The notes beneath the pieces are model-generated. The model ran no database searches and was not told the origin of the DNA. It was given only the letters and a program-made list of their open reading frames with translations. 64,000 nt of DNA, taken from contig JAKSYS010000199.1 in the NCBI GenBank assembly GCA_022925895.1, forward strand, positions 26,335 to 90,334, given 5' to 3'. The position numbers and the translations under genes were made by a program. Position 1 is the first letter of the stretch, and each line of letters opens with the position of its first letter. Origin of the DNA: Fragilaria crotonensis. Taxonomy: Eukaryota; Bacillariophyta; Fragilariophyceae; Fragilariales; Fragilariaceae. This document shows, piece by piece, positions 1 to 64,000 of the stretch.

Positions 1-2
1 TA

Positions 3-2298
3 TCATCCGAATCGCAAATCCGACTCGATGGCAACACTTTCTTCTGGGATCGAGGATATGGTGGAGTGAATGGAGAAGTCAACCAGTGGAGTGTGTCGGT
101 TGGAGCTATGCTTTTGGGAACAACAAAGAGAATGCGATCGTTCCCTTTTACATACGACCAACATCCGGGCCCAGACCGGCGGCTTATTGCAGAGAAAGGT
201 GCATCAGCCCATTATTGGGCTACGAAGGCGATAAGAAATGGTTCAAGAGTTACACATCAATATGCACTGGCCAGTCGAAACGGCTTAGGCCGGGTGGTTC
301 TCATGCAAACGACTGATGACAGGTACGGACCGGGAAAGTTTACCCTTGTAACCCGACAACGAGGATGCGATGTCGCTCCAGAACCTACAGATGATGAAGT
401 AATTAGACTGTTTGAAGCAGACCATGTTGAGCAGCTGACAGATACGCAACGATCTCCAGAATGGTTCAACCAGCGTCAGTTTTGAATTACTGGAACCACT
501 GCTCTTGCACTATGGAAGCGCTATGCGCATCGGGCTCGTTACACCGCCAGTGTCACCAGTGGAGGGGAGCTGTCGCACAATATCCTGTCAAGCTGTAAAA
601 TACTTGGGTTGAAATGCTCGAATGAACTCATTCCAAATGAGGCTGTGGCTGATCGGATTTACAGTAGACATGAGTTAGTGGGGTTGTCGGTTGCACACCT
701 AAAAGATATTTGCCGAGCGAAATCTCTGCTGGTGACAGGGAGCAAAACAATTCTCATTGATAGAGTGCTTTCATGGGGAGGATCTGATCAGTCAAACGGG
801 GAATGCCCAATACTGGAACTTCTTCTGGAGAAGTGGTTTATGTCGCCCTTGCCTCATCGACCTCAATGCGTGAAGGTACCCTCAATGAGTCAAATGTATT
901 GTCAAGACTTCCCTGTTTCTTGATCAGGAAAGCGATTTCGTTGTGACACATATCAGGGAATATGGCTTGTTATGTGCAAAAGGTATGTTCTATGCAGCAT
1001 TCTCGCCCGATGCGATTGCAGTTGCGGAGAACGAAAACATATTTGGCGAGGACGAAGGTATTCCTTTCATAGTGGAGATCAAGAGCAAATGCACCCCCGC
1101 AACAGTAATGAAAGAGACCGCATTGGCCAGGACCTACGGCACGTGTCCAACGATTTATGTTGTTATGACGGATCCTCCTACGAACGACGACTTTAAACGA
1201 ATGATTCCTGAGCCCGAGTACAGGTGTCAATTGTTGCATGGCATTGCATGTGGCAATCTGCGACATGCTTTCTATGTGGTGGCATCATTGCACAAGATAA
1301 TTCGTGTTGTTCATGTGAATGTTGATGAGCAGGTGGTTGAGCAATATCGATGTGCATTGCAAGAGGTACATGATCGTGAGCTTTCCTGGGTACTTCATGG
1401 TCGTTTACCGTGTTTGGGAGGAATGAAGCTGAGGCATGCAGTTGACGAGTACACTGTTCAAAATACGTTGGAACTATGGAGAGCAATCTATAATCTTGTG
1501 AAGACCCGGGGCAGACCGTTGCCAGCAGGACGCATGTTGATTCCGACCATTGTAGCAATGTGGAATCGAAGCAAAGGTCCTGTTGATGTGTTCTCGCGGT
1601 ACATGAAGAACTGCCATGCTCGGCATGCACAGCTCTCACCATTGGCACACATATGGCTTCGTCTTCTGATGTCTCGAGTTTATAATGCATATCAGAGCTA
1701 CATTCTCAGTCGCTCTGTTGCATTCCTGCTAAGTGATGGGTGCAATTTGTATGCTGCATTCCAGGCACACCGAAAGCTGTATGGGTCTTTTTCAAAGTTC
1801 TGCAGTTCTCTTGCTAAAGACCTAACACTCGAGGTTTCAGGTGATGACAGCAGCGACAGTGAAGGAGGAGATGATGGTGGTATCAGCATCCAGCAGACGG
1901 GAGAAGGAAGTGTTCTGAACACAAGCGGAAGGTCTTTTACATACAACAAGCGCGAGCTGTACTTCACAAGTCGCGAGATGATTCAAAGACGATTGGACCA
2001 GTCATTGCCACATGTTCTATGCAAAGTGGAATCGAAACCAACAAGCTGTGTCTGGTGCTGCAGAAAGAGGCATGATCAACCAGATCCGAAGCACTGCAGG
2101 CATGGTCGTACGACGAAGTTCATGTGTCCTGTGTGCATGGTCAGCCTTTGTCGTGTCAAGCGTTTCAACGGCATGAGCTGCCATGAGTTATTTCATACAA
2201 GCAGATCATTGGTAGACTATTGCACAGCCGAGATGGATGCTGTGGTTCACGTCATCCGCATCGAAACCGACCACCACCTCCGAATCGAGGTTCAGTGA
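3..2298 (+). pseudogene. Decayed piggyBac-type transposase with internal YqaJ-like nuclease and SAP motif (5' end outside window)
   Basis: The reading frame is already open at the left edge. It begins in a piggyBac (DDE_Tnp_1_7) core, with WDRGYGG near base 50 followed by a LLGTTKR strand. From about 450 it changes to a YqaJ-like exonuclease pattern: SPEWFNQR, then ITGT after an in-frame TGA at 483-485, REGTLNE near 870, AFSPDAIAV near 1000 and the E-x-K pair in FIVEIKSK near 1070. A SAP motif (LVGLSVAHLKDICR) lies at about 680-770. From about 1440 the piggyBac fold resumes (MWNRSKGPVDVFSRY, then a YNAY strand). It ends in a Cys/His-rich domain (CVWCC ... CRHGR ... CPVC ... LC ... CHELFH) like the C-terminal piggyBac zinc domain. 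The frame changes twice more (about 830 and about 920), so the copy is dead. Family assignments are by eye. The order transposase-nuclease/SAP-transposase is what the sequence shows; its role is unknown. A short basic tail may continue in another frame to 2426. Confidence 0.7.
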
Positions 2299-3052
2299 AT
2301 CCAGATGATTCTTCTCAGGAAAACGAGGAGCCACCTCGCAGAGTTCGATCTCGGATTACTCCTGTGGTAACACGAAGACTTCGGAGATCGCTGAGACCAA
2401 GGAGAGCTCCAATACGGCGGTTTTAAGACTGAACATCATTGTGTCAATGTGATCACCGCGAGTCTCCTCGTGTTAATTTTTCAATAGTCGTATTTTTTTT
2501 TGTCGCATGCTAGCTTTTTTTCGTGCGAACTCCGAAAAAAAATTGATGAAGTTTGCAATGTTGTACCTTTGCGAGCATCATGATTAGGAAGTTATCCTCA
2601 CAGATGTAGGAAGAAGGTTAAAAGCATTACAGATCGCACTTTTCAGAATCAAATGGTTGTGGGTTGTTCCTCCGTTATTGGGTTTCAACATTTTGTCGTC
2701 TTTTTTGTCGCACGGAATTTTCGCACTGGGGTTAAAAGATCGTATCTCAACAACTATGCATACCGATCCAAAAACGCGCATCTTGATAACCTGTATTCTA
2801 CTTGAATGTGACTTCAAACGTGTACTGAGGCATAAGCAAGGCAAATGAAGAGATCAAAAGAAATCGGATTTATGAAAAGGAAACTGAATTCAGTGCATTT
2901 AGACTGAATTCAGTGGGGTTGAACAGAATAAATTTTCTCGTATTTACTGGTAGTAGTAGCAGACCTACCCTGTGGCAACATTTGAAATGTTCTCCGTGTT
3001 CCGTGTGATAGGAGCACGCCTTCAGTGTACTGTCGTACTGTACTCATTCACT
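2299..3052. other. Spacer after the piggyBac-like relic
   Basis: No credible gene. T-rich runs near 2480-2545 probably belong to the non-coding 3' part of the transposon. A short direct repeat of a 12-13 base word (gactgaattcagtg) occurs at about 2883-2896 and 2901-2915. Confidence 0.4.
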
Positions 3053-3085
<33 letters not shown>

Positions 3086-3108
3086 GAGTATGGAGTATGG
3101 AGTATGGA
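3053..3108 (+). repeat. Heptamer microsatellite, two variants
   Basis: Eight perfect 7-bp units: four of GTATGCA followed by four of GTATGGA. The array ends about 90 bp upstream of the chosen start codon of the Fe-ADH-like gene and so sits in its promoter or 5' leader. The clean switch between variants suggests two successive expansions. Confidence 0.9.
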
Positions 3109-3198
3109 CCCTCAGCCCTCATCAGCCTCAGCCCATCACTCACTCCTCACACCTCGCACACATATTTCACATACACCTCTCAAACGAACAACTCGTCC

Positions 3199-4197
3199 AT
3201 GACCTCTCCGGTCCTCTTGCGGTCGACACTTCAAAGGTTCTTCCGCCAGGAAGAACATAACTTATCGAAGTCACCCATCCTGCTCATATCGTCCCTTCCA
3301 GAGTCGTCCAAAGCAGGAGTTGTGGAGAAAACGATTGAGACTTCGATCGACGGGTTGAAATTTTATGGCCAACAACAGCTGGGCTTACCTGTGTTTACGA
3401 CGCAGATTCGTTCGGCGTTCTGTACCTCCATTGATATTGAGAATGTTCAGAAACTTAAGAAAAGAACGGGCGCGTCCATTATTATTGGTGCTGGCTCTGG
3501 AGCTGCCATGGATCTGGCAAAAGCCGCTGTTGAGACACGCCAAGGTGACGAAAAACTCTATCTCTTTCCGTCCACGAGTGCTGCTGTCTTGGCGTCGTTC
3601 ACTTCGATAAGTCTAGTTCTTGATACGAAGGAAGAAATTATTATCATGAAGGTTCGGCAAGGAGATAATGCAATGGTTGTAGTTGACGAGAAGGATCTAC
3701 CTGTTGTTGTACATCCGCACGCACTCGCCGCTTGTCAAGCTATCCTTTTGGATGCAGCACTTCGCGATGACAATATCGACCTTTCCAAGGCCATGACTTT
3801 GATGGAAACACTTCAATACACCGCTGCAAATCTATCGACTGGTCTTGGTGATCAAACTAGAAGTGTTCCGCTTTGCCTAGCGTCATCGCTAATCCCTCCG
3901 TTGTTTTCGTCAACTCACATATTCACGTTTTGGGCCAGTCTGGTGCCTGCTCTCATGATGAACCATGCACGAGCATTGGCCGCCGGTTGTGATAGTGTTA
4001 GTGGTGATACCCTACTCTCAACGTTGAAAGACGAGGATCCCGCAGTTTATCCTGCTCTTGCGGCACTCGCACTCGAAGCGCAATCCGTGGAAAGCATGTT
4101 GCAGCACATAAGGAACAACCAATTCACGACACGTGATGTTCATGATGTCAGCGACGAGGTATTGATTCAAGTGTTGTCGACCAGTTTAAATCGATAG
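3199..4197 (+). CDS. Iron-containing alcohol dehydrogenase-like protein
   Basis: 332 residues from the ATG at 3199. The frame is open further upstream, but that part is translated microsatellite, so I start at MTSPVLLRST. The nucleotide-binding signature IIIGAGSGAAMDLAKAA (residues about 95-111) matches the GGGSxxDxAKA loop of group III (iron-type) alcohol dehydrogenases and maleylacetate reductases. The C-terminal helical half contains NHARALAA and an Ala-rich helix. The family's TTAGTGSE strand is not conserved (STSAAVLASF instead), and I cannot identify the usual Asp/His metal ligands, so catalytic activity is uncertain. The protein is shorter than the usual 380 or so residues. A rearranged partial copy lies at 16.4-17.0 kb. 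The substrate is unknown. Confidence 0.65.
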   Translation: MTSPVLLRSTLQRFFRQEEHNLSKSPILLISSLPESSKAGVVEKTIETSIDGLKFYGQQQLGLPVFTTQIRSAFCTSIDIENVQKLKKRTGASIIIGAGSGAAMDLAKAAVETRQGDEKLYLFPSTSAAVLASFTSISLVLDTKEEIIIMKVRQGDNAMVVVDEKDLPVVVHPHALAACQAILLDAALRDDNIDLSKAMTLMETLQYTAANLSTGLGDQTRSVPLCLASSLIPPLFSSTHIFTFWASLVPALMMNHARALAAGCDSVSGDTLLSTLKDEDPAVYPALAALALEAQSVESMLQHIRNNQFTTRDVHDVSDEVLIQVLSTSLNR

Positions 4198-4224
4198 CAC
4201 ATACCGGAGTCGTACTCCGAGTAT

Positions 4225-4404
4225 GTCTTCTATCAAGAAATCAAAAACAATAGATGTGCAACACGAATGCTCACTTTGAAGCAATTCGCGATCGAAATGT
4301 CACGGGCACAATGAATACTCCGATTATGTATTCCATCAATAAAAACAATAGATGTATAATACGAGCATGCACTTTGAAGCGCATCGCGATTGAAATGTCA
4401 CGGG
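4225..4404 (+). repeat. Diverged direct repeat, about 80-bp unit, in the 3' flank of the Fe-ADH-like gene
   Basis: Two units (about 4225-4308 and 4328-4404) share aacaatagatgt, cactttgaagc and gaaatgtcacggg. The same sequence follows the partial gene copy at about 16950-17035, so the flank was duplicated with the gene. Confidence 0.7.
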
Positions 4405-4425
4405 GAGAAAGGCAGAAAGGGAAGG

Positions 4426-5400
4426 GATTAGAATGCAAGGACATGACATCACGGAATATGTCTTAGAATCACCTGGAGCACATTTTCAAGCGGTAATGAA
4501 CATTATTTCATTGTTTCAGTCACTATTGCTTTCTTTAATCTGTGATGCTGACAAAATCCTTCCATTCATCATTCTGTAGGATCCAGAACAGCTATTAGTT
4601 TCCTGTCAAAGCCTGTGGACATTTTTCTAACAGCCTTCAAGACTGCACACCAGTGTGGATTGGTACCCTCCCATTCCTATGACACCATTGCTTTCCTTCA
4701 GAAGATTTCTGTGTTTCATCAGAAATAAAGAACAACCTGTTCAAGTACACTACATTGTCCTATAGTAGTCTGCAGGGTTGGAGGCAACAATCCACACCCA
4801 CCCATGGCTCCCAACCCGGAAATCCCATATTAATGGCTGCTGCCAATATCCAGCCCTTGCAACTGCTTTGTTGACAAGAAGCAGTATTGGTGAGCTAATA
4901 ACATGTCAATGATTTCTCAAGAATGGCACATGATTTAATGTATTTGCCACACCTTAATGCCATAACACCTGAAATGTCTCCATCAGACAGTATGCCAAAT
5001 CTCCACAAACAAACTGGTGCATCATTTGTCTGCCTCTACTATAATGGGCGCATGAAAGAAAGGGTGGTCAACATGGCCAGGCTAAGCCAAGGCACCAATC
5101 CTGTTGATAATGGGTTAAACTAACCAGTCTTGCCAAGGTCACCACTAGGACAGTGCCCCTTCCCCCTTCCCATACACTGACAACCTTCAAATGAGTTTCC
5201 ATAGAAACAACTCTTTCAATTGTATCCTTTGTGCTCACATATTCAGCTGGGTTGTCATCTGCGTTGGAGAAACAGCTCAACAAACAATGCACATAGTCTT
5301 TGTCAGCATCATCAGTTCCATTGGAATTCTCATAGTGATGTTTCTTGTTGTTGCTTTTAAACATAATCATATCGTTCATGATCAATGTTCTTGATGTTGA
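4426..5400 (+). mobile_element. Relic of the window's MULE family, plus orientation
   Basis: It starts with gattagaatgcaaggacatg, close to the terminal inverted repeat of the element at 7,987-13,941. From about 4600 it aligns by eye with the reverse complement of that element around 13,560 to 12,500: shared words include caagactgc, gattggtaccctcccattc, gatttctgtg and catcatttgtctg. A 66-residue open stretch at 4923-5123 matches part of the transposase (SPSDSM, then GASFVCLYYNG). About 600 bp is missing between the N-terminal portion and this stretch, and most of the catalytic region is gone. No matching right end was found, so the 5400 boundary is approximate. It is non-functional. Confidence 0.65.
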
Positions 5401-7986
5401 TGGCCTAGTGGTTTACGGTTATATGGTTTTTCAAGGAACTTGAGCTGAATCTGTGTCAGTGTGCTGGCAAGCTGGATGCCACCTTTCACAAGCGGGTCAG
5501 ATAAGTGGAAGATGTTCTTGCAACATCCGCTTCAAAGAGGACGCAAGGAGACAGGGGAAGAATTGGAATTACCTGCTGTTCTGGTCAGCTTCAATGACGC
5601 GGGACAATAAGCGATGAAGCCGATGACAATGATGGTGCAAACACAAAAGAAGTTGGCATTGCCATCATAAAAAAGAGGTGCGTGATCACTATGATGGCTT
5701 CAACGGAGACATGGCAATGCCATCATAAAAAAGAGGTGCGTGATCACTATGATGGCTTCAACGGAGACATTATAGATGCCGGGCAGCCACTTGCTGTGAT
5801 TGATTCTCCGATGATCAAATGGATTTTTTGTCCAACAGCAACAAGAATTAAGCAAGGTTGAAACATGACAAGGAGCAGAACTAGCATATGGAAAATATGC
5901 GCTGCCGGTGGATCACGAGCCATTAAAAAAATCATAAAGAACAACAACAAATAAAACAACAACAGCAGTATCATCACCAGCAACAATGAATCATTTAATA
6001 GGAACAAGAGTCTGTAAGTGTCTATCCACCAGGGTAAAATAACCCCATCACTTGCCGTAGGAATTACCCCCATGAAAACAAGATTGTGTAGAAATATTAC
6101 TGCTGCTGTGTACTCAAATATAAAGTTGATTATGAAGGTCAATATGAACATCTCCACACTAATGAACGCAGATTGAATTCCTCTGATAACCCAAATAAAT
6201 CATCATGGAGTGTGGTATTACAAGCAAGATGTTCCTAATTGCTCCCAATGTTAATAATGGAATTCTCAATGAAATGGTGACAGTCCAGACCCAGAAATGC
6301 AATGTAATAACCCTCAATTGCCACACTATAGGCCAACCCATTTCATCTCTACATGCATCTTCGAAGGGAAAGTGGAAAAATAATGGAAACATCCACCATT
6401 TCTGCCAGACCTCTTTGTTTCAAAAAATGGAACAACATCCATATTGCATCTGTTGCTACTCAATGGTTGAGATTGTTTGGATCAAGGGGACACTAGGATT
6501 AGATAAGTTGTCGCACCCGTTCAAAACGGTGGAGCCACAACGGGGTACACTCATCGGTCTTGACAAAAGACTGGCGGCGGTGATAACCCGATAATTAGGT
6601 TTCGTTTGTTTGTTTGAGATTGTTTGGATCCTCCCATTCTCATCAGCAGCCTACAACACGTCAGCAATTTCATGAGCATCCTTTCTGCCACATTTGAGCT
6701 CAATTGGACTTGCACATTGTGGGGTGTGGACGATGTGATGCCATGGTCCACATAGCACGACAAAAAAGTAATGAACCCCGTCGGGTGGATAGAAACTAGT
6801 AGAGAATGTGTTGAGATGTTGATTAGAGAGAGGTCAATCGTTGATGAAGTCATGAAGGTGTTCTGTATAATTTCGGTACTGTAGGAAGCATACAGTACAC
6901 CAAAAGCTCACACACAGGTTAAGGGCTGATGTTGAGAATCCCAGATATCTTCAGCGTCGTACGCACGTACTCTAGCTCTACCTTACTGTAGATAAGTTGA
7001 CGATACTACTGTACTGACTCTAAATTCTGGTTCCAAATATTGTAACTACTTTAGTTACTTCCTTGTTCCAGATCAGTCCTGCCAACCTTCCCAGACAGGG
7101 ATCTCTTGTCTTGGTTGGAGATGATCTTAAATCTTAAGTCCTCCTTTGACTCTCCTTTCTCTCTTATTTAAAGTCGTCCAATCGCCATCTACATCATCAG
7201 ACAATTCTGTAGTTTCTTGTCGGACGATTTACTGTCGTTCGAATACTGTAGATTCTGGATCGCGGGTGTGTTGCCAACGGAATATCGTTCGTAGTTCCGG
7301 CGTACACACGACAGAAGCGGGATTCCGGTGCTGGATGTTTGTCTGTTTGATGTACTGTCGCTGGCTTGTACTACCTGGTACAGTAAGCGTTTATCCTCGA
7401 GAGATCCTGAGTATGGATGGGTATGTTTAATTGAAGTATACCGCCTGTATTATACATACCGCTGTATTATACCACCCTCTTCTAGAAATTGTATTTAAAT
7501 GTATAATTGAATTAACCTTTAGGGTTAAGGGTTTATGTTGATTTTCGTGCTAGTACTCTAACCGTCATCAAAAGAAAGCTGTTTTGTGTGAAATTGCATC
7601 GTCTTCCCGCAAAGATTCTGCCACTCAGAATACTAGTATTGGTAAAGTGCACTAATTGACAAGATAGGTGTCTAGAATGCACACCAAATCTGAGATCTGG
7701 AAGCACTAGTATGGGGATGTTTACCAGCCACACACTGTTGATGATGGTACCAATCAACAACACAAAGCTTAGTCAACGTAGGAGCCAACTATTGCAGCAT
7801 CTGGGCAGAGGGAGAAGCAACAGAGAGGCATGTAGTTGATGGTATTGGTAGCTAGAACTATTGTTGATCTCCTAACATAACACCTTCGCTCTCACCTCAC
7901 TAGCCCTCGGGTGAAACAGTATGATCAGTATCATATAATCAGTGTACTGCACGTGCTGTTCTACTCAATACTGTACTGTACGGATC
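5401..7986. other. Decayed intergenic or transposon-derived sequence
   Basis: No gene I can support. The 5.6-6.85 kb part has CAACA-rich stretches and scattered short open frames on both strands, as in an old transposon, but I recognise no domain. From about 6880 to 7500 the sequence is AT-rich with many gtac and tact words. An open stretch of 94 codons at 7146-7430 (plus) has no recognisable motif. Confidence 0.4.
5655..5770 (+). repeat. 58-bp tandem duplication
   Basis: Two head-to-tail units (5655-5712 and 5713-5770) that differ at one visible base (ggcattgcc versus ggcaatgcc). The near-identity implies a recent duplication within otherwise decayed sequence. Confidence 0.9.
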
Positions 7987-8291
7987 CGATTAGAATGCAA
8001 GGAAATGACGTCAACATTTTCGTCACAGTAATGAAGCTGCGTGGGACCATCATGTAGAGCACCTGTGACACGCGTAGGCCAAAGAAAACACGGAATCTTC
8101 GTTTCTCATTTCTTTCAAGGGTTTTCCAACACGCCTGCCCACCCTCTGTCACGCCAGCCAGTTAATTTTTGAAATTTGTTATGCGTGGAACAGCATACTT
8201 GATACGACACTCCATTGGTCTATGATAACCGAACAATTTGAATTGCTACGTGTGCATATGATACTTAGCCCTGTGCTGCCACTTGTACACG

Positions 8292-8383
8292 ACGGCGGCA
8301 TTAGTGGATTTTTTTCTACCAGTAATGCTGCCACAAGTACAACACGGCAACATTAGTGGATTTTTTTCTACCAGTTGGATAAT
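8292..8383 (+). repeat. Short direct repeat inside the MULE
   Basis: Two copies of a segment containing attagtggatttttttctac (about 8298-8317 and 8352-8371), just outside the left minisatellite array. Confidence 0.7.
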
Positions 8384-8389
8384 TACAAG

Positions 8390-8955
8390 TAACACTAGTA
8401 CGGTACAATGGGGACTGTTTGGTGTACAAATTTTGATCTTCAAATAGCCTCAAATGGACGAGTAACACTAGTACGGGACAAAGGGGACTATTTGGTGTAC
8501 AAATTTTGATCTTCAAATAGGCTCAAATGGACAAGTAACAGTATGACAGTACGAAGACAACTATTTGGTGTACAAATTTTGATCTTCAAATAGGCACAAA
8601 TGGACAAGTAACAGTATGACAGTACAAAGACGACTATTTGGTGTACAAATTTGATCTTCAAATAGGCTTGAATGGACAAGTAACAGTATGACAGTACAAA
8701 GACGACTATTTGGTGAACAAATTTTGATCTTCAAATAGGCTCGAATGGACAAGTAACAGTATGACAGTACAAAGACGACTATTTGGTGTACAAATTTTGA
8801 TCTTCAAATAGGCACGAATGGACAAGTAACAGTATGACTATTTGGTGTACTTTGATCTTCAAATAGACTCCATACGACAAGTTACACTAGTACGGTACGA
8901 AGAGGACTATTTGGTGTACAAATTTTGATCTTCAAATAGACTCCATACGCCAATT
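8390..8955 (+). repeat. 73-bp minisatellite array, left arm
   Basis: About eight units, period 73 bp, each with ctatttggtgtacaaatttt followed by gatcttcaaatag and a gacaagtaacagtatgacag segment. One unit near 8830 is shortened. The same unit recurs in the opposite orientation at 9480-10375, so the two arrays are arms of a large imperfect palindrome inside the MULE. Confidence 0.92.
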
Positions 8956-9082
8956 GTTTGGAGACTTTATATATTTTAGTAGCAATGCGTAGGTTAGTAG
9001 GCTAAACCTTGTTTTTTGAAACAAGGTCCGGGGTTCAATCCCCAAAAAATGCTAAAAACCTATTTCTTGTGATAATCAACTT

Positions 9083-9310
9083 GGAAACCATCATGTGGGC
9101 GTCAAAACAGGTCACTGTTATCTGTGACTCGGGCACAGTAACAGCAGTTCCAACCTTGGCGTCAGAAAAAACATTGATGAGGAGTACGGTTGTGGAATGC
9201 ACATGTTAAACGAGGAAACCATCATGAGGACGTCAAAACAGGTCACTGTTATCTGTGACTCGGGGCACAGTAACAGCAGTTCCAACCTTGGCGTCAGAAA
9301 AAACATGAAA
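9083..9310 (+). repeat. Direct duplication, period 131 bp, between the two arrays
   Basis: Two copies of about 97 bp (9083-9180 and 9214-9310) with only a few differences. Each contains gtcaaaacaggtcactgtta and ccaaccttggcgtcagaaaa. They lie in the spacer of the inverted arrays. Confidence 0.9.
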
Positions 9311-9479
9311 CGGTTTTACAGAATGATACCGGCAACACTGGAAAATGAGGTTTTCAAGGTGTATATCAATCAGGGAAAAGTCAACAAGGGGTTGCCGTGG
9401 CACTGAGGCCGGAAGAAATGTTACTTTTCAATCCATCGTATCAGCACTGTTTGACATCCCGCACATTGCATTAGTCATC

Positions 9480-10375
9480 TTTGTACTGTCATACTGTTAC
9501 TTGTCCATTCGTGCCTATTTGAAGATCGAAATTTGTACACCAAATAGTCGTCTTCGTACTGTCATACTGTTACTTGTCCATTCAAGCCTATTTGAAGATC
9601 GAAATTTGTACACCAAATAGTTGTCTTCGCACTGTCATACTGTTACTCGTCCATTTGTGCCTATTTGAAGATCAAAATTCGTACACCAAATAGTCGTCTT
9701 CGTACTGTCATACTGTTACTTGTCCATTTGTGCCTATTTGAAGATCAAAATTCGTACACCAAATAGTCGTCTTTGTACTGTCATACTGTTACTTGTCCAT
9801 TTGTGCCTATTTGAAGATCAAAATTCGTACACCAAATAGTCGTCTTTGTACTGTCATACTGTTACTTGTCCATTTGTGCCTATTTGAAGATCAAAATTCG
9901 TTCACCAAATAGTCGTCTTTGTACTGTCATACTGTTACTTGTCCATTTGTGCCTATTTGAAGATCAAAATTTGTACACCAAATAGTCGTCTTTGTACTGT
10001 CATACTGTTACTCGTCCATTTGTGCCTATTTGAAGATCAAAATTCGTACACCAAATAGTCGTCTTTGTACTGTCATACTGTTACTTGTCCATTTGTGCCT
10101 ATTTGAAGATCAAAATTCGTACACCAAATAGTCGTCTTCGTACTGTCATACTGTTACTTGTCCATACGTGCCTATTTGAAGATCAAAATTCGTTCACCAA
10201 ATAGTCGTCTTCGTACTGTCATACTGTTACTTGTCCATTCGTGCCTATTTGAAGATCAAAATTTGTACACCAAATAGTCGTCTTCGTACTGTCATACTGT
10301 TACTTGTCCATTTGAGCCTATTTGAAGATCAAAATTCGTACACCAAATAGTCCTCATCGTACTGTACTAGTGTTA
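9480..10375 (-). repeat. 73-bp minisatellite array, right arm
   Basis: About twelve units of the left-arm repeat in reverse orientation, containing gcctatttgaagatcaaaat and gtacaccaaatagtcgtctt. Units are more uniform here than on the left, suggesting later homogenisation. The array ends about 85 bp from the 3' end of the transposase reading frame. Confidence 0.92.
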
Positions 10376-10459
10376 CTTTTTGCGCAACTACCGTAAGTAT
10401 GTCCAACGTGTAGCGCCGGAAATACAATGTTTACCATACATCTATGACGTGACATCACT

Positions 10460-11843
10460 TCAACCACACCAAGCAGAAACTTTTGATTTCTTCACTTTGC
10501 CTACAGGGCATGATGACACCACTTCCCCGATGGGTGGTGGTTTCTCGGACGCAAGGTTTGCCTTTTCAACAGAAATAAGCTTGTCAAGAGCTTCCTCAAC
10601 CGCTAGTCCTCGCTCTCGGCAGTTTTTTGATGCCGCAACAATACTCACTAGCTCCTTTACTCTTGGCATGAACATGTCGTATGGATTGTACAACAACGAA
10701 TCCGGGAACTCGTCCTGGTGGTGAACACGTGATCCAAAGTCAATACAATCACTATCCACTTTGGATTCGATGAGCCAGGCATCATCATCGTCATCATCGT
10801 CATGGTAATTGTCACCACTGCCACCATCATGACAGTCATCACACAATTCATGCTGCAAATGAACTTCTTGGGACATGGAGATGGGAACATTTGTTGAACT
10901 GTGCTTAAGGGCAACCATCACCTCATCCCGTGAGTAGTTTATTACCCGGTTGATTACAGAGTCTTTTTTTGAAAAGTAATGCTAGGCAGCGTTCTGTTGC
11001 ATTCCGAAATGTATCATTCGAATTCTGTCCAAATTGATACACACGACAAAATGATGAAACTGTGTGGTCATAAATCTTTTCTGAGAAGGTAGGTCCTTGG
11101 CACTCATTTCCTCGAAGTGAGTCCAACTCTCTTTTTATGTCGGCCTCAGTGGATGAGCAATCGTGGACATTCTTCATTGCAAAGTACAGATATGCTTTCC
11201 ACCAACGTACTGAAATGTCGTGGTGAGTGATCATGGACTTGGCCGCATAGTACATCTTTACATGTACCAAATGCTGGCAAACCATGCCATTGCATTCAAA
11301 GTATTTGCAGTCACACAGGAGACAGCCACGATCCTCAAAAGAATGCAAAGTAACGGTGTAGACTCTATGAAAACGGGGTACCAATGAATGCACCTCCCGT
11401 TCAACAGACCTGACAACAAGCCACCTGTCCTTGCTTGTTCTCCAAGACGCATAGTTCTCGCACTCCCGAATAGCAAATTTCAACATGAATTCTGCTGGGA
11501 GAGTTATGTCGTTGACAGTCATGGAGGTACTCCAGGTTGCTCTTCCTAGCAACACGGTAGCTAGATCACGACGATAGAGGTCGAACTTGTTACAATCCAT
11601 ATCCAGCTGAATTTTGGCCGATTTGTCGATTGCATGCTGTGGAAGTACACGGGAAGGACCAGATTTGATGGCGTGATTGGTCCCTTCATGACCAGAGTTC
11701 GTAGTGGTCTCAAAGTGCCTAACGCCCTTCCGCAAGTAGAAGCAATAACTTTGCTCATGTGGGATGATACAACCACGGATGAAGTCCAACAGTTTCTCTC
11801 CACCATCATCGCCAAAAATGGCCTTAACAACATCTGACTTCAA
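10460..11843 (-). CDS. MULE transposase, C-terminal part (third catalytic residue, SWIM finger)
   Basis: Downstream part of the transposase. The first segment (to 10923) contains TTNSGHEGTNHAIK, which carries the expected catalytic Glu and the Asn that follows it. It also has a SWIM zinc finger, CDCKYFECNGMVCQHLVHV (CxC...CxH). After LLTG comes a TGA at 10923-10925. An adjacent frame continues at once for about 150 codons with an Asp-rich run (DDDDDDD) and a basic end, probably the original C-terminus after a frame break. The segment joins the catalytic part through an apparent intron of about 95 bp (GTAAGT at 11938, ending near 11838-11844). Confidence 0.7.
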
Positions 11844-11938
11844 GTAAACAATTAATAGGGCCTTACTTCTGTAGTCACATTGATCATGTTAGGTACAATC
11901 AACGACATACATGTGGAGACCCAAATAATTTGACTTAC

Positions 11939-12742
11939 ACTTCATATTCTTCTTTGGAATCTACCCCGCGGCGCATCCAGCTATACAGCCAGTTTTGAAT
12001 TACTCTCACCTGACTTCTTGCAGCATCTCTCTTGCCCTTCTGAAAGCCTAAACCTCTACATTCTCGTCTCCAGCCTTGATGAACAAGATGCCATCCACAG
12101 CGACTACGAACTGCATTGACAAAATACGTTGCAATGGCATAGTCGACCTGCGCCATTTCTTGGGAGTCGCCATCTGTCATGACAAGCTTAACCAACCGCA
12201 ATGTTTGAGTACCTAAGAGCAGAGGAAGGGCTTCTTGAAATAACCAACGGAACAACCAAGATCTTTCATTTGGGGCAAAGCATCTGACCACTACCATCAC
12301 ATTTCCGTCCGAGTCCTTGACAGAAAGTGTAAGCAAGGGTCTGCTTTCATTGTTTGTCTCATGCGTCCCATCGATGCAAACGACTTCTGGAAAGGCTTGA
12401 AAGAGACGTCTACCATCTGGCAACACCCAGCAACATGCAATAAGAATGTCCTGGTCGTCCCTTGCTCCGACTGAGTGCCTACTTCTCTGGGCATATTCCT
12501 TGAAATCGGCAGTCTCTGTGACCTCCAGAGGTACAGACTTATGGGCTGGGGCGCTTTCCATTGTGGTCACCATGGAAAGGCTGGTTAGATTAACCCCATC
12601 ATCAACAGGATTGCCTTCGGTTCGTGCCGCCTTGCGATTTTGACCACGAATTTCTTTCGTATTCCCGTTATGATACAGACAGACAAATGATGCGCCAATT
12701 TTTGGAGATAATTCAGCATACTGTCTGACGGTGAAATATCAG
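11939..12742 (-). CDS. MULE transposase, catalytic DDE core
   Basis: It opens with KIGASFVCLYHNGNTKE and leads to VVCIDGTHETN (first catalytic Asp), LVMTDGDSQE (second Asp) and CGWHLVHQGW (the Cys/His strand typical of MULE and FAR1-type transposases). It ends at EYE just before a consensus GTAAGT donor. The frame has no ATG at its upstream end; the first ATG in frame is at 12573. The N-terminal segment (12776-13522) is in a different frame, and comparison with the relic at 4.9-5.1 kb shows a missing base near 12,700. This copy is therefore probably inactive. Confidence 0.75.
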
Positions 12743-12775
12743 AGGGTAGTGCAGCACCCTGAGGTGACGAATCCA

Positions 12776-13522
12776 TTAAATCTTGTGCCATTCGGGAAAA
12801 CCTTGAACATAAGCCATCTGTCCGCGTGTAAATAGCTCACCAGTACTGCTTCGGGTGAACAATGCAGCTTGTGAGGGCAGGATATTGGCAGCAGCCATTG
12901 CAGCTGCATTTTCCAGGGTAGGAGCGTCCAGAAAACGTTTGCGATTGGTTATCTCGTTACGATCCATGGGTGGGTGACCCCTATGCTGGTTGTCTCCGAC
13001 CCCACAGACTAGATGGAAGCTGTACTGGTCCAGTCGGATGACAAGTTTTGCAGAACAAGTGCACCTTGTATCGCGTTGGGTGCAATTACGTCGTCGCAAT
13101 GCCTTTCCTGAGTTATTGGAACCACGAGAGTTCTTTCTGTCACCAATATAGGTTGTCACACGATAAGCATCGGCTTGGGCACCATCCAAACGATGATGAT
13201 ACTTTCGGCCGTTACTGCACAACAAAACACGTTGGTCCTTGCAGGCTTTAGCACTACTTCCATTGGATATCAGGGCACAGTTACCATGGGATCTGGCGGC
13301 TTGGCATAAATCAGTGATAAGTCTTTGGCCTCCAGAATCCTTGCCGAATCCTCCCACAGTAGGGTAGAGCAATGGACTGAAGCGCACAATAAACTTCATG
13401 GGGCCTTTGTATAGGGAACTAGTAGTGTACTCGAACAGGTCGTGCTTCGTTTCCAATGAGGCACAGAAATCTTCGGAAGGTAAGCAAAGGTGTCCATTGA
13501 ATGGGAGGGACCCAATCCACAT
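12776..13522 (-). CDS. MULE transposase, N-terminal zinc-ribbon part
   Basis: 248 codons from ATG at 13522. A C...H-type DNA-binding zinc motif is visible: RRRNCTQRDTRCTCSAKL followed by a short strand and NQHRGHPP, the usual end of MULE zinc ribbons. It stops at EWHKI. The next segments of the protein are in other frames, so this is the 5' piece of a frame-broken gene. Frames upstream of 13522 give no clear further exon. Confidence 0.65.
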   Translation of the reverse strand: MWIGSLPFNGHLCLPSEDFCASLETKHDLFEYTTSSLYKGPMKFIVRFSPLLYPTVGGFGKDSGGQRLITDLCQAARSHGNCALISNGSSAKACKDQRVLLCSNGRKYHHRLDGAQADAYRVTTYIGDRKNSRGSNNSGKALRRRNCTQRDTRCTCSAKLVIRLDQYSFHLVCGVGDNQHRGHPPMDRNEITNRKRFLDAPTLENAAAMAAANILPSQAALFTRSSTGELFTRGQMAYVQGFPEWHKI

Positions 13523-13941
13523 CGCAGTCTTGAAAGCAGTTAAAAAGCATCCACAGGCTTTGTAGGAAACTACTAACTCGTCTGGATCCTAAAGGCAGGA
13601 CAACGAATGGAGAGCATCATGTGAGCATGAAAGAGGATTTTGACAAAGCAACAGGGATTGAAGCAACAAAAACAAACGAACCATGGTGTGGACCATAAAA
13701 GGTTAAAACTGTGGTAAATTGTGGCGGAAGTTTTGGGTAATCAATCTTATAATCACATCAACACGCGAAGATTTTTATTACTGTTCAAACAAATGTCGGG
13801 CAGATTTATGTTCCTTATCCATGACGAAGTTTTGACTAAGGTTGCTTGAAAAATGGCTCCTGTTGAAGCGCTAAAATGAAGATTCCAAAAAGTCAGATTC
13901 TGCGACAAAAATGTTGACGTCATTTCCTTGCATTCTAATCG

Positions 13942-14708
13942 CTTCCATTATACCATGTGGTATTATACATGGTATAATACGGTTCAGAAATGGTATATGT
14001 ATATATATGTAACTAGTGGGTACCTCCCAATTGGTCGGACTTTTGGAATACGTGTACGGTATGGTTTGTGCACGGTTGTGTGTACTGTTTGTACAGTTCA
14101 GTACTATACGCAAGTAGTGCAGTACCCCAGAGTGGTCATACTCCGTAACAGACGCACGCACTGACGCAACTACGTATATGCAAATCTTACCGACATCGCT
14201 TACGGAGTACTCCGAGTACTCCAGTATGCATGTATGACATATACTCCGAGTATGAGACAGTATTCATTTGATCCAGTACCCCAGAGTGGTCATACTCCGT
14301 AACAGACGCACACACGCACACACGCACACACGCACACAATTAATTTATAATATAGTAGGATACCCATCGATAATCCTGAGCCACGCTACTATGATATACG
14401 GATCAACGGCCTTCAACGGTGTGAAAAAAATGCGGGGAAATATTATATCGCAACGAGTGTGTCCAAGTATCAAGTGCTACTAGCTACCTGGTACTTGTAC
14501 AATACTATCGACGGAATTGTCCCGTCAAGTGTAAGCAGTAGGCTTGAAGGTTGCTTAGCGTAGATATGTACGTAAAATGTCACTATGTAACGGTCGGGTC
14601 CTGAAAGCTGTAAGGTCGTTCTGACTGCAATCAACGGTACCGGTACTATCCGTAGTACAAGGTACCAGCATTTGCATTTGTCGGTTTGTCGTTGCAACCA
14701 CGTTTGGA
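13942..14708. other. Intergenic spacer, right flank of the MULE
   Basis: AT-rich with many tactccgagtact and gtactgta words, a (cacacg)n microsatellite at about 14,308-14,337 and a 38-bp direct repeat (listed separately). It should contain the promoter of the membrane-protein gene at 14,709, but I see no defined box. Confidence 0.5.
14120..14311 (+). repeat. 38-bp direct repeat, 154 bp apart
   Basis: The word starting cagtaccccagagtggtcat and ending cagacgcac is perfect at 14120-14157 and 14274-14311. Confidence 0.9.
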
Positions 14709-16208
14709 ATGCCAAAGCAACGCAGCATTGGCGACAGATCCTCAGCGACAAGCGCTGCATTAAACAATCACTGCGAAGCCGACGAAGATTTTGTGATCGC
14801 GACAAAGATCGATGACGATTTTGACGTAAGCTTCTCAGATAGAATGTCAAACAATCAAGGAAATCCACTACAGGAAGCACCAAGCCCAACTCAAAGCATC
14901 AAATCCGATGTAGGGTCTGTTTGTATGGTAAACCCCGAAGATGGGCACTGGATTTGTCATCCCTATAAGCGGCAGAAACTTCAGGATGAAATCGATCAAG
15001 CGCAGAATACCGGCATGTCAAAGAAGGGAGCTACCTTGGAAACCTTGCAAAGGAACAACGTGTCATGCTATATTGTGACGCACGAATCCTCGAATATTCT
15101 GAAAGCCATTCGCTCTATTATCGACAAGGCTGCCAGTGAGAACGTCAGCACCGCTCTACTGGAACCCAACGTGAAACTCAGGTGCTGCTTGTTCGAAGAT
15201 GAAAATGGCCGCCTCTTCAACCTTGTGGTTTCCGAGCATTCAGTTGGTCCAGCTACGGAGTGGGCCTCCTTGTTGCAATCCTTTTCTGGAATCCAGGCCA
15301 TGATTGCCTTTGTTGTGCTCTGTCGAAGCTTCCCATGTGCCTTTGCCAACAACATCGGCCAGTTGCAACCTGCCTTGCTGTCCGTCATCATGGGATTGGT
15401 GTTCAAAGAAGAAATCAGTCTCTCAGCGGTCAATGTTAGCATGTTGGTGCGATGCATGCCATCCGTGTCGGCGCACACCTTGACTTCCGAGCTTGGCTCC
15501 GACTGGTTGCGCAAGATTGCCACACTCTTGTTGGCCTTTGCCGGAGCTGCCACCGGAGATGGTCAGAAATACATGACAATCACTGGAATTTTTATCATGG
15601 CAGGGCTTTTGCTCGCGAACCTCGGATCTCGGGCTTGGCATTTCATGAAGTGGAAGCCTATCAGTTATCGTGGCCCGTTTTCGCCAGCTGTTGGGTATGT
15701 GATTGCAATGCTCTCCGGCTTTGTCTTGCCCTTTATGGGATACCGAGAAATAGAAGCAGGAGGGAAGCCAGCACTTGAGAGTGTCATTGGTTCGGCATTG
15801 ATTGTGGCGATTGTGTTTGTGTTGAGCGATATTGATGAAATCCAAAGTTTTATTGTTGTGGGATCCGAGGCGTGTCCACAAAATGATGTCAATGTCGTGG
15901 TTAGCATATGGTGGACTCTTACCTTTGTCTCAAGTTTGGCCATGGTCCTCTATATTAAGCCTCACCGGGAGTTACCTGCCAACGAAGAGCATCTACTAGT
16001 TCCAGCTCAAGAGTCACCAGTTGGTTTTAGGGTTCCGAACCTCCCTGACTATGTTGTAGATCCAATTCTCGCAAAGGAAGGCATCAGCTGGATTTCCAAA
16101 AGAGTTGAGTTTGTTTTCGGCGTGGTCGTGGCCCTAGTGGCCGGAGGGCTTATAATTTACTTGAATTCTACAAACGTCGACAACATACTGACTGGAGAAG
16201 CTCGCTAA
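14709..16208 (+). CDS. Multi-pass membrane protein of unknown function
   Basis: 499 residues in a single exon. The first 200 or so are hydrophilic and acidic/Ser-rich, with a DGHWICHPYKRQKLQDEI segment that could be a short conserved motif. About residues 200-420 contain several hydrophobic segments (around AMIAFVVLCRSF, KIATLLLAFAGAA, GIFIMAGLLLANLG, VGYVIAMLSGFVLPF, ALIVAIVFVLS and a TLTFVSSLAMVLYI stretch). A last helix is near residues 470-488 (GVVVALVAGGLIIYL). This is an integral membrane protein with a long cytosolic or luminal N-terminus. I do not recognise the family. The region is free of repeats and the reading frame is intact, so it is a genuine host gene. Confidence 0.7.
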   Translation: MPKQRSIGDRSSATSAALNNHCEADEDFVIATKIDDDFDVSFSDRMSNNQGNPLQEAPSPTQSIKSDVGSVCMVNPEDGHWICHPYKRQKLQDEIDQAQNTGMSKKGATLETLQRNNVSCYIVTHESSNILKAIRSIIDKAASENVSTALLEPNVKLRCCLFEDENGRLFNLVVSEHSVGPATEWASLLQSFSGIQAMIAFVVLCRSFPCAFANNIGQLQPALLSVIMGLVFKEEISLSAVNVSMLVRCMPSVSAHTLTSELGSDWLRKIATLLLAFAGAATGDGQKYMTITGIFIMAGLLLANLGSRAWHFMKWKPISYRGPFSPAVGYVIAMLSGFVLPFMGYREIEAGGKPALESVIGSALIVAIVFVLSDIDEIQSFIVVGSEACPQNDVNVVVSIWWTLTFVSSLAMVLYIKPHRELPANEEHLLVPAQESPVGFRVPNLPDYVVDPILAKEGISWISKRVEFVFGVVVALVAGGLIIYLNSTNVDNILTGEAR

Positions 16209-16387
16209 GTGGATGATGCTGTACTACTCAGATTCCGACATGCATGTAGAGCTAATGAATGAGGTTTAAGGATTCCCATACCATGACTTGCAACCTGAAG
16301 CTGCCAAAGACAGCACAAACGCTATAAGAATCCTGTAGAATTGCACCTGATAATAAGAAATCAGTGCTGGAGTACTTCAGTTAGGGC

Positions 16388-17035
16388 ATCTCCAGTCCTC
16401 TTGCGGTCGACACTTCAAATCAAGGTCCACCTGGAAGGACACAACGTATCGCAGTCACCCAATGACAATATTGAACTTTCACAGGCCACGACTTTATTGG
16501 AAACCCTCCTATATACCGCTGACAATCTATCGAATGGTCTTCGCGATCAAATTAGAAGTAACAACACAGTTGAAAATCTATCAACAGGCCTCGGCGATCA
16601 AAAATAGAAGTGTTCAGCTTTGGCTGGCATCATCGCTAATCCCTCCGTTGTTTTCGTCAACTCACATATTTACCATTTGGGCCAGTCTGGTGCCTGCTCT
16701 CATCATGAATCATGCTGCCAGTGGTCGTGGTCCCCTACTCTCGGCGATGAAGGACAAGGATCCCGCAGTTTATCCTGCTCTTGCGGCACTCGCACTCGAA
16801 GCGCAATCCGTGGAAAGCATGTTGCAGCACATAAGGAACAACCAATTCACGACACGTCATGTTCACAATGTCAGTGACGATGTATTGATTCATTTGTCGG
16901 CGACCAGTTTAAATCGATAGCATAGTAACGGCGTTGAGCTCCGAATATGTATTCTATCAAGAAGTCAATAACAATAGATGTACAGTAAGGACTCTCACTT
17001 TGTTCGCAGCTCATCGCGATCGAAATGTCACGGGC
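16388..17035 (+). pseudogene. Truncated, frame-broken copy of the Fe-ADH-like gene
   Basis: The sequence starts with the same ccagtcctcttgcggtcgac found at the 5' end of the gene at 3199. It then jumps to the C-terminal half: about 500 bp including the nucleotide-binding loop is missing. An internal stretch (AxNLSxGLxDQ) is duplicated, and the frame breaks at about 16,605 after GDQK. From about 16,630 the C-terminal 100 residues are nearly identical to the intact gene, including SLIPPLFSSTHIF and AALALEAQSVESMLQHIRNN. The 3' flank to about 17,035 also matches. This is a duplicated segment with secondary rearrangement, not a retrocopy, because non-coding flank is included. Confidence 0.85.
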
Positions 17036-18125
17036 AAAATGAACACAGGGAGAAACACAATGTCAGTCCTGATGATACCGCCGTCGAGCCATAATGGCTT
17101 TGGTGTGTGTTGGTCCGACTCTGGATCTTGTCATTGGCGACTGATGGTAGGGATTGCTTTGACTACCAACGTTTTGGGAAAGACTTGGACGGGTATCAGC
17201 TCTGAGCTACAAGGATGCTCGAAGTGCAGCATTTGTACTCCGTACTTGTCCGTTGCAACCGGTCAGCAAAATGTCAACATCAATTCTGCTGATTTTTTAT
17301 TACACATGAACATGGAACACATGATGAATGATGAATGATGTGATGCATTGGGATGCACGATTCCACTTTTCCTTTATTGGCGTCTGTGGTTGTCATTCGT
17401 CGTACCACTCCAAGACTCCGGGCTCGTGGGTACTACCGGTAGTAGGTACTCCTACACTCTACTCGTATTTGAAATTTGAAGTGATTGTCTTTGCGCCTCG
17501 GGTAGCTCATATTCCCATACAGTACCTGTATTCCCCTTTTCTTATATTCATACATGTATGTTTTGTCTGTATGATACACTGTATAAATGTAGAACTATAG
17601 TTCATGTTTTGAGTTTTGAGAGATCCACGATCCACATGTTATTCCGCCTATCTTTCCAACCTTACTAGTCGTGGGTTTTCCACACACTGCAGTGCCACAC
17701 TTTTTTATACTATTACTGTATATGCCTTCTGTCAAAAGGGTTTTTCAAATTTTTGGATTGTCGCCAGAAGGAAACAAGTAGAAGTAGTACTGTACCAGAG
17801 AACGAACTATCATCATGTTCCTGGGAGTTCATTTTTCGCAGGCAGGACAGCAGCAGTAGGATCGGATAATTACAAGTGCGTCGAACCTGGGACATTTCCC
17901 CCGTTGGTTTGTACGTGATATCAGGGTGTATGTACGCGGACCGAAGTCTGACACATTCCGGTATTCGCCTGTCGTTCACGTTTTTTCACTTGTTGGAAAC
18001 AAAGCTGCCTGTTGCCATCACTGATGATTACTCATCACACAAAATCAAACTCCAGTCTAAACTTGCACGATCCATTGATTCTGAGATACGAGTACTCGAG
18101 TATAACATTTAACAGCGGTGCGAAG
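17036..18125. other. Intergenic spacer
   Basis: No gene supported. It holds a short atgatgaatgatgaatgatg repeat near 17,320-17,340, several tactgta/gtac words and AT-rich stretches. The leader and promoter of the hydrolase gene at 18,126 should be here. Confidence 0.4.
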
Positions 18126-19307
18126 ATGACGACGAGTACTCCTAGATTCTTGCTTTTGCCTGTTTGCGCCATCCTCCTTCTGCTTCTAGAAAGCCATCAG
18201 TCTTATGCCGTGAGTTTTGACAAGATTGCAGGAACCAATACATTGTGCGATGTTGGTCCTGACGTGATGACCATTGCTTATGGCCCCTTCACCGAAGGGG
18301 TCCCAATCACTCAGTATTGCATCAAGAACCCTGTGGAGAATGGAAAGCCTAGATGTTATTACCTCTTGGTTCCCAAGTGTGCATCCGGCGACGTCCCACT
18401 CGTCGTGAATATGCACGGTTCAGAGACCTGTCCCGCGTGGAGTTCCTTCTTCGATCAATGGATCAAAACTGCTGTGCGCAATTGCTTTGCCCTCGCACTT
18501 CCCATTGGTGTTACAGATCCCGATGTGGCAGATCATCCTTGTATGACATTCCCCGGTGGTAGGAGTGTCAATGGCGGCATGTTCACGACCAACAACTGCT
18601 GCTGCTACAAGGATCATAAAGCGCTTGAACCGGGCGACACTCTGGACATGATCTTCATTCGAAACATTGTTCAAGACATTGCCTTTGAGAAACGAGTGGA
18701 TTCGTCGGCCACGATACACAACGGCACCGCGCAACTCGATGGGACTCGCATCTACATGACGGGACATTCCAATGGATGCGTTGCGGCTCTCGCCATGGGC
18801 GCTCTGTATTCGAACATGGTGGCTGCCATTGCGTGTCATGCCGCAGGAGGCTTTGTGGAATTCCCCTCCTACTATGATCCCGTCCCAACGATGCTCGTCC
18901 AGGGAATGAAGGATGATGTTATGTGGTATCAGTTTGCCAGAGACACGGCACTCAATCTGCAATCTGTCCATGATTGCAAGACGGACTCTGCAACGCAAGT
19001 TTTCAACGGAACTGGCGTGGAGTATGCATACCAAGATTGCAAGAACAATGCAACTGTGAATTTCTTGCTTTTGAACGAATCTGGCCATATCCCCTTTTTG
19101 AACGCATTCGAAGTTTCGGAGGGTGCATCGAGAACCACAGTTGATACTACCCAAAGAGCGTGGGAATTCTGTTCCAACTACACCAAGGATGAAATGCCAA
19201 AAGCCTTGTTGTACGCATCCAGTGCCATGGGCCGTGATTCAATAATGTGGAGTCCAGGAGGACTTGCAGTTGCCGTCATGACAATCGTGTCGATCCTCCT
19301 TTGCTAG
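18126..19307 (+). CDS. Secreted PHB-depolymerase/LpqC-like alpha/beta hydrolase, possibly GPI-anchored
   Basis: 393 residues from ATG 18126. An upstream in-frame ATG exists at 18012, but the signal peptide (RFLLLPVCAILLLLLESHQSYA) starts right after the chosen one. The fold is that of the extracellular esterase/depolymerase family: VPLVVNMHGS strand and oxyanion region (about 90-100), nucleophile elbow GHSNG (Ser about 215), Asp in QGMKDDV (about 263) and His in ESGHIPF (about 321). Many Cys residues, including a CCC run, and several N-x-S/T sites suit an extracellular enzyme. The C-terminus has a small-residue region followed by a hydrophobic tail (GGLAVAVMTIVSILLC), the layout of a GPI-attachment signal. 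The polymer or ester it cleaves cannot be told. Confidence 0.75.
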   Translation: MTTSTPRFLLLPVCAILLLLLESHQSYAVSFDKIAGTNTLCDVGPDVMTIAYGPFTEGVPITQYCIKNPVENGKPRCYYLLVPKCASGDVPLVVNMHGSETCPAWSSFFDQWIKTAVRNCFALALPIGVTDPDVADHPCMTFPGGRSVNGGMFTTNNCCCYKDHKALEPGDTLDMIFIRNIVQDIAFEKRVDSSATIHNGTAQLDGTRIYMTGHSNGCVAALAMGALYSNMVAAIACHAAGGFVEFPSYYDPVPTMLVQGMKDDVMWYQFARDTALNLQSVHDCKTDSATQVFNGTGVEYAYQDCKNNATVNFLLLNESGHIPFLNAFEVSEGASRTTVDTTQRAWEFCSNYTKDEMPKALLYASSAMGRDSIMWSPGGLAVAVMTIVSILLC

Positions 19308-19692
19308 AGTTACAAAAGGCAAAGTGGATGCATGGGAGTCAGAGTGCGTGTGCGTGTTTGTGTGGAAATGAAAGCTTGCTTTCTTTTTTTCGGCGAGAGG
19401 AAATTGGATTCGGAGATGCGCCTGCTCACAGAGGGTTGTGAATAACGTGGCACAATGACATCAGAGCTACCGATGATGATACGTAGTGAATTTATATCAT
19501 CATTATTTAGAACACGTTCACAGGATCAGCTCTGTAGCTGTCGAATGATCTAATATGTATTGGCCTCTACTAACCTTAAAGTTGGAAACCCTTTGCAAGG
19601 AAGCAGTACGAATGGGCAGCAAGCCAGGACTATAGCAGTGTGGACTCTCGATGTCGCAGACAATAATCACACGTCTACGACGCTTATTGAAG
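19308..19692. other. Spacer between convergent genes
   Basis: The hydrolase gene and the propeller-protein gene end towards each other here. No further gene is seen. A T-run (tttcttttttt) lies at about 19,380-19,390. Confidence 0.5.
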
Positions 19693-22083
19693 CTAGAGTG
19701 AAAAAACATTCACTGATCCGGGTGGACCGCTCTGAAATGTTTTGGAAGGAGAGCCGACGGCTACAGTCGTGATATTTCTGTCGCTGGCGATATTGTCCCC
19801 AAATCCCAGATTCTGATATTCTCCAGACAATGGTAGGCTTGCCATAACCCAATCAGTCCCGTCGTATCGATAGAATGACACTGTGCCAAAGCCGTCATTG
19901 GCACCTGGACTCCCTATTATGAGGTAGTCGTCTCGCAACTGAACGGATGTGCCAGTCTGAGCACCATCCGTCTCGCCTCGTACCGCATTTCCGAGCATAA
20001 TCCAATCACCATCTAGTTGATACACTGAAACCAGGCCAGCGTCAAACCATTCAGAATCTGAATCTTTCCGCGGCGATCCAACAGCTATGCGATCACCATC
20101 CAGAGAAACTGCGGAGCCAAATCCATCTTCTGACTGAAGGGGAGTGATTGTATTGACAATGACACCACCCACTTGGTTCCACGCGGATACCCCATCAAAA
20201 TCAAAGCATTTCACATAACCACCATTCACAATGTCACCTGGAGCGCCAACAACCAAGCGATCGCCCGCTGGTGAAAGTGAAACACTTGATCCAAACCGAT
20301 CAAACGTATCGGAGCCAACGAGGGATTGGCCAAGTGGCATCCAGGAATCAGTTGCATCGTCATAATCAAACACATGCACCTGTCCAGAATAGAAAATTGA
20401 AGGTTCTGCGCCAGAAAGTGGCGATCCCACCGCAATACGTTTACCATCTGCTGAAAGAGAGAGGCTGCTAGAGGTGTCTGCGCTCATGAGCTCATTTCCA
20501 AGCTGCGTCCACTGTTGCAAAGATTCGCTCCAAAGAAAGACTCGCACGACGCTGAAGTTTTTGTCTGACAACCAAGTTGACCCCTCCTCAGAGACAGCCA
20601 GTATCGCCCCGTCATCTGAGAGTGCGAGCGAGGATCCAAGTTGACCCTGAACGTAGCGTCCACTCACGGACTGGCCCATCCTTACCCACTCTCCGGTGTT
20701 CTGTCTTCGGAAGACGTCAACTCTCCCGATTTGCCCGAATCCATCATAGTAATCGGGAGCTCCAACTGCAAGTATGGTTCCGTTACCGTTCAGCGAAATG
20801 GATTGTCCAAAGGATTCGCTTTCTTGTTGCCCTAGCAAAGGTTGTCCGTCTGGATGAAACAATGCTGAAGGTGATACAGATGGTGGCAGTGATTGCGTGA
20901 TTAAGAGAGAGGGGGGAATCGATTGCAACGCTGTAGGCGACAGGGATAGCTCCTGACTTGGACTCTCACCTGCAACAGAGGCGGGAGACCTCGAAGGCTT
21001 GATCGATGGCATTCTGCTGATGGTCTCCAATGTTATGGGTTCGATGCTTCCAAGTGGAGTTGATGGCCCAGGACTGAGTGAAGGTGATTGCGACAGAACA
21101 TTCAGTGATGGAGATATCGTTTCATCGGCAGCCCCGCCTCGAATAGGTGGACTTGCAGCCTGAGGGGACGCGGACGTGTCGCCTTTGGTCGTCACAAGAG
21201 ACACGACGACAGTGACTACAGCGATAACAAGCACTATTGCCAAACACCCCAGCACAGCCTGACTCCTGGATCTCCTGCACAGTCTGACGGTCGGCTCTTC
21301 ATCATTCTCGTCGTGATCATCAGCGCCACGTGGTTGAAGGCCGCTGGGTAGCTCCTCATCCAATGCTGGGGGTGATAGGTTGCTGATGCGTGGTGTTGCT
21401 CCAGTCATAATTGACGAGTGATCTCCATCGGCCATTCCAGATCTGAGAGAGCTGGCGATTCCGCCTCTCGTTTTGAACGACCTTGAACTGTTGCGGCTTG
21501 TTGCACTCATGGCATCATCTCCGTCGGGTGCACTCCAGACTACGCCACTATCGATATCAACAGGGCCACCTCCACTCCTATTATTCTGGCCGTTAAATGA
21601 AGGACGATGCGATAACCTTGGAATAAATTCAATAGCATTCGACAAAACTGGACCAGACGCCGTGTTCCCAAAGGCAAAGTTGATGTTTTGTTGGTTCTTT
21701 GCTTCGTTGAGAAGTCGAGCGACGTGAGCATCTTCGCGCTTTCTTCGATCAAAAGAAGTGCTCTTTGGACCTGGAAGTCCTGCATGGGGCTTTGCCGTCA
21801 GCTTATTTAGACCAATGACATCTGCAGCACTAGGTGTAGATGATATTGGCGGCGCTGTCATTGTCCGGAGAGTGCGAGGATTCTCCCATCGAGGCAACGC
21901 GGACGATGATGGTGATGAACCACTGTCACCTCCAAACAGTTTAGCCAAGCTGTTGTGGAAGCGAGATGAAATTGACGATTCGCTGTCTGCACTTCCACCA
22001 TCAAGAGTAGAAACCGCTGAAACTTCATCCCTATTCTCATTCTGCGGTTCGCGAAACCGTTTCTTGGTCCGAATTGATTTCAT
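19693..22083 (-). CDS. Single-pass membrane protein with FG-GAP-like beta-propeller ectodomain
   Basis: 796 residues, one exon, ATG at 22083. Residues 1-275 are Ser/Arg/Pro-rich and charged, with no signal peptide. A transmembrane helix follows at about 276-298 (VLGCLAIVLVIAVVTVVVSLV). Next is a Ser/Pro-rich stalk (about 300-405). The C-terminal 390 residues consist of at least six repeats of the type FGSSVSLSPAGDRLVVGAPG, each with an FG or G-S start and a AVG(A/S)P end, as in integrin-alpha FG-GAP and related propeller repeats. The topology is therefore probably type II, with the propeller outside the cell or in the lumen. A role in adhesion or recognition is a guess from architecture only. 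Confidence 0.8.
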   Translation of the reverse strand: MKSIRTKKRFREPQNENRDEVSAVSTLDGGSADSESSISSRFHNSLAKLFGGDSGSSPSSSALPRWENPRTLRTMTAPPISSTPSAADVIGLNKLTAKPHAGLPGPKSTSFDRRKREDAHVARLLNEAKNQQNINFAFGNTASGPVLSNAIEFIPRLSHRPSFNGQNNRSGGGPVDIDSGVVWSAPDGDDAMSATSRNSSRSFKTRGGIASSLRSGMADGDHSSIMTGATPRISNLSPPALDEELPSGLQPRGADDHDENDEEPTVRLCRRSRSQAVLGCLAIVLVIAVVTVVVSLVTTKGDTSASPQAASPPIRGGAADETISPSLNVLSQSPSLSPGPSTPLGSIEPITLETISRMPSIKPSRSPASVAGESPSQELSLSPTALQSIPPSLLITQSLPPSVSPSALFHPDGQPLLGQQESESFGQSISLNGNGTILAVGAPDYYDGFGQIGRVDVFRRQNTGEWVRMGQSVSGRYVQGQLGSSLALSDDGAILAVSEEGSTWLSDKNFSVVRVFLWSESLQQWTQLGNELMSADTSSSLSLSADGKRIAVGSPLSGAEPSIFYSGQVHVFDYDDATDSWMPLGQSLVGSDTFDRFGSSVSLSPAGDRLVVGAPGDIVNGGYVKCFDFDGVSAWNQVGGVIVNTITPLQSEDGFGSAVSLDGDRIAVGSPRKDSDSEWFDAGLVSVYQLDGDWIMLGNAVRGETDGAQTGTSVQLRDDYLIIGSPGANDGFGTVSFYRYDGTDWVMASLPLSGEYQNLGFGDNIASDRNITTVAVGSPSKTFQSGPPGSVNVFSL

Positions 22084-23012
22084 CTTTCACACTTCCACTT
22101 CCACTCACACAATGTGCGTTGAAGCGTTTTGTTGCTGAACAAGAGAGTACACGGGAAAGCGGGACTTCTTGTTGTTGCCCTTCTGCTTGTTCGTGTCATG
22201 AGAATAACAGTGTAGGGTGTCTGCAACACATCCCTGTTTCATGTGCATTGTGTGAGTCGAATGGGGTCCAAGTCGGTTGAAGTACAGTTGTATCTCGTGC
22301 AACTCCAGTAGTCCAGTACTGTGTATGAGACTCCACGACTGGAAAAGACATCGGTGTCCGATAGGTTCAGTCCCAGGAAAACTCATCCCATTCAGCTTAC
22401 CTACAATGAAAATGTGATATCATAGCTCTGAGAGCAGAGAGCCTTGAAAAGAATCCGAGAGACTAAGCCCCAGATCTCCATTCAAATTGGTAGTATACAC
22501 TATACAGCACTATAGACTTCTATACTCTTCTATATACCTTGTATACGCTTCGACAAATACACGACACATCTATAAGTAATTCATGTGTCACCCACCTCAC
22601 ATACTGCACAAGCCCGCCGATCCAATACAGAGGGGCAGATGTATCAGAATTGATGGGGATGCGGGATGCACGACACCCGGACCCGAGTATCCCATACGAC
22701 TTGAGTCAAATATGAATAGTACTGTCCTCCGACTACTCCAGTACAAAACTATGCATACCGCAGTACCTACCTACTGGAGAGTGGACACACGAGTCTATTC
22801 AGCATTTCTACTTGCATCGTATCGGTATTTACTGTGCTACTGGTAGACGTGTACTTGAGGAGGTCGTGTCCTTCGACGACATCAATTGTAAAATGTCTTG
22901 ATATACTCGATGACTCTATAGTAATGGTATGATACCCGTCAACCAACACACAACAACAACAACGAAAAGACAAAAACACGGCACTCGACATCAACAAACC
23001 ACTCCTTTTCCA
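22084..23012. other. Spacer, includes the promoter side of the propeller gene
   Basis: No gene supported. It contains tatac-rich stretches (about 22,490-22,550) and gtac/tact words. The desaturase gene ends at 23,013. Confidence 0.45.
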
Positions 23013-24301
23013 TTACTTGCTTTTCTTGGTCATTCGACTGGTGGGTTCCAACTTCGCTCTCTTGGAAGAAGGAACACCTGTGGGACCATCAGGAACCTTG
23101 AAGGTGCCCCAAATTTGATCGCAGAACGTGAAGACTTGTCCATAGTTGTAAATGTAATGAGTATGGTGGACTGTATGGTATTTGGATCCCATAATTGGAT
23201 CGACGTTGAAATCCATGGCATCATGAATGTAGGTAGCCCATACAGCTGTGAAGAAGAGCATGCAAAAGTGAAGCCCGTAGTGAATGGGCACTATGGGTAG
23301 CACAAGGACGTAAGGGGATGCTTGCAATATACCGTCAAGGGGATGAAAGGCAATGCTGCACCACGGTGTTAACGTATCAGGTCGGTTGTATTTGTGATGC
23401 AGCATGTGAACATGTTTGTAGAGAAACTTGTTCGTGTGGAGAGTTCGATGCATCCAGTAGATACCAATCTCAACCAACGCGAAGTACAACACAGCGAACA
23501 GACAGCAGGGGACCCAGCCGCCAATTTCCTCGATTGTATAGTAAACCAAAGTCCAGCCATTTTCCACAAGGTATTCATCGACAACTGGGAGGAGAGTGTA
23601 CAGAATTAAACTAGCTTGCGCAAGTTTAATTTGATCCCACATGGTATCCCAAGTGGGTCGTCGTCGATTCGCGAAGATTACCTTGGAACGAGGATGAATG
23701 TAGCAATGATAGTGGAAAACGGCGGCCGTTCCGTAGTACACAACGACCGCCGCGAGGAAGTTTCGCATGTAACATAATACGTAATGACCCCACGTCAGAT
23801 TCCCTCCAATCTTTGTAATAACCCACGACGCCACTGAAGGCGGAATGAGGATCGAATTGAAGTAAGCGTTGAAATTCCGGCAAGGATGGTCCTGGGCGGC
23901 TCCATCTAGGACCGCGTCATACACGGAGGAGTACAGAGTACCATCCCTGGCCGTGAATGCTGTTGAAGGAGAAGCGATGCGATCCAACCAATCCGTTCCT
24001 GGAAACGGTACTGCCGGAGGAGAAAATGTGAGGTATTGTCATAAGCACTTCGAAGGCGATGATCACAAAATGCTTTTAACAATTCTCACTCGACAAGTTG
24101 CAAATCCCTGGTACTCCAGTACGAGTGCAATTGTAGTTGAACATGACGGTACACGAGTGTCGAGTACACGACACAACAGTGCTTACCACTTCTTTCATCA
24201 TTTGTTATCGTATTTGTTTCATTCTTTTCCCACCATGCTGCACATGCCACAGCAGCGAATAAGGAGACAATAAGGAAAGTCAATATTTGAGAGTAATTCA
24301 T
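23013..24301 (-). CDS. ERG3: Sterol C5-desaturase, two exons
   Basis: Exons 24187-24301 and 23013-24010; the 176-bp intron (GTAAGC...CTCCTCCGGCAG) keeps the frame and gives 370 residues. Without the first exon the reading frame would have no ATG, which supports the splice. Exon 1 encodes a hydrophobic anchor (MNYSQILTFLIVSLFAAVAC). The fatty-acid-hydroxylase/desaturase histidine boxes are complete: HRTLH (about 226-230), HMLHH (about 240-244) and HTVHH (about 317-321), between several hydrophobic helices. In the sterol pathway this di-iron enzyme introduces the C5(6) double bond of delta-7 sterols at the ER. The protein ends in KKSK, a KKxx-type ER-retrieval signal. The assignment to C5-desaturase, rather than another sterol hydroxylase, rests on overall similarity as I recall it. 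Confidence 0.85.
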
Positions 24302-25754
24302 GACAACTTTGTCCAAGCGTTCAAAGTGATTGTTGGCAGACAGGGGAGCAGTAAATGGCCCAATGATACCTGCAATGAGCCGGTGGCTTGGGCAGAATGC
24401 GAAGGAAGGGCATGTATGCATACAAGGGCACGCCGTTAAGTTCGCATTCGGTTTTTTCCACTGCATCATCAGTACAAATTCTACGCAACGGTAAGTCTTG
24501 GATTCGTCGCTGAGGCAGCTCTGGCAAAGAACGCTGCTCAACAAAAATTTCAAAACGTATCTGAAGGTTAAAATATGGTTAATAATTTGATGATATGCTT
24601 GGTTCTCGCTGGCGCGCAGAAACGTACGTGTATCATACAACATCTACAAAAATGACACATATGTCATATCACGTATCCTTAGCATCATGTGAAAACATAC
24701 CAGATATAAATACTGTTCCACTAAGTGACCTGACTAATAACCCCAAGAACGTTTTCAAATTGCTCTTTTTAAGCGCCACGTCGGAGGATTGTCAACAAAA
24801 CATAGCATCGGATTGGACGATATCCATCGACCATGACGATTGATGACGTATATGAGCGCATCCAATCTTTGGATTGGAAGGACATTCTTTACAGTACCTG
24901 GTACTTGGCCATGGAGGCGTGTTGTTCTGAATGAAATGTATGGTTAGCATCGCATGCATAGTGTGAAATTTCGATGGACTGTAGCACCACTGAAAGTATT
25001 GATCGTTGACATTCGCGCTGCTTTCTGTGAAGGTACTGTCATTATCGGGGCTCTGGAAGCAGTTGCGGTTTTACGATATGGGGAATGCACTGCGCACATA
25101 GAAGTCTTGCTGGGACTCGATGCTTCCGGGTAATGAGGTACGGAAATGATTCGAATGAAACCAGCTGCACTGTGAATTCTGATTCGGTACCATAAGCGGA
25201 TATGGCATCACTGGAGCAACACCACAGTTCGAATGCCTTGGCATGTGCGTCAGCCGATCTTTCGGATTATCCCGCACAACAAACGTTTCGAAAAACACAT
25301 TTTCTTCTCGCACAGCGCCTCTCGCACACAACGAAATACAGTGATGGTCTGATTCTTGTCACGGACGCCTCTCGTGATTACCGGTAGTTGCGATAGAAAC
25401 TTGTCGTCAGACGTATTGATTTCGCTGCGAGGGACTGAATATGACGAATAACAAGACTGAATTGCGTTTGGTCATTCGCCATTATTGGTAGCGCTTCAAA
25501 GCCGACACTTGTAGTGCGCTACGTGGTGGTCGATCGATTTGTCGAAGGGGCTACCGCATAGCAACGAAAACGGATGATGTTGGTCTGTACCTAAATTAGC
25601 TTTTTTTCATTCAGCTCCAATCGAGGGCAACGCGACTTCTATGATTTAGATGTATATCCTCGTGGAAATTCGTCAATGGTTCGGAGAAAAGATAATAACG
25701 TCGCATTCATCATTCCCTCCGCACTCTTTCGCACACCATTCTTTAACTGAAGAC
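24302..25754. other. Intergenic spacer
   Basis: Divided between the 5' side of the desaturase gene and the 3' side of the LHC-like gene. Short open frames at 24595-24843 (plus) and 25071-25331 (minus) have no recognisable motif. I see no RNA gene. Confidence 0.4.
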
Positions 25755-26328
25755 CTAATCCAGAGTGTAATCGTCGTCTCCCTTGATTGCTAGAAATGCG
25801 GTCAGTCCAATGGTGGAAACCGCAAATAAAGCCAAAAAGGCGTAATTGATTGGGTTGCCCTCGGCGATTCCCTGAAATACACCCTTGCCTTGAATTAATT
25901 CCTGAAGGAACGTCAATACGAAGGCCATCTACAGGGATTGCAATTAGGAATTAAAAGAAGTCAGAATAAAGCATGGGCAGAGATAAGACGTACTCCCAAC
26001 GCAACTTCGCATTCTCACGACACATCATGTTCGCCACAATTCATTCATGATTCATGAATCATCATGTCTACAGGATGACTTTTTGTAAACTACGTACCTG
26101 TGCAACACGCCCATTCCAAATCTCGGCATTCTTGGCCAACCCCCAAGGTGATCGTCCTTCGTTAAAGTTCCAACGTCGCTCGGCCAATTGCGTTGCAGTA
26201 CTGCCGGTATTCGACACTGCAGACAGTCGTGCAATTGAGGATGCAGACGGTGTTACAAAAGCAGATGCTGATGACAGGCAAGACACAACTGCGACGAGGG
26301 TCACTAGTAAACGCTTCATCATCGTCAT
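25755..26328 (-). CDS. Plastid LHC-superfamily (one- or two-helix, LIL/HLIP-like) protein, two exons
   Basis: Exons 26098-26328 and 25755-25928 with a 169-bp GT-AG intron (GTACGT...CCCTGTAG), phase 0, 134 residues. The N-terminus is a signal peptide ending SSASAFVTPS, the ASAF-type junction of diatom plastid presequences. After a Ser/Ala-rich transit region comes the LHC-type helix: EIWNGRVAQMAFVLTFLQEL, with the E-x-x-N-G-R chlorophyll-binding and helix-pairing motif split by the intron. A second hydrophobic segment (YAFLALFAVSTIGLTAFLAI) precedes an acidic end. Small LHC relatives of this kind bind chlorophyll or carotenoid in thylakoids for photoprotection or pigment assembly. The second segment makes a two-helix form possible. 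Confidence 0.85.
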
Positions 26329-27051
26329 CTGTAGCCGCTACTAGATACGTAAATCTTTGTGCCGTCTTGTGAAGGTAGAGCACTCAAGAGTTGAGAGGAT
26401 GGGGTGCTTGCTGGGGGTGACTGACGACCCTGATGCGCTTCGCCTGCTTCGGATGCTGGTCGCCTGACCAAGTCCGTCGAAGTGTTCGAGGTGACCAACG
26501 TCAGTCATTCAGACTTTATCGCAGATGCGAGTATCAGTACAACTGTCGAACGGTAGACAGCATAAATTCTTGCGAGCCCGGACGTGCGGTTGATTGCATG
26601 CATACCAGGTACCAGCTAGTAGTACTGCACCTGGGACAAGCGGAAATCATTGTCTTCTAACTTCTAACCTATCTTTTACCGTTTTCAGGCAGCTGCTATT
26701 TAGCACTCATACATCGACAGTTTTTGAAATGTTATTATTTGAAATCTTGGAAGTATGCTCACTTTGTTACTGAATGCTGGTCAATTCGCAAGCCGCTAGA
26801 CTACTACTAAGAGATTATTAGTGGTCTCAAAGTCTCCCCCATGATGACGGATGAACCTTACACACGGGTGGATTCTTTCATTCCTCCTTGCTGATCGATC
26901 TCCAGATGTACCTAAACTAACAAGAGCCTACTACGGGTTAGCAGAGTCTCGATGCACGAGCGAACCCGAACATACACTACTCCGAGTCTCTCCGGGCGTT
27001 TGGGCTTTCCATGCCGAAGAGGTCGTGTCATAAATGACAGAACGAACGTGT
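26329..27051. other. Intergenic spacer upstream of the LHC-like gene
   Basis: Holds its promoter and the 3' flank of the next gene. No gene recognised. It contains gcatgcataccaggtaccag near 26,595-26,614, typical of the GTAC-rich spacers here. Confidence 0.4.
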
Positions 27052-27852
27052 TCAATTGTATCCTTCCACACCGCGCTCCTTGTGTGGCCACCATTCGGGC
27101 ACGTCGTCACTACAAGTCTTGGCGGGATTACCGAGAATCTTGTTATTAAACCATGTAATCGCACTGTACACAAGACCGGGAGGCGGAATTGGCAGCCCAA
27201 TCACTTCAAAAATTCCAATTGCAGCACCCTTTCCCTTTGTGTTCCCCTCAAATCGGTCTGCGACGTATCCCACAGTCAAGAGTTTCACTTTTTGGTTGTC
27301 ATCAAAGGTAATAGAAAAGGTTTCGGGACACCCCTCCAGCTTGGCACCGTTTGGAGGAAAGTACTGGCCGTACCCTAATCCAATTCCAGGTTCCCCAGTG
27401 AAGGTGCCCGAGTTGCGCACAAGGAACCAAACTCGATCGGGGTTTTTAGGGTCAATGCTGAACCCGAACGCGTTTGGGCTGATGTCCGGTAATGCCTCCG
27501 AGATTTTAAACGTATCCATTGTTGCGAGGTAGTCCTTCTTGTTAAGAGGACCAATGTAGGGGCCGCGAAAGACAAAATCATCTGCAAAGAATGAGGGCTC
27601 TGCAGCACTGTAAAAACCAGAACTTGTGTAGATGAAATCGTTTGCAAGCTTGATCAGAGTGCTATCCGTGTTCGTCGGAATGGGCGGTGCCGTTTTTCCT
27701 ACTGGCAAGTCTGTCGCGGACGACCGAAGTGGTTGGAGGCTCCTCGTCGACAAGGGTGATCTCGAGGGGAGGACGCTAAAGGCATTGACATAGCAACCAA
27801 GAGAGATGATCACTGTTATCAAGGGAAGGAAGATCATGGTTTGATGTAACAT
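27052..27852 (-). CDS. Plastid-targeted NTF2/SnoaL-like protein
   Basis: 266 residues from ATG 27852. The frame is open upstream to 28038, but the presequence starts here. The N-terminus MLHQTMIFLPLITVIISLG ends in YVNAFSVLPS, again the A-F junction of plastid-bound proteins of secondary algae, followed by a Ser/Arg-rich transit stretch. The mature part has LANDFIYTSSGFYSAAEPSF, FVFRGPYIGPLNKKDYL and paired strands ending in FEVIGLPIPP, a pattern typical of SnoaL/NTF2-like alpha+beta barrels. No catalytic residues can be assigned and the ligand is unknown. An alternative start is ATG 27837. Confidence 0.65.
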   Translation of the reverse strand: MLHQTMIFLPLITVIISLGCYVNAFSVLPSRSPLSTRSLQPLRSSATDLPVGKTAPPIPTNTDSTLIKLANDFIYTSSGFYSAAEPSFFADDFVFRGPYIGPLNKKDYLATMDTFKISEALPDISPNAFGFSIDPKNPDRVWFLVRNSGTFTGEPGIGLGYGQYFPPNGAKLEGCPETFSITFDDNQKVKLLTVGYVADRFEGNTKGKGAAIGIFEVIGLPIPPPGLVYSAITWFNNKILGNPAKTCSDDVPEWWPHKERGVEGYN

Positions 27853-29503
27853 ATTGACAAGGAAATGTGCGAACGAATCATCGAACACGCGATTCCGACC
27901 GCACCATTTGAGGTTCCGGAATTCATACTGACCTGGTAATGAAAATGTGTAGAATCTACGGAGACGTGAATCAAAGTTCCGGAACCCCGTCGAGTCGTCC
28001 AATGCACCAATATGCATGGATAGAGAGTACAAGTACATGAAATACGTGAAAAACTCTGCTGCGTCATCGTCAAGTTTTTTTGTGCGAGGTGCTGGCCTGC
28101 TGCGTCATCTGAAGAACGAGAAAGTCAGATACCGATGTTATTTTGTTATCAAGGTTCAAGGTATCTGCAGGTGTCTGCTGTGATGCTGTGATAAGTTACT
28201 GCATACCTCACTCCGGTCTGCGGTTAACTGCATTAACTGTGATTCATAGAAGTTTTCCAAAAACTACGGAAGTTAGATGATTTCCACCAACTCTACTGGG
28301 ACCACTCCAATCACTGAGCAGCATTATTGGTTTTTTCCAAAACCAAAATCATCATCAGCACAAGATCAAGCAATCATGAAGCAATGTGATGATATTCAAT
28401 CGTATGCAGTGTTGAGTTCATTCACTACAGTCAGTCCCTATTTTACAAAGAATTGACAATTGGTCTGAATGGTAAGACAATCTGCCATGATCAAATTGTC
28501 TTTTTTGAAGGCCTGCCTTCAAAAAAATTGCTTCTCAGCCAAAAAAGGCAAACCACTCCTTTGTCAAGTCCTCATCGTCCTCATGAGGCTTCCACATCTT
28601 CTGAGGCCCAAATTGTTGCTTGTTGAAAGTCATTTGTTCAATGTTTTGGTGACAAACATTCTGCACTGCAATACCCGTAACAGCAATGACACCCATGCCA
28701 CAATTCCACCCTGCACCATCATCTGCCTCGTTTTGCTAGCAAATTTTCTTGCTTCGGGTAGGCGCAAGCTGGGAAACTTTTGGTTCCAAGCATATGACCT
28801 TGAAACATTTTCCAATTTGGTGCAGGCATACTTTCTTGGTGAATTTTGTTGCTGCAACTCAATTTCAGAAACCAAATTACTATGTTGTATCAATAGACAC
28901 TTTGCACATCCCAAGGGGATTTAAGCTGCAATAATGGAAGAAGCACAGTTTCAGGGAGTTGTTTGGGTCCTCAATGCCCTCAGCATCATCATGGATGTAT
29001 CCTGGATTGAAGACAAACAAGGTAACACGTAAGTGCTTTGCAGGCTCGTTTTGAGTGAACACTATCGCCTTCAATAGCAAGCTGGGATTTTCGCTCGCCA
29101 ATGATCCGAACGCCCGTCCCTACCGTCGTTAGGGTACTGTCGTCCAGTACTCGCGTACTGTAGTACCGCCTACTCCGAGTACTGCTTGACTCTACGAATA
29201 CTGTCGACTGTCAACTCCAGTAGCTTGTACTGCAGGTGCGCCTACAGCCTACACTGAGTACAGTACACAAATTGAGTACAGTAAAGTACTGCGGACTACG
29301 GAGCACTGCTGACTGCTGACAGTACTTGTACCGGCGACGCTATCTGAAATCTGAAGTGCATTCCGCGATACCACGATCCTTGCCTCCTGCCGACTTCCAT
29401 CGATGCCGAACTCATCTTATTTCAGACTTGCAGGGATAATTTGAACTACTCTCTAGTATTAGTACCGGCGTTCTAGATATCATCATTGCAGTCCGTTATT
29501 TCC
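27853..29503. other. Intergenic spacer, possibly with an old transposon fragment
   Basis: Open stretches at 28469-28924 (plus) and 28880-29101 (minus) resemble decayed coding sequence, but I recognise no family. From about 29,120 to 29,340 the DNA is extremely rich in gtact/agtac words (cgtactgtagtacc, actccgagtactg, acagtactt). Confidence 0.4.
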
Positions 29504-30150
29504 ATGGCTCATGCCAGCCTCGCAGCAGTCAAACGACTGCGTAAAGAACTTCAACATTTGGAACGATCTAGGGAAAGTGAACAAGCTGACAATGTCTACC
29601 TTCGACCAGCAAGCGAATCGTCCATCTTGCTCTGGACGGCGCTTCTTCTGGGACCAACCGAAACACCTTATGAAGGAGGCGTATTTCAACTAAAGATCGA
29701 ATGCGGATCTGACTATCCAATGGCACCGCCGAAGATCCATTTTGTTACCAAGGTGAGACACGCCAACATGGGCGACAAGGAACACGACGTTTTCGTGCAA
29801 TCACACCTTCACTCACCCCTTACCTTGGATCTTGCCTCCTATACCACAAGATTTTTCACCCCAACGTTCATTTTCGTACCGGTCAGGTGTGCTTGGATAT
29901 TTTGCAAAAGGAATGGTCTCCCGCGTGGGGTCTTGTGAGTGCCTGCCGTGCTGTCTTGGCGTTGTTGAGCGATGCCGATGCATCATCGCCCCTGAATTGT
30001 GACGCTGGAAACATGGTGCGAAATGGCGATTGGCAGGCGTTCCGAACCGTCGCGCGCATGTACACTGTAGAAAATGCCATGTTCCTCGAATGGCCATCGA
30101 CGCCAACAACAGAAAGCTGTCAAGAACGGCAAGAGGAGGAGGACGCATGA
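29504..30150 (+). CDS. PEX4: PEX4-like ubiquitin-conjugating enzyme E2, two exons
   Basis: Exons 29504-29752 and 29851-30150; the 98-bp intron starts GTGAGA and ends CCACAAG, phase 0, 182 residues. The UBC fold is clear: helix 1 with VKRLRKELQHL, the TPYEGGVFQL strand, YPMAPPKI, the HPN motif (about 86-88) in KIFHPNVHF, and the active-site Cys (about 97) in TGQVCLDIL. The C-terminal part WSPAWGL, SPLNCDAGN and ARMYT resembles PEX4, the peroxisomal E2 that monoubiquitinates the import receptor PEX5 so it can be recycled. The 20-residue Glu-rich tail is unusual. It could be another E2 of the same subgroup. The upstream TTG frame is not used; ATG 29504 is the first Met. Confidence 0.85.
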
Positions 30151-30246
30151 AAACGAACATTCGACAGAAATCATATTATATAGGATTAGCGTCGATACGG
30201 GTTCGCAGTCATTCTTGTCGTCGATCTCTAGTTCAGCACTGCGCTG

Positions 30247-30783
30247 CTAATGGAGGAAGCACCCTGTGCCATCGACCGACTCGCAACGGCAGAAAAAATG
30301 GCTGTTGATTTGATCGCGTTGTAATATTTTTGTTGCTCGCTGCCTGCGATCATCACGGCCGTCTTGTCCCTCGTTACTCTTCGCCAACGAGCATATGATG
30401 GATGTTATGCTTAAGCTCGCATCTTGTTGACTGATCTCGTAGTCCATGTTGTAGTAGTTTGAGTCCATGAATACGATATTGGAGACCTCTCTCCATCCTT
30501 GCTTCGGCAGTGAGCTGCATCTCTTCAATGTCACGTTGTGCGTCGGTGTCGGATCCCGTTGCCTCGTGCGTGACCTCAATTCACAGTGCACGTGCGATAA
30601 CACCAGGATAACATCATGATGGGCACGCACGAAAGGAAGGAGAAGGGACGTCGTTACGCGATCATGGGGGATCTCATAAATTGGAATCGTTGCAGTGCAA
30701 CCACGGCAAATCCTCAATGCTGCCATCCCGTCTTCCAAGATCAGCCCGGAGGTTGCGATTAAACTCACAAAGGTTTCGTTCAT
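30247..30783 (-). CDS. Hypothetical protein, weak
   Basis: 178 codons from ATG 30783, convergent with the PEX4-like gene. It has a mildly hydrophobic start (FVSLIATSGLILEDGMAALRI) and a CRGC pair, then a charged region; no recognised domain. The composition is compatible with coding, but it may be chance. Confidence 0.25.
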   Translation of the reverse strand: MNETFVSLIATSGLILEDGMAALRICRGCTATIPIYEIPHDRVTTSLLLPFVRAHHDVILVLSHVHCELRSRTRQRDPTPTHNVTLKRCSSLPKQGWREVSNIVFMDSNYYNMDYEISQQDASLSITSIICSLAKSNEGQDGRDDRRQRATKILQRDQINSHFFCRCESVDGTGCFLH

Positions 30784-32340
30784 GCAATGGCCTTCGGATA
30801 TCTTCAAAGGGTTATTTAGGGTTCACTGAGAAGATTCATGCATTGCCGTAACTTCATCCAAACATGTTGAATATCCGAGTAACTACTAACACCGTCCACC
30901 AATCAGAGCCGCGTAGCTTGGTCGACTGAACCTGGTTGTTGGGCGTATATCATGTTTGGTACAATAATTGGTAGTCATCGTTTCTTCATGTATGAGAGCC
31001 TAACCTGCTATAGAATCAGATAGAAAAAAGTCACTCACGCATTGTCAAACCTCACATGCCTATGCATACATTGTTCTTTTACGACGGAAGTAGATCCCCA
31101 TGCCTGGTGCCATATCTTAGATTCTGCGTCAAAATTTGGACAAGGAGTACTCCTTAGTCACTTATTGCCCAGAATCCGATGAACAGTATGATGTATGATG
31201 CGTGCCTACAGCCTCTATTGCTTTCTACCTTACTACTAGCGTACACCTTACACCTCGAACCTCATGACCACCAGGTATGATATGCTTACCTGCATACTGG
31301 GTGTTGTTTGCTATTTTTGCGCGGAGTATACTACAGGGTCTGCTAATCAATATAACTGGTACTCGGAGTACTCTGTAGTGTACTTTGGTATACTCCAGTA
31401 CACAGTAAATTTATACTCCGAGTACTACAGTCCTTTCATTCAGCAACAGAAAAACTGGTTGGACGTTGGAATTGTGTTGGCGATCAATGGCTCCCTTGCT
31501 ATCACTTAATGTGACAACTGACACGTGTCAAGAAAACGCAGCACTTAGTAGGGGGTTGAGGGGTTTCGAAAAAACGACAACACGAACGTCCTGCCGTATG
31601 CATAGGCCCCTAACGCCTACAGATTCAAACCTATGTGTCTTGGTTACCAGTCGTACAAATAGTAAGAGTGGCCGCGGGTGGGCTACAAGATTCTGTAAAT
31701 AACGAATGATCCAAAATCCACCTAAATGGAAAACCTTGTACTTCCGGGATACTCCGGTCTCCAGCTGGTTAAGAGTTCAGAATATACATCGCAATGTGCC
31801 TGGTCAATGCATGGATGTACTGGTAACTGGTATAGAAGGTGTTTTCGACGATCACCGATGTCTACCGTAGATTCAGTATCGAGTATCGTCTACTTTGGTA
31901 CTCGTAGTAAAAGTATATGTACTCGTACTCCCATGAAACGTATGTTCGCCGCTGTCGAGGTATGAGACACATCTGTGGACGTTTGGGAATCTATGACATG
32001 CACTATATAGAATGATGCGTAACCTCAACGCATATGACGAGTACCATAGATTTTCTCAAGTACCACTACAAGTTTCTCAGGTGTCCAGAGTACGGAGTTC
32101 TCGTACTAGCATTAACATGTGTAAGTTAAAAGTCGAGTCTTTACATCCGAGAAGGCCAGTACCTCAAAGATTCGTAGGAATGACCGGAATGAAGCCAATT
32201 TCATCGCCAAAAAAACTTGCACTGGCTCACAAAATCGCTCCATTTTGCGTTAAGTTTAGTTTCCTAGACGACCTCCAAGAAAACGTATGCACGTAATTCG
32301 CTATCGCACATAACAACTCCGCAGCGTTTGGCAGCTCAGT
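30784..32340. other. Intergenic spacer
   Basis: No gene supported. The part at 31,310-31,440 is dense in ggtactcggagtactctg and atactccagtac words; 31,780-32,110 has further examples. The promoter of the gene at 32,341 should lie here. Confidence 0.45.
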
Positions 32341-33648
32341 ATGACGGAAGACTCGTCGATCGTGGTGGCAGAGTCGTCTACTACGGAATTGTGCTCATTC
32401 CCTCGATCAGTGGAGGCGGAAGGACGTGTTCACTCGATAGTCACTTCTGACGATCTCAAGAAAAATAGATACAATATTCAAACGAACCCTGCCGTAACAT
32501 CCGAAGAGTCGTCAGATCCCTCTATTGAGGCGAATGCAAGTCATACCTCAACATTGGCGAGCAATGATACGTTTGAGACCTTGGAAGAATACCCAGTTTT
32601 CAGCAAATTCATCAACAGCTTTGCTCAGTGTGTTGACTCAATCCAAGATGGCGGTTTATGTCGCAGCGAGGCTTGCGTTACTGAAGAGCCTCCTGTCAAC
32701 AAACCGTCATTGCTGTATCGAGCAAAATGTGGCACCGAAAAACCTGGGACGAAGCTTCGTGTCCGCAACGCAGACAAGGAGAGTTACCTCGAGAGGTTTG
32801 CCACAAAGCGAAATCTCAACTCGCGACAGGATTTGGCCGTCGACAAGGACGGAACGCAAGGAATTTCGAAAGCCAGCACGTTTGATCGAATTCGCGGCCT
32901 TGTGCAACGAAAACCGATGAAATTAGATTCGACGGAGGGTGCCAACAGTCGGCGCGGTCTCCCGAAGCGTAGACATCACAGGCGTCGCAAGCGAGAGAAA
33001 GAATCAAGGGAAACGAGTGATATTTCTGCTCGTTCAGTGATAAGTGACCGAGAGAATCTAGTGGGCGACAAGGCTATTGAGACCACACAAGGCGAGTCCA
33101 GCACTCTGGATGCTAGGCAATCTAATGCCGATGTCTTGCATCTGGTCGTTTCTCGATCTGACGATGCAGAGGTGGACTTGTTTAGACCAACCGCTGAAAC
33201 ACCCGATATGTACAATGCGACCACTCCCAAGGCCTCGTTCACGACAAAATTAGCACACGCCCCTTCTCCGCTTGCGTCCTCAGAGGCATTCATTTCACCA
33301 ACCCCCGCATCTCCCGAGATGTTGTCGCCAGGGTCACCAACCGAGGCTCACCGAAAGTCACGCCGGGTCTCACTTCAAGACTCTCAGTCGAAATTCTCAG
33401 AAATTTCGCAAATTCCAGCGGTCGAGTCGTCAACGCCAACCTCTCCTAAAACATTTTCGGCCACCGAGCCTCCTTCAAACGTATCCTCCCCCGCAACATC
33501 ACCGCCACCTACTCCCAGTTCTGCCGCCGCCGAAAGTTCGCCGTCGTCATCAAGACATTCTCGTCGAAAGATACCTTCCCGTTTTGCGACTCGAGTTGGT
33601 GGGAATCGATTTAAAGCGCGAGTCCCTAGCAATAGTGTCGACCAGTGA
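32341..33648 (+). CDS. Ser/Thr/Pro-rich basic protein of unknown function
   Basis: 435 residues in one intact frame. Residues 1-100 are acidic and Ser/Thr-rich. A basic cluster (PKRRHHRRRKREK) near residue 210-225 could be a nuclear localisation signal. The second half is low-complexity with many SP and TP pairs (ASPEMLSPGSPTE, STPTSPKTF), possible sites for proline-directed kinases. The C-terminus is basic (SRRKIPSRFATRVGG). No folded domain or membrane segment is seen. It is probably largely disordered and nuclear, which is inference from composition. Confidence 0.6.
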   Translation: MTEDSSIVVAESSTTELCSFPRSVEAEGRVHSIVTSDDLKKNRYNIQTNPAVTSEESSDPSIEANASHTSTLASNDTFETLEEYPVFSKFINSFAQCVDSIQDGGLCRSEACVTEEPPVNKPSLLYRAKCGTEKPGTKLRVRNADKESYLERFATKRNLNSRQDLAVDKDGTQGISKASTFDRIRGLVQRKPMKLDSTEGANSRRGLPKRRHHRRRKREKESRETSDISARSVISDRENLVGDKAIETTQGESSTLDARQSNADVLHLVVSRSDDAEVDLFRPTAETPDMYNATTPKASFTTKLAHAPSPLASSEAFISPTPASPEMLSPGSPTEAHRKSRRVSLQDSQSKFSEISQIPAVESSTPTSPKTFSATEPPSNVSSPATSPPPTPSSAAAESSPSSSRHSRRKIPSRFATRVGGNRFKARVPSNSVDQ

Positions 33649-33920
33649 CAACCTCGCGCTATGAGGTGGATTTCGTTGTCGTCTGAGTCTGTGCACATTG
33701 GTGTATTGTACGAGATGCTTCATAACCATGAGAAGTTCGCCCCAACACGTTTTTGGGCGTTCCAACTACAGTAGTGTATAAATGTGCATTCAACCCCTGT
33801 TACCATCAAGTTTTGATATTATTATGCGCATAGTAACGATTCGTTATGTGTCAAATCGCTCTTAGTATACCTGGATGCTACCAGCGTACGATATGAAAAG
33901 TGTATCCGTCTACTGGATTA
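33649..33920. other. Spacer between convergent genes
   Basis: 3' flanks of the Ser/Thr-rich and 2OG-oxygenase genes. Nothing else seen. Confidence 0.5.
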
Positions 33921-35006
33921 CTACAATTCGTCATGAAATGCGTCTGGCTTGGGAAGGAAGGTTGGTCCACCAGCGGATTCCAAAATGCCTTCACCGAGTG
34001 CTGGTCCTCGACGGATGAGGCGTTTACCATTTATACCATTGCACCATCCACCACATGCCTTTTCTTCGACTCCCATTCCCAACATGGTAATTGGTGGTAT
34101 TGGAGTTGCAGTTGTATTTGACGTGTCGAGTGGTACACTGTTCTTGGACCAATTTGGAGGAATGGCGTATTGCATCTCGTCCATGGCATCGACGCCAGGT
34201 GGCCAATAGCCATCTGGCGCATAGTGTATAAAGAGGGAGGTGTACCAGCTTCCATTGAAGACTGTTGGGCGGCCGTGCAGAATGCGACTGCTTTCGTACA
34301 AGAGCAAGTCCCCGGGTGTCATGTGTACTTCGACAGTGTTGCCAGCGTAGTCCTCCAGAACCAACGGCCATTCCTGTGCATCTTCTGAACTGCCAATATG
34401 CAAGATGGACGAGACAATGTGCGTATTTGGATTGTCAACGTGCATTAAGAGTTGCGATTGATTTCTGTACACTCTCATTCCAAAAGCCACGACGGGCGTT
34501 AGTTTGGCGGACACCCATTGCTCGTGCAGACCTTGAAGTTGGTGTAGAATCATCTCATTAACACGGGTTGTGTCGACCATGAAGGGGTCGTTTTCCAAGC
34601 ATCTCAATCCCATCGGCTTGAGGTGCGCTTCGTTTTCCAGATCCTTCCAGGGCTGTTTGTGCAATTCTTCGGTCAATGCCTTGACTAGATGCGCAGGGGC
34701 TCTGGTGAGGGCCCATCCATACTTGGTAAAATTGTGACCGACAATTCCGGCTGCTGTTGACAGCACAATATAGGCCTGGTAGCGATCATAGGTGTCTTCC
34801 ATTGCCTCGATCTGCTTTATCCTACGGTCCATGAGGTTGGACAAGGTTGACGGAATCCATTCTTGTGGCGGCCAAGTGTAATTGCGTTCTCTGTAAACAG
34901 CCTCGCGTTCCTCCTCTGTGAGAGGAAAGGCGTCGACAAATTCAGGCGGAGAAACAATCAAAAGGCACATTGAAAGTAGAAGGAAGATTGATGGGAGGTG
35001 TGCCAT
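33921..35006 (-). CDS. ER-lumenal prolyl-4-hydroxylase-like 2-oxoglutarate/Fe(II) oxygenase
   Basis: 361 residues, ATG 35006. The signal peptide is MAHLPSIFLLLSMCLLIVSP, and the last four residues are HDEL, the ER-retention signal, so the enzyme is placed in the ER lumen. The core has the double-stranded beta-helix iron ligands HVD (about 189-191) in LLMHVDNPNTH and a distal His (about 244) in RILHGRP after a PGDLLLYES strand. Both are typical of P4H-type dioxygenases. Several N-x-S/T sites are consistent with glycosylation. P4H-like enzymes hydroxylate prolines in secreted proteins; the actual substrate here is unknown. Confidence 0.8.
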   Translation of the reverse strand: MAHLPSIFLLLSMCLLIVSPPEFVDAFPLTEEEREAVYRERNYTWPPQEWIPSTLSNLMDRRIKQIEAMEDTYDRYQAYIVLSTAAGIVGHNFTKYGWALTRAPAHLVKALTEELHKQPWKDLENEAHLKPMGLRCLENDPFMVDTTRVNEMILHQLQGLHEQWVSAKLTPVVAFGMRVYRNQSQLLMHVDNPNTHIVSSILHIGSSEDAQEWPLVLEDYAGNTVEVHMTPGDLLLYESSRILHGRPTVFNGSWYTSLFIHYAPDGYWPPGVDAMDEMQYAIPPNWSKNSVPLDTSNTTATPIPPITMLGMGVEEKACGGWCNGINGKRLIRRGPALGEGILESAGGPTFLPKPDAFHDEL

Positions 35007-35762
35007 TTTGATATCGAGGTGCCTGGTACTCCAGCAGCTGGTAGTACCTTATCGTTGTTTCGTCTTGAGTGTTGCGCGTTGAATAACTGATTGTCGAGGG
35101 TTGAATAGAAACGTCAGTACTTGGATAGAGGTCAATTCAACCTTGATGGCCAATGGCAGATGGTATCGACAGATTCTGATAATGCACATAAGCTTGTACC
35201 AGGTAGCAAACTCAACCAGAACAAGATCGAATTTTGAGAAGATCGCACTCGCTTGACCGCTCTCATTTCTCTTCATTTGACTACAGCGCTATAGCGCAAC
35301 ATCACAAGAACAAAGAACAATACTCCGAATGCGCTATAATGCAGCACTTTCAGGTCATGAGGTAACAATAACAGGAATTCGTAGATTCTCTATATGTATC
35401 ATTCGCTGGCACAGCGTTAATCATGAGTTCGAACTCTCGCTCTTACCTGTGTCGTCCTTTGGCAGTGGTTCCATTACGCTCTCACTTCAGTCTCCAGTGT
35501 ACCTTAGTGCGAACATAACTGCCCGCTACAGTAGGTTGCGAGCTGTCGCAGAGCAGTGTTGAATTTCATGTCGACTGAGGAAACAGGCTCTGCTTGGATT
35601 TTTACTGTAATACCAAAGTCAACGTGTACTGTACAGAAAACGACTGTTTCAAGTGAGAGCAGCAGCAGTTACAACTCGCATCAACATGGCAGAGTGAGTT
35701 TTGAGTGTAGGTGTACTTCGTATGCACGATGTATAGAACGGGCTGCTCTACTCGCACCTGCC
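35007..35762. other. Intergenic spacer
   Basis: No gene supported. Short frames at 35,329-35,562 and 35,556-35,873 (plus) carry no motif. Confidence 0.4.
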
Positions 35763-36387
35763 TCGCGACTATCGTTGTGTTTGTTTAATTGCTGTTTAAA
35801 ACACCCTGTTTTAAACAGCTGTTTAAAACAACTTTTTTCTTTCAAAAAAACAATTTGTTTAATTGAAATCTAGGTTAGGGTTATGGTTTTACGGTTATGA
35901 TGCGGTTTTTTCATCGACAAGGCTCATTGCTCATCGCATAACTATACTGTTTATAGGTTGAAACAGCATCAAAATGCAGAACATCAGTTAAGTGATGCAT
36001 GTCAGACAATTCAATACATTTTGATTCAAGAAGAATGGTGAGACAAAAGGATGTTATCAGTGGACACTTATAGGGGATCCATACCATTCAGTTGGTGGGA
36101 TACCTGCATGCAACAAGGCAGAGTATTGTCAGGCATAAGTGCAATTATAAGTTCATGCTGATTAGTCCTTAGGGCTCCTTTCTGTCTTGGTTATCCTTGT
36201 TGTCTTGTTCTCAAGGCTTTGAACCGTATTGATTGGTGGTCTACTCCGAGTCCTTGACTACTTGGAGTACTGTAGTACTTACTACTGTGAACTGTTGCTG
36301 TTTTAAACAAAGTTGTTTTAAACAGTTTTAAACTGTTTAAAACAAATTCAAAATCTGAATTTGTTTAAAACACAACGATACTCGCGA
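35763..36387. mobile_element. Candidate MITE-like element with TTTAAAC palindromes
   Basis: The ends are inverted copies: tcgcgactatcgttgtgttt at 35763 and the complement of tcgcgagtatcgttgtgttt ending at 36387. Next to each end are several gtttaaaac/gttttaaac palindromes (35,790-35,860 and 36,298-36,372). The roughly 625-bp interior has no coding potential. No target-site duplication is obvious, so element status is inferred from the inverted ends alone. Confidence 0.45.
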
Positions 36388-36649
36388 CACAAATTACGAA
36401 ATGACAAATATAAATCAAATGATCGGCGATGGTTTATTATTGCTGTTACGTCAGAAACTACAGTAACAAACACCCTGGTCCCTTCACCCGCGTGATATGA
36501 TATTTTACAAACGATGCATCAGCCCAACATCAACGTTCGGTTGGATCCAAATGACAATGACCGACCTGACATTGCATATGGTCGTAGGTGCATACGGATG
36601 TACTGAGATATGTGTGATTCTTGCCCCCCGCAATCAAAGACCTTGATGT

Positions 36650-36856
36650 TTACTTCTTGTAGGCTTCCTTCTCCTCGTCCGAGAGTGCCTTCCAGCGCTT
36701 TCCCAGTTCCTTTCCGACAGCTCCGAACGCCAAGTCGGGGCTTTCCTTGATGATGATGGGGCGAGTCTCCTTGCAGAAGAGCATGTAGCCGCTCACCTTC
36801 TTCTTGCCGCCGGTGGACTTCTTCTTTGGGGCAGCCTTTTCCTTCTTTGGTGGCAT
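36650..36856 (-). CDS. Small HMG-box DNA-binding protein
   Basis: 68 residues from ATG 36856 (MPPKKEKAAPKK). An upstream frame extension lacks this typical start. A basic Lys-rich N-terminal arm is followed by an HMG box: VSGYMLFCKETRPIIIKESP, then AVGKELGKRWKALSDEEKEAY. It ends at YKK, just after helix 2, so the third helix is missing or very short compared with NHP6-type proteins of about 90-100 residues. It is probably an abundant architectural chromatin protein. A missed 3' exon could explain the short end. Confidence 0.8.
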   Translation of the reverse strand: MPPKKEKAAPKKKSTGGKKKVSGYMLFCKETRPIIIKESPDLAFGAVGKELGKRWKALSDEEKEAYKK

Positions 36857-37763
36857 CTTGGGATAGTTGTAGTGTTGAGAAAGGTGGGGGATTGTGAGAT
36901 CCTTGCCATTCGAAAATCGTCTTGACACACACGGGGCAATCCCCGTGATTCAAAAACAAGGCACGGATCTTCCAGACGTAGAAGCCAACCTCTCTCAAAG
37001 CAGAACTCTACTGCATTTTCCACTACATAACCTTGTTTCCTATGCGTGTAGCGTGTACTCCAAGTATGTACTGATTTCACACGCAAGCTGCTGCCGCTTG
37101 TGTCTTGCTGGAAGGTCCGGCCACGCACCTCTGCTTGGTATAAATTGCATGTAGAAGCTACGAGAAGAAACGTCATTTTAACGGACCTCCCTGCCGTGGC
37201 TATATCGTCCAAAAACCACAATAGAATCATACTGCAGCCGGTACTAGCACCTGTGTACATTCCAGACCACAAGCCGCTTGGCAGGTGCAGATGGGGGGTG
37301 TCACATGGCTAGTGTTCTCAACGGCCGAACGGTCGGGGTCACTGCAGCTTCGCAGGTTTGAAATTTTAGGCAACGCGCCGGGATTTTGAATTCGTCAATT
37401 CAAGTAGAATCCAACAGTGGGAGTATGGATGCTACTGTACATCTTAATTGCGTAGGTTTTACAAGGGGACCGGTACAACAAGTACTGTTCCACTTGTTGC
37501 CACCACCTTACAGTATTGTAGTAGGATAAGGATAAGGATATAAGTAAGTGGATGCACGTACTGGAGATTGGACACGGGACACTGGTAGAATAGCATCCGG
37601 AATCCAAAACGTGGAAGTAGAAGCAATTCCGCAACAAAAGTCAGCCCACCTTCCGACCACCCAAACTGCAACGCCCTTGGCACGCCTTTTCCAACTCCTG
37701 GCAAACTCGAAAACTAGCTACTAGTGAACTATCATAGAGTGATACACTTTCTGGAACTGCGCC
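36857..37763. other. Spacer between divergent genes
   Basis: 5' regions of the HMG-box gene (minus) and the UTP5-like gene (plus). Contains ggataaggataaggatataa near 37,526 (short tandem). No gene seen. Confidence 0.45.
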
Positions 37764-39390
37764 ATGATCACTGCCATCAGCGATAGCAACAGCGGCAATC
37801 GCACCGACGACGATTTGGTCGCTGTTGTGACTAACCCTACATTCACATCTCGTTTGGCAGTACCGCTGTATCATTTGCAACAGGGAACAGCAACGCTCCA
37901 GTCGACACTCACCTACAAGGCTGTTGGCCAACTCCAGTCGCTCTGCTTTGCCGCGAATTTTCTCTGCGGTCTTGTTCACGATGGAACGACTAGAACAGTA
38001 GTCATATGGAATGTTACGAGGGGCGTGGCTGTGCATACCATACCAGAAACAGATGAATTCAAGATTCTTGATATTGCGACAACAGGTGGTGCATCATCGT
38101 CGGTACTCTTGGTGTTGATTCTCAAGGGATCCAAACTCTACGTGCAAGAATATTCTCTAGACGATTCCACTTCGGCATCGACAAAATTGTTTCAAATGGT
38201 GCGCAAAATTAAGGCTGGTAAAGTTGATTATGAAAATCACGACCAAACAACGGCTCGTCATGAAATCCACCTGGCCGCGCATGATACACGGATTGCGGTT
38301 CGCAGCGGTGCCTCCATTAAGGTCATGGAGCGAGAAACTGGTACCAAATTGTACAAGTGCAAATTGCATTCTTCCGAGGGAGGAGCAGTAGCAGCAACTG
38401 CTGATTCTACTACTGCTCCAACGCTAGTCATGAATGAGAATTTTATTGCCGTCGCCACTCCCAGTCAAATTCAAGTATTCCAAAAGGAGGAAAGTGAAAA
38501 CTACAGTCATTATTTCGGAACCTCCCACGCAAATGCAGTTGAAGGGAGACTACCTCCTCGTTGATCATTCCATTTATTCGATTCTTGCCAGTGCAACGGC
38601 GACGCCAAAGAGTATCCTTACAAAATTGGACTCCGATTCTACTGTACAGCTTGCCTTTTCGAGTGACACAGAGGTACGAGCCATTGTGCAGGGTTCGAAG
38701 GGAGGAGCAGTTTCCGTGTGCACCATGGCCTTTATTGAAGATGGGGAGATCGTAGAAACAATGGAGTTGCCAAAGGAGGAAGAGGAGGAGCAAGGCGACG
38801 GGCTCGACGTTGTCACAGGGAAGCGACCGGCTGTGGCCAGTATTACGCAAACACTGGGGCCTGGCCAAGCAGGTGGAGAATCTCTGGAGGTAAGCGACCG
38901 TCCAATGAAGAAAACGAAAAAAGCAGCGGATGACGATGAGACCGACGAACCCACGATTGCAGAAAGGTTGAAGAGGTTGCAACAAGTGTTGGACCAAGAA
39001 GACGAAGAGGAGGAGATCAAGTTCCGTCCTAAACAAGCCACGACTGAGTCGCTTTCTCATCTGCTTCAGCAAGCCTTGAGCTCCGCCGACGATTCTATGT
39101 TGGAGTTAGCTCTCGATGTCCGGGATGCCAAGGTCCGCGAGCTCAGCATTGACGAACTCGCCGTCGATCAAGCTACTCTTTTGCTCAACAAACTGACGGC
39201 TCGTTTGGCTAAAAAACCTAGCCGCGCGTCTGCGCTGGTTCCATGGATTCAACTGCTCTTGTTGAGTGGCAAGATACAATCATCGGCTCCTCTGGGTCCG
39301 CTGAAGAATTTGGTGCAGGAACGTATTGAGGTGTTTCCACAACTCTTGCAACTAGAAGGGCGGCTTTCTATGTTAGTGAACATGTCATAG
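37764..39390 (+). CDS. UTP5: UTP5/WDR43-like small-subunit processome protein, frame break near 38,485
   Basis: The N-terminal half (37764-38564) reads as degenerate WD-type strands (TVVIWNVTRGVAVHTI, IKVMERETGTKLYKCKL, NFIAVATPSQIQVF). The C-terminal half (38434-39390) is in the next frame: KVKTTVIISEP, more strands, an acidic and KK-rich linker, then a helical Utp12-type domain (TTESLSHLLQQALSS through LLNKLTARL to ALVPWIQLLLLSG). The two fit together as one protein of about 540 residues if one base is adjusted within the ccaaaaggagg run at about 38,480-38,490. UTP5/WDR43 belongs to the t-UTP/UTPA subcomplex that binds nascent pre-rRNA in the nucleolus. The break may be an assembly error, since the gene otherwise looks intact. 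Other Utp12-domain proteins (such as UTP4-complex relatives) are possible. Confidence 0.7.
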
Positions 39391-39839
39391 ATCAGGGTCT
39401 TCAGGAGTGAAACGTTTTGATAGGACAATTCGACTCTTTTCGTTGACATGGGTGATTGATAACCTAATTCGATTCGATCCATTCTACATTCAAATTCAAC
39501 AACGAAATAAGCATTGCTTTTCTCTACTTTTAATTGTTCGTCATACTTGGCTTTTGCGTCTTGATTGTTGTAAATCAATGACTCCTTGCTCACAGACCGC
39601 AATACAAAGCGATGTGCTCTCATCGCGTCTGGTACAATATCACTATCATGGCGAATGCTGGTCGAGTCGTCGGGGCCGACTACGGTAATGGACATCAGAT
39701 AGGAATTCGTTAAAATAATCTTTACAGGTAAAATGAATTGATCTAAGCTGTCATCCACAATGGCAGTTAACCTTTGTGCCATGTCACTTTGCACTAATCG
39801 ATTCCGAAGAATCATTCCGCAGCAGCTCTGCAGACTCAT
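39249..39839 (-). CDS. Hypothetical protein overlapping the UTP5 3' end, weak
   Basis: 196 codons from ATG 39839, minus strand, overlapping the last 142 bases of the UTP5-like gene. It has no recognised domain, though ITVVGPDD and AYFVVEFECRMDRIELGYQ read like ordinary protein. The overlapping part (C-terminal 47 residues) is Cys/Ser-rich and probably not coding. A shorter gene with a missed splice is possible. Confidence 0.25.
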   Translation of the reverse strand: MSLQSCCGMILRNRLVQSDMAQRLTAIVDDSLDQFILPVKIILTNSYLMSITVVGPDDSTSIRHDSDIVPDAMRAHRFVLRSVSKESLIYNNQDAKAKYDEQLKVEKSNAYFVVEFECRMDRIELGYQSPMSTKRVELSYQNVSLLKTLIYDMFTNIESRPSSCKSCGNTSIRSCTKFFSGPRGADDCILPLNKSS

Positions 39840-39914
39840 TCTTGGTCGTCTTTCCAATTCGGCTCAATTCGGTACGACATCGGCCAAACGAACACATTAC
39901 TCAGCTTTGCAGGC

Positions 39915-41288
39915 TTACTCTCGGTCGTCTTCCAGTTCGGTCTCATCAATGCCGTAGTTTCCTGCCTTGACTGCGGTCAATGGGATGCGACGCTTCCATG
40001 GCATGCATACGATTGCTCCGCGAGACTTTCCAAGCTCGAGATAAACATGCGCCTCCGCAACCTCAGACAAGCTGACTCGCTTGGCAATATGCGGCTTGAT
40101 ATCGCGTTGGCGAAGCAACTGGAAGACGTGCTCAAGGTCAGTCTTGAATTTCTTGGGGTCCTTGTTGAAACTGTCCAAGACATCATACATATGGGTGCGA
40201 GACATGAAATAAGATGCCTTTGTCTGTGCCCAACGGGCTGACAGTGGAGCCCCGAAGACACCCATGCTCTCGGAGTTCAGGAGACCCGACATACCCACGC
40301 AGACCAAAGTGCCTTTGTCCGAAAGGGCAGCACGGGATGATTCGAAACCATCCTGGCAGACATTGTCCATGACGACATCCATTTTGCCGTTCACACTAGC
40401 CAACCATTCCTTCGGTTCCATGGGAAGTGGTGTCGCGCCCAATACAGACCGAACGTAGCGATGCATGGTAGTGGGTGCTGTCGCAAACACATTGTCCGCG
40501 CCAGCTCGTTTGGCCATTTGAATCAAAGCCTGGCCAGTAGGACCAAGAGCACCAACGACAAGGACCTGCTTGCCTTTCAAAGTTCGCTCCTTACCAACAA
40601 CAAGCCTGAGGGACTGGTAGGCCGTCATGTAGATGGAAATCATGCAGACAGCTTCGGAGTTATCCAAGCTGCGAGGGACAGCAACCAGGGACTTGGAAGG
40701 AATCACGGCATACCTAGCATTACCACCAGTTTGCACCAAGGCGGCCACACGATCGCCCTCTTTCCATTCAGTAACGTTGCTCCCGACGGCAACAACGTTT
40801 CCGATCACATCCACACCAGGTGTAGCTGGGCAACAGACAGGTTCAACGAGTGAGAATGACATTCCTCGTCGGAACAAGCAATCATTATACGTGACAGTGG
40901 AAGCCTGAAATGGAGATATTGATGGTCAGAAACTGTTTTCTTCGTATTGAGTTCTCAAACTTTTGCAACGTACCTGCACCTTCACAACAACGTCGTCACC
41001 GTTAGCGGGCTCAGGAATGCCATCTTCGGACACAACCTCAAGGACAGCCTTGGGGTCGTCACTGAATTGAGAGTAAACAGCTTTCTTCTGGTTCTTGTTA
41101 CCCTTGAACAAGCCCGATCTCTTTTCCTTGGTCCCAGCGTTCACCTCGGCGGCGTCACGCGAGTCTGCTTTGGATTCCATGTTGTCACTGCTCGCGACCT
41201 TGCTGCTCTTGCGAGAGAAAAACTTCTTTTTCTCTGTTTGCACTTCAGAATCGTCCTGCGTAGGGGCAGAGGTGAATGAGGAGAGCAT
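39915..41288 (-). CDS. Medium-chain dehydrogenase/reductase (zinc-ADH/quinone oxidoreductase-like), two exons
   Basis: Exons 40974-41288 and 39915-40904; the 69-bp intron (GTACGT...CATTTCAG) is phase 0 and the protein has 434 residues. The first 70 residues are charged and Ser/Lys-rich (KKKFFSRKSSK), an unusual extension with no clear targeting signal. The GroES-like domain follows (VVVKVQASTVTYNDCLFRRG, TPGVDVIGNVVAVGSNV, WKEGDRVAALV), then a Rossmann NAD(P)-binding fold with VLVVGALGPTGQALIQMAKR. The catalytic zinc ligands of true alcohol dehydrogenases are not evident, pointing to a quinone- or enone-reductase type. The C-terminal 30 residues are acidic. The substrate is unknown. Confidence 0.8.
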
Positions 41289-41899
41289 GGTTGAAATGTG
41301 GCCTGGAGTGGGGTGAAGTCAACAACCAGACAAGGTGCAGTGTTACAACTTTATGAGATGACCTTTCTTAATGGTTTATTTGCAAAGGGTTTCGGTGAAT
41401 TTATTAACGCTTCAACGGATACACATGACACGAGATTTCTAACTTCAACGCTTCATTTTTTTTGGCGTGTGCGCTTTGGCCACCTCGTCTGCTATGAGTT
41501 CGGCGAAATGGCGCATACATTTATATAGGGAAGGTTAACAAGTTCGCAAAGGAGTGCACAATTGTCAGGTTTTTCGTGACAAGTATAAGCTTCAGTTGAG
41601 CCATGCGTTTGGGCAACTCCCTTGGCTCTCATGTGCTGGCATAGCAAAACTGCAAAATGTGTGTGTAACACAGTTAAATGTGGTTGTATTCGAAGATTGG
41701 GTGAGAAAACATGGTGCCGAATCTTTTGGGCTGGCGCTCAAAACGCTAGCCTAATATGAGAGCTAACGCAGCGTCGCAATCCCGCGGAACGTACGACAAC
41801 AACGTTGAAAGTAGACAGATCTACTATAATTGATGCTTGCGAATTTAACGTCGAGCCGCTCCCAAATGAATATACAAATTCCAGGTTCGCGTCACTAAA
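41289..41899. other. Intergenic spacer
   Basis: Contains the promoter of the MDR gene and the 3' flank of the transporter gene. No gene recognised. Confidence 0.45.
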
Positions 41900-43447
41900 T
41901 CAGTACTTGAACTCATTAGGCCATGCTTGACGCCAGGCCGCGCGCATTTCCTCTGACAGTCTAGGGTGGTTCTGCTGGAACTCGGCAGGAGCTTCGGCAT
42001 AACAAACGATGACTGTATTGACAGCACTACTGACAACTGAGAAAAGGGTCGCTGCGAGGGCGAAGCCAAAGAGGAAGCCGAGGAAGAAAGGAATGGCAAC
42101 CACCCCTTGACTCAAATCAATACCAGCCGCTTGCGCAACGAGGATACCTATGACGCCAGTCAAAACACCAACACCCATGGCCACCATCGAGAGCACCGAA
42201 TCAACAAGCATGTCAGAGATGATAACAGTCCATCCTCTGGATTTGAACAACGTCATAACATTCTTTCCAGCCTCCATGAAAGAGAAACCATACAGACCAA
42301 CAAAGACGAAGGCCCATTGGTTGAAGTACTCAACCAATTGTTCAATGCATCCAATCAAGCATTCCGCAAGACAAGCGAGGCCGGAATCCTCTTGTTCTCG
42401 CATGCTGTGGACGACTTCTTTAATTGCTTGAATGATGGCAACAATCAGACTTCCAAAGCAAATAGAACCAAATGAGTAGGTCATGGCGCGAAACCAACTG
42501 TCCGTGACAGCCTTGCTGCAGCAGGATGATGCCTCTTGAGGAGTGAACCACCATGTACCTACTGTACCAGCCACAGTCACGTGAACAACATTTTTAATGA
42601 CTTGAATGGACCAAAAGTACGATATCAAGAACAGGAAGACAAGAAGACCATTCGGTTCCGTCTCGCATTCATCAGTTTCTGCGTTGCAACCTGAGACCAC
42701 AAACACGGTGGCGACAAAGGAAATGCTCCACCACATTGACCAACCAAAGGTCAAGATCACACTAAAGTAGGCGAAGAAGCTTACTCCAAGGTTAGCTCGC
42801 ACAGCCGTAATAGCTGTCACCATGTTTGCAGCCGCAAACGGAATACGAGCCCAGACAACGTATGCATAGTAACAGCTGAAGCCAAAAGCTATAAGACATA
42901 GAATGGCCAGCGGTATAATGCCAGTGATGAAAGCCAGTAGCGCCAATACACCATTCACAATGATATTGAACCACAAGGCCACCTTAATGAGCGGACGGGC
43001 ACAAGTCATCATAAAGGACAGCGCAAGGGAGCTGAGGAGGAAACCAACTGCACCCGAGACCCCCAAAATGAGAAATATTTCATTCATTTGCAGATTGGGA
43101 ATATCTTCGCTTGCGCTTTCCGATTCTTGCAACCATCGCGGCATCATGCTAAGGAGTCGTCTGTTATTACCACTGTTTGAATTGTATTGATCCGCAATGC
43201 TAGCATACAATTGCGGCACAAAGGTGGCTGTAGTCCATGCAATGACGCCCAAATGAACGTAAAACAGTAATCCGAAGAACGCATCGTTGCAGCGTTTGGG
43301 TTGCGGTTCTTGCTTAAATTCATGGATGTCATTGTTGGTCGCATGCAACGGCGGCAACTGACTATATGTTGACACGGGGGTACCACCAACTACATGGCCT
43401 TGGACTATGACAGGACCACCCTGCGTGGCATAGTAAGGAGACGTCAT
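41900..43447 (-). CDS. Choline-transporter-like protein (CTL/SLC44/PNS1 family)
   Basis: 515 residues from ATG 43447; the open frame upstream lacks the MTSPYYATQGG start and would add an unrelated hydrophobic leader. A short polar N-terminus ends in PKRCNDAFFGLLFYVHLG, the usual entry to the first transmembrane helix of this family. There are about ten hydrophobic helices in all. A large loop after helix 1 (about 50-110) precedes the rest. The family's C-terminal half is recognisable: YFWSIQVIKNVVHVTVAG, VGTWWF, then SFGSICFGSLIVAIIQ and FAFVGLYG-like FVFVGLYGFSF. CTL proteins carry choline or related solutes across the plasma or organelle membrane. Transport by this member is inferred. Confidence 0.85.
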   Translation of the reverse strand: MTSPYYATQGGPVIVQGHVVGGTPVSTYSQLPPLHATNNDIHEFKQEPQPKRCNDAFFGLLFYVHLGVIAWTTATFVPQLYASIADQYNSNSGNNRRLLSMMPRWLQESESASEDIPNLQMNEIFLILGVSGAVGFLLSSLALSFMMTCARPLIKVALWFNIIVNGVLALLAFITGIIPLAILCLIAFGFSCYYAYVVWARIPFAAANMVTAITAVRANLGVSFFAYFSVILTFGWSMWWSISFVATVFVVSGCNAETDECETEPNGLLVFLFLISYFWSIQVIKNVVHVTVAGTVGTWWFTPQEASSCCSKAVTDSWFRAMTYSFGSICFGSLIVAIIQAIKEVVHSMREQEDSGLACLAECLIGCIEQLVEYFNQWAFVFVGLYGFSFMEAGKNVMTLFKSRGWTVIISDMLVDSVLSMVAMGVGVLTGVIGILVAQAAGIDLSQGVVAIPFFLGFLFGFALAATLFSVVSSAVNTVIVCYAEAPAEFQQNHPRLSEEMRAAWRQAWPNEFKY

Positions 43448-43902
43448 TGTGATGGTGATGGCATGGAGAAGTGTGCACACGGAGAGGAATGCGATGGCGA
43501 TGCACGACCAACTTGCGCGCACGTTGGGGAACTGGGTGTGGATACTACCAGGTACCGGTAGTTGTCTTCTTGTCACTAATTAAGTAGGATATATCTTGCA
43601 TCTGTACACGTATAATCGCTGGAAACGTTATGAACGTTTTCGGTTTCAGGTCTATGTAAATGAATATTCTTGATTTCAATGAAACCTTTCTCTCTAGTAT
43701 GAAATATGTCGAGACTCATTTACGGTATGGAATCTACATACTTTGTTAGATGTATTTATATCTATACTTACGTCCGTGAACATTGTTCCATATGCGAAAA
43801 TATGCTCCAAGAACTGTATCCAGTATTGTATGAAGTGGAATGTGGAATTACGCTCCGAGCCGACAGACAGCGTCGACTACCGGTATCCGGTATTCGTACC
43901 TG
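43448..43902. other. Spacer between the transporter gene and the retroelement
   Basis: AT-rich. Ends with ctaccggtatccggtattcg just before the first repeat of the retroelement. Confidence 0.5.
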
Positions 43903-44088
43903 GCGGGACTTCCCGCCTTCGACAGGATCTCCGACTATGCGGCCGCCCAATGGTAGTGCATGTATGTAGTGTATGTAGTATGTAGTATGTAGTGTTGGCG
44001 GTGGTGGCGCTTTACTATGCTGCCGCGCACGCCGACCGTCGAGGTGCCCACCGCTACTCGCGTACCGGGGTGGTGGCATCTCGGAAGC
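43903..44088 (-). repeat. Split direct repeat B2 (186 bp)
   Basis: Same as 44334-44519 as far as I can compare by eye. Begins gcgggacttcccgccttcga and ends ggcatctcggaagc on the plus strand. Contains a (gtatgta)-like short repeat. Terminal copy. Confidence 0.9.
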
Positions 44089-44106
44089 TGGGTCGGGCAG
44101 GGCGGG

Positions 44107-44334
44107 ATTATTATCAACTACGCTTCTAGCGTCCGTCTCGCTCGTGCTCACGGCTCTGACCAGGGCTGTGCTACACTCGTAGACTAATGACTGAGTTGAC
44201 CGATCAACTCAAGGAATGCTAACTCTGTATTGATGCGTTTCAAGGCTTTCACGTGGTGCGGGTGCGTTTCGAGAATACGCGAGTGTGCGTTCTGTTTGTC
44301 TGGCTGCCGCTCTGTCTGCGCTCCCGTCGTACAG
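44107..44334 (-). repeat. Split direct repeat A2 (228 bp)
   Basis: Matches 59263-59490. Starts attattatcaactacgcttc and ends gctcccgtcgtacag on the plus strand. It abuts repeat B1 with one shared base. Confidence 0.9.
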
Positions 44335-44519
44335 CGGGACTTCCCGCCTTCGACAGGATCTCCGACTATGCGGCCGCCCAATGGTAGTGCATGTATGTAG
44401 TGTATGTAGTATGTAGTATGTAGTGTTGGCGGTGGTGGCGCTTTACTATGCTGCCGCGCACGCCGACCGTCGAGGTGCCCACCGCTACTCGCGTACCGGG
44501 GTGGTGGCATCTCGGAAGC
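44334..44519 (-). repeat. Split direct repeat B1 (186 bp)
   Basis: Internal copy of the B repeat, directly after the recombinase gene in element orientation. Confidence 0.9.
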
Positions 44520-44533
44520 CAGTGGGCCAGAGG

Positions 44534-45780
44534 TCAGGAGAAGGGTGGGCCCCCGGGTGGGAGGCCGGGGGGTGAGGGGGGGTTGTGGAGGCGGAAGTCG
44601 CCACCGTGAAGCATAGCGGCGGCGGCGCCCGCCATCACAGGTTGCGCCTGCACGTGCAGGTAGCGGTAGACTTCATCCGAACGCCAGCGCCCGATAAGGC
44701 GGATGCGGTCGGAGCCGATGCCGCCGCACAGCAAGGCCATGGCGCCGCCGGCACGGGTGCAGCGGGCGGAGAAGTCGCGTGCATCAAGATCGGCCTGGGG
44801 CACGAAAGGGGCAGCGCGGCGCAGTAAGGCAGTGATGTCGGCTGCAAGAACGAACTGCCATTCGGCGCCGGGGTGGCGGAAGGCATTGATAGGCGTCGTG
44901 GGGACTGCGCCGGCACGGCGCAATTGGAGAAGTCGACCGACCAACGCGTGGACCGGGCAAAGTGTCGGGTGTCCACTACGGCCGTGGCCGATGGTCTCGC
45001 CACGAACGCCGTTTTTCTGGGACGTGAATGTGAGGGACACAAATGTAGTCGCCAAGAGGTCGGGAATCGGGCAGGTAAGGGGGGCTAGGCGGCGGTGGCC
45101 GATCATAACGCCGACATCCTGGAGTCGGAAGAGGTCGTCTTCCGTTGTTCGGGGGTGGCCGCTGTACTCGCCGGGGCGGAGAAGGAAGTAGTAGGCGAGG
45201 AGAAGGCAGTCGCCAGCGGCCGCGAGGCCGGAGTCCGGGGGAGCGGCAGACGAGAGGGTATGAGCTTGGCGCACGAGGGACAGCGGCACCGGTTTGACCC
45301 GAGTAGGCGGGGGATCGGCTCTTTTCCACGCCTGAAGCAGCGCGCGGAGGCGGAAGTCGAGGTCGCCAAAGGAATTCAAGCGAGGGTCGTTGGCCCCCAC
45401 CCGGGTGAACGCCTGCGCCACTTGGCGGACGGCGTCCTCCACCGTTCGAGATCGGACGGGCCGGTCGCTGGGGGAAATGCGGCCGGTGCGGTATTGCTGC
45501 GCGAAGAGGAGCAGGACGGGCACGAGGTCTCCAGGGACATCAAGGAGGTCGGTGCGCAGGCCATGATTGGTGCAGAAGCGTTCCCAAACGCCGGCGGTAG
45601 TGGCTGTGGCGGCGTTGCGATGCGCAGACTGGTGGGCGTCGAGCGTCGTCGTGACAGCGCTCCAATCACGGCGGAGAGCGTCTCGGGTGCCAGGGTTATC
45701 AACCTCCAGGAGGTACTCTGCGGATAGGTGGAGGTGAAATAAGTGAGGAGGGCAGTGTTCGACAAGTCCCAGCGGCGACT
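44534..45780 (-). CDS. Retroelement tyrosine recombinase (YR integrase)
   Basis: The supported part of a longer open frame whose first portion (to 46171) overlaps the RNase H region in another frame and is not protein-like. The visible start of the domain is near TRDALRRDWSAVTTTL. An N-terminal SAM-like helical region (GVWERFCTNHGL ...) leads to the catalytic core with LLRPGEYSG (first Arg), SARCTRAGGAMAL (box with the second catalytic region) and LIGRWRSDEVYRYLH, with the nucleophile Tyr expected at VYRY. The tail is Pro/Gly-rich. This enzyme integrates the circular DNA copy without target-site duplication. The ATG used is unclear; expression may rely on overlap with the RT frame. Confidence 0.8.
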
Positions 45781-47670
45781 GGCGTCGTCGGCCATCACGT
45801 TGGATTTTCCAGCAATGAAGTCGTGTTGGGGGACGTAACGAAAGTGACGTTGATGAAGGGCGGTGAGACGAAGGAGGTATGCGCGCGCCGTACTGGATGT
45901 GGCCGACCCCTTGGTGGCCCATGCCAGGGCCGGCCGATTGTCGCCGGCGAGCCACACGGGTCGCTCGGCCAGGTGCTGCCCGGGGCAGACTTGGGTGAGC
46001 ACCTGTTTGTGCGCAAGTGTGCCGGCGAGCTCCAAGTCGGAGATGGAGAGAGTGCCGCGACGGTTGGAACTGGTGATGAGGGCGCGTTGGAGGGCAAGCG
46101 GGAATGCTGCTCGCCACACGACGGGGGGGGCGTCGGGAAAGAACCAGACGCCCCCCATCCCCTTCTGACATGCGTCACATGCGCCATGCGCCACAGGAGT
46201 CCCGACGGGGATGAGCTCCCGAAATCGAGTGGGGCGAACTCGAAGCGTGTCGGCTATCGCTCGAAAGTCGGCAAGACTGGCATGGGCGAGGCGACTGAGC
46301 CTGACCCGATGGCGATCACCGGCGCGAAGCGAGTCCTGGAGTGCGGAGAATAGGCCACGGGCGCCAGGCAAGGCGGCGGTCATGGATCGCAGCTCCCCTA
46401 GCAGCCTGTGCCATTCCCCAACTGGCGCGCGGCGACGGGTTGGCGGAAAGGCGTCCAATAGTGCATACAGGCGGTCAAGGCGGTGAGGAGGGAGGTTGAG
46501 AGTCCCTGCCACTGTGTCAAAGTCCCAGCCGAGGATAGTTTTGCGAGTGGCCCAATAGGCGTCGCCCTGACGGAGCTTCTTGGTTGAGACAGGCTCCTTG
46601 CGACTCGAGCGATCGGTAGCTGCAAGCGGGCGCAGTACTCGGTCGATTGCGTGGAGCGCGGTGCGCAACACGCGCTGTTGGTGGCGCTTCGTCTGCGCTG
46701 CCAGAAGGAAGTCGTCCACGTAGACATCCCCGTAGGCGAGCGGAGAGGCGTTTGTGCCGGGTGACCCTTTGAATGCAGGGACGGGCCCCGGCGTTGCGTC
46801 TCCCGTCGTGGATGGCATGGCCGTGCCGACTGGTGTTGCGGGTTGCGTGGCGGCAAGGGACTCCAGCGGATGTGGTGGAGGGTGATCCCACCCTCTTCGC
46901 AGCGCCGCATTCAAGAGGTCACACGCCGTCTCTGTGACCGCTGTGAAATATGGCGGGCTCTCCACCCAACCCATCGGCAGGGCGAGGGGGAGCGCTACCA
47001 AGGGTTCTCGTTCAGTTGTTGGGAGGATAACTCCCAGCCGAGGGATGTCGCGAGGGTACAGACCGATACGATAAAACCCATCTGCAATGTCGATTTTTGC
47101 AAGGTACACGGGCCCATAGGACGGTGCCGCGTGCACTACCTTGGTAAGGAACCGCTGGAGGGCCTTGCCAAACTGCATGGCCTCCGGGGGAGCGAGCCTT
47201 GCCGTGTCTTCATTCACACCAGAGTAGGTGTAATCTACGATGAGGCGCGAGCGCCGATCCCGCTGGGGTACGACGCCGAGTGGCGAGAGGCGCAAGCCGG
47301 GAAGCGACAGTGCGACGGATAACGGCAGAACGGTCCAGAAGCCTTGCGCGCAAAATTCCAACATCTCTGTGCACACAAACTCCACCGCATCCTTTGCGGA
47401 TTTGTGCGAGCCCCGCTCCGCGGCCTGGAGGACCTGCGTCCGAGTCCAGGCCTCCGTGTGGAGGGGTACCCGTGCGCCACGGTGGCGGAGGTACTCCAGC
47501 AAGCGGGCTGCCTTGTGGGGTATTGTGCCTACCGACTCCACGATGTCAGGGGTGCCCCGTTCCGCTGCAACAAACACATCCCAATGCCCAAATCGTGCTA
47601 ATTTAACGGCTGCATCTCTTGCGTACTTACGTAATGTTGTCTCCGCTCTCGACGGGCGTGCGTCGTCCAC
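45700..47670 (-). CDS. Retroelement reverse transcriptase-RNase H
   Basis: Supported part of an open frame that nominally runs to 45376, overlapping the recombinase. The frame begins without an ATG (GTG at 47670), suggesting translation as part of a larger product or by reinitiation after gag. RT motifs: RLIVDYTYSGVN, YLAKIDIADGFYRIGL (catalytic Asp), LALPMGWVESPPYFT, and the YVDD box in GDVYVDDFLLAA. RNase H motifs follow: GACDACQKGMGG (Asp), SISDLELAGTL (Glu), LAGDNRPALAWATKG (Asp) and KSNVMADDASR (Asp). The frame is intact across all these, so this copy was active recently. Confidence 0.85.
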
Positions 47671-47787
47671 TATCGTGCGGGCACGTTTTGCTCCTCGTCT
47701 GGATCTGTCCTCGCTACTATCCTCCCCCCAGGGCGGGGCACGACGAAGCCAGGAGGCGGCCGAAGCGTCCGTCTCCTGGCTTCCCCG

Positions 47788-48164
47788 TCAGGCGTTGGCG
47801 CCCATGGAGGCGGGTGCGACGAGGTGGGCGCGCACGTGCGCGAGAAGTCGTGTCCTCTCTGCAGCCGAGGCAAACGGTCGGTGCGTGGAGGCTCGACCGC
47901 AGTTCGTGTAGCATCCGCCCCGACCCCACCACGAAACACAGAACTCGTTGCCAGCGTCATTGGCCGGCGGTGGATGGGCCCGCAAGAGGTCCCGCATCTG
48001 CGGGCGCAGCTGTAACGCGTCGAATTCGGCGTCTCGAGCTGTATTCGCCACGTACGTGCCTTGTGTTGGGGCGGCGCCCCCACTGTTGGGAGCGGTGCCA
48101 CTCGGTCGTCCCCCACCGGTCGCCGAGGTGAGGCTCGACGTGGCCGACGCTGCGGTGGACGCTC
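47788..48164 (-). pseudogene. Retroelement gag-like protein, C-terminal part with zinc knuckle
   Basis: The second half of the interrupted gag gene, in the same phase as the N-terminal half across the duplicated target. A CCHC-like finger is visible: NEFCVSWWGRGGCYTNCGR followed by STHR, the arrangement seen in gag proteins of DIRS/PAT-type elements. It stops at 47788, about 120 bp upstream of the RT frame. Confidence 0.75.
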
Positions 48165-48179
48165 TGGTGGTGCGCGTAC
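48165..48179 (+). repeat. Target-site duplication, left copy (15 bp)
   Basis: tggtggtgcgcgtac, perfect match to 57448-57462, flanking the non-LTR element. Confidence 0.93.
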
Positions 48180-48273
48180 ACAATTTCTCATTTAGTTTTT
48201 TCGCATATACGTTCTGCCCGTCGACCGTTATTGCGTACGCTTAATAGGAAGTTGTTGCGTGAAAAAATCCACC

Positions 48274-50181
48274 ATGACCATGCCAAACGGAGCGGCCTCT
48301 GACCTCCCGCTAGCTTATCCTGATGGTTGGGATTCTAAGCTGTCTCCATATGGTTTCCATTGTGACAAGTGGATCGATCAACCAATGACAAACGGACCGG
48401 ATTGGTTTTCTTCGGAGGAAAGAGCTCGACGAGAGGCGAACGCATACGCTTATCGTCAGACAGGTACCAAAGAGAATTGGAGTCGTTACATCTCTCTTGG
48501 TTATTTTGTTTTTGAGGATTGTTTCGAATGCGATAAGATTTGGGCGGAAATGGAGAGGGACCCTCTCCAAGTTCATCGTTCGATCTGGTATAATTTCCGT
48601 TCTTATGTCGACCAAGAAATGGATGTTCCTTCCCAGTTGAATATGTGGGCAATGAACGTTTCTCGAGCATACCTTTCGCATTATGATCCCTCCACCCTTC
48701 ATAATACGGATACGTTGGCCTACTCATGGAAGACGATGCCCTTCATGGTGACACCTATGGACGTCGATGACCAAGCTGATTGGATCCCAGTGACGAATCG
48801 TCGACGCTCTAAAGCCCCTAAATCTCTACCTCCAGAAGAGCTTCCAAAAGCTGATAATCCCGATCTCGAGGTCGTCCAGGTTCTTCCCGCGGAAAATAGA
48901 GGAACTCGCACGTTGTTCGACAAAACAAGTTTCCTTCCAGTAAAAACTCGTGCCCAACCCAAATCGTGGTCTCAAGGATTGCCACCAGTTACAACAGTGT
49001 TGGAAGATGACGAAGAAAGTGACGGAGAACAGCAGCCACCAATCGACGATCCAGAAGTTACTGTTTTCTCTCGAGGAACTTCGAAAGAACAGTCTAAGGT
49101 TGTCCCACATAAAAATGTTGCAATGAATGATGGAACTCACAGAGTGACAGTTAAGTGGAGTCCCTCGGAGAATCCTCATACCTATGAGAGCGATAAGAAG
49201 AAACTCAATGACAGCATCCATGAGCTACTTTGCACTATGATTCCACCAGAAATTGGAATCTTTTACCGTTGGGAAAGCGAAGATCTTGTAATGTCAAACC
49301 CAGCTCAAAACATGACATCCTCTGAGCTTCGCGACTTCATATCTCCAGCAATCACATTTCTTCATGCGCAACACAGAATCGTCTTCGGCATGAGGATTGG
49401 TTTTGTCACCACACCAAATCAGTGGCTGCGCTCAGATGCAATGAAAACGCTTTTTAAATCAAAGCAGATCGAAGTATCAGTTTCAAACTCAAAAAGCACG
49501 AGCGGGAAGATGGTTACAGCAGGATACGTGTTGTTCAAGGCCCCGAACACTACTCAACTTTCCTGGTATACGCAATTCTTGCGCAGCGTTCTCCCAGACA
49601 CAGCGCCGTATTTCGACGTAGTCCGATTTAAAAAGACCCCAATGGATCAATTGATTCCCCACCTTCGGATTCAATGCGGAGAAAAGCACGTAACACCCCT
49701 TTGCCAAGCGTTGCTTCCTGTTCTAACTGGTCGCGGTAGTGCGTTATTCTTACCCCGTTACGCCTTGGGCACCATGACAGACGAAAAAATCAAAAGCCAC
49801 TTTCAATTTCATGAAAAATGGGCCCGATCGCTCAAGGCAATCACTATGTCTCCACAAGTTAACCATTTGGATCAACAGAGAACTGAATATAACGAAGATG
49901 GTACCACAGTTGAGCGATCTACTCGGGAATGGATGTCCACCATTCTGGCACCCGATAAGGCATCTCCCGCATTGTGCGATGTCGTGAACGGACTTCCAGA
50001 TCACAAAGCATATCTTCTTGTTCCAAGTCATTATCACGCATTCGTTCAACAGGCATGGAGGAATTACAAATCTCGCTTGTATCCCCTAACCATCGAGAAG
50101 CACGATTTCGAGACACGTTGCCGGGACTACCGATGTTATCCACATTCAAGCGGAAATCAAGTCCCAAGTATCATTTCTTGA
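48274..50181 (+). CDS. Non-LTR element ORF1 protein
   Basis: 635 residues from the first ATG (48274). The N-terminal 150 residues are Trp/Tyr-rich (WSRYISLGYFVFEDCFECDKIW). An acidic, Pro-rich linker follows (about 170-290), then a globular part (about 300-600) without a recognised domain. No CCHC knuckle is present. It presumably binds element RNA, inferred from position. The last 20 codons (after about 50,120) may be out of phase: the neighbouring frame continues as DVIHIQAEIKSQVSFLEQL. Confidence 0.7.
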   Translation: MTMPNGAASDLPLAYPDGWDSKLSPYGFHCDKWIDQPMTNGPDWFSSEERARREANAYAYRQTGTKENWSRYISLGYFVFEDCFECDKIWAEMERDPLQVHRSIWYNFRSYVDQEMDVPSQLNMWAMNVSRAYLSHYDPSTLHNTDTLAYSWKTMPFMVTPMDVDDQADWIPVTNRRRSKAPKSLPPEELPKADNPDLEVVQVLPAENRGTRTLFDKTSFLPVKTRAQPKSWSQGLPPVTTVLEDDEESDGEQQPPIDDPEVTVFSRGTSKEQSKVVPHKNVAMNDGTHRVTVKWSPSENPHTYESDKKKLNDSIHELLCTMIPPEIGIFYRWESEDLVMSNPAQNMTSSELRDFISPAITFLHAQHRIVFGMRIGFVTTPNQWLRSDAMKTLFKSKQIEVSVSNSKSTSGKMVTAGYVLFKAPNTTQLSWYTQFLRSVLPDTAPYFDVVRFKKTPMDQLIPHLRIQCGEKHVTPLCQALLPVLTGRGSALFLPRYALGTMTDEKIKSHFQFHEKWARSLKAITMSPQVNHLDQQRTEYNEDGTTVERSTREWMSTILAPDKASPALCDVVNGLPDHKAYLLVPSHYHAFVQQAWRNYKSRLYPLTIEKHDFETRCRDYRCYPHSSGNQVPSIIS

Positions 50182-51365
50182 ACAACTTTCCGGGGCGTCA
50201 GTCTGGCAACAAGATGGCTTACCAGCAGATCATCAGGAAGTTACCACGGGCAGTTTACACAACGAGGATCAACCTCCTAATGACCACCAATCACTGGCGC
50301 GTCGTTCTGCATGGCCGACCCCAGCCGAAGGAATTCGTCAATCAACAAGTCGCAACCGAAAAGAAAGTTCCAAAGCCGGTCTCACCAACACCATAACGAC
50401 GCTTTCCAGAGCACAGGAGGCGGCACTTCCTTAGGTTCTGACGATGATCGCAGCACCGCATCCACCCGTTCGCTTACTAATGGTTCGAGATTTTCTACAC
50501 CGGATACTAGATTCCAAGATCTAGAGATCGATGCAACAAAAGTTACTGGAGTTAGAAATGTCAGGAAGAAATCTTCTGATCGTCTCCTTTCTATGGAGCA
50601 TCAATTTAGTCGCATCGAAGACCTGGACAGGAAAGTAGCTGCTGTTAACGATAAATTGGACCGCGCGGCTGTACAGATGGATGAATCACATACGACGCAA
50701 CAACACATCCTGAACGATATGGAAGGGATTAAGACCCAAACGGCAGCGCAATTCGAGGAAATAAATCAACGTTTATTGTCTAACATGGAGAGTCAACACA
50801 AGATGTCGACTACAATGTTAGATTTACGAGAACATTTTGAGAAGATGTCAAATTTTTTGGAGAATTTGGCTACAAAAATGGAGGTCGATCGGAAGAATGC
50901 TGTTGATACAACGATGCAGGTGAACTATGCTCGTGCAGCTTCCTCGGCTACTCGCGATTTAAAGTTCCACGACTCACAATCAACGAGCAGTGCTAGTACA
51001 GGTTCATCCAAGTCCAAAGCTTCAGTGCAATCCAATGCATCATCATCAGTGTATTGTTCCCAGAGAAGAAAAAACAGCGATCCCAACGTAAAGAGGATAT
51101 CAAACTACAGCACACGTGTGATGACGCTGAGAATTTCTTCAAAGAGTCGAACGATCGTCATAGCCCGAGCTATATGGATGTTTGTACAAACTTAGACGAC
51201 GCCTTCAGCCATCAGCAGGATTCTCAACGCTCCTCAGAAGTCGAGCAAACGCTTCCTACGTCAAGTGTTAGGCCGACGAGTCTATCGAATACTCTACCAT
51301 CTACGGCTCCTCTAGATCCACAATACAAAATTTCTACGGATCTAGATGGGGCGGAGTGTTTATGA
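50125..51365 (+). CDS. Non-LTR element coiled-coil segment, split over three frames
   Basis: Protein-like sequence passes through different frames. 50125-50400 reads IHIQAEIKSQVSFLEQL and onwards. 50311-51050 contains a coiled coil (FSRIEDLDRKVAAVNDKLDR, then QQHILNDMEGIKTQ and TMLDLREHFEKMSNFLENL). 51054-51365 reads EDIKLQHTCDDAENFFKESN to the end. This is probably the C-terminal, oligomerising part of ORF1 or a second small protein. The breaks may be mutations, sequence errors or translational shifts. Confidence 0.55.
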
Positions 51366-53002
51366 GTATTCCAGTTGGAAGCCTAGTGTCCTTCGACGAG
51401 TCCAACACACTTGCAACTGCAGTCGATTCTATGTCCGCATTGGCTCAGGCACAAGCACAATGGAAAAACTTGTTTAGTAGCAGTTCTACATATTCCAACG
51501 ACAAGCAGTACACTATTCCGGATCGTGAACCCAGCTTACTAACGCGGAAGAATCAAAGGGAGAACGTGCCATGGGGAGACATCCTAGCGGAAAAACCGGT
51601 CAATACAACACGTGTATACGTTCAAAACGTGAATGGGCTTTCATTCGATAGCCGTGGAGGGCAACTTAACGACGTTTGCAAAGTTATACAAGAAACTCAG
51701 GCGGACATTTTCTGCGGTCAAGAACATAATCTCGACGTCACACAAATGAATGTTAGGAGTGTATTATATGACACTATTCGGCAGTACTGGGAACGGACTA
51801 AATTCATCGCAGGTACGACGCCAATCCCTTTTTCGACGTCGTATAAACCAGGAGGCACATTCTTATTGACAACTGGATGCCTTGCTGGTCGCATCGTTAA
51901 CCAAGTGCAAGATAGATGGGGAAGATGGGTCATTCAAGAATTCTCAGGCAGGTCCGGAATCAAAGTTGTTATTGTGTCAGCATATCAACCAGTCGATAAG
52001 AGAGGACATGTAGGGACGCTAACAGTGTCAAGTCAGCATCGAAGTCTCCTCTTGCAATCTCAAGATCCTGTTACCAATCCCCGATCTGCTTTCCGGCGAG
52101 ATCTATTGCTAGCATTGCGGTCTTATCAACGAGCGGGTTCCGATATCTTGCTGGTCGGTGATTTTAACGAAGCATTCGGCACAGATGCTGATGGTCTGAG
52201 CTTTATCGCAGGCGAATTACAGCTGATTAATTTGAGCTCCTCTCGTCATTCATCCCATGTTCCAGCGACATACTCCAGAGGATCGAAGTGTCTAGATTAT
52301 GCCCTAGGGAGCCCTCGTCTTGGAGCAGCATTAATTGCGATGGGATACGAAGCATTTAACGTCAGGTTATCATCCGATCACCGAGGATTTTTCATCGATT
52401 TTGATACGGATAAATTGTTCGGAAGTCCAACTCCCAATCTCGCGTCTCCTAACAGACGAATGCTCAAAGCAAACAATATACATCAGGTTACCGCATATAT
52501 CGACACTATGTATGAATTTTTGTTGGCCCATAATGCATTTCAAAGAGGTAGGAGATTAACGTATCCCGGCAATCGGCACCAATTTGCAGAGCGATTGGAC
52601 CGAGATGTTTTAGCGGCCGGTTTGGCGGCAGAAGCAAAAATTCCTCAGTTCGGCGTGCCGGCATGGTCTCTGGAATTGTCACGAGCAAGGCAACGAGTGC
52701 AATATTTGAGGAAATGTTTATCAGCTTTTCGAACCCATCTGGATCACGCAGGGATTATCCAGGAGTATATTATGATGTTTCCGGAAGACGAAGTCCCAAC
52801 ACATCAACGCCACTGTTCTCGGTTACTTCGGTCGGCAAATAGCAATATCCGTCTTCTGGTTAAACAAAGTTTTAATACTCGCGGAGCAGAACGTCAGCAG
52901 CGAATCAAGAATTGGAAACATCAACACGCGCTTCCGACAGAGAAACTGCCCAACGATTGCGTCGATTGCAAAAGCCGAAGATATCAAAGCCGTGACAAAT
53001 AA
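51356..53002 (+). CDS. Non-LTR element apurinic-type endonuclease
   Basis: 548 codons. Endonuclease/exonuclease/phosphatase motifs in order: YVQNVNGLSF, IFCGQEHNLD (catalytic Glu), IVSAYQPVD, LLVGDFNEAF (Asp, Asn), SKCLDYALGS and LSSDHRGFFIDF (Asp-His). After the domain there is an Arg-rich helical stretch. It ends 11 bases inside the start of the RT frame. This nuclease nicks the target for target-primed reverse transcription. Confidence 0.85.
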   Translation: MFMSIPVGSLVSFDESNTLATAVDSMSALAQAQAQWKNLFSSSSTYSNDKQYTIPDREPSLLTRKNQRENVPWGDILAEKPVNTTRVYVQNVNGLSFDSRGGQLNDVCKVIQETQADIFCGQEHNLDVTQMNVRSVLYDTIRQYWERTKFIAGTTPIPFSTSYKPGGTFLLTTGCLAGRIVNQVQDRWGRWVIQEFSGRSGIKVVIVSAYQPVDKRGHVGTLTVSSQHRSLLLQSQDPVTNPRSAFRRDLLLALRSYQRAGSDILLVGDFNEAFGTDADGLSFIAGELQLINLSSSRHSSHVPATYSRGSKCLDYALGSPRLGAALIAMGYEAFNVRLSSDHRGFFIDFDTDKLFGSPTPNLASPNRRMLKANNIHQVTAYIDTMYEFLLAHNAFQRGRRLTYPGNRHQFAERLDRDVLAAGLAAEAKIPQFGVPAWSLELSRARQRVQYLRKCLSAFRTHLDHAGIIQEYIMMFPEDEVPTHQRHCSRLLRSANSNIRLLVKQSFNTRGAERQQRIKNWKHQHALPTEKLPNDCVDCKSRRYQSRDK

Positions 53003-56000
53003 GCTGCGGAACGTCAGAGGGAAAAATCATAGTAGTGGGGTAGTTCGGTTAGAAATTCCGTTACATTCTGGAGATGATCCGAAAGCTTGTACTCAATGGC
53101 AACAAATCGAAGTTCCCACGGAGATTGTTCGTCTTCTTCAAGAACGGAACAGACTTCATTTCGGACAAGCGCACGGGACTCCATTCACAGTCTCCCCATT
53201 GGCCGATTTGCTGGGGTATACTGGTTTCGGGGAGGCCCAGCAACAACTTTTAAGGGGCACGTTCGACACTACAGGTTACGAAGAGAACGTTCAATTGCTT
53301 CTCAATCACCTTCGGTATGCTCACAAGGCGGTTGAAGAAAACATCCGACCAACTATCGATGACGGCGATTTCTGCGCCAAACTGCGTTTATGGTCTGAAT
53401 CTACTACAACATCTCCTTCAGGCATGCATCTTGGACATTATAAAACGCTTATCGCACGGCATTCCTATTCGTCGGATGTATCAGATGAAGAGTTGGAACC
53501 AGAGTTTATAGAGAGACGTGACGAACTGAATTTTCGACAACAGGCAATACGCCAATTGCGGCTAGATCTCCTGAATTATGCGTTGGAGAGAGGTTATTCA
53601 TTTCAGCGATGGCAAAAAGTGATCAACACCATCCTTTTCAAGGATTCAGATAACGTGCGCTTGCATCGCACCAGGGTTATCCATATCTATGAGGCGGATT
53701 TCAATTTGTTCCTCGGAATTAAGTGGAGAGCAGCTATGCACCAGGCGGAAGATTTACGAATTCTGAATGAAGGACAATTTGGGTCTCGACCGTATCGAAA
53801 TGCAACGGAGCCCGTGTTTATAGAAGAGCTACAACTTGAAATCTCAAGGGCTACTCGCAAACCTTTGGTCCTCACGAATTACGATGCAACTGCATGTTAC
53901 GATCGGATCATTCCTAATCTAGGGATGACGGTTAGTCAAAAATATGGAGTTCCTGCACCAGTCACTGTGAGTAACGCTTCGACCTTGGAAAAGACAGAAT
54001 TTCATGTGAGGACCGATCTTGGAATATCCCCGACCAGCTATCATCACGAAGAGTCTTTTCCAATCTACGGTACAGGCCAGGGAAGTGCTAATTCCCCCGC
54101 AATCTGGTGTTTTCTTTCCAGTACGTTGTTCGATTGCTACGATACTCAAGCATCGGAAGCGATGTATTGGGATACATGTGGCAGTGTAACCGCGCGATTG
54201 GGTATGATTGGTTTCGTAGACGATTGTAACGGACAAACTAATGCATTTCGAAGTGACGGATCTAGCGAGACCGTTAAACAAGTGGTCTCGCAAGCTCAAG
54301 ATAACGCTCAATGTTGGACCGATTTATTGCACGCAAGTGGTGGCGCTCTCGAATTATCCAAGTGTTCGAGTCATATTCTCCAATGGCAATTTTCCATAAC
54401 TGGTGCTCCTGTCTTAGTACCATCTCATGTCTCAAACGACGTCTGTATCGAAGTTCGAGATCATTTATCGAACTCGGCGCAACATTTACAGTTGCTCTCA
54501 GCATACACAGCGCACAAGACACTGGGACATTATAAGGATCCGGCTGGAACCCAGCGAGAACAATATCGACAATTGAAAAAGAAAAGCGATTCCATCACAG
54601 CTTTCCTATGGGTTACACCGCTCAATCGATCAGAGGCATGGACGTATTATTTTGCATACTACCTCCCAGCCGTGTGTTACCCTCTCGCAAGTTCTTCCCT
54701 CACGCCTCAATGTCTTGATCGAGTGCAAAGGAAGGCCATGTCCATCATCGTTCCCAGATGCGGATTTAATCGTCATACCAAGCGAGCCATTCTTTATGGC
54801 CCTTTAGCTCTGGGAGGAGCGAGCTTTCGGTCATTGGTGGTCCAACAAGGCATCTCCCAGGCGATGATGTTTATTCGCCAGTGGAGGAATAATTCCATCG
54901 CAGGAAAGTTACTTCGGATCGCTGTTTCGTGGTTTCAGGCGCAAGTCGGCGTATCATTCCCTATCCTGGAGCACGTTCAAGAACCCCTACCGCATTTAGA
55001 ATCGAAATGGATTCGGTCCCTCCGGGATTTTCTGGCGTCCATTAACGCTAAACTCCGCCTAGATACTCCGTATTTGCCGGAGCTCCAGCGTCTACACGAC
55101 GTTTGCATCATGGATGTTATTCAATCTTCAGGGAAGTTTACTCCTACCGAGATCTGCAAGTTGAATTATTGCCGACTGTATTTGAATGTTGTTACAATAT
55201 CGGACATAACCTGTGTGAGTGGCAAGCGGTTGGATTCTAACAAGCTATCGGGAAACCACTCTCGGCTCAGTAGTTATACTCATGGCACCTCAATTTATCA
55301 AGAACGACCGTCGGAGTCCACGTGGGCACTTTGGAAGAAAGCTAACAGGCTATGGAGTACAAGCACTGACGACCTTATCCAACCCTTGGGTGATTGGGTT
55401 CTACCACTTCATAAACTCCGGCAGCGGCACCCCGCATATTGGTGGTCAGGTCGATTGTGGGTCTTGATACAAGATCAGTATATCAAATGCAATTTGGTTT
55501 CGGACCGAACCTTCCAAGAAACTGCAGTTTCGTGCGATTGGGCCGAGCTCCCAACTCTCGCAGTTCCGATGTTCGCAGTGCAATCTACGCCTGGGAGCTG
55601 GACAATTACCCAACAGAGTTATGTTTTAGAAGTGAATGATCCGCCGATGTCAGGAACGTTTACACAATATGTTGCGGCACTCCCGGAATGGGAGTCAGAA
55701 TTACTGCGTCACACTGAGATGTTTGAGGACCCCTTCACAGTAGCAATGGCTCTTGAACACGGCGTTCGTGCAGTAAGTGATGGTTCAGATTGGAACCAAG
55801 AGCAAGGAGCTTTTGGTTGGACGATGAGTACCGATAGAGGCGAACGATGCGCACAAGGCATGGGCCCTGCAAGAAGTTCTGCTCCGAACGCCTATCGTTC
55901 TGAAAGTTATGGATTATTGTCCCTCTTGTGTTTCCTTCGCAGGTTGGCTGAGTTTACAGGTAAACACGATCAATGGTATGGAGTTGTGGCCACGGACAGT

Positions 56001-57323
56001 CAGAGTCTGATCGACACTGTACTTCAGCGGAATATCAAACAAGAGCACTCCGGCGTTGATAGTACTTTTATCGGCGGCGCACAGCGTCAGATCAAGACCC
56101 ATCCGCTCGACCCAACTCTCCCAGATTGGGACGTTATTCGTGGAATTCAGGTTCTTCTTCAACAAATGCCAGAGTTAAAATTGAAGCATGTTAAAGGCCA
56201 CCAAGATCGTGATATCCCATATCGGCATCTATCCTTGTTGGCCCAGTTGAACGTTGATGCTGACGCGCAAGCATCACAATATCAAAGAGATTTGGGTTCG
56301 TACCGGCCAGACGTGCTCCTTACCGAATGGGCAGGGGTTCACTTGGAGTTTCCATCGGGCACAGTCACAGCCCATTATGAAGCAGCGTTACGATATCAGG
56401 CAACTGCGCCCGCGTTACAGGCTCATATGCAGGAGCGACACTCCTGGTCACCACAAACCATGGCAGCGATTAACTGGAAAGCTCATGGCTCAGCGCTCCG
56501 ACGCCATCTGAAGAAACGCACATTTCTGGTAAAACTGGTTCACGGTATTCTTCCGACGAATCTTCACCTCCATCGATCAGATCAACGACGCAATCGTTGC
56601 CCAAGTTGTCAAAGCGTAGCCGAAAGCTGGCAGCATATCCCGTGTTGTCCATCCGACGCTCACACGTCGTGGCGAAATTCGTTCCTCAAGACAATGGAAG
56701 TGACATGCACCAGGCTCGGGACGATGCCACATTTGCAGGTACTCCTGCTTCGAGCAATTCGAGAGTGGTGCTTGCATCCACACAGTGAAACTGTGTTTAC
56801 CGTTCAATTCCGCGGAGGAGATTCTCCAGCACTTCGGCGTGTCATTTTCCAACAAAACGCAATAGGCTGGGAGCACATTTTGTTGGGACGATTTAGTAGC
56901 GAATGGAGTCGTCTTCAAGATGAATATTATGCTCGACGGGCACAGTCCACGGAAACGAAGCGGCAAACAGGTCAGAGATGGCAAATTGCAATCATTAGTT
57001 CCATATGGAAACAATGGTTCCTTATCTGGGCGATTCGGAATAAAGCCCTACACGGAGCGGACTCACGACTGCAGGCACAAGCAGAGCGAAGAGAAATTGA
57101 GCGACAGCTGTCCGACGTGTACGATCTTCGACCTCAAATGGAGCCTAGCGTTCGACAATTGTTGCACCGAGATCTCACCGAGCATTTATCTAAAACAGTG
57201 GCATACAACAAAAACTGGTTATCGGTTTATGGTCCGATAGTTAAACAGAGTATCAAACGTGCGAAGGCAAAGGCCATACAAGGAGTTAAAGCGATCACAC
57301 ATTATTTCGAGAAGCTCAAGTAA
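52992..57323 (+). CDS. Non-LTR element reverse transcriptase-RNase H
   Basis: 1443 codons, intact. The first codon is GTG and the frame is open further upstream (TIASIAKAEDIKAV), so it most likely continues from the endonuclease by a frameshift near 52,940-52,980. RT motifs: LVLTNYDATACYDRI (Asp), YGTGQGSANSPAIW, and the active box GFVDDCNGQTN. RNase H motifs: AVSDGSDWNQEQGAFGW (Asp), AYRSESYGLL (Glu), GVVATDSQSL (Asp) and LAQLNVDADAQA (Asp), with KLKHVKGHQD preceding the last. A basic, helical region (from about residue 1220) ends the protein. A Cys/His cluster (CPSCQSVAESWQHIPCC) lies just after RNase H. Confidence 0.88.
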   Translation: MTNKLRNVRGKNHSSGVVRLEIPLHSGDDPKACTQWQQIEVPTEIVRLLQERNRLHFGQAHGTPFTVSPLADLLGYTGFGEAQQQLLRGTFDTTGYEENVQLLLNHLRYAHKAVEENIRPTIDDGDFCAKLRLWSESTTTSPSGMHLGHYKTLIARHSYSSDVSDEELEPEFIERRDELNFRQQAIRQLRLDLLNYALERGYSFQRWQKVINTILFKDSDNVRLHRTRVIHIYEADFNLFLGIKWRAAMHQAEDLRILNEGQFGSRPYRNATEPVFIEELQLEISRATRKPLVLTNYDATACYDRIIPNLGMTVSQKYGVPAPVTVSNASTLEKTEFHVRTDLGISPTSYHHEESFPIYGTGQGSANSPAIWCFLSSTLFDCYDTQASEAMYWDTCGSVTARLGMIGFVDDCNGQTNAFRSDGSSETVKQVVSQAQDNAQCWTDLLHASGGALELSKCSSHILQWQFSITGAPVLVPSHVSNDVCIEVRDHLSNSAQHLQLLSAYTAHKTLGHYKDPAGTQREQYRQLKKKSDSITAFLWVTPLNRSEAWTYYFAYYLPAVCYPLASSSLTPQCLDRVQRKAMSIIVPRCGFNRHTKRAILYGPLALGGASFRSLVVQQGISQAMMFIRQWRNNSIAGKLLRIAVSWFQAQVGVSFPILEHVQEPLPHLESKWIRSLRDFLASINAKLRLDTPYLPELQRLHDVCIMDVIQSSGKFTPTEICKLNYCRLYLNVVTISDITCVSGKRLDSNKLSGNHSRLSSYTHGTSIYQERPSESTWALWKKANRLWSTSTDDLIQPLGDWVLPLHKLRQRHPAYWWSGRLWVLIQDQYIKCNLVSDRTFQETAVSCDWAELPTLAVPMFAVQSTPGSWTITQQSYVLEVNDPPMSGTFTQYVAALPEWESELLRHTEMFEDPFTVAMALEHGVRAVSDGSDWNQEQGAFGWTMSTDRGERCAQGMGPARSSAPNAYRSESYGLLSLLCFLRRLAEFTGKHDQWYGVVATDSQSLIDTVLQRNIKQEHSGVDSTFIGGAQRQIKTHPLDPTLPDWDVIRGIQVLLQQMPELKLKHVKGHQDRDIPYRHLSLLAQLNVDADAQASQYQRDLGSYRPDVLLTEWAGVHLEFPSGTVTAHYEAALRYQATAPALQAHMQERHSWSPQTMAAINWKAHGSALRRHLKKRTFLVKLVHGILPTNLHLHRSDQRRNRCPSCQSVAESWQHIPCCPSDAHTSWRNSFLKTMEVTCTRLGTMPHLQVLLLRAIREWCLHPHSETVFTVQFRGGDSPALRRVIFQQNAIGWEHILLGRFSSEWSRLQDEYYARRAQSTETKRQTGQRWQIAIISSIWKQWFLIWAIRNKALHGADSRLQAQAERREIERQLSDVYDLRPQMEPSVRQLLHRDLTEHLSKTVAYNKNWLSVYGPIVKQSIKRAKAKAIQGVKAITHYFEKLK

Positions 57324-57447
57324 GTAATTTGGAGGGACGTATACTATGCTGGCCGCTACTGGTACACGGTAGTGTCTAGCCGTGTGGGTCGAGTGTTTTT
57401 AATCTGAACACAGCGGCAGCACGTTAAATTAGATTTGGGGTTTTTTT

Positions 57448-57462
57448 TGGTGGTGCGCGTAC
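57448..57462 (+). repeat. Target-site duplication, right copy (15 bp)
   Basis: tggtggtgcgcgtac, preceded by the T-run that ends the non-LTR element. Confidence 0.93.
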
Positions 57463-59224
57463 TGGCGGTGCCCACCGTTCCACTCGGGCCCGTGACACTA
57501 GCGCTCATGGTAAGCGCCGCAGGCAGAGGGAGCCACGATGCGGACATGTGGAAGCAGCCGCGCTGAAGGTCGCGGTGTAGATCCCGAAAATCCGGGAGCT
57601 CGGGCGCGTCCTCTCCGACCGGCCCCCCTCCTACCTGTAAGGCCTGGAGGTATTCATACACATTGATCTGCACGTGCCGAAGCACGTGTGCTGGATACAC
57701 CTCGCTCCACGGGGTGCCCGCAAGTGCTTGATACTGTCCCAAGTAGTGTGGAAGGCGCTCATGAAATTTGTTCGCCAACAGCCACATGCATTTCACGAAT
57801 GGGTTGGCGGTCCCCGGGCCTTGGAAGAGGGTGTGTACCAAAATGGCGAAGCGACGCAGGGTGAGGCTGACCTGGTTGAGGTCGCGTGGCAGCTTGACCT
57901 TCTCCTTTTCCCTGATGTCGCGTATGTCGGCCAAGGAGGCATTGGCTGCGCCCTGGTCCAGCTGGTTCGCCACGGTTGCTTCATCGAGCGCGCGATAGTG
58001 GTCGGTCTGACTGGTGTAAACCACCAAAAACGGCTGGCAGCCCGCGGAGAGGTCATCCGGCCCATTGCCGGCGAAGTTCAAACTACTGACCATTTGCTTG
58101 AGGCCAGAAGTCACCGCCGGGCAGTAGAGGTCCGGCGTCAAACCTCGTTCGGTGCACACGTTTGTCATTTCCTGTTGTATTACGGACTGTTGCTCACCTT
58201 TGGCGCCGCGTGCGAGACGACCCCAGAGGGGGGGAAGCTCCTCGATCGTCTCTACCTGGCAGTAGCGTAGGAGGACCGGGTAAGTCTCCCGGTATGCCTC
58301 CATCACACCTTTAGGCTCTCTGTTGCTGCGCCCCCCAACCTCCACGACGTTAGCGGCGAGTTGTTGGACGGCCGTTACCATCTGGTCCAGGCCGTCGGGT
58401 GCTTCTCTGCCACCTTGCTGCCGCTTCGGTAGGTCGGCATACACCTTTGCAGCGACATAGTCGCTGATGGCTGCAGGCAGAAGTAGTAGCGGGAAGATCT
58501 GGGCTACGGCTGGTGCTCCTGCTAGGTCACCTCCTCCGCCGCGCGCGGTGCACGCTACTCTTAGCCATGCAAGTACGTCCGCGCACGCATCGAGTAGGCC
58601 ATCGGCGGTGAACATTCCGTGAAGTTCCTGGTAAGCGACGGCCGGGGACACCCCATCGCGGTGAATCAAAGCGGCCGCATACTTGGTCGGGAGAACCTGT
58701 GTGATCCGCGGACGGACCACTTCGGTTCCGAGTGCCTCGGCTCCATATGGCCCCAGGTACGCCCCAGGCGGGGCAGCCGCGAGGTGGTCGGGCATCGTTG
58801 CGGTCGTGGGTACGCGGACGCCCGCACCAATCAGTGAAAAGTGCGTGTTATCGAGTTCGACCATCGGCATTTGAGCCGCCTGGACATCGCCGAGCATCCC
58901 CATGCTGAGGTCAATTATCCTTCCCCCATCGCCGGGGAGTTCGAAGTAGCGCATCATGCGGTGCAGGATACGTACCTCCGCACTCAGGTCAGGCCTGCGT
59001 AGGAGGCACAGGAAAGTCATAGGACGCCGTTCACTGAGAATGAATGTCTGCTCCTTGAGGTTTGCAGGTGTGGGGCGCTCGCCCCCTCCTGCGGCATCGG
59101 TGAACCTGTAACTCGATACCAGGCGCGCGGGCTCGGGCTCGCCTGCTTGGTAACCCACCGTGGAGTAGAGTTCACGGTAATTGCCGGGCAATCCGGTGTT
59201 GACGTTGGCTGGTTGCTGTGCCAT
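57463..59224 (-). pseudogene. Retroelement gag-like protein, N-terminal part, cut by the insertion
   Basis: From ATG 59224 (MAQQPANVNTG). About 590 codons belong to the element; the codons beyond 57463 come from the inserted non-LTR element. It has helical, Ala/Leu-rich stretches (FPLLLLPAAISDYVAAKVY, NQVSLTLRRFAILVHTLFQ) but no enzyme motif, as expected for a structural gag. It reads up to ASTRTT, where the 15-bp duplicated target lies, and the missing C-terminus is at 47788-48164. Confidence 0.75.
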
Positions 59225-59262
59225 GACGTTGGGTGTGTTGCGTCTTGTGCCAGCAGCGTATT

Positions 59263-59490
59263 ATTATTATCAACTACGCTTCTAGCGTCCGTCTCGCTCG
59301 TGCTCACGGCTCTGACCAGGGCTGTGCTACACTCGTAGACTAATGACTGAGTTGACCGATCAACTCAAGGAATGCTAACTCTGTATTGATGCGTTTCAAG
59401 GCTTTCACGTGGTGCGGGTGCGTTTCGAGAATACGCGAGTGTGCGTTCTGTTTGTCTGGCTGCCGCTCTGTCTGCGCTCCCGTCGTACAG
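59263..59490 (-). repeat. Split direct repeat A1 (228 bp)
   Basis: Left terminal repeat of the element in its own orientation. Ends 84 bp upstream of the CDP-diacylglycerol synthase ATG and probably carries the element promoter. Confidence 0.9.
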
Positions 59491-59574
59491 TATCAGAGTT
59501 CTATCAGGTGTTCCTTCGCGTGTCATCAAGACCAACGACTGCAAACAACTTCTGTACTTCATGATCATGGGATC

Positions 59575-60456
59575 ATGGGCAACCACAGCGCCAACAATAA
59601 CAGCATCTGGTTGGATCTTCCTCGTCGAATTGCTACAATTGCGATTGGATTTCCCATTATTGTTGTCATTCTCTCGCATACGATCACAGCGTACCTATTC
59701 TTTTTAGGTGTACATCTGCTTTGTTGTTTGGAATGGATTCGACTTCAAGACTCGTCGTTATCTGCACGTGGAATCCTGGACTTTGTTGTCTTTGCCTCTC
59801 TTTCGGTACTCATGGCTAACATGCCTTACAGGTGGATTCCACTGGGCCACTGGCTTTCCACATGCGTACTATATCTCTACCAATTCCCCACTCCTTCACC
59901 GCACTTATTGTTCGGTTTAGTATTCCTATCCATCCCCATGTCCGCATGGTATCTGGTTGCTCTCAGTTTTCGCCACACCATTTCACTTCTATTGATTGTA
60001 TGGAACTGTGATACAGGAGCTCTCCTAGTGGGTCGCATCGCCAAATCGCTTGTGCCTGGTGCACAACAACAGCAACCACAATCACCTTCGCCTCAAGGTC
60101 AAACATCCGTCGGGTGGTTGCACAAGATTTCTCCCGCCAAATCCATGGCAGGCATTGTGGGTGGACTGGTATTCGGAACTCTTACGTGTGTCGGAATTCC
60201 GTTGCTGTGGAGATTCGTGGATCGGAACGATGCTCCGAATGGAACTTCCCACCATGAGTGGGACGACCACACGTTGCTGTTGGGAATGGTCCTTTCTGTG
60301 AGCGCCATTTTCGGGGATTTGGTGGAGAGTGCCGTCAAACGAACAACCGGCCGTAAAGACTCGTCGAAGCTGCTACCGGGACATGGCGGAATCTTGGATC
60401 GATTCGACTCAACCTTCCTGTCTGTTGTGGTGTATTACTACTGGTGTCTTTCTTAA
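59575..60456 (+). CDS. CDS1: CDP-diacylglycerol synthase (phosphatidate cytidylyltransferase)
   Basis: 293 residues from ATG 59575. The frame is also open upstream, but the codons before 59491 lie in the terminal repeat of the retroelement. Several hydrophobic helices (IATIAIGFPIIVVIL, YLFFLGVHLLCCLEW, ILDFVVFASLSVL) lead to the CDP-alcohol signature: WNCDTGALLVGR, SPAKSMAGIVGGLVFGT and FGDLVESAVKRTTGRKDSS followed by LLPGHGGILDRFDS. The enzyme makes CDP-diacylglycerol from CTP and phosphatidate, the precursor of phosphatidylinositol and phosphatidylglycerol. The location (ER, plastid or mitochondrion) is not clear because the true N-terminus is uncertain next to the insertion. Confidence 0.88.
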   Translation: MGNHSANNNSIWLDLPRRIATIAIGFPIIVVILSHTITAYLFFLGVHLLCCLEWIRLQDSSLSARGILDFVVFASLSVLMANMPYRWIPLGHWLSTCVLYLYQFPTPSPHLLFGLVFLSIPMSAWYLVALSFRHTISLLLIVWNCDTGALLVGRIAKSLVPGAQQQQPQSPSPQGQTSVGWLHKISPAKSMAGIVGGLVFGTLTCVGIPLLWRFVDRNDAPNGTSHHEWDDHTLLLGMVLSVSAIFGDLVESAVKRTTGRKDSSKLLPGHGGILDRFDSTFLSVVVYYYWCLS

Positions 60457-61047
60457 CATGAGCGTCTTCCAGATCAGTGCTGAAATTGCGACAGGCCAAT
60501 TTATGATAAGCCCATTCTAAAGCCTGGTGGCACTGTAGTAATGGTTGATGCGAGAAGTGGAGGCGACTTGGAGCAGATCGCGGATGGCGGCTTGCGCATA
60601 TTTTTTCACCGTGCTTTAGGACGTTTGCTGTATCCTTCTCAATTACTATTAGAGATGTTTGATCTGCTCTGGCTACCACGTACCTTGGACAGGTCTGGTG
60701 TCTTTTGTAGACGCCTTTAACAATTCTTTGGAACTTTGCTCTATTCTTTTCGTTCACTATTTAAGACTTTTCCTCAATCTGCTACACCCACCTTTGGCAG
60801 GTCTGCAGTGGTGTTTTCGTGCACATGCTCGCCTTTCAACATTTCCTCTCAAGTAAGGTACTGATTACTCGCTACTTGTATTACGTAGACAAGGCACTAC
60901 TGGCACATCTTTTAGATTTTTGTGTTTGATCTTGTCGTACGGTCAGTATGCATAAGATTCTTTTACTGTTGTCGGCGGCAAATTTGTTGATCGTTCAAGA
61001 TCGCAATGATTTGTCGCATAAAATCAAGACGTTCGAAACCTTAACCG
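60457..61047. other. Intergenic spacer
   Basis: No gene supported. The sequence is AT-rich with tact/gtac words near 60,855-60,905. Confidence 0.45.
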
Positions 61048-61695
61048 ATGAAGGTGCTTGCATCTGCTTTACTTCTCCACTTTGGCCACCAACCCTCTAC
61101 TATTACTTGCGCAGCTCGCATGTCATCTTCCATGCTACCAAAAGATGGCTACTGTTTCGTGTCTCAAGGGCATGAATGGCATGGTCCGTACCACGACAAC
61201 GAGTATGGTTTTCCAATTCGTGATGACGATGCTGCCCTTTTTGAACGCCTGGTGCTGGAGATTAATCAAGCAGGGCTGAGTTGGTTGACAATTTTGAAGA
61301 AACGCGACGGTTTTCGTCCGGCCTACGCGAATTTTGACATTAACGCCGTGGCCAAGTTTGATGCCGACGACGAGGAGCGTCTCCGTGCTGATCCCAACGT
61401 CATTCGAAACAAGTTAAAGATCAAAGCAGCAATTCACAACGCAAAAGTTATCCAAGCATTACAAAAATCTCACGGTTCCTTTCAAGGCTGGTTGGATCAT
61501 CATCATCCCCTCTCCAAATCGGAGTGGGTTGCGTTGTTCAAAACGAATTTCAAGTTCACAGGGGGAGAAGTCACCACAGAATTCTTGCGTTCTCTGGGCT
61601 ATCTTCCCGGTGCTCATCATCCAAACTGCAGCACATTCAAGAAGATAACGAACGCCCCATGGATGTCAGTGTCCAAGGATTTCAAGTGGGAGTAG
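61048..61695 (+). CDS. tag: DNA-3-methyladenine glycosylase I (Tag family)
   Basis: 215 residues from ATG 61048; ATG 61120 (MSSSMLPKDGYC) gives the typical bacterial length of about 190. The extra 24 residues (MKVLASALLLHFGHQPS) could be an organelle-targeting extension. Family signature: GYCFVSQGHEWHGPYHDNEYG, then LFERLVLEINQAGLSWLTIL, KKRDGFRPAYANFD, VIRNKLKIKAAIHNA and PGAHHPNC. Cys and His at the start and the C-terminal H...C pair form the zinc site known for Tag. It excises 3-methyladenine from alkylated DNA in base-excision repair. The eukaryotic copy may have a bacterial origin, which is inference. Confidence 0.88.
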   Translation: MKVLASALLLHFGHQPSTITCAARMSSSMLPKDGYCFVSQGHEWHGPYHDNEYGFPIRDDDAALFERLVLEINQAGLSWLTILKKRDGFRPAYANFDINAVAKFDADDEERLRADPNVIRNKLKIKAAIHNAKVIQALQKSHGSFQGWLDHHHPLSKSEWVALFKTNFKFTGGEVTTEFLRSLGYLPGAHHPNCSTFKKITNAPWMSVSKDFKWE

Positions 61696-62265
61696 TGCAT
61701 TATAATTGGCCGCTCCCCACCCCTCTCAGTTTTCTTTGGGGAAGTCCTCCGAATAAGCTTTAGTCCTACGTAGAGAACTTTCGTCCCGTGTAACAAGGTC
61801 TAATGTCAAGAGTCAAGAATACGACACTACATGATATGACAATTGACAACTGCACTTCGGGAGGAATCCGAAGTCTGGACAACTATAGTGCTAGTCTCTC
61901 TAGTAGTAGTACACAATACTCACCTACTCATAGTACCAGGTACTGTAGTGCCGAAGTACTCGTCGCGTTTTCTCAGTTCCATACTATAGTGACAGATTCT
62001 TCATACTCAGTACGTGTAACGTTTACTGGAGTTCTTCTATTCTGGTTGTGCGGACTCGCACAGCGCTGACTACTGTCAGTATGGGAGTCGGGAAGGACTT
62101 GCGGTACCAGGTACAACAAGGGCGTAGAATTACAAGTATCTTGCCACTTGCCACTTGTCACTTGTCACCAATCACATCTCTGGAATGTTGACTGATGAAG
62201 TTTTCAGTTTTCACCACAAGCCACAAGCTCAACTGCAACTCGAACTGTGAACGACGTCCATCGTG
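61696..62265. other. Intergenic spacer
   Basis: Dense in gtac, tactc and tagt words (61,880-62,130), with gcggtaccaggtac near 62,100 and a cttgccacttgccacttgtc repeat near 62,138-62,165. No gene. Confidence 0.5.
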
Positions 62266-62964
62266 ATGAGAAACTTGCGCCACTCCATAGCTCTAGCACT
62301 CGCCTTCTTCTGCAGCCGAACGCAAGCATCATCTTATAATGTTCCTTTGATTTCACCTCGCACGCCATCGTTGGTTCAACGGCGATCAAGGGGACGGCAG
62401 TCGCTGCGAAAGGTTTTGCTCGCATCAAGCAGCTCAACTCCGAAGACGGCATCGCTAGCCCAGGACTCTGGATCCCTTATCAATCCAATCCCACCTCCCT
62501 CGACAGTCGAAGCAGTTCCGAAGTGGGAGGAATTGCCATTCCAATGGAAGCTAATATTCGGCGCTGTCGAGATCGCGTACACGGTCGGGACACAGTGGGT
62601 GTCAGGCTTTGCCACGGCCTACATCTTCGGTAGCGTAACCGGTGTCGTAGGGTTCGCCAAGCCTCCCACGGAAGGGCTGTCGCGACTGGCACGGTGGAAT
62701 CAACGAAATGTTAAGTGGGGTAAAAGTTGGGGCTCCGTCAGTGCCTCGTTCAGTGGCTTTGACACTGGAGTTCGGTTACTGCGAAACAACAAGGTAGACG
62801 AATGGAATTCGATATTAGGGTCTGCCTGTGCGGGGGCGTTCTTTGTCAGATCACAAGGACCAGCGTCAATGGTGAAATCGGCTTGCCTCTATGCAGCATT
62901 CGGGTATTTCTTTATGAGAGCTGGACAAAGCAAGCAAATATTTCTAGAGGAACAAGAATTGTAA
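62266..62964 (+). CDS. Tim17/Tim22/Tim23-family membrane protein
   Basis: 232 residues from ATG 62266. The N-terminus is hydrophobic (LRHSIALALAFFCSRTQASS) then basic and Ser/Pro-rich, like a signal plus transit peptide. The C-terminal 110 residues have four hydrophobic Gly/Ala-rich segments in the Tim17/22/23 pattern: VSGFATAYIFGSVTGVVGF, SWGSVSASFSGFDTGVRLL, WNSILGSACAGAFFVRSQGP and MVKSACLYAAFGYFF. Members form protein- or solute-conducting channels in mitochondria, plastid envelopes or peroxisomes. The bipartite presequence suggests a plastid envelope, but this is uncertain. Confidence 0.75.
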   Translation: MRNLRHSIALALAFFCSRTQASSYNVPLISPRTPSLVQRRSRGRQSLRKVLLASSSSTPKTASLAQDSGSLINPIPPPSTVEAVPKWEELPFQWKLIFGAVEIAYTVGTQWVSGFATAYIFGSVTGVVGFAKPPTEGLSRLARWNQRNVKWGKSWGSVSASFSGFDTGVRLLRNNKVDEWNSILGSACAGAFFVRSQGPASMVKSACLYAAFGYFFMRAGQSKQIFLEEQEL

Positions 62965-64000
62965 GCCCTGCCTTAGAGATGATATCTGGTTATGCCTGCT
63001 CATTTCAATAGGATGGTCAGAAAGCATAAGCTGACAGCTACTACATCTCATATTTGTGGTATAAGGAATAGTGTGCGGTATCGCCTCATCAAGTAATACT
63101 CCGTATTCCTGTGTTTATCTACCGCATCAAATAGTATGCTATGTAGCCGAGTGAAGGGCAACTGTACGAACTGCAGTACTGTATTCTCTTTCCGGACTTT
63201 GAAATGCATTAACATCTGCCATTTGTATGTATCTCTGCACTCCAAAGAGTACACATACGCCTCGTCCTGCAGGAGTCTGGTAACAGGTAGCCTTGCCCTC
63301 GATATCACTCTTCATAAAAGACTCACCAGGGGATTTGCTCCGTTCAAAATGAAGAAGACCCGGAGAATCGACCTCATTTTCCCCTGTGGTTCTTGGATTT
63401 TTCAGAAAGGGCAATAGTGCGCATCAACGACTGATTTCGACTGTAAAACACGACTTTAGTACGAGTTCTTCACGACGTACAATTCGTACCGAGTCTTGCA
63501 GGGAGCAACATGAACGCCGATCGAATCGTATGCCTGAGTACAACGTGGTTTGTGGCGATATAGAGCATCGCATTCGCCAAGCTGATGCCGATTCAAATGT
63601 TTCTTTGGATCTTGTCTTTCGACAGACCGAGCGAATTCAAATGGGAGACGTTGGCGCGACGTCAACTACCAACCACTGATAGTGAACCAAGGAATACTTT
63701 TCGACCGATTATTGGGCAAAGGATGATGGTTTCCGAACCAAGAATCTTGGCCGTCAGAGAATGAATCTCAAATTCAAGAACAACGCATTCTCATTTTCCT
63801 TTCGCTGAATTACTGCTACAGTAGTCTATTCTGAGCATTCCAATTAGTCATGAGTCATGAGACACACTAACACCAAAATTGTGTGCTGACGGGTATGCAG
63901 TTGAAAAGCCATTAACACAGAAAGAAAGAAGAGGCCATCATGCTTCACTCAGAATTGTCAATTTTCGCCTCTGATTCATATTCTTGGCCATCAACGCTGT
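62965..64000. other. Right-edge spacer
   Basis: An open stretch of 97 codons at 63386-63679 (plus) has no recognised motif (Ser/Arg-rich, then polar). No RNA gene or repeat recognised. Confidence 0.35.

Follow-up and report, generated by a model that had tools for sequence, protein, structure and literature searches.

Can a DNA transposase carry a second enzyme inside its own catalytic core, and what would that enzyme do there? The question arises at the start of a 64,000-nucleotide stretch of the Fragilaria crotonensis genome (the window; bases 26335 to 90334 of contig JAKSYS010000199.1, here C114). A sequence-only reading of this stretch had described positions 3 to 2298 as a dead copy of a piggyBac-type transposase interrupted by a YqaJ-like exonuclease with a SAP motif inside it, had suggested that intact relatives may exist, and knew of no described system with such an architecture.

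Gene structure of the window copy

All motifs named in that reading are present (EWFNQR, REGTLNE, SPDAIAV, VEIKSK, the SAP motif, and the Cys/His cluster; Table 1). Frame 3, open from window base 3, is stopped by a TGA at 483-485 and reopens from 486 to 923, REGTLNE lies in frame 2, frame 1 is then open from 889 to 2298, and the basic tail is found in frame 3 to about 2423. The two frame changes recognized earlier (near 845-869 and at 913-925) are joined by a third at about 2246-2259. Because of the TGA and the frame changes, this copy is unable to make a full protein, and its description as dead stands.

Upstream on C114, to the left of the window, an open stretch encodes the N-terminal domain and the first catalytic Asp and matches DDE_Tnp_1_7. 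The second catalytic Asp falls in FFWDRGYGG (39-65; Asp codon 48-50) and the third in RSKGPVDVFSR (1567-1599), with following helices at YNAYQSYILSR (1681-1713). A beta-rich insertion domain is placed approximately, at about 100-420, by analogy with the model of a relative, P0010.

Table 1. Features of the transposon copy in the window
Feature	Window position	Strand	Basis or remark
3' part (69%) of 3,978-bp transposon	1..2731	+	Near-identical copies share end points; CCCCAGT/ACTGGGG inverted ends; left-end match C114:25088
piggyBac-type RNase H core after first Asp	3..482	+	Same region of P0010 aligned to piggyBac 6x67
Lambda-exonuclease/YqaJ-like nuclease, outer borders approximate	435..1506	+	Fold, profile, motifs; before third catalytic Asp
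Nuclease W..R motif (EWFNQR)	435-482	+	Motif
SAP domain, nested in nuclease between W..R and GT.NE motifs	672..773	+	PF02037, E 4.6e-7
Nuclease GT.NE motif (REGTLNE)	869-889	+	Motif, frame 2
Nuclease SPD motif (SPDAIAV)	1003-1023	+	Motif
Nuclease VEIKSK motif	1072-1089	+	Motif
Nuclease Q..H motif	1216-1248	+	Motif
Rest of piggyBac fold, end approximate	1507..1842	+	Fold and motif
C-terminal Cys/His cluster, in place of piggyBac CRD / zf-Tnp_2	2047..2196	+	Motifs; PF13842 in relatives
Basic C-terminal tail, other frame	2250..2423	+	Comparison with relatives
Right-end region, TTTTTTGTCGCA subterminal repeats	2500..2731	+	36 own-genome matches including itself
TTAA, right-flank target site	2732..2735		Left flank TAAA

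Extent and ends of the element

Alignment of the window and its upstream neighbor (L069) with other loci of the same genome (62.1 Mb, 881 contigs) gave sharp repeat ends. The gene lies within a transposon of 3,978 bp at C114:25088-29065, with ends CCCCAGT...ACTGGGG. The segment from 3 to 2298 that had been taken for the element is therefore part of it but falls short of its extent: the window starts inside the transposon, the left end lies 1,247 bases further left, and the right end (CACTGGGG) has its last base at window 2731. Matches at C261, C39, C23, C483, C658, C152, and C616 begin at offsets of -1248 to -1245 from the window (the C616 match is cut off where its contig starts), and right-hand matches of other copies end at window 2734-2736 with flank bases counted in. 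The right-end region is common to full-length and short copies. The two flanks of the window copy, TAAA and TTAA, differ in a single base.

Just inside the left end is a palindrome with perfect 14-bp arms (C114:25096-25124; TTTTTTGTCGCATG-G-CATGCGACAAAAAA). It resembles the palindromic repeat near the left end of piggyBac, which is bound by the Cys-rich domain of that transposase (PMC7351741).

Copies, target sites, and mobility

Searches of the genome with the element ends returned 36 right-end and 68 left-end matches, 28 of the latter being self-matches of the palindrome that were left out of the pairing; 34 of the 40 remaining left ends and 33 of the 36 right ends entered it. Full-length copies number at least seven (C114 itself, C39, C23, C483, C152, C658, and C616; 3,972-3,993 bp between paired ends) and short end pairs at least 20 (1,168-2,366 bp), both counts being lower bounds because weak or partial end matches were left out. 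A pairing of 2,769 bp on C715 was not counted as full length, and C715 is also among the 20 short pairs. These roughly 20 short derivatives, on many contigs, keep both ends and are shorter than the gene, with 14 of them near 1.38 kb (1,369-1,402 bp). At C261:36998-49722, left and right ends of the family lie 12.7 kb apart, as if a large insertion or a rearrangement had split a copy.

Close copies match the window copy at 98.2-99.6% identity over long BLAST pieces, and the right part of the C261 copy does so at 96.2%. Over the last 233 bp, the close copies reach only 91-95% and are 5-12 bases longer than the window copy. The coding family is widely dispersed: window piece 889-2298 finds 70 pieces on 31 contigs.

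Flanks were inspected in 14 copies, and in nine of these both sides could be read. TTAA stands on both sides in four of the nine (C23, C483, C614, and C295), three carry matched one-base variants (C658, TTAG; C152, TTAT; C52, CTAA), and two are unmatched (C114, TAAA/TTAA; C39, CTAA/ATAA). The count leaves out C261, with TTAA at both of its distant ends, and C616, C537, C87, and C509, where an end is cut or was not found. The terminal inverted repeats and TTAA targets that the piggyBac assignment had called for are present, as inverted ends (CCCCAGT/ACTGGGG in the window copy) and as duplications of TTAA or a one-base variant in 7/9 copies; the family makes the 4-bp TTAA target duplication of piggyBac, with relaxed specificity. 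From its copies and duplications, mobility of the element family is well supported. In F. crotonensis, 48 mobilome genes are up at high pH, according to one study (PMC9732472).

Other repeats and candidate mobile elements were seen elsewhere in the window. A GC-rich block (about 64%, far richer than its surroundings) at 44534-47670 on the minus strand holds two overlapping long frames, of which one weakly matches reverse transcriptase (E 0.0085, short of the cut-off) and the other is tyrosine recombinase-like by eye and without a Pfam hit; it may be a DIRS-like retroelement. Consecutive frames at 51356-57323 on the plus strand, one matching endonuclease (Exo_endo_phos, E 4.4e-12) and one reverse transcriptase (E 1e-5, short of the curated threshold), look like a LINE-type retrotransposon. 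A tandem repeat with a 73-bp unit forms two arrays of opposite orientation (8385-8838 and 9472-10378), about 0.6 kb apart.

Domain assignment by profile and fold

SAP was the only significant match in a Pfam search of the window pieces, and open piece 3..482 had no Pfam hit. With matches up to E 5 counted, 17 of the 19 aligned proteins had SAP (best 1.2e-9), 8 had DDE_Tnp_1_7 (best 1.4e-6), and 4 had zf-Tnp_2 (PF13842; best 7.1e-4). The SAP motif was correctly placed inside the nuclease region, and the DDE_Tnp_1_7 profile proposed for the transposase was found in relatives and in the upstream stretch of C114 but had no significant match in the window pieces.

Taken literally, the Pfam result is one that the sequence-only reading had said would refute it: YqaJ (PF09588) gave no significant match, with one of the 19 relatives at E 0.16 and no match in the diatom's own genome. 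The nuclease assignment is instead supported by predicted fold, profile, and motifs. A structure model of P0010 matched piggyBac (6x67), piggyBat (9c0f), and Tn5, followed by lambda exonuclease (1avq/3sm4) and LHK-Exo (3syy), which points to a piggyBac-type fold (helical domain and RNase H core) and, in the inserted domain, to a lambda-exonuclease fold. A nuclease profile built from seven typed segments reached Mimivirus R354 (E 9e-4; structures 5yet/5yeu), over the stretch with the SPD and E.K motifs, as well as the SAP domains of SIZ1 and, at E 1.3e-4, of DEK. Three of four proteins compared with PHROGs matched its RecE-like exonuclease family phrog_434 (E 0.0012, 0.004, and 0.022); the fourth, L020, had no exonuclease match in PHROGs or NCBIfam. 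In the NCBIfam search only one of four proteins had any match, to TIGR03033 at E 0.032, which is short of the cut-off for that family, and to an entry with an unrelated name.

Against six ordinary piggyBac frames from the diatom's own genome, the N half of the transposase can be aligned past the first Asp (hhalign probability 91, E 1e-6). Neither the nuclease nor the C half gave a useful hhalign match to ordinary piggyBacs, and the C half is assigned by modeled fold and by motif. The proposed order (piggyBac core, nuclease with SAP inside, rest of piggyBac, Cys/His domain) is supported by the P0010 model with its structure matches and by long open frames.

Intact relatives and constraint

Two more distant copies carry the same arrangement in one open frame, of 1,041 codons on C52 and 999 codons on C509. 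Upstream of each lies an open stretch, split between two frames in C509, that aligns with the N terminus of relatives, and the gap before the main frame looks like a short intron. The C52 copy is bounded by 9-bp inverted ends (CCCCAGACA) and flanked by a CTAA duplication; no ends of the C509 copy were matched by the end patterns. Protein searches returned 17 hits for the C52 frame, 45 for an alignment query, and 21 for the nuclease by itself (proteins of 224-623 aa), together 63 proteins. Relatives of 1,066-1,130 aa include P0006, P0007, P0009, P0010, P0012, and P0018; P0006 and the C52 open-frame copy are examples of the intact relatives that had been anticipated. P0011 and P0028 are named F. 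crotonensis proteins; the P0011 gene model is without part of the nuclease, and its best pieces match the diatom genome at 98-99%. IMG/VR scans with two family proteins gave one pattern match each, neither of them confirmed.

Constraint was assessed in 65 sequences (the 63 proteins, L020, and L021), with counts at each site covering the sequences that span it. The columns corresponding to the three catalytic Asp residues of piggyBac (D268, D346, and D447) are kept in 39/39, 43/43, and 31/33 sequences, the first as an Asp cluster, which predicts a complete DDD site. C-terminal Cys columns are kept in 25/25, 24/24, and 24/24, consistent with a Cys-rich domain like that of piggyBac. In the nuclease, W (42/42), R (40/42), E583 (37/41), D624 (42/42), E642 (44/46), K644 (44/46), and Q689 (40/42) correspond to W..R, E, D, E.K, Q, the catalytic motifs of the YqaJ / lambda exonuclease family; the catalytic residues are invariant in 7/7 divergent nucleases. 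The arrangement is not a product of chance, because transposase, nuclease, and transposase again are spanned by 17 database proteins as well as by the C52 and C509 frames, 19 sequences in all, and the motifs persist at 35-39% identity to P0010.

In three pairs of own-genome frames, dN of the nuclease was 0.28-0.31 with dS of 2.3-3.1 or saturated, and dN of the transposase parts was 0.20-0.34; purifying selection on the nuclease is well supported. Nuclease and transposase trees have 10 of 16 splits in common; the others include conflicts with support of 0.90-0.95 that concern P0009 and P0010/P0012. Constraint and trees together fit one old fusion that was inherited mostly as a unit. In none of the 65 sequences, a set gathered by nuclease-bearing queries, are the second and third Asp present and the nuclease missing.

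Possible roles of the nuclease

Our preferred reading, held at slightly less than even confidence, is that the window carries a decayed piggyBac-type copy with a lambda-exonuclease/YqaJ nuclease and a SAP domain inside its catalytic core and that the nuclease would resect the donor break. Its predicted position, after the beta-rich insertion domain and before the helix that carries the third catalytic Asp, is well supported by the model. The DDD site would nick the element ends and join them to TTAA-like sites, as in piggyBac chemistry, and the nuclease would meet the ends made by the transposase and resect 5' strands at the donor break. Enzymes of the lambda type degrade the 5' strand, starting at the ends of double-stranded DNA. 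Resection would replace seamless re-ligation by recombination from the sister or homologue, restoring the donor copy, and the donor break would be the most useful substrate because resection favors recombination with an element-carrying sister. SAP domains bind AT-rich or chromatin DNA, and the domain here may add such binding. For comparison, piggyBac cutting proceeds through hairpins, its insertion is at TTAA, and its excision is seamless and tolerant of non-TTAA flanks (PMC7351741). Relaxed targets would suit an element that does not rely on seamless re-ligation, although they lend weak support because piggyBac itself shows that tolerance.

A broader proposal is offered tentatively, as one that we would sooner expect to fail than to hold: the family may be an undescribed piggyBac clade in which one polypeptide combines two active sites, that of a DDD transposase and that of a lambda-type exonuclease, coupling excision to 5' resection, with the donor copied back and TTAA targeting relaxed as seamless re-ligation is not needed.

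The main rival of donor resection is processing of the transposon ends in the manner of TnsA, in which the nuclease would cut or trim the non-transferred 5' strand during excision, replacing or helping the hairpin step. TnsA too is a nuclease of restriction-like fold, and R354, matched here by sequence and by fold, is titled Cas4-like. The nuclease also appears to occupy the region of the insertion domain, which in piggyBac lines the DNA channel and has counterparts at the same topological place in other DDE transposases (PMC7351741). However, the three-Asp piggyBac core is kept, so hairpin chemistry should remain available. The closest folds, lambda exonuclease and LHK-Exo, are moreover those of end-dependent exonucleases, not of site-specific endonucleases, and we consider TnsA-like processing unlikely.

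Quite unlikely is an accessory role away from the element's own ends, such as clearing competing or foreign DNA. YqaJ-family enzymes act in phage recombination, and R354 belongs, by its entry title, to a Mimivirus virophage-resistance element. ISL2EU elements, moreover, carry YqaJ as a separate open reading frame whose function is called unknown (PMC4482050). An insertion in the catalytic core, together with the finding that no sequence in the set keeps the second and third Asp but lacks the nuclease, argues instead for coupling to transposition.

The nuclease might also be a spacer, structural or DNA binding only, its cutting activity lost, much as the insertion domain lines the DNA channel of piggyBac and other DDE transposases have such domains there (PMC7351741). 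We give this little credence, given catalytic residues kept in 37/41 to 42/42 sequences, their invariance in the divergent nucleases, and the purifying selection on this domain. It is scarcely conceivable that the nuclease belongs to a separate nested element or arose by an error of assembly, since relatives from many contigs carry it in frame at one and the same position and it lies in the long open frames of C52 and C509. Nothing was found in favor of this reading, and it was rejected because no sequence of the aligned set, itself gathered by nuclease-bearing queries, combines the second and third Asp with a lack of the nuclease.

Comparison with known systems

Members of the piggyBac superfamily are without the nuclease and SAP insertion (about 350 residues) found in the catalytic core of the window family, whose protein is about 1,070-1,130 aa and whose matched duplications also include TTAG, TTAT, and CTAA. 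Compared with the YqaJ / lambda exonuclease family, the nuclease here lies inside a transposase, is interrupted by SAP, and is too far in sequence for the Pfam model.

ISL2EU (PHIS) elements are likewise eukaryotic DNA transposons with a DDE transposase and a YqaJ nuclease, but these are two open reading frames and the transposase is PIF/Harbinger-like with HTH/THAP, not piggyBac (PMC4482050; PMC9179366). Membership in ISL2EU was rejected on the best fold match, to piggyBac, and on the nuclease being in the same open frame. KolobokP also has TTAA targets and unites a DDD/E transposase and a nuclease in one element, but the nuclease is a His-Me finger homing endonuclease, the transposase is of Kolobok type, and YqaJ is absent from the text of PMC9587614. 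Membership in Kolobok was rejected because the ends of the window family begin with 5'-CC (CCCCAGT; CCCCAGACA in C52), not with the 5'-RR of Kolobok (PMC9587614).

The solved chain of Mimivirus R354 (5yet, 5yeu) is not fused to a transposase. In teleosts, piggyBac-like elements are reportedly fused to herpesviruses (Inoue et al. 2018), presumably elements of the Teratorn type; that fusion is said to be at the level of the element, with separate genes. Tn7 pairs a DDE transposase, TnsB, with a restriction-fold nuclease, TnsA, but there the two are separate proteins that are unrelated.

A search of open-licence papers found no recognizable description, in the titles and abstract starts of the papers listed, of a piggyBac-YqaJ or piggyBac-SAP fusion. 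Three papers contained both YqaJ and piggyBac: one counts YqaJ domains as viral elements and cites Inoue et al. 2018, another filters both words out of gene families, and the third is, by its title, on probiotics. The pairing of a piggyBac-type transposase with a built-in lambda-type exonuclease was not seen in the literature searched, in agreement with the sequence-only reading, which knew of no such system.

Implications

A wider question is how a transposon influences the repair of its own excision break. Scarless excision is a feature of piggyBac, which is widely used for genome engineering (PMC7351741). If the preferred reading is true, a piggyBac relative with a resecting enzyme in its core would allow the link between excision and repair choice to be tested in one protein. 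The fusion also offers a specific context in which to view the YqaJ genes, so far unexplained, of ISL2EU elements, and it suggests that DDE transposases can accommodate a whole second enzyme in the region of their insertion domain.
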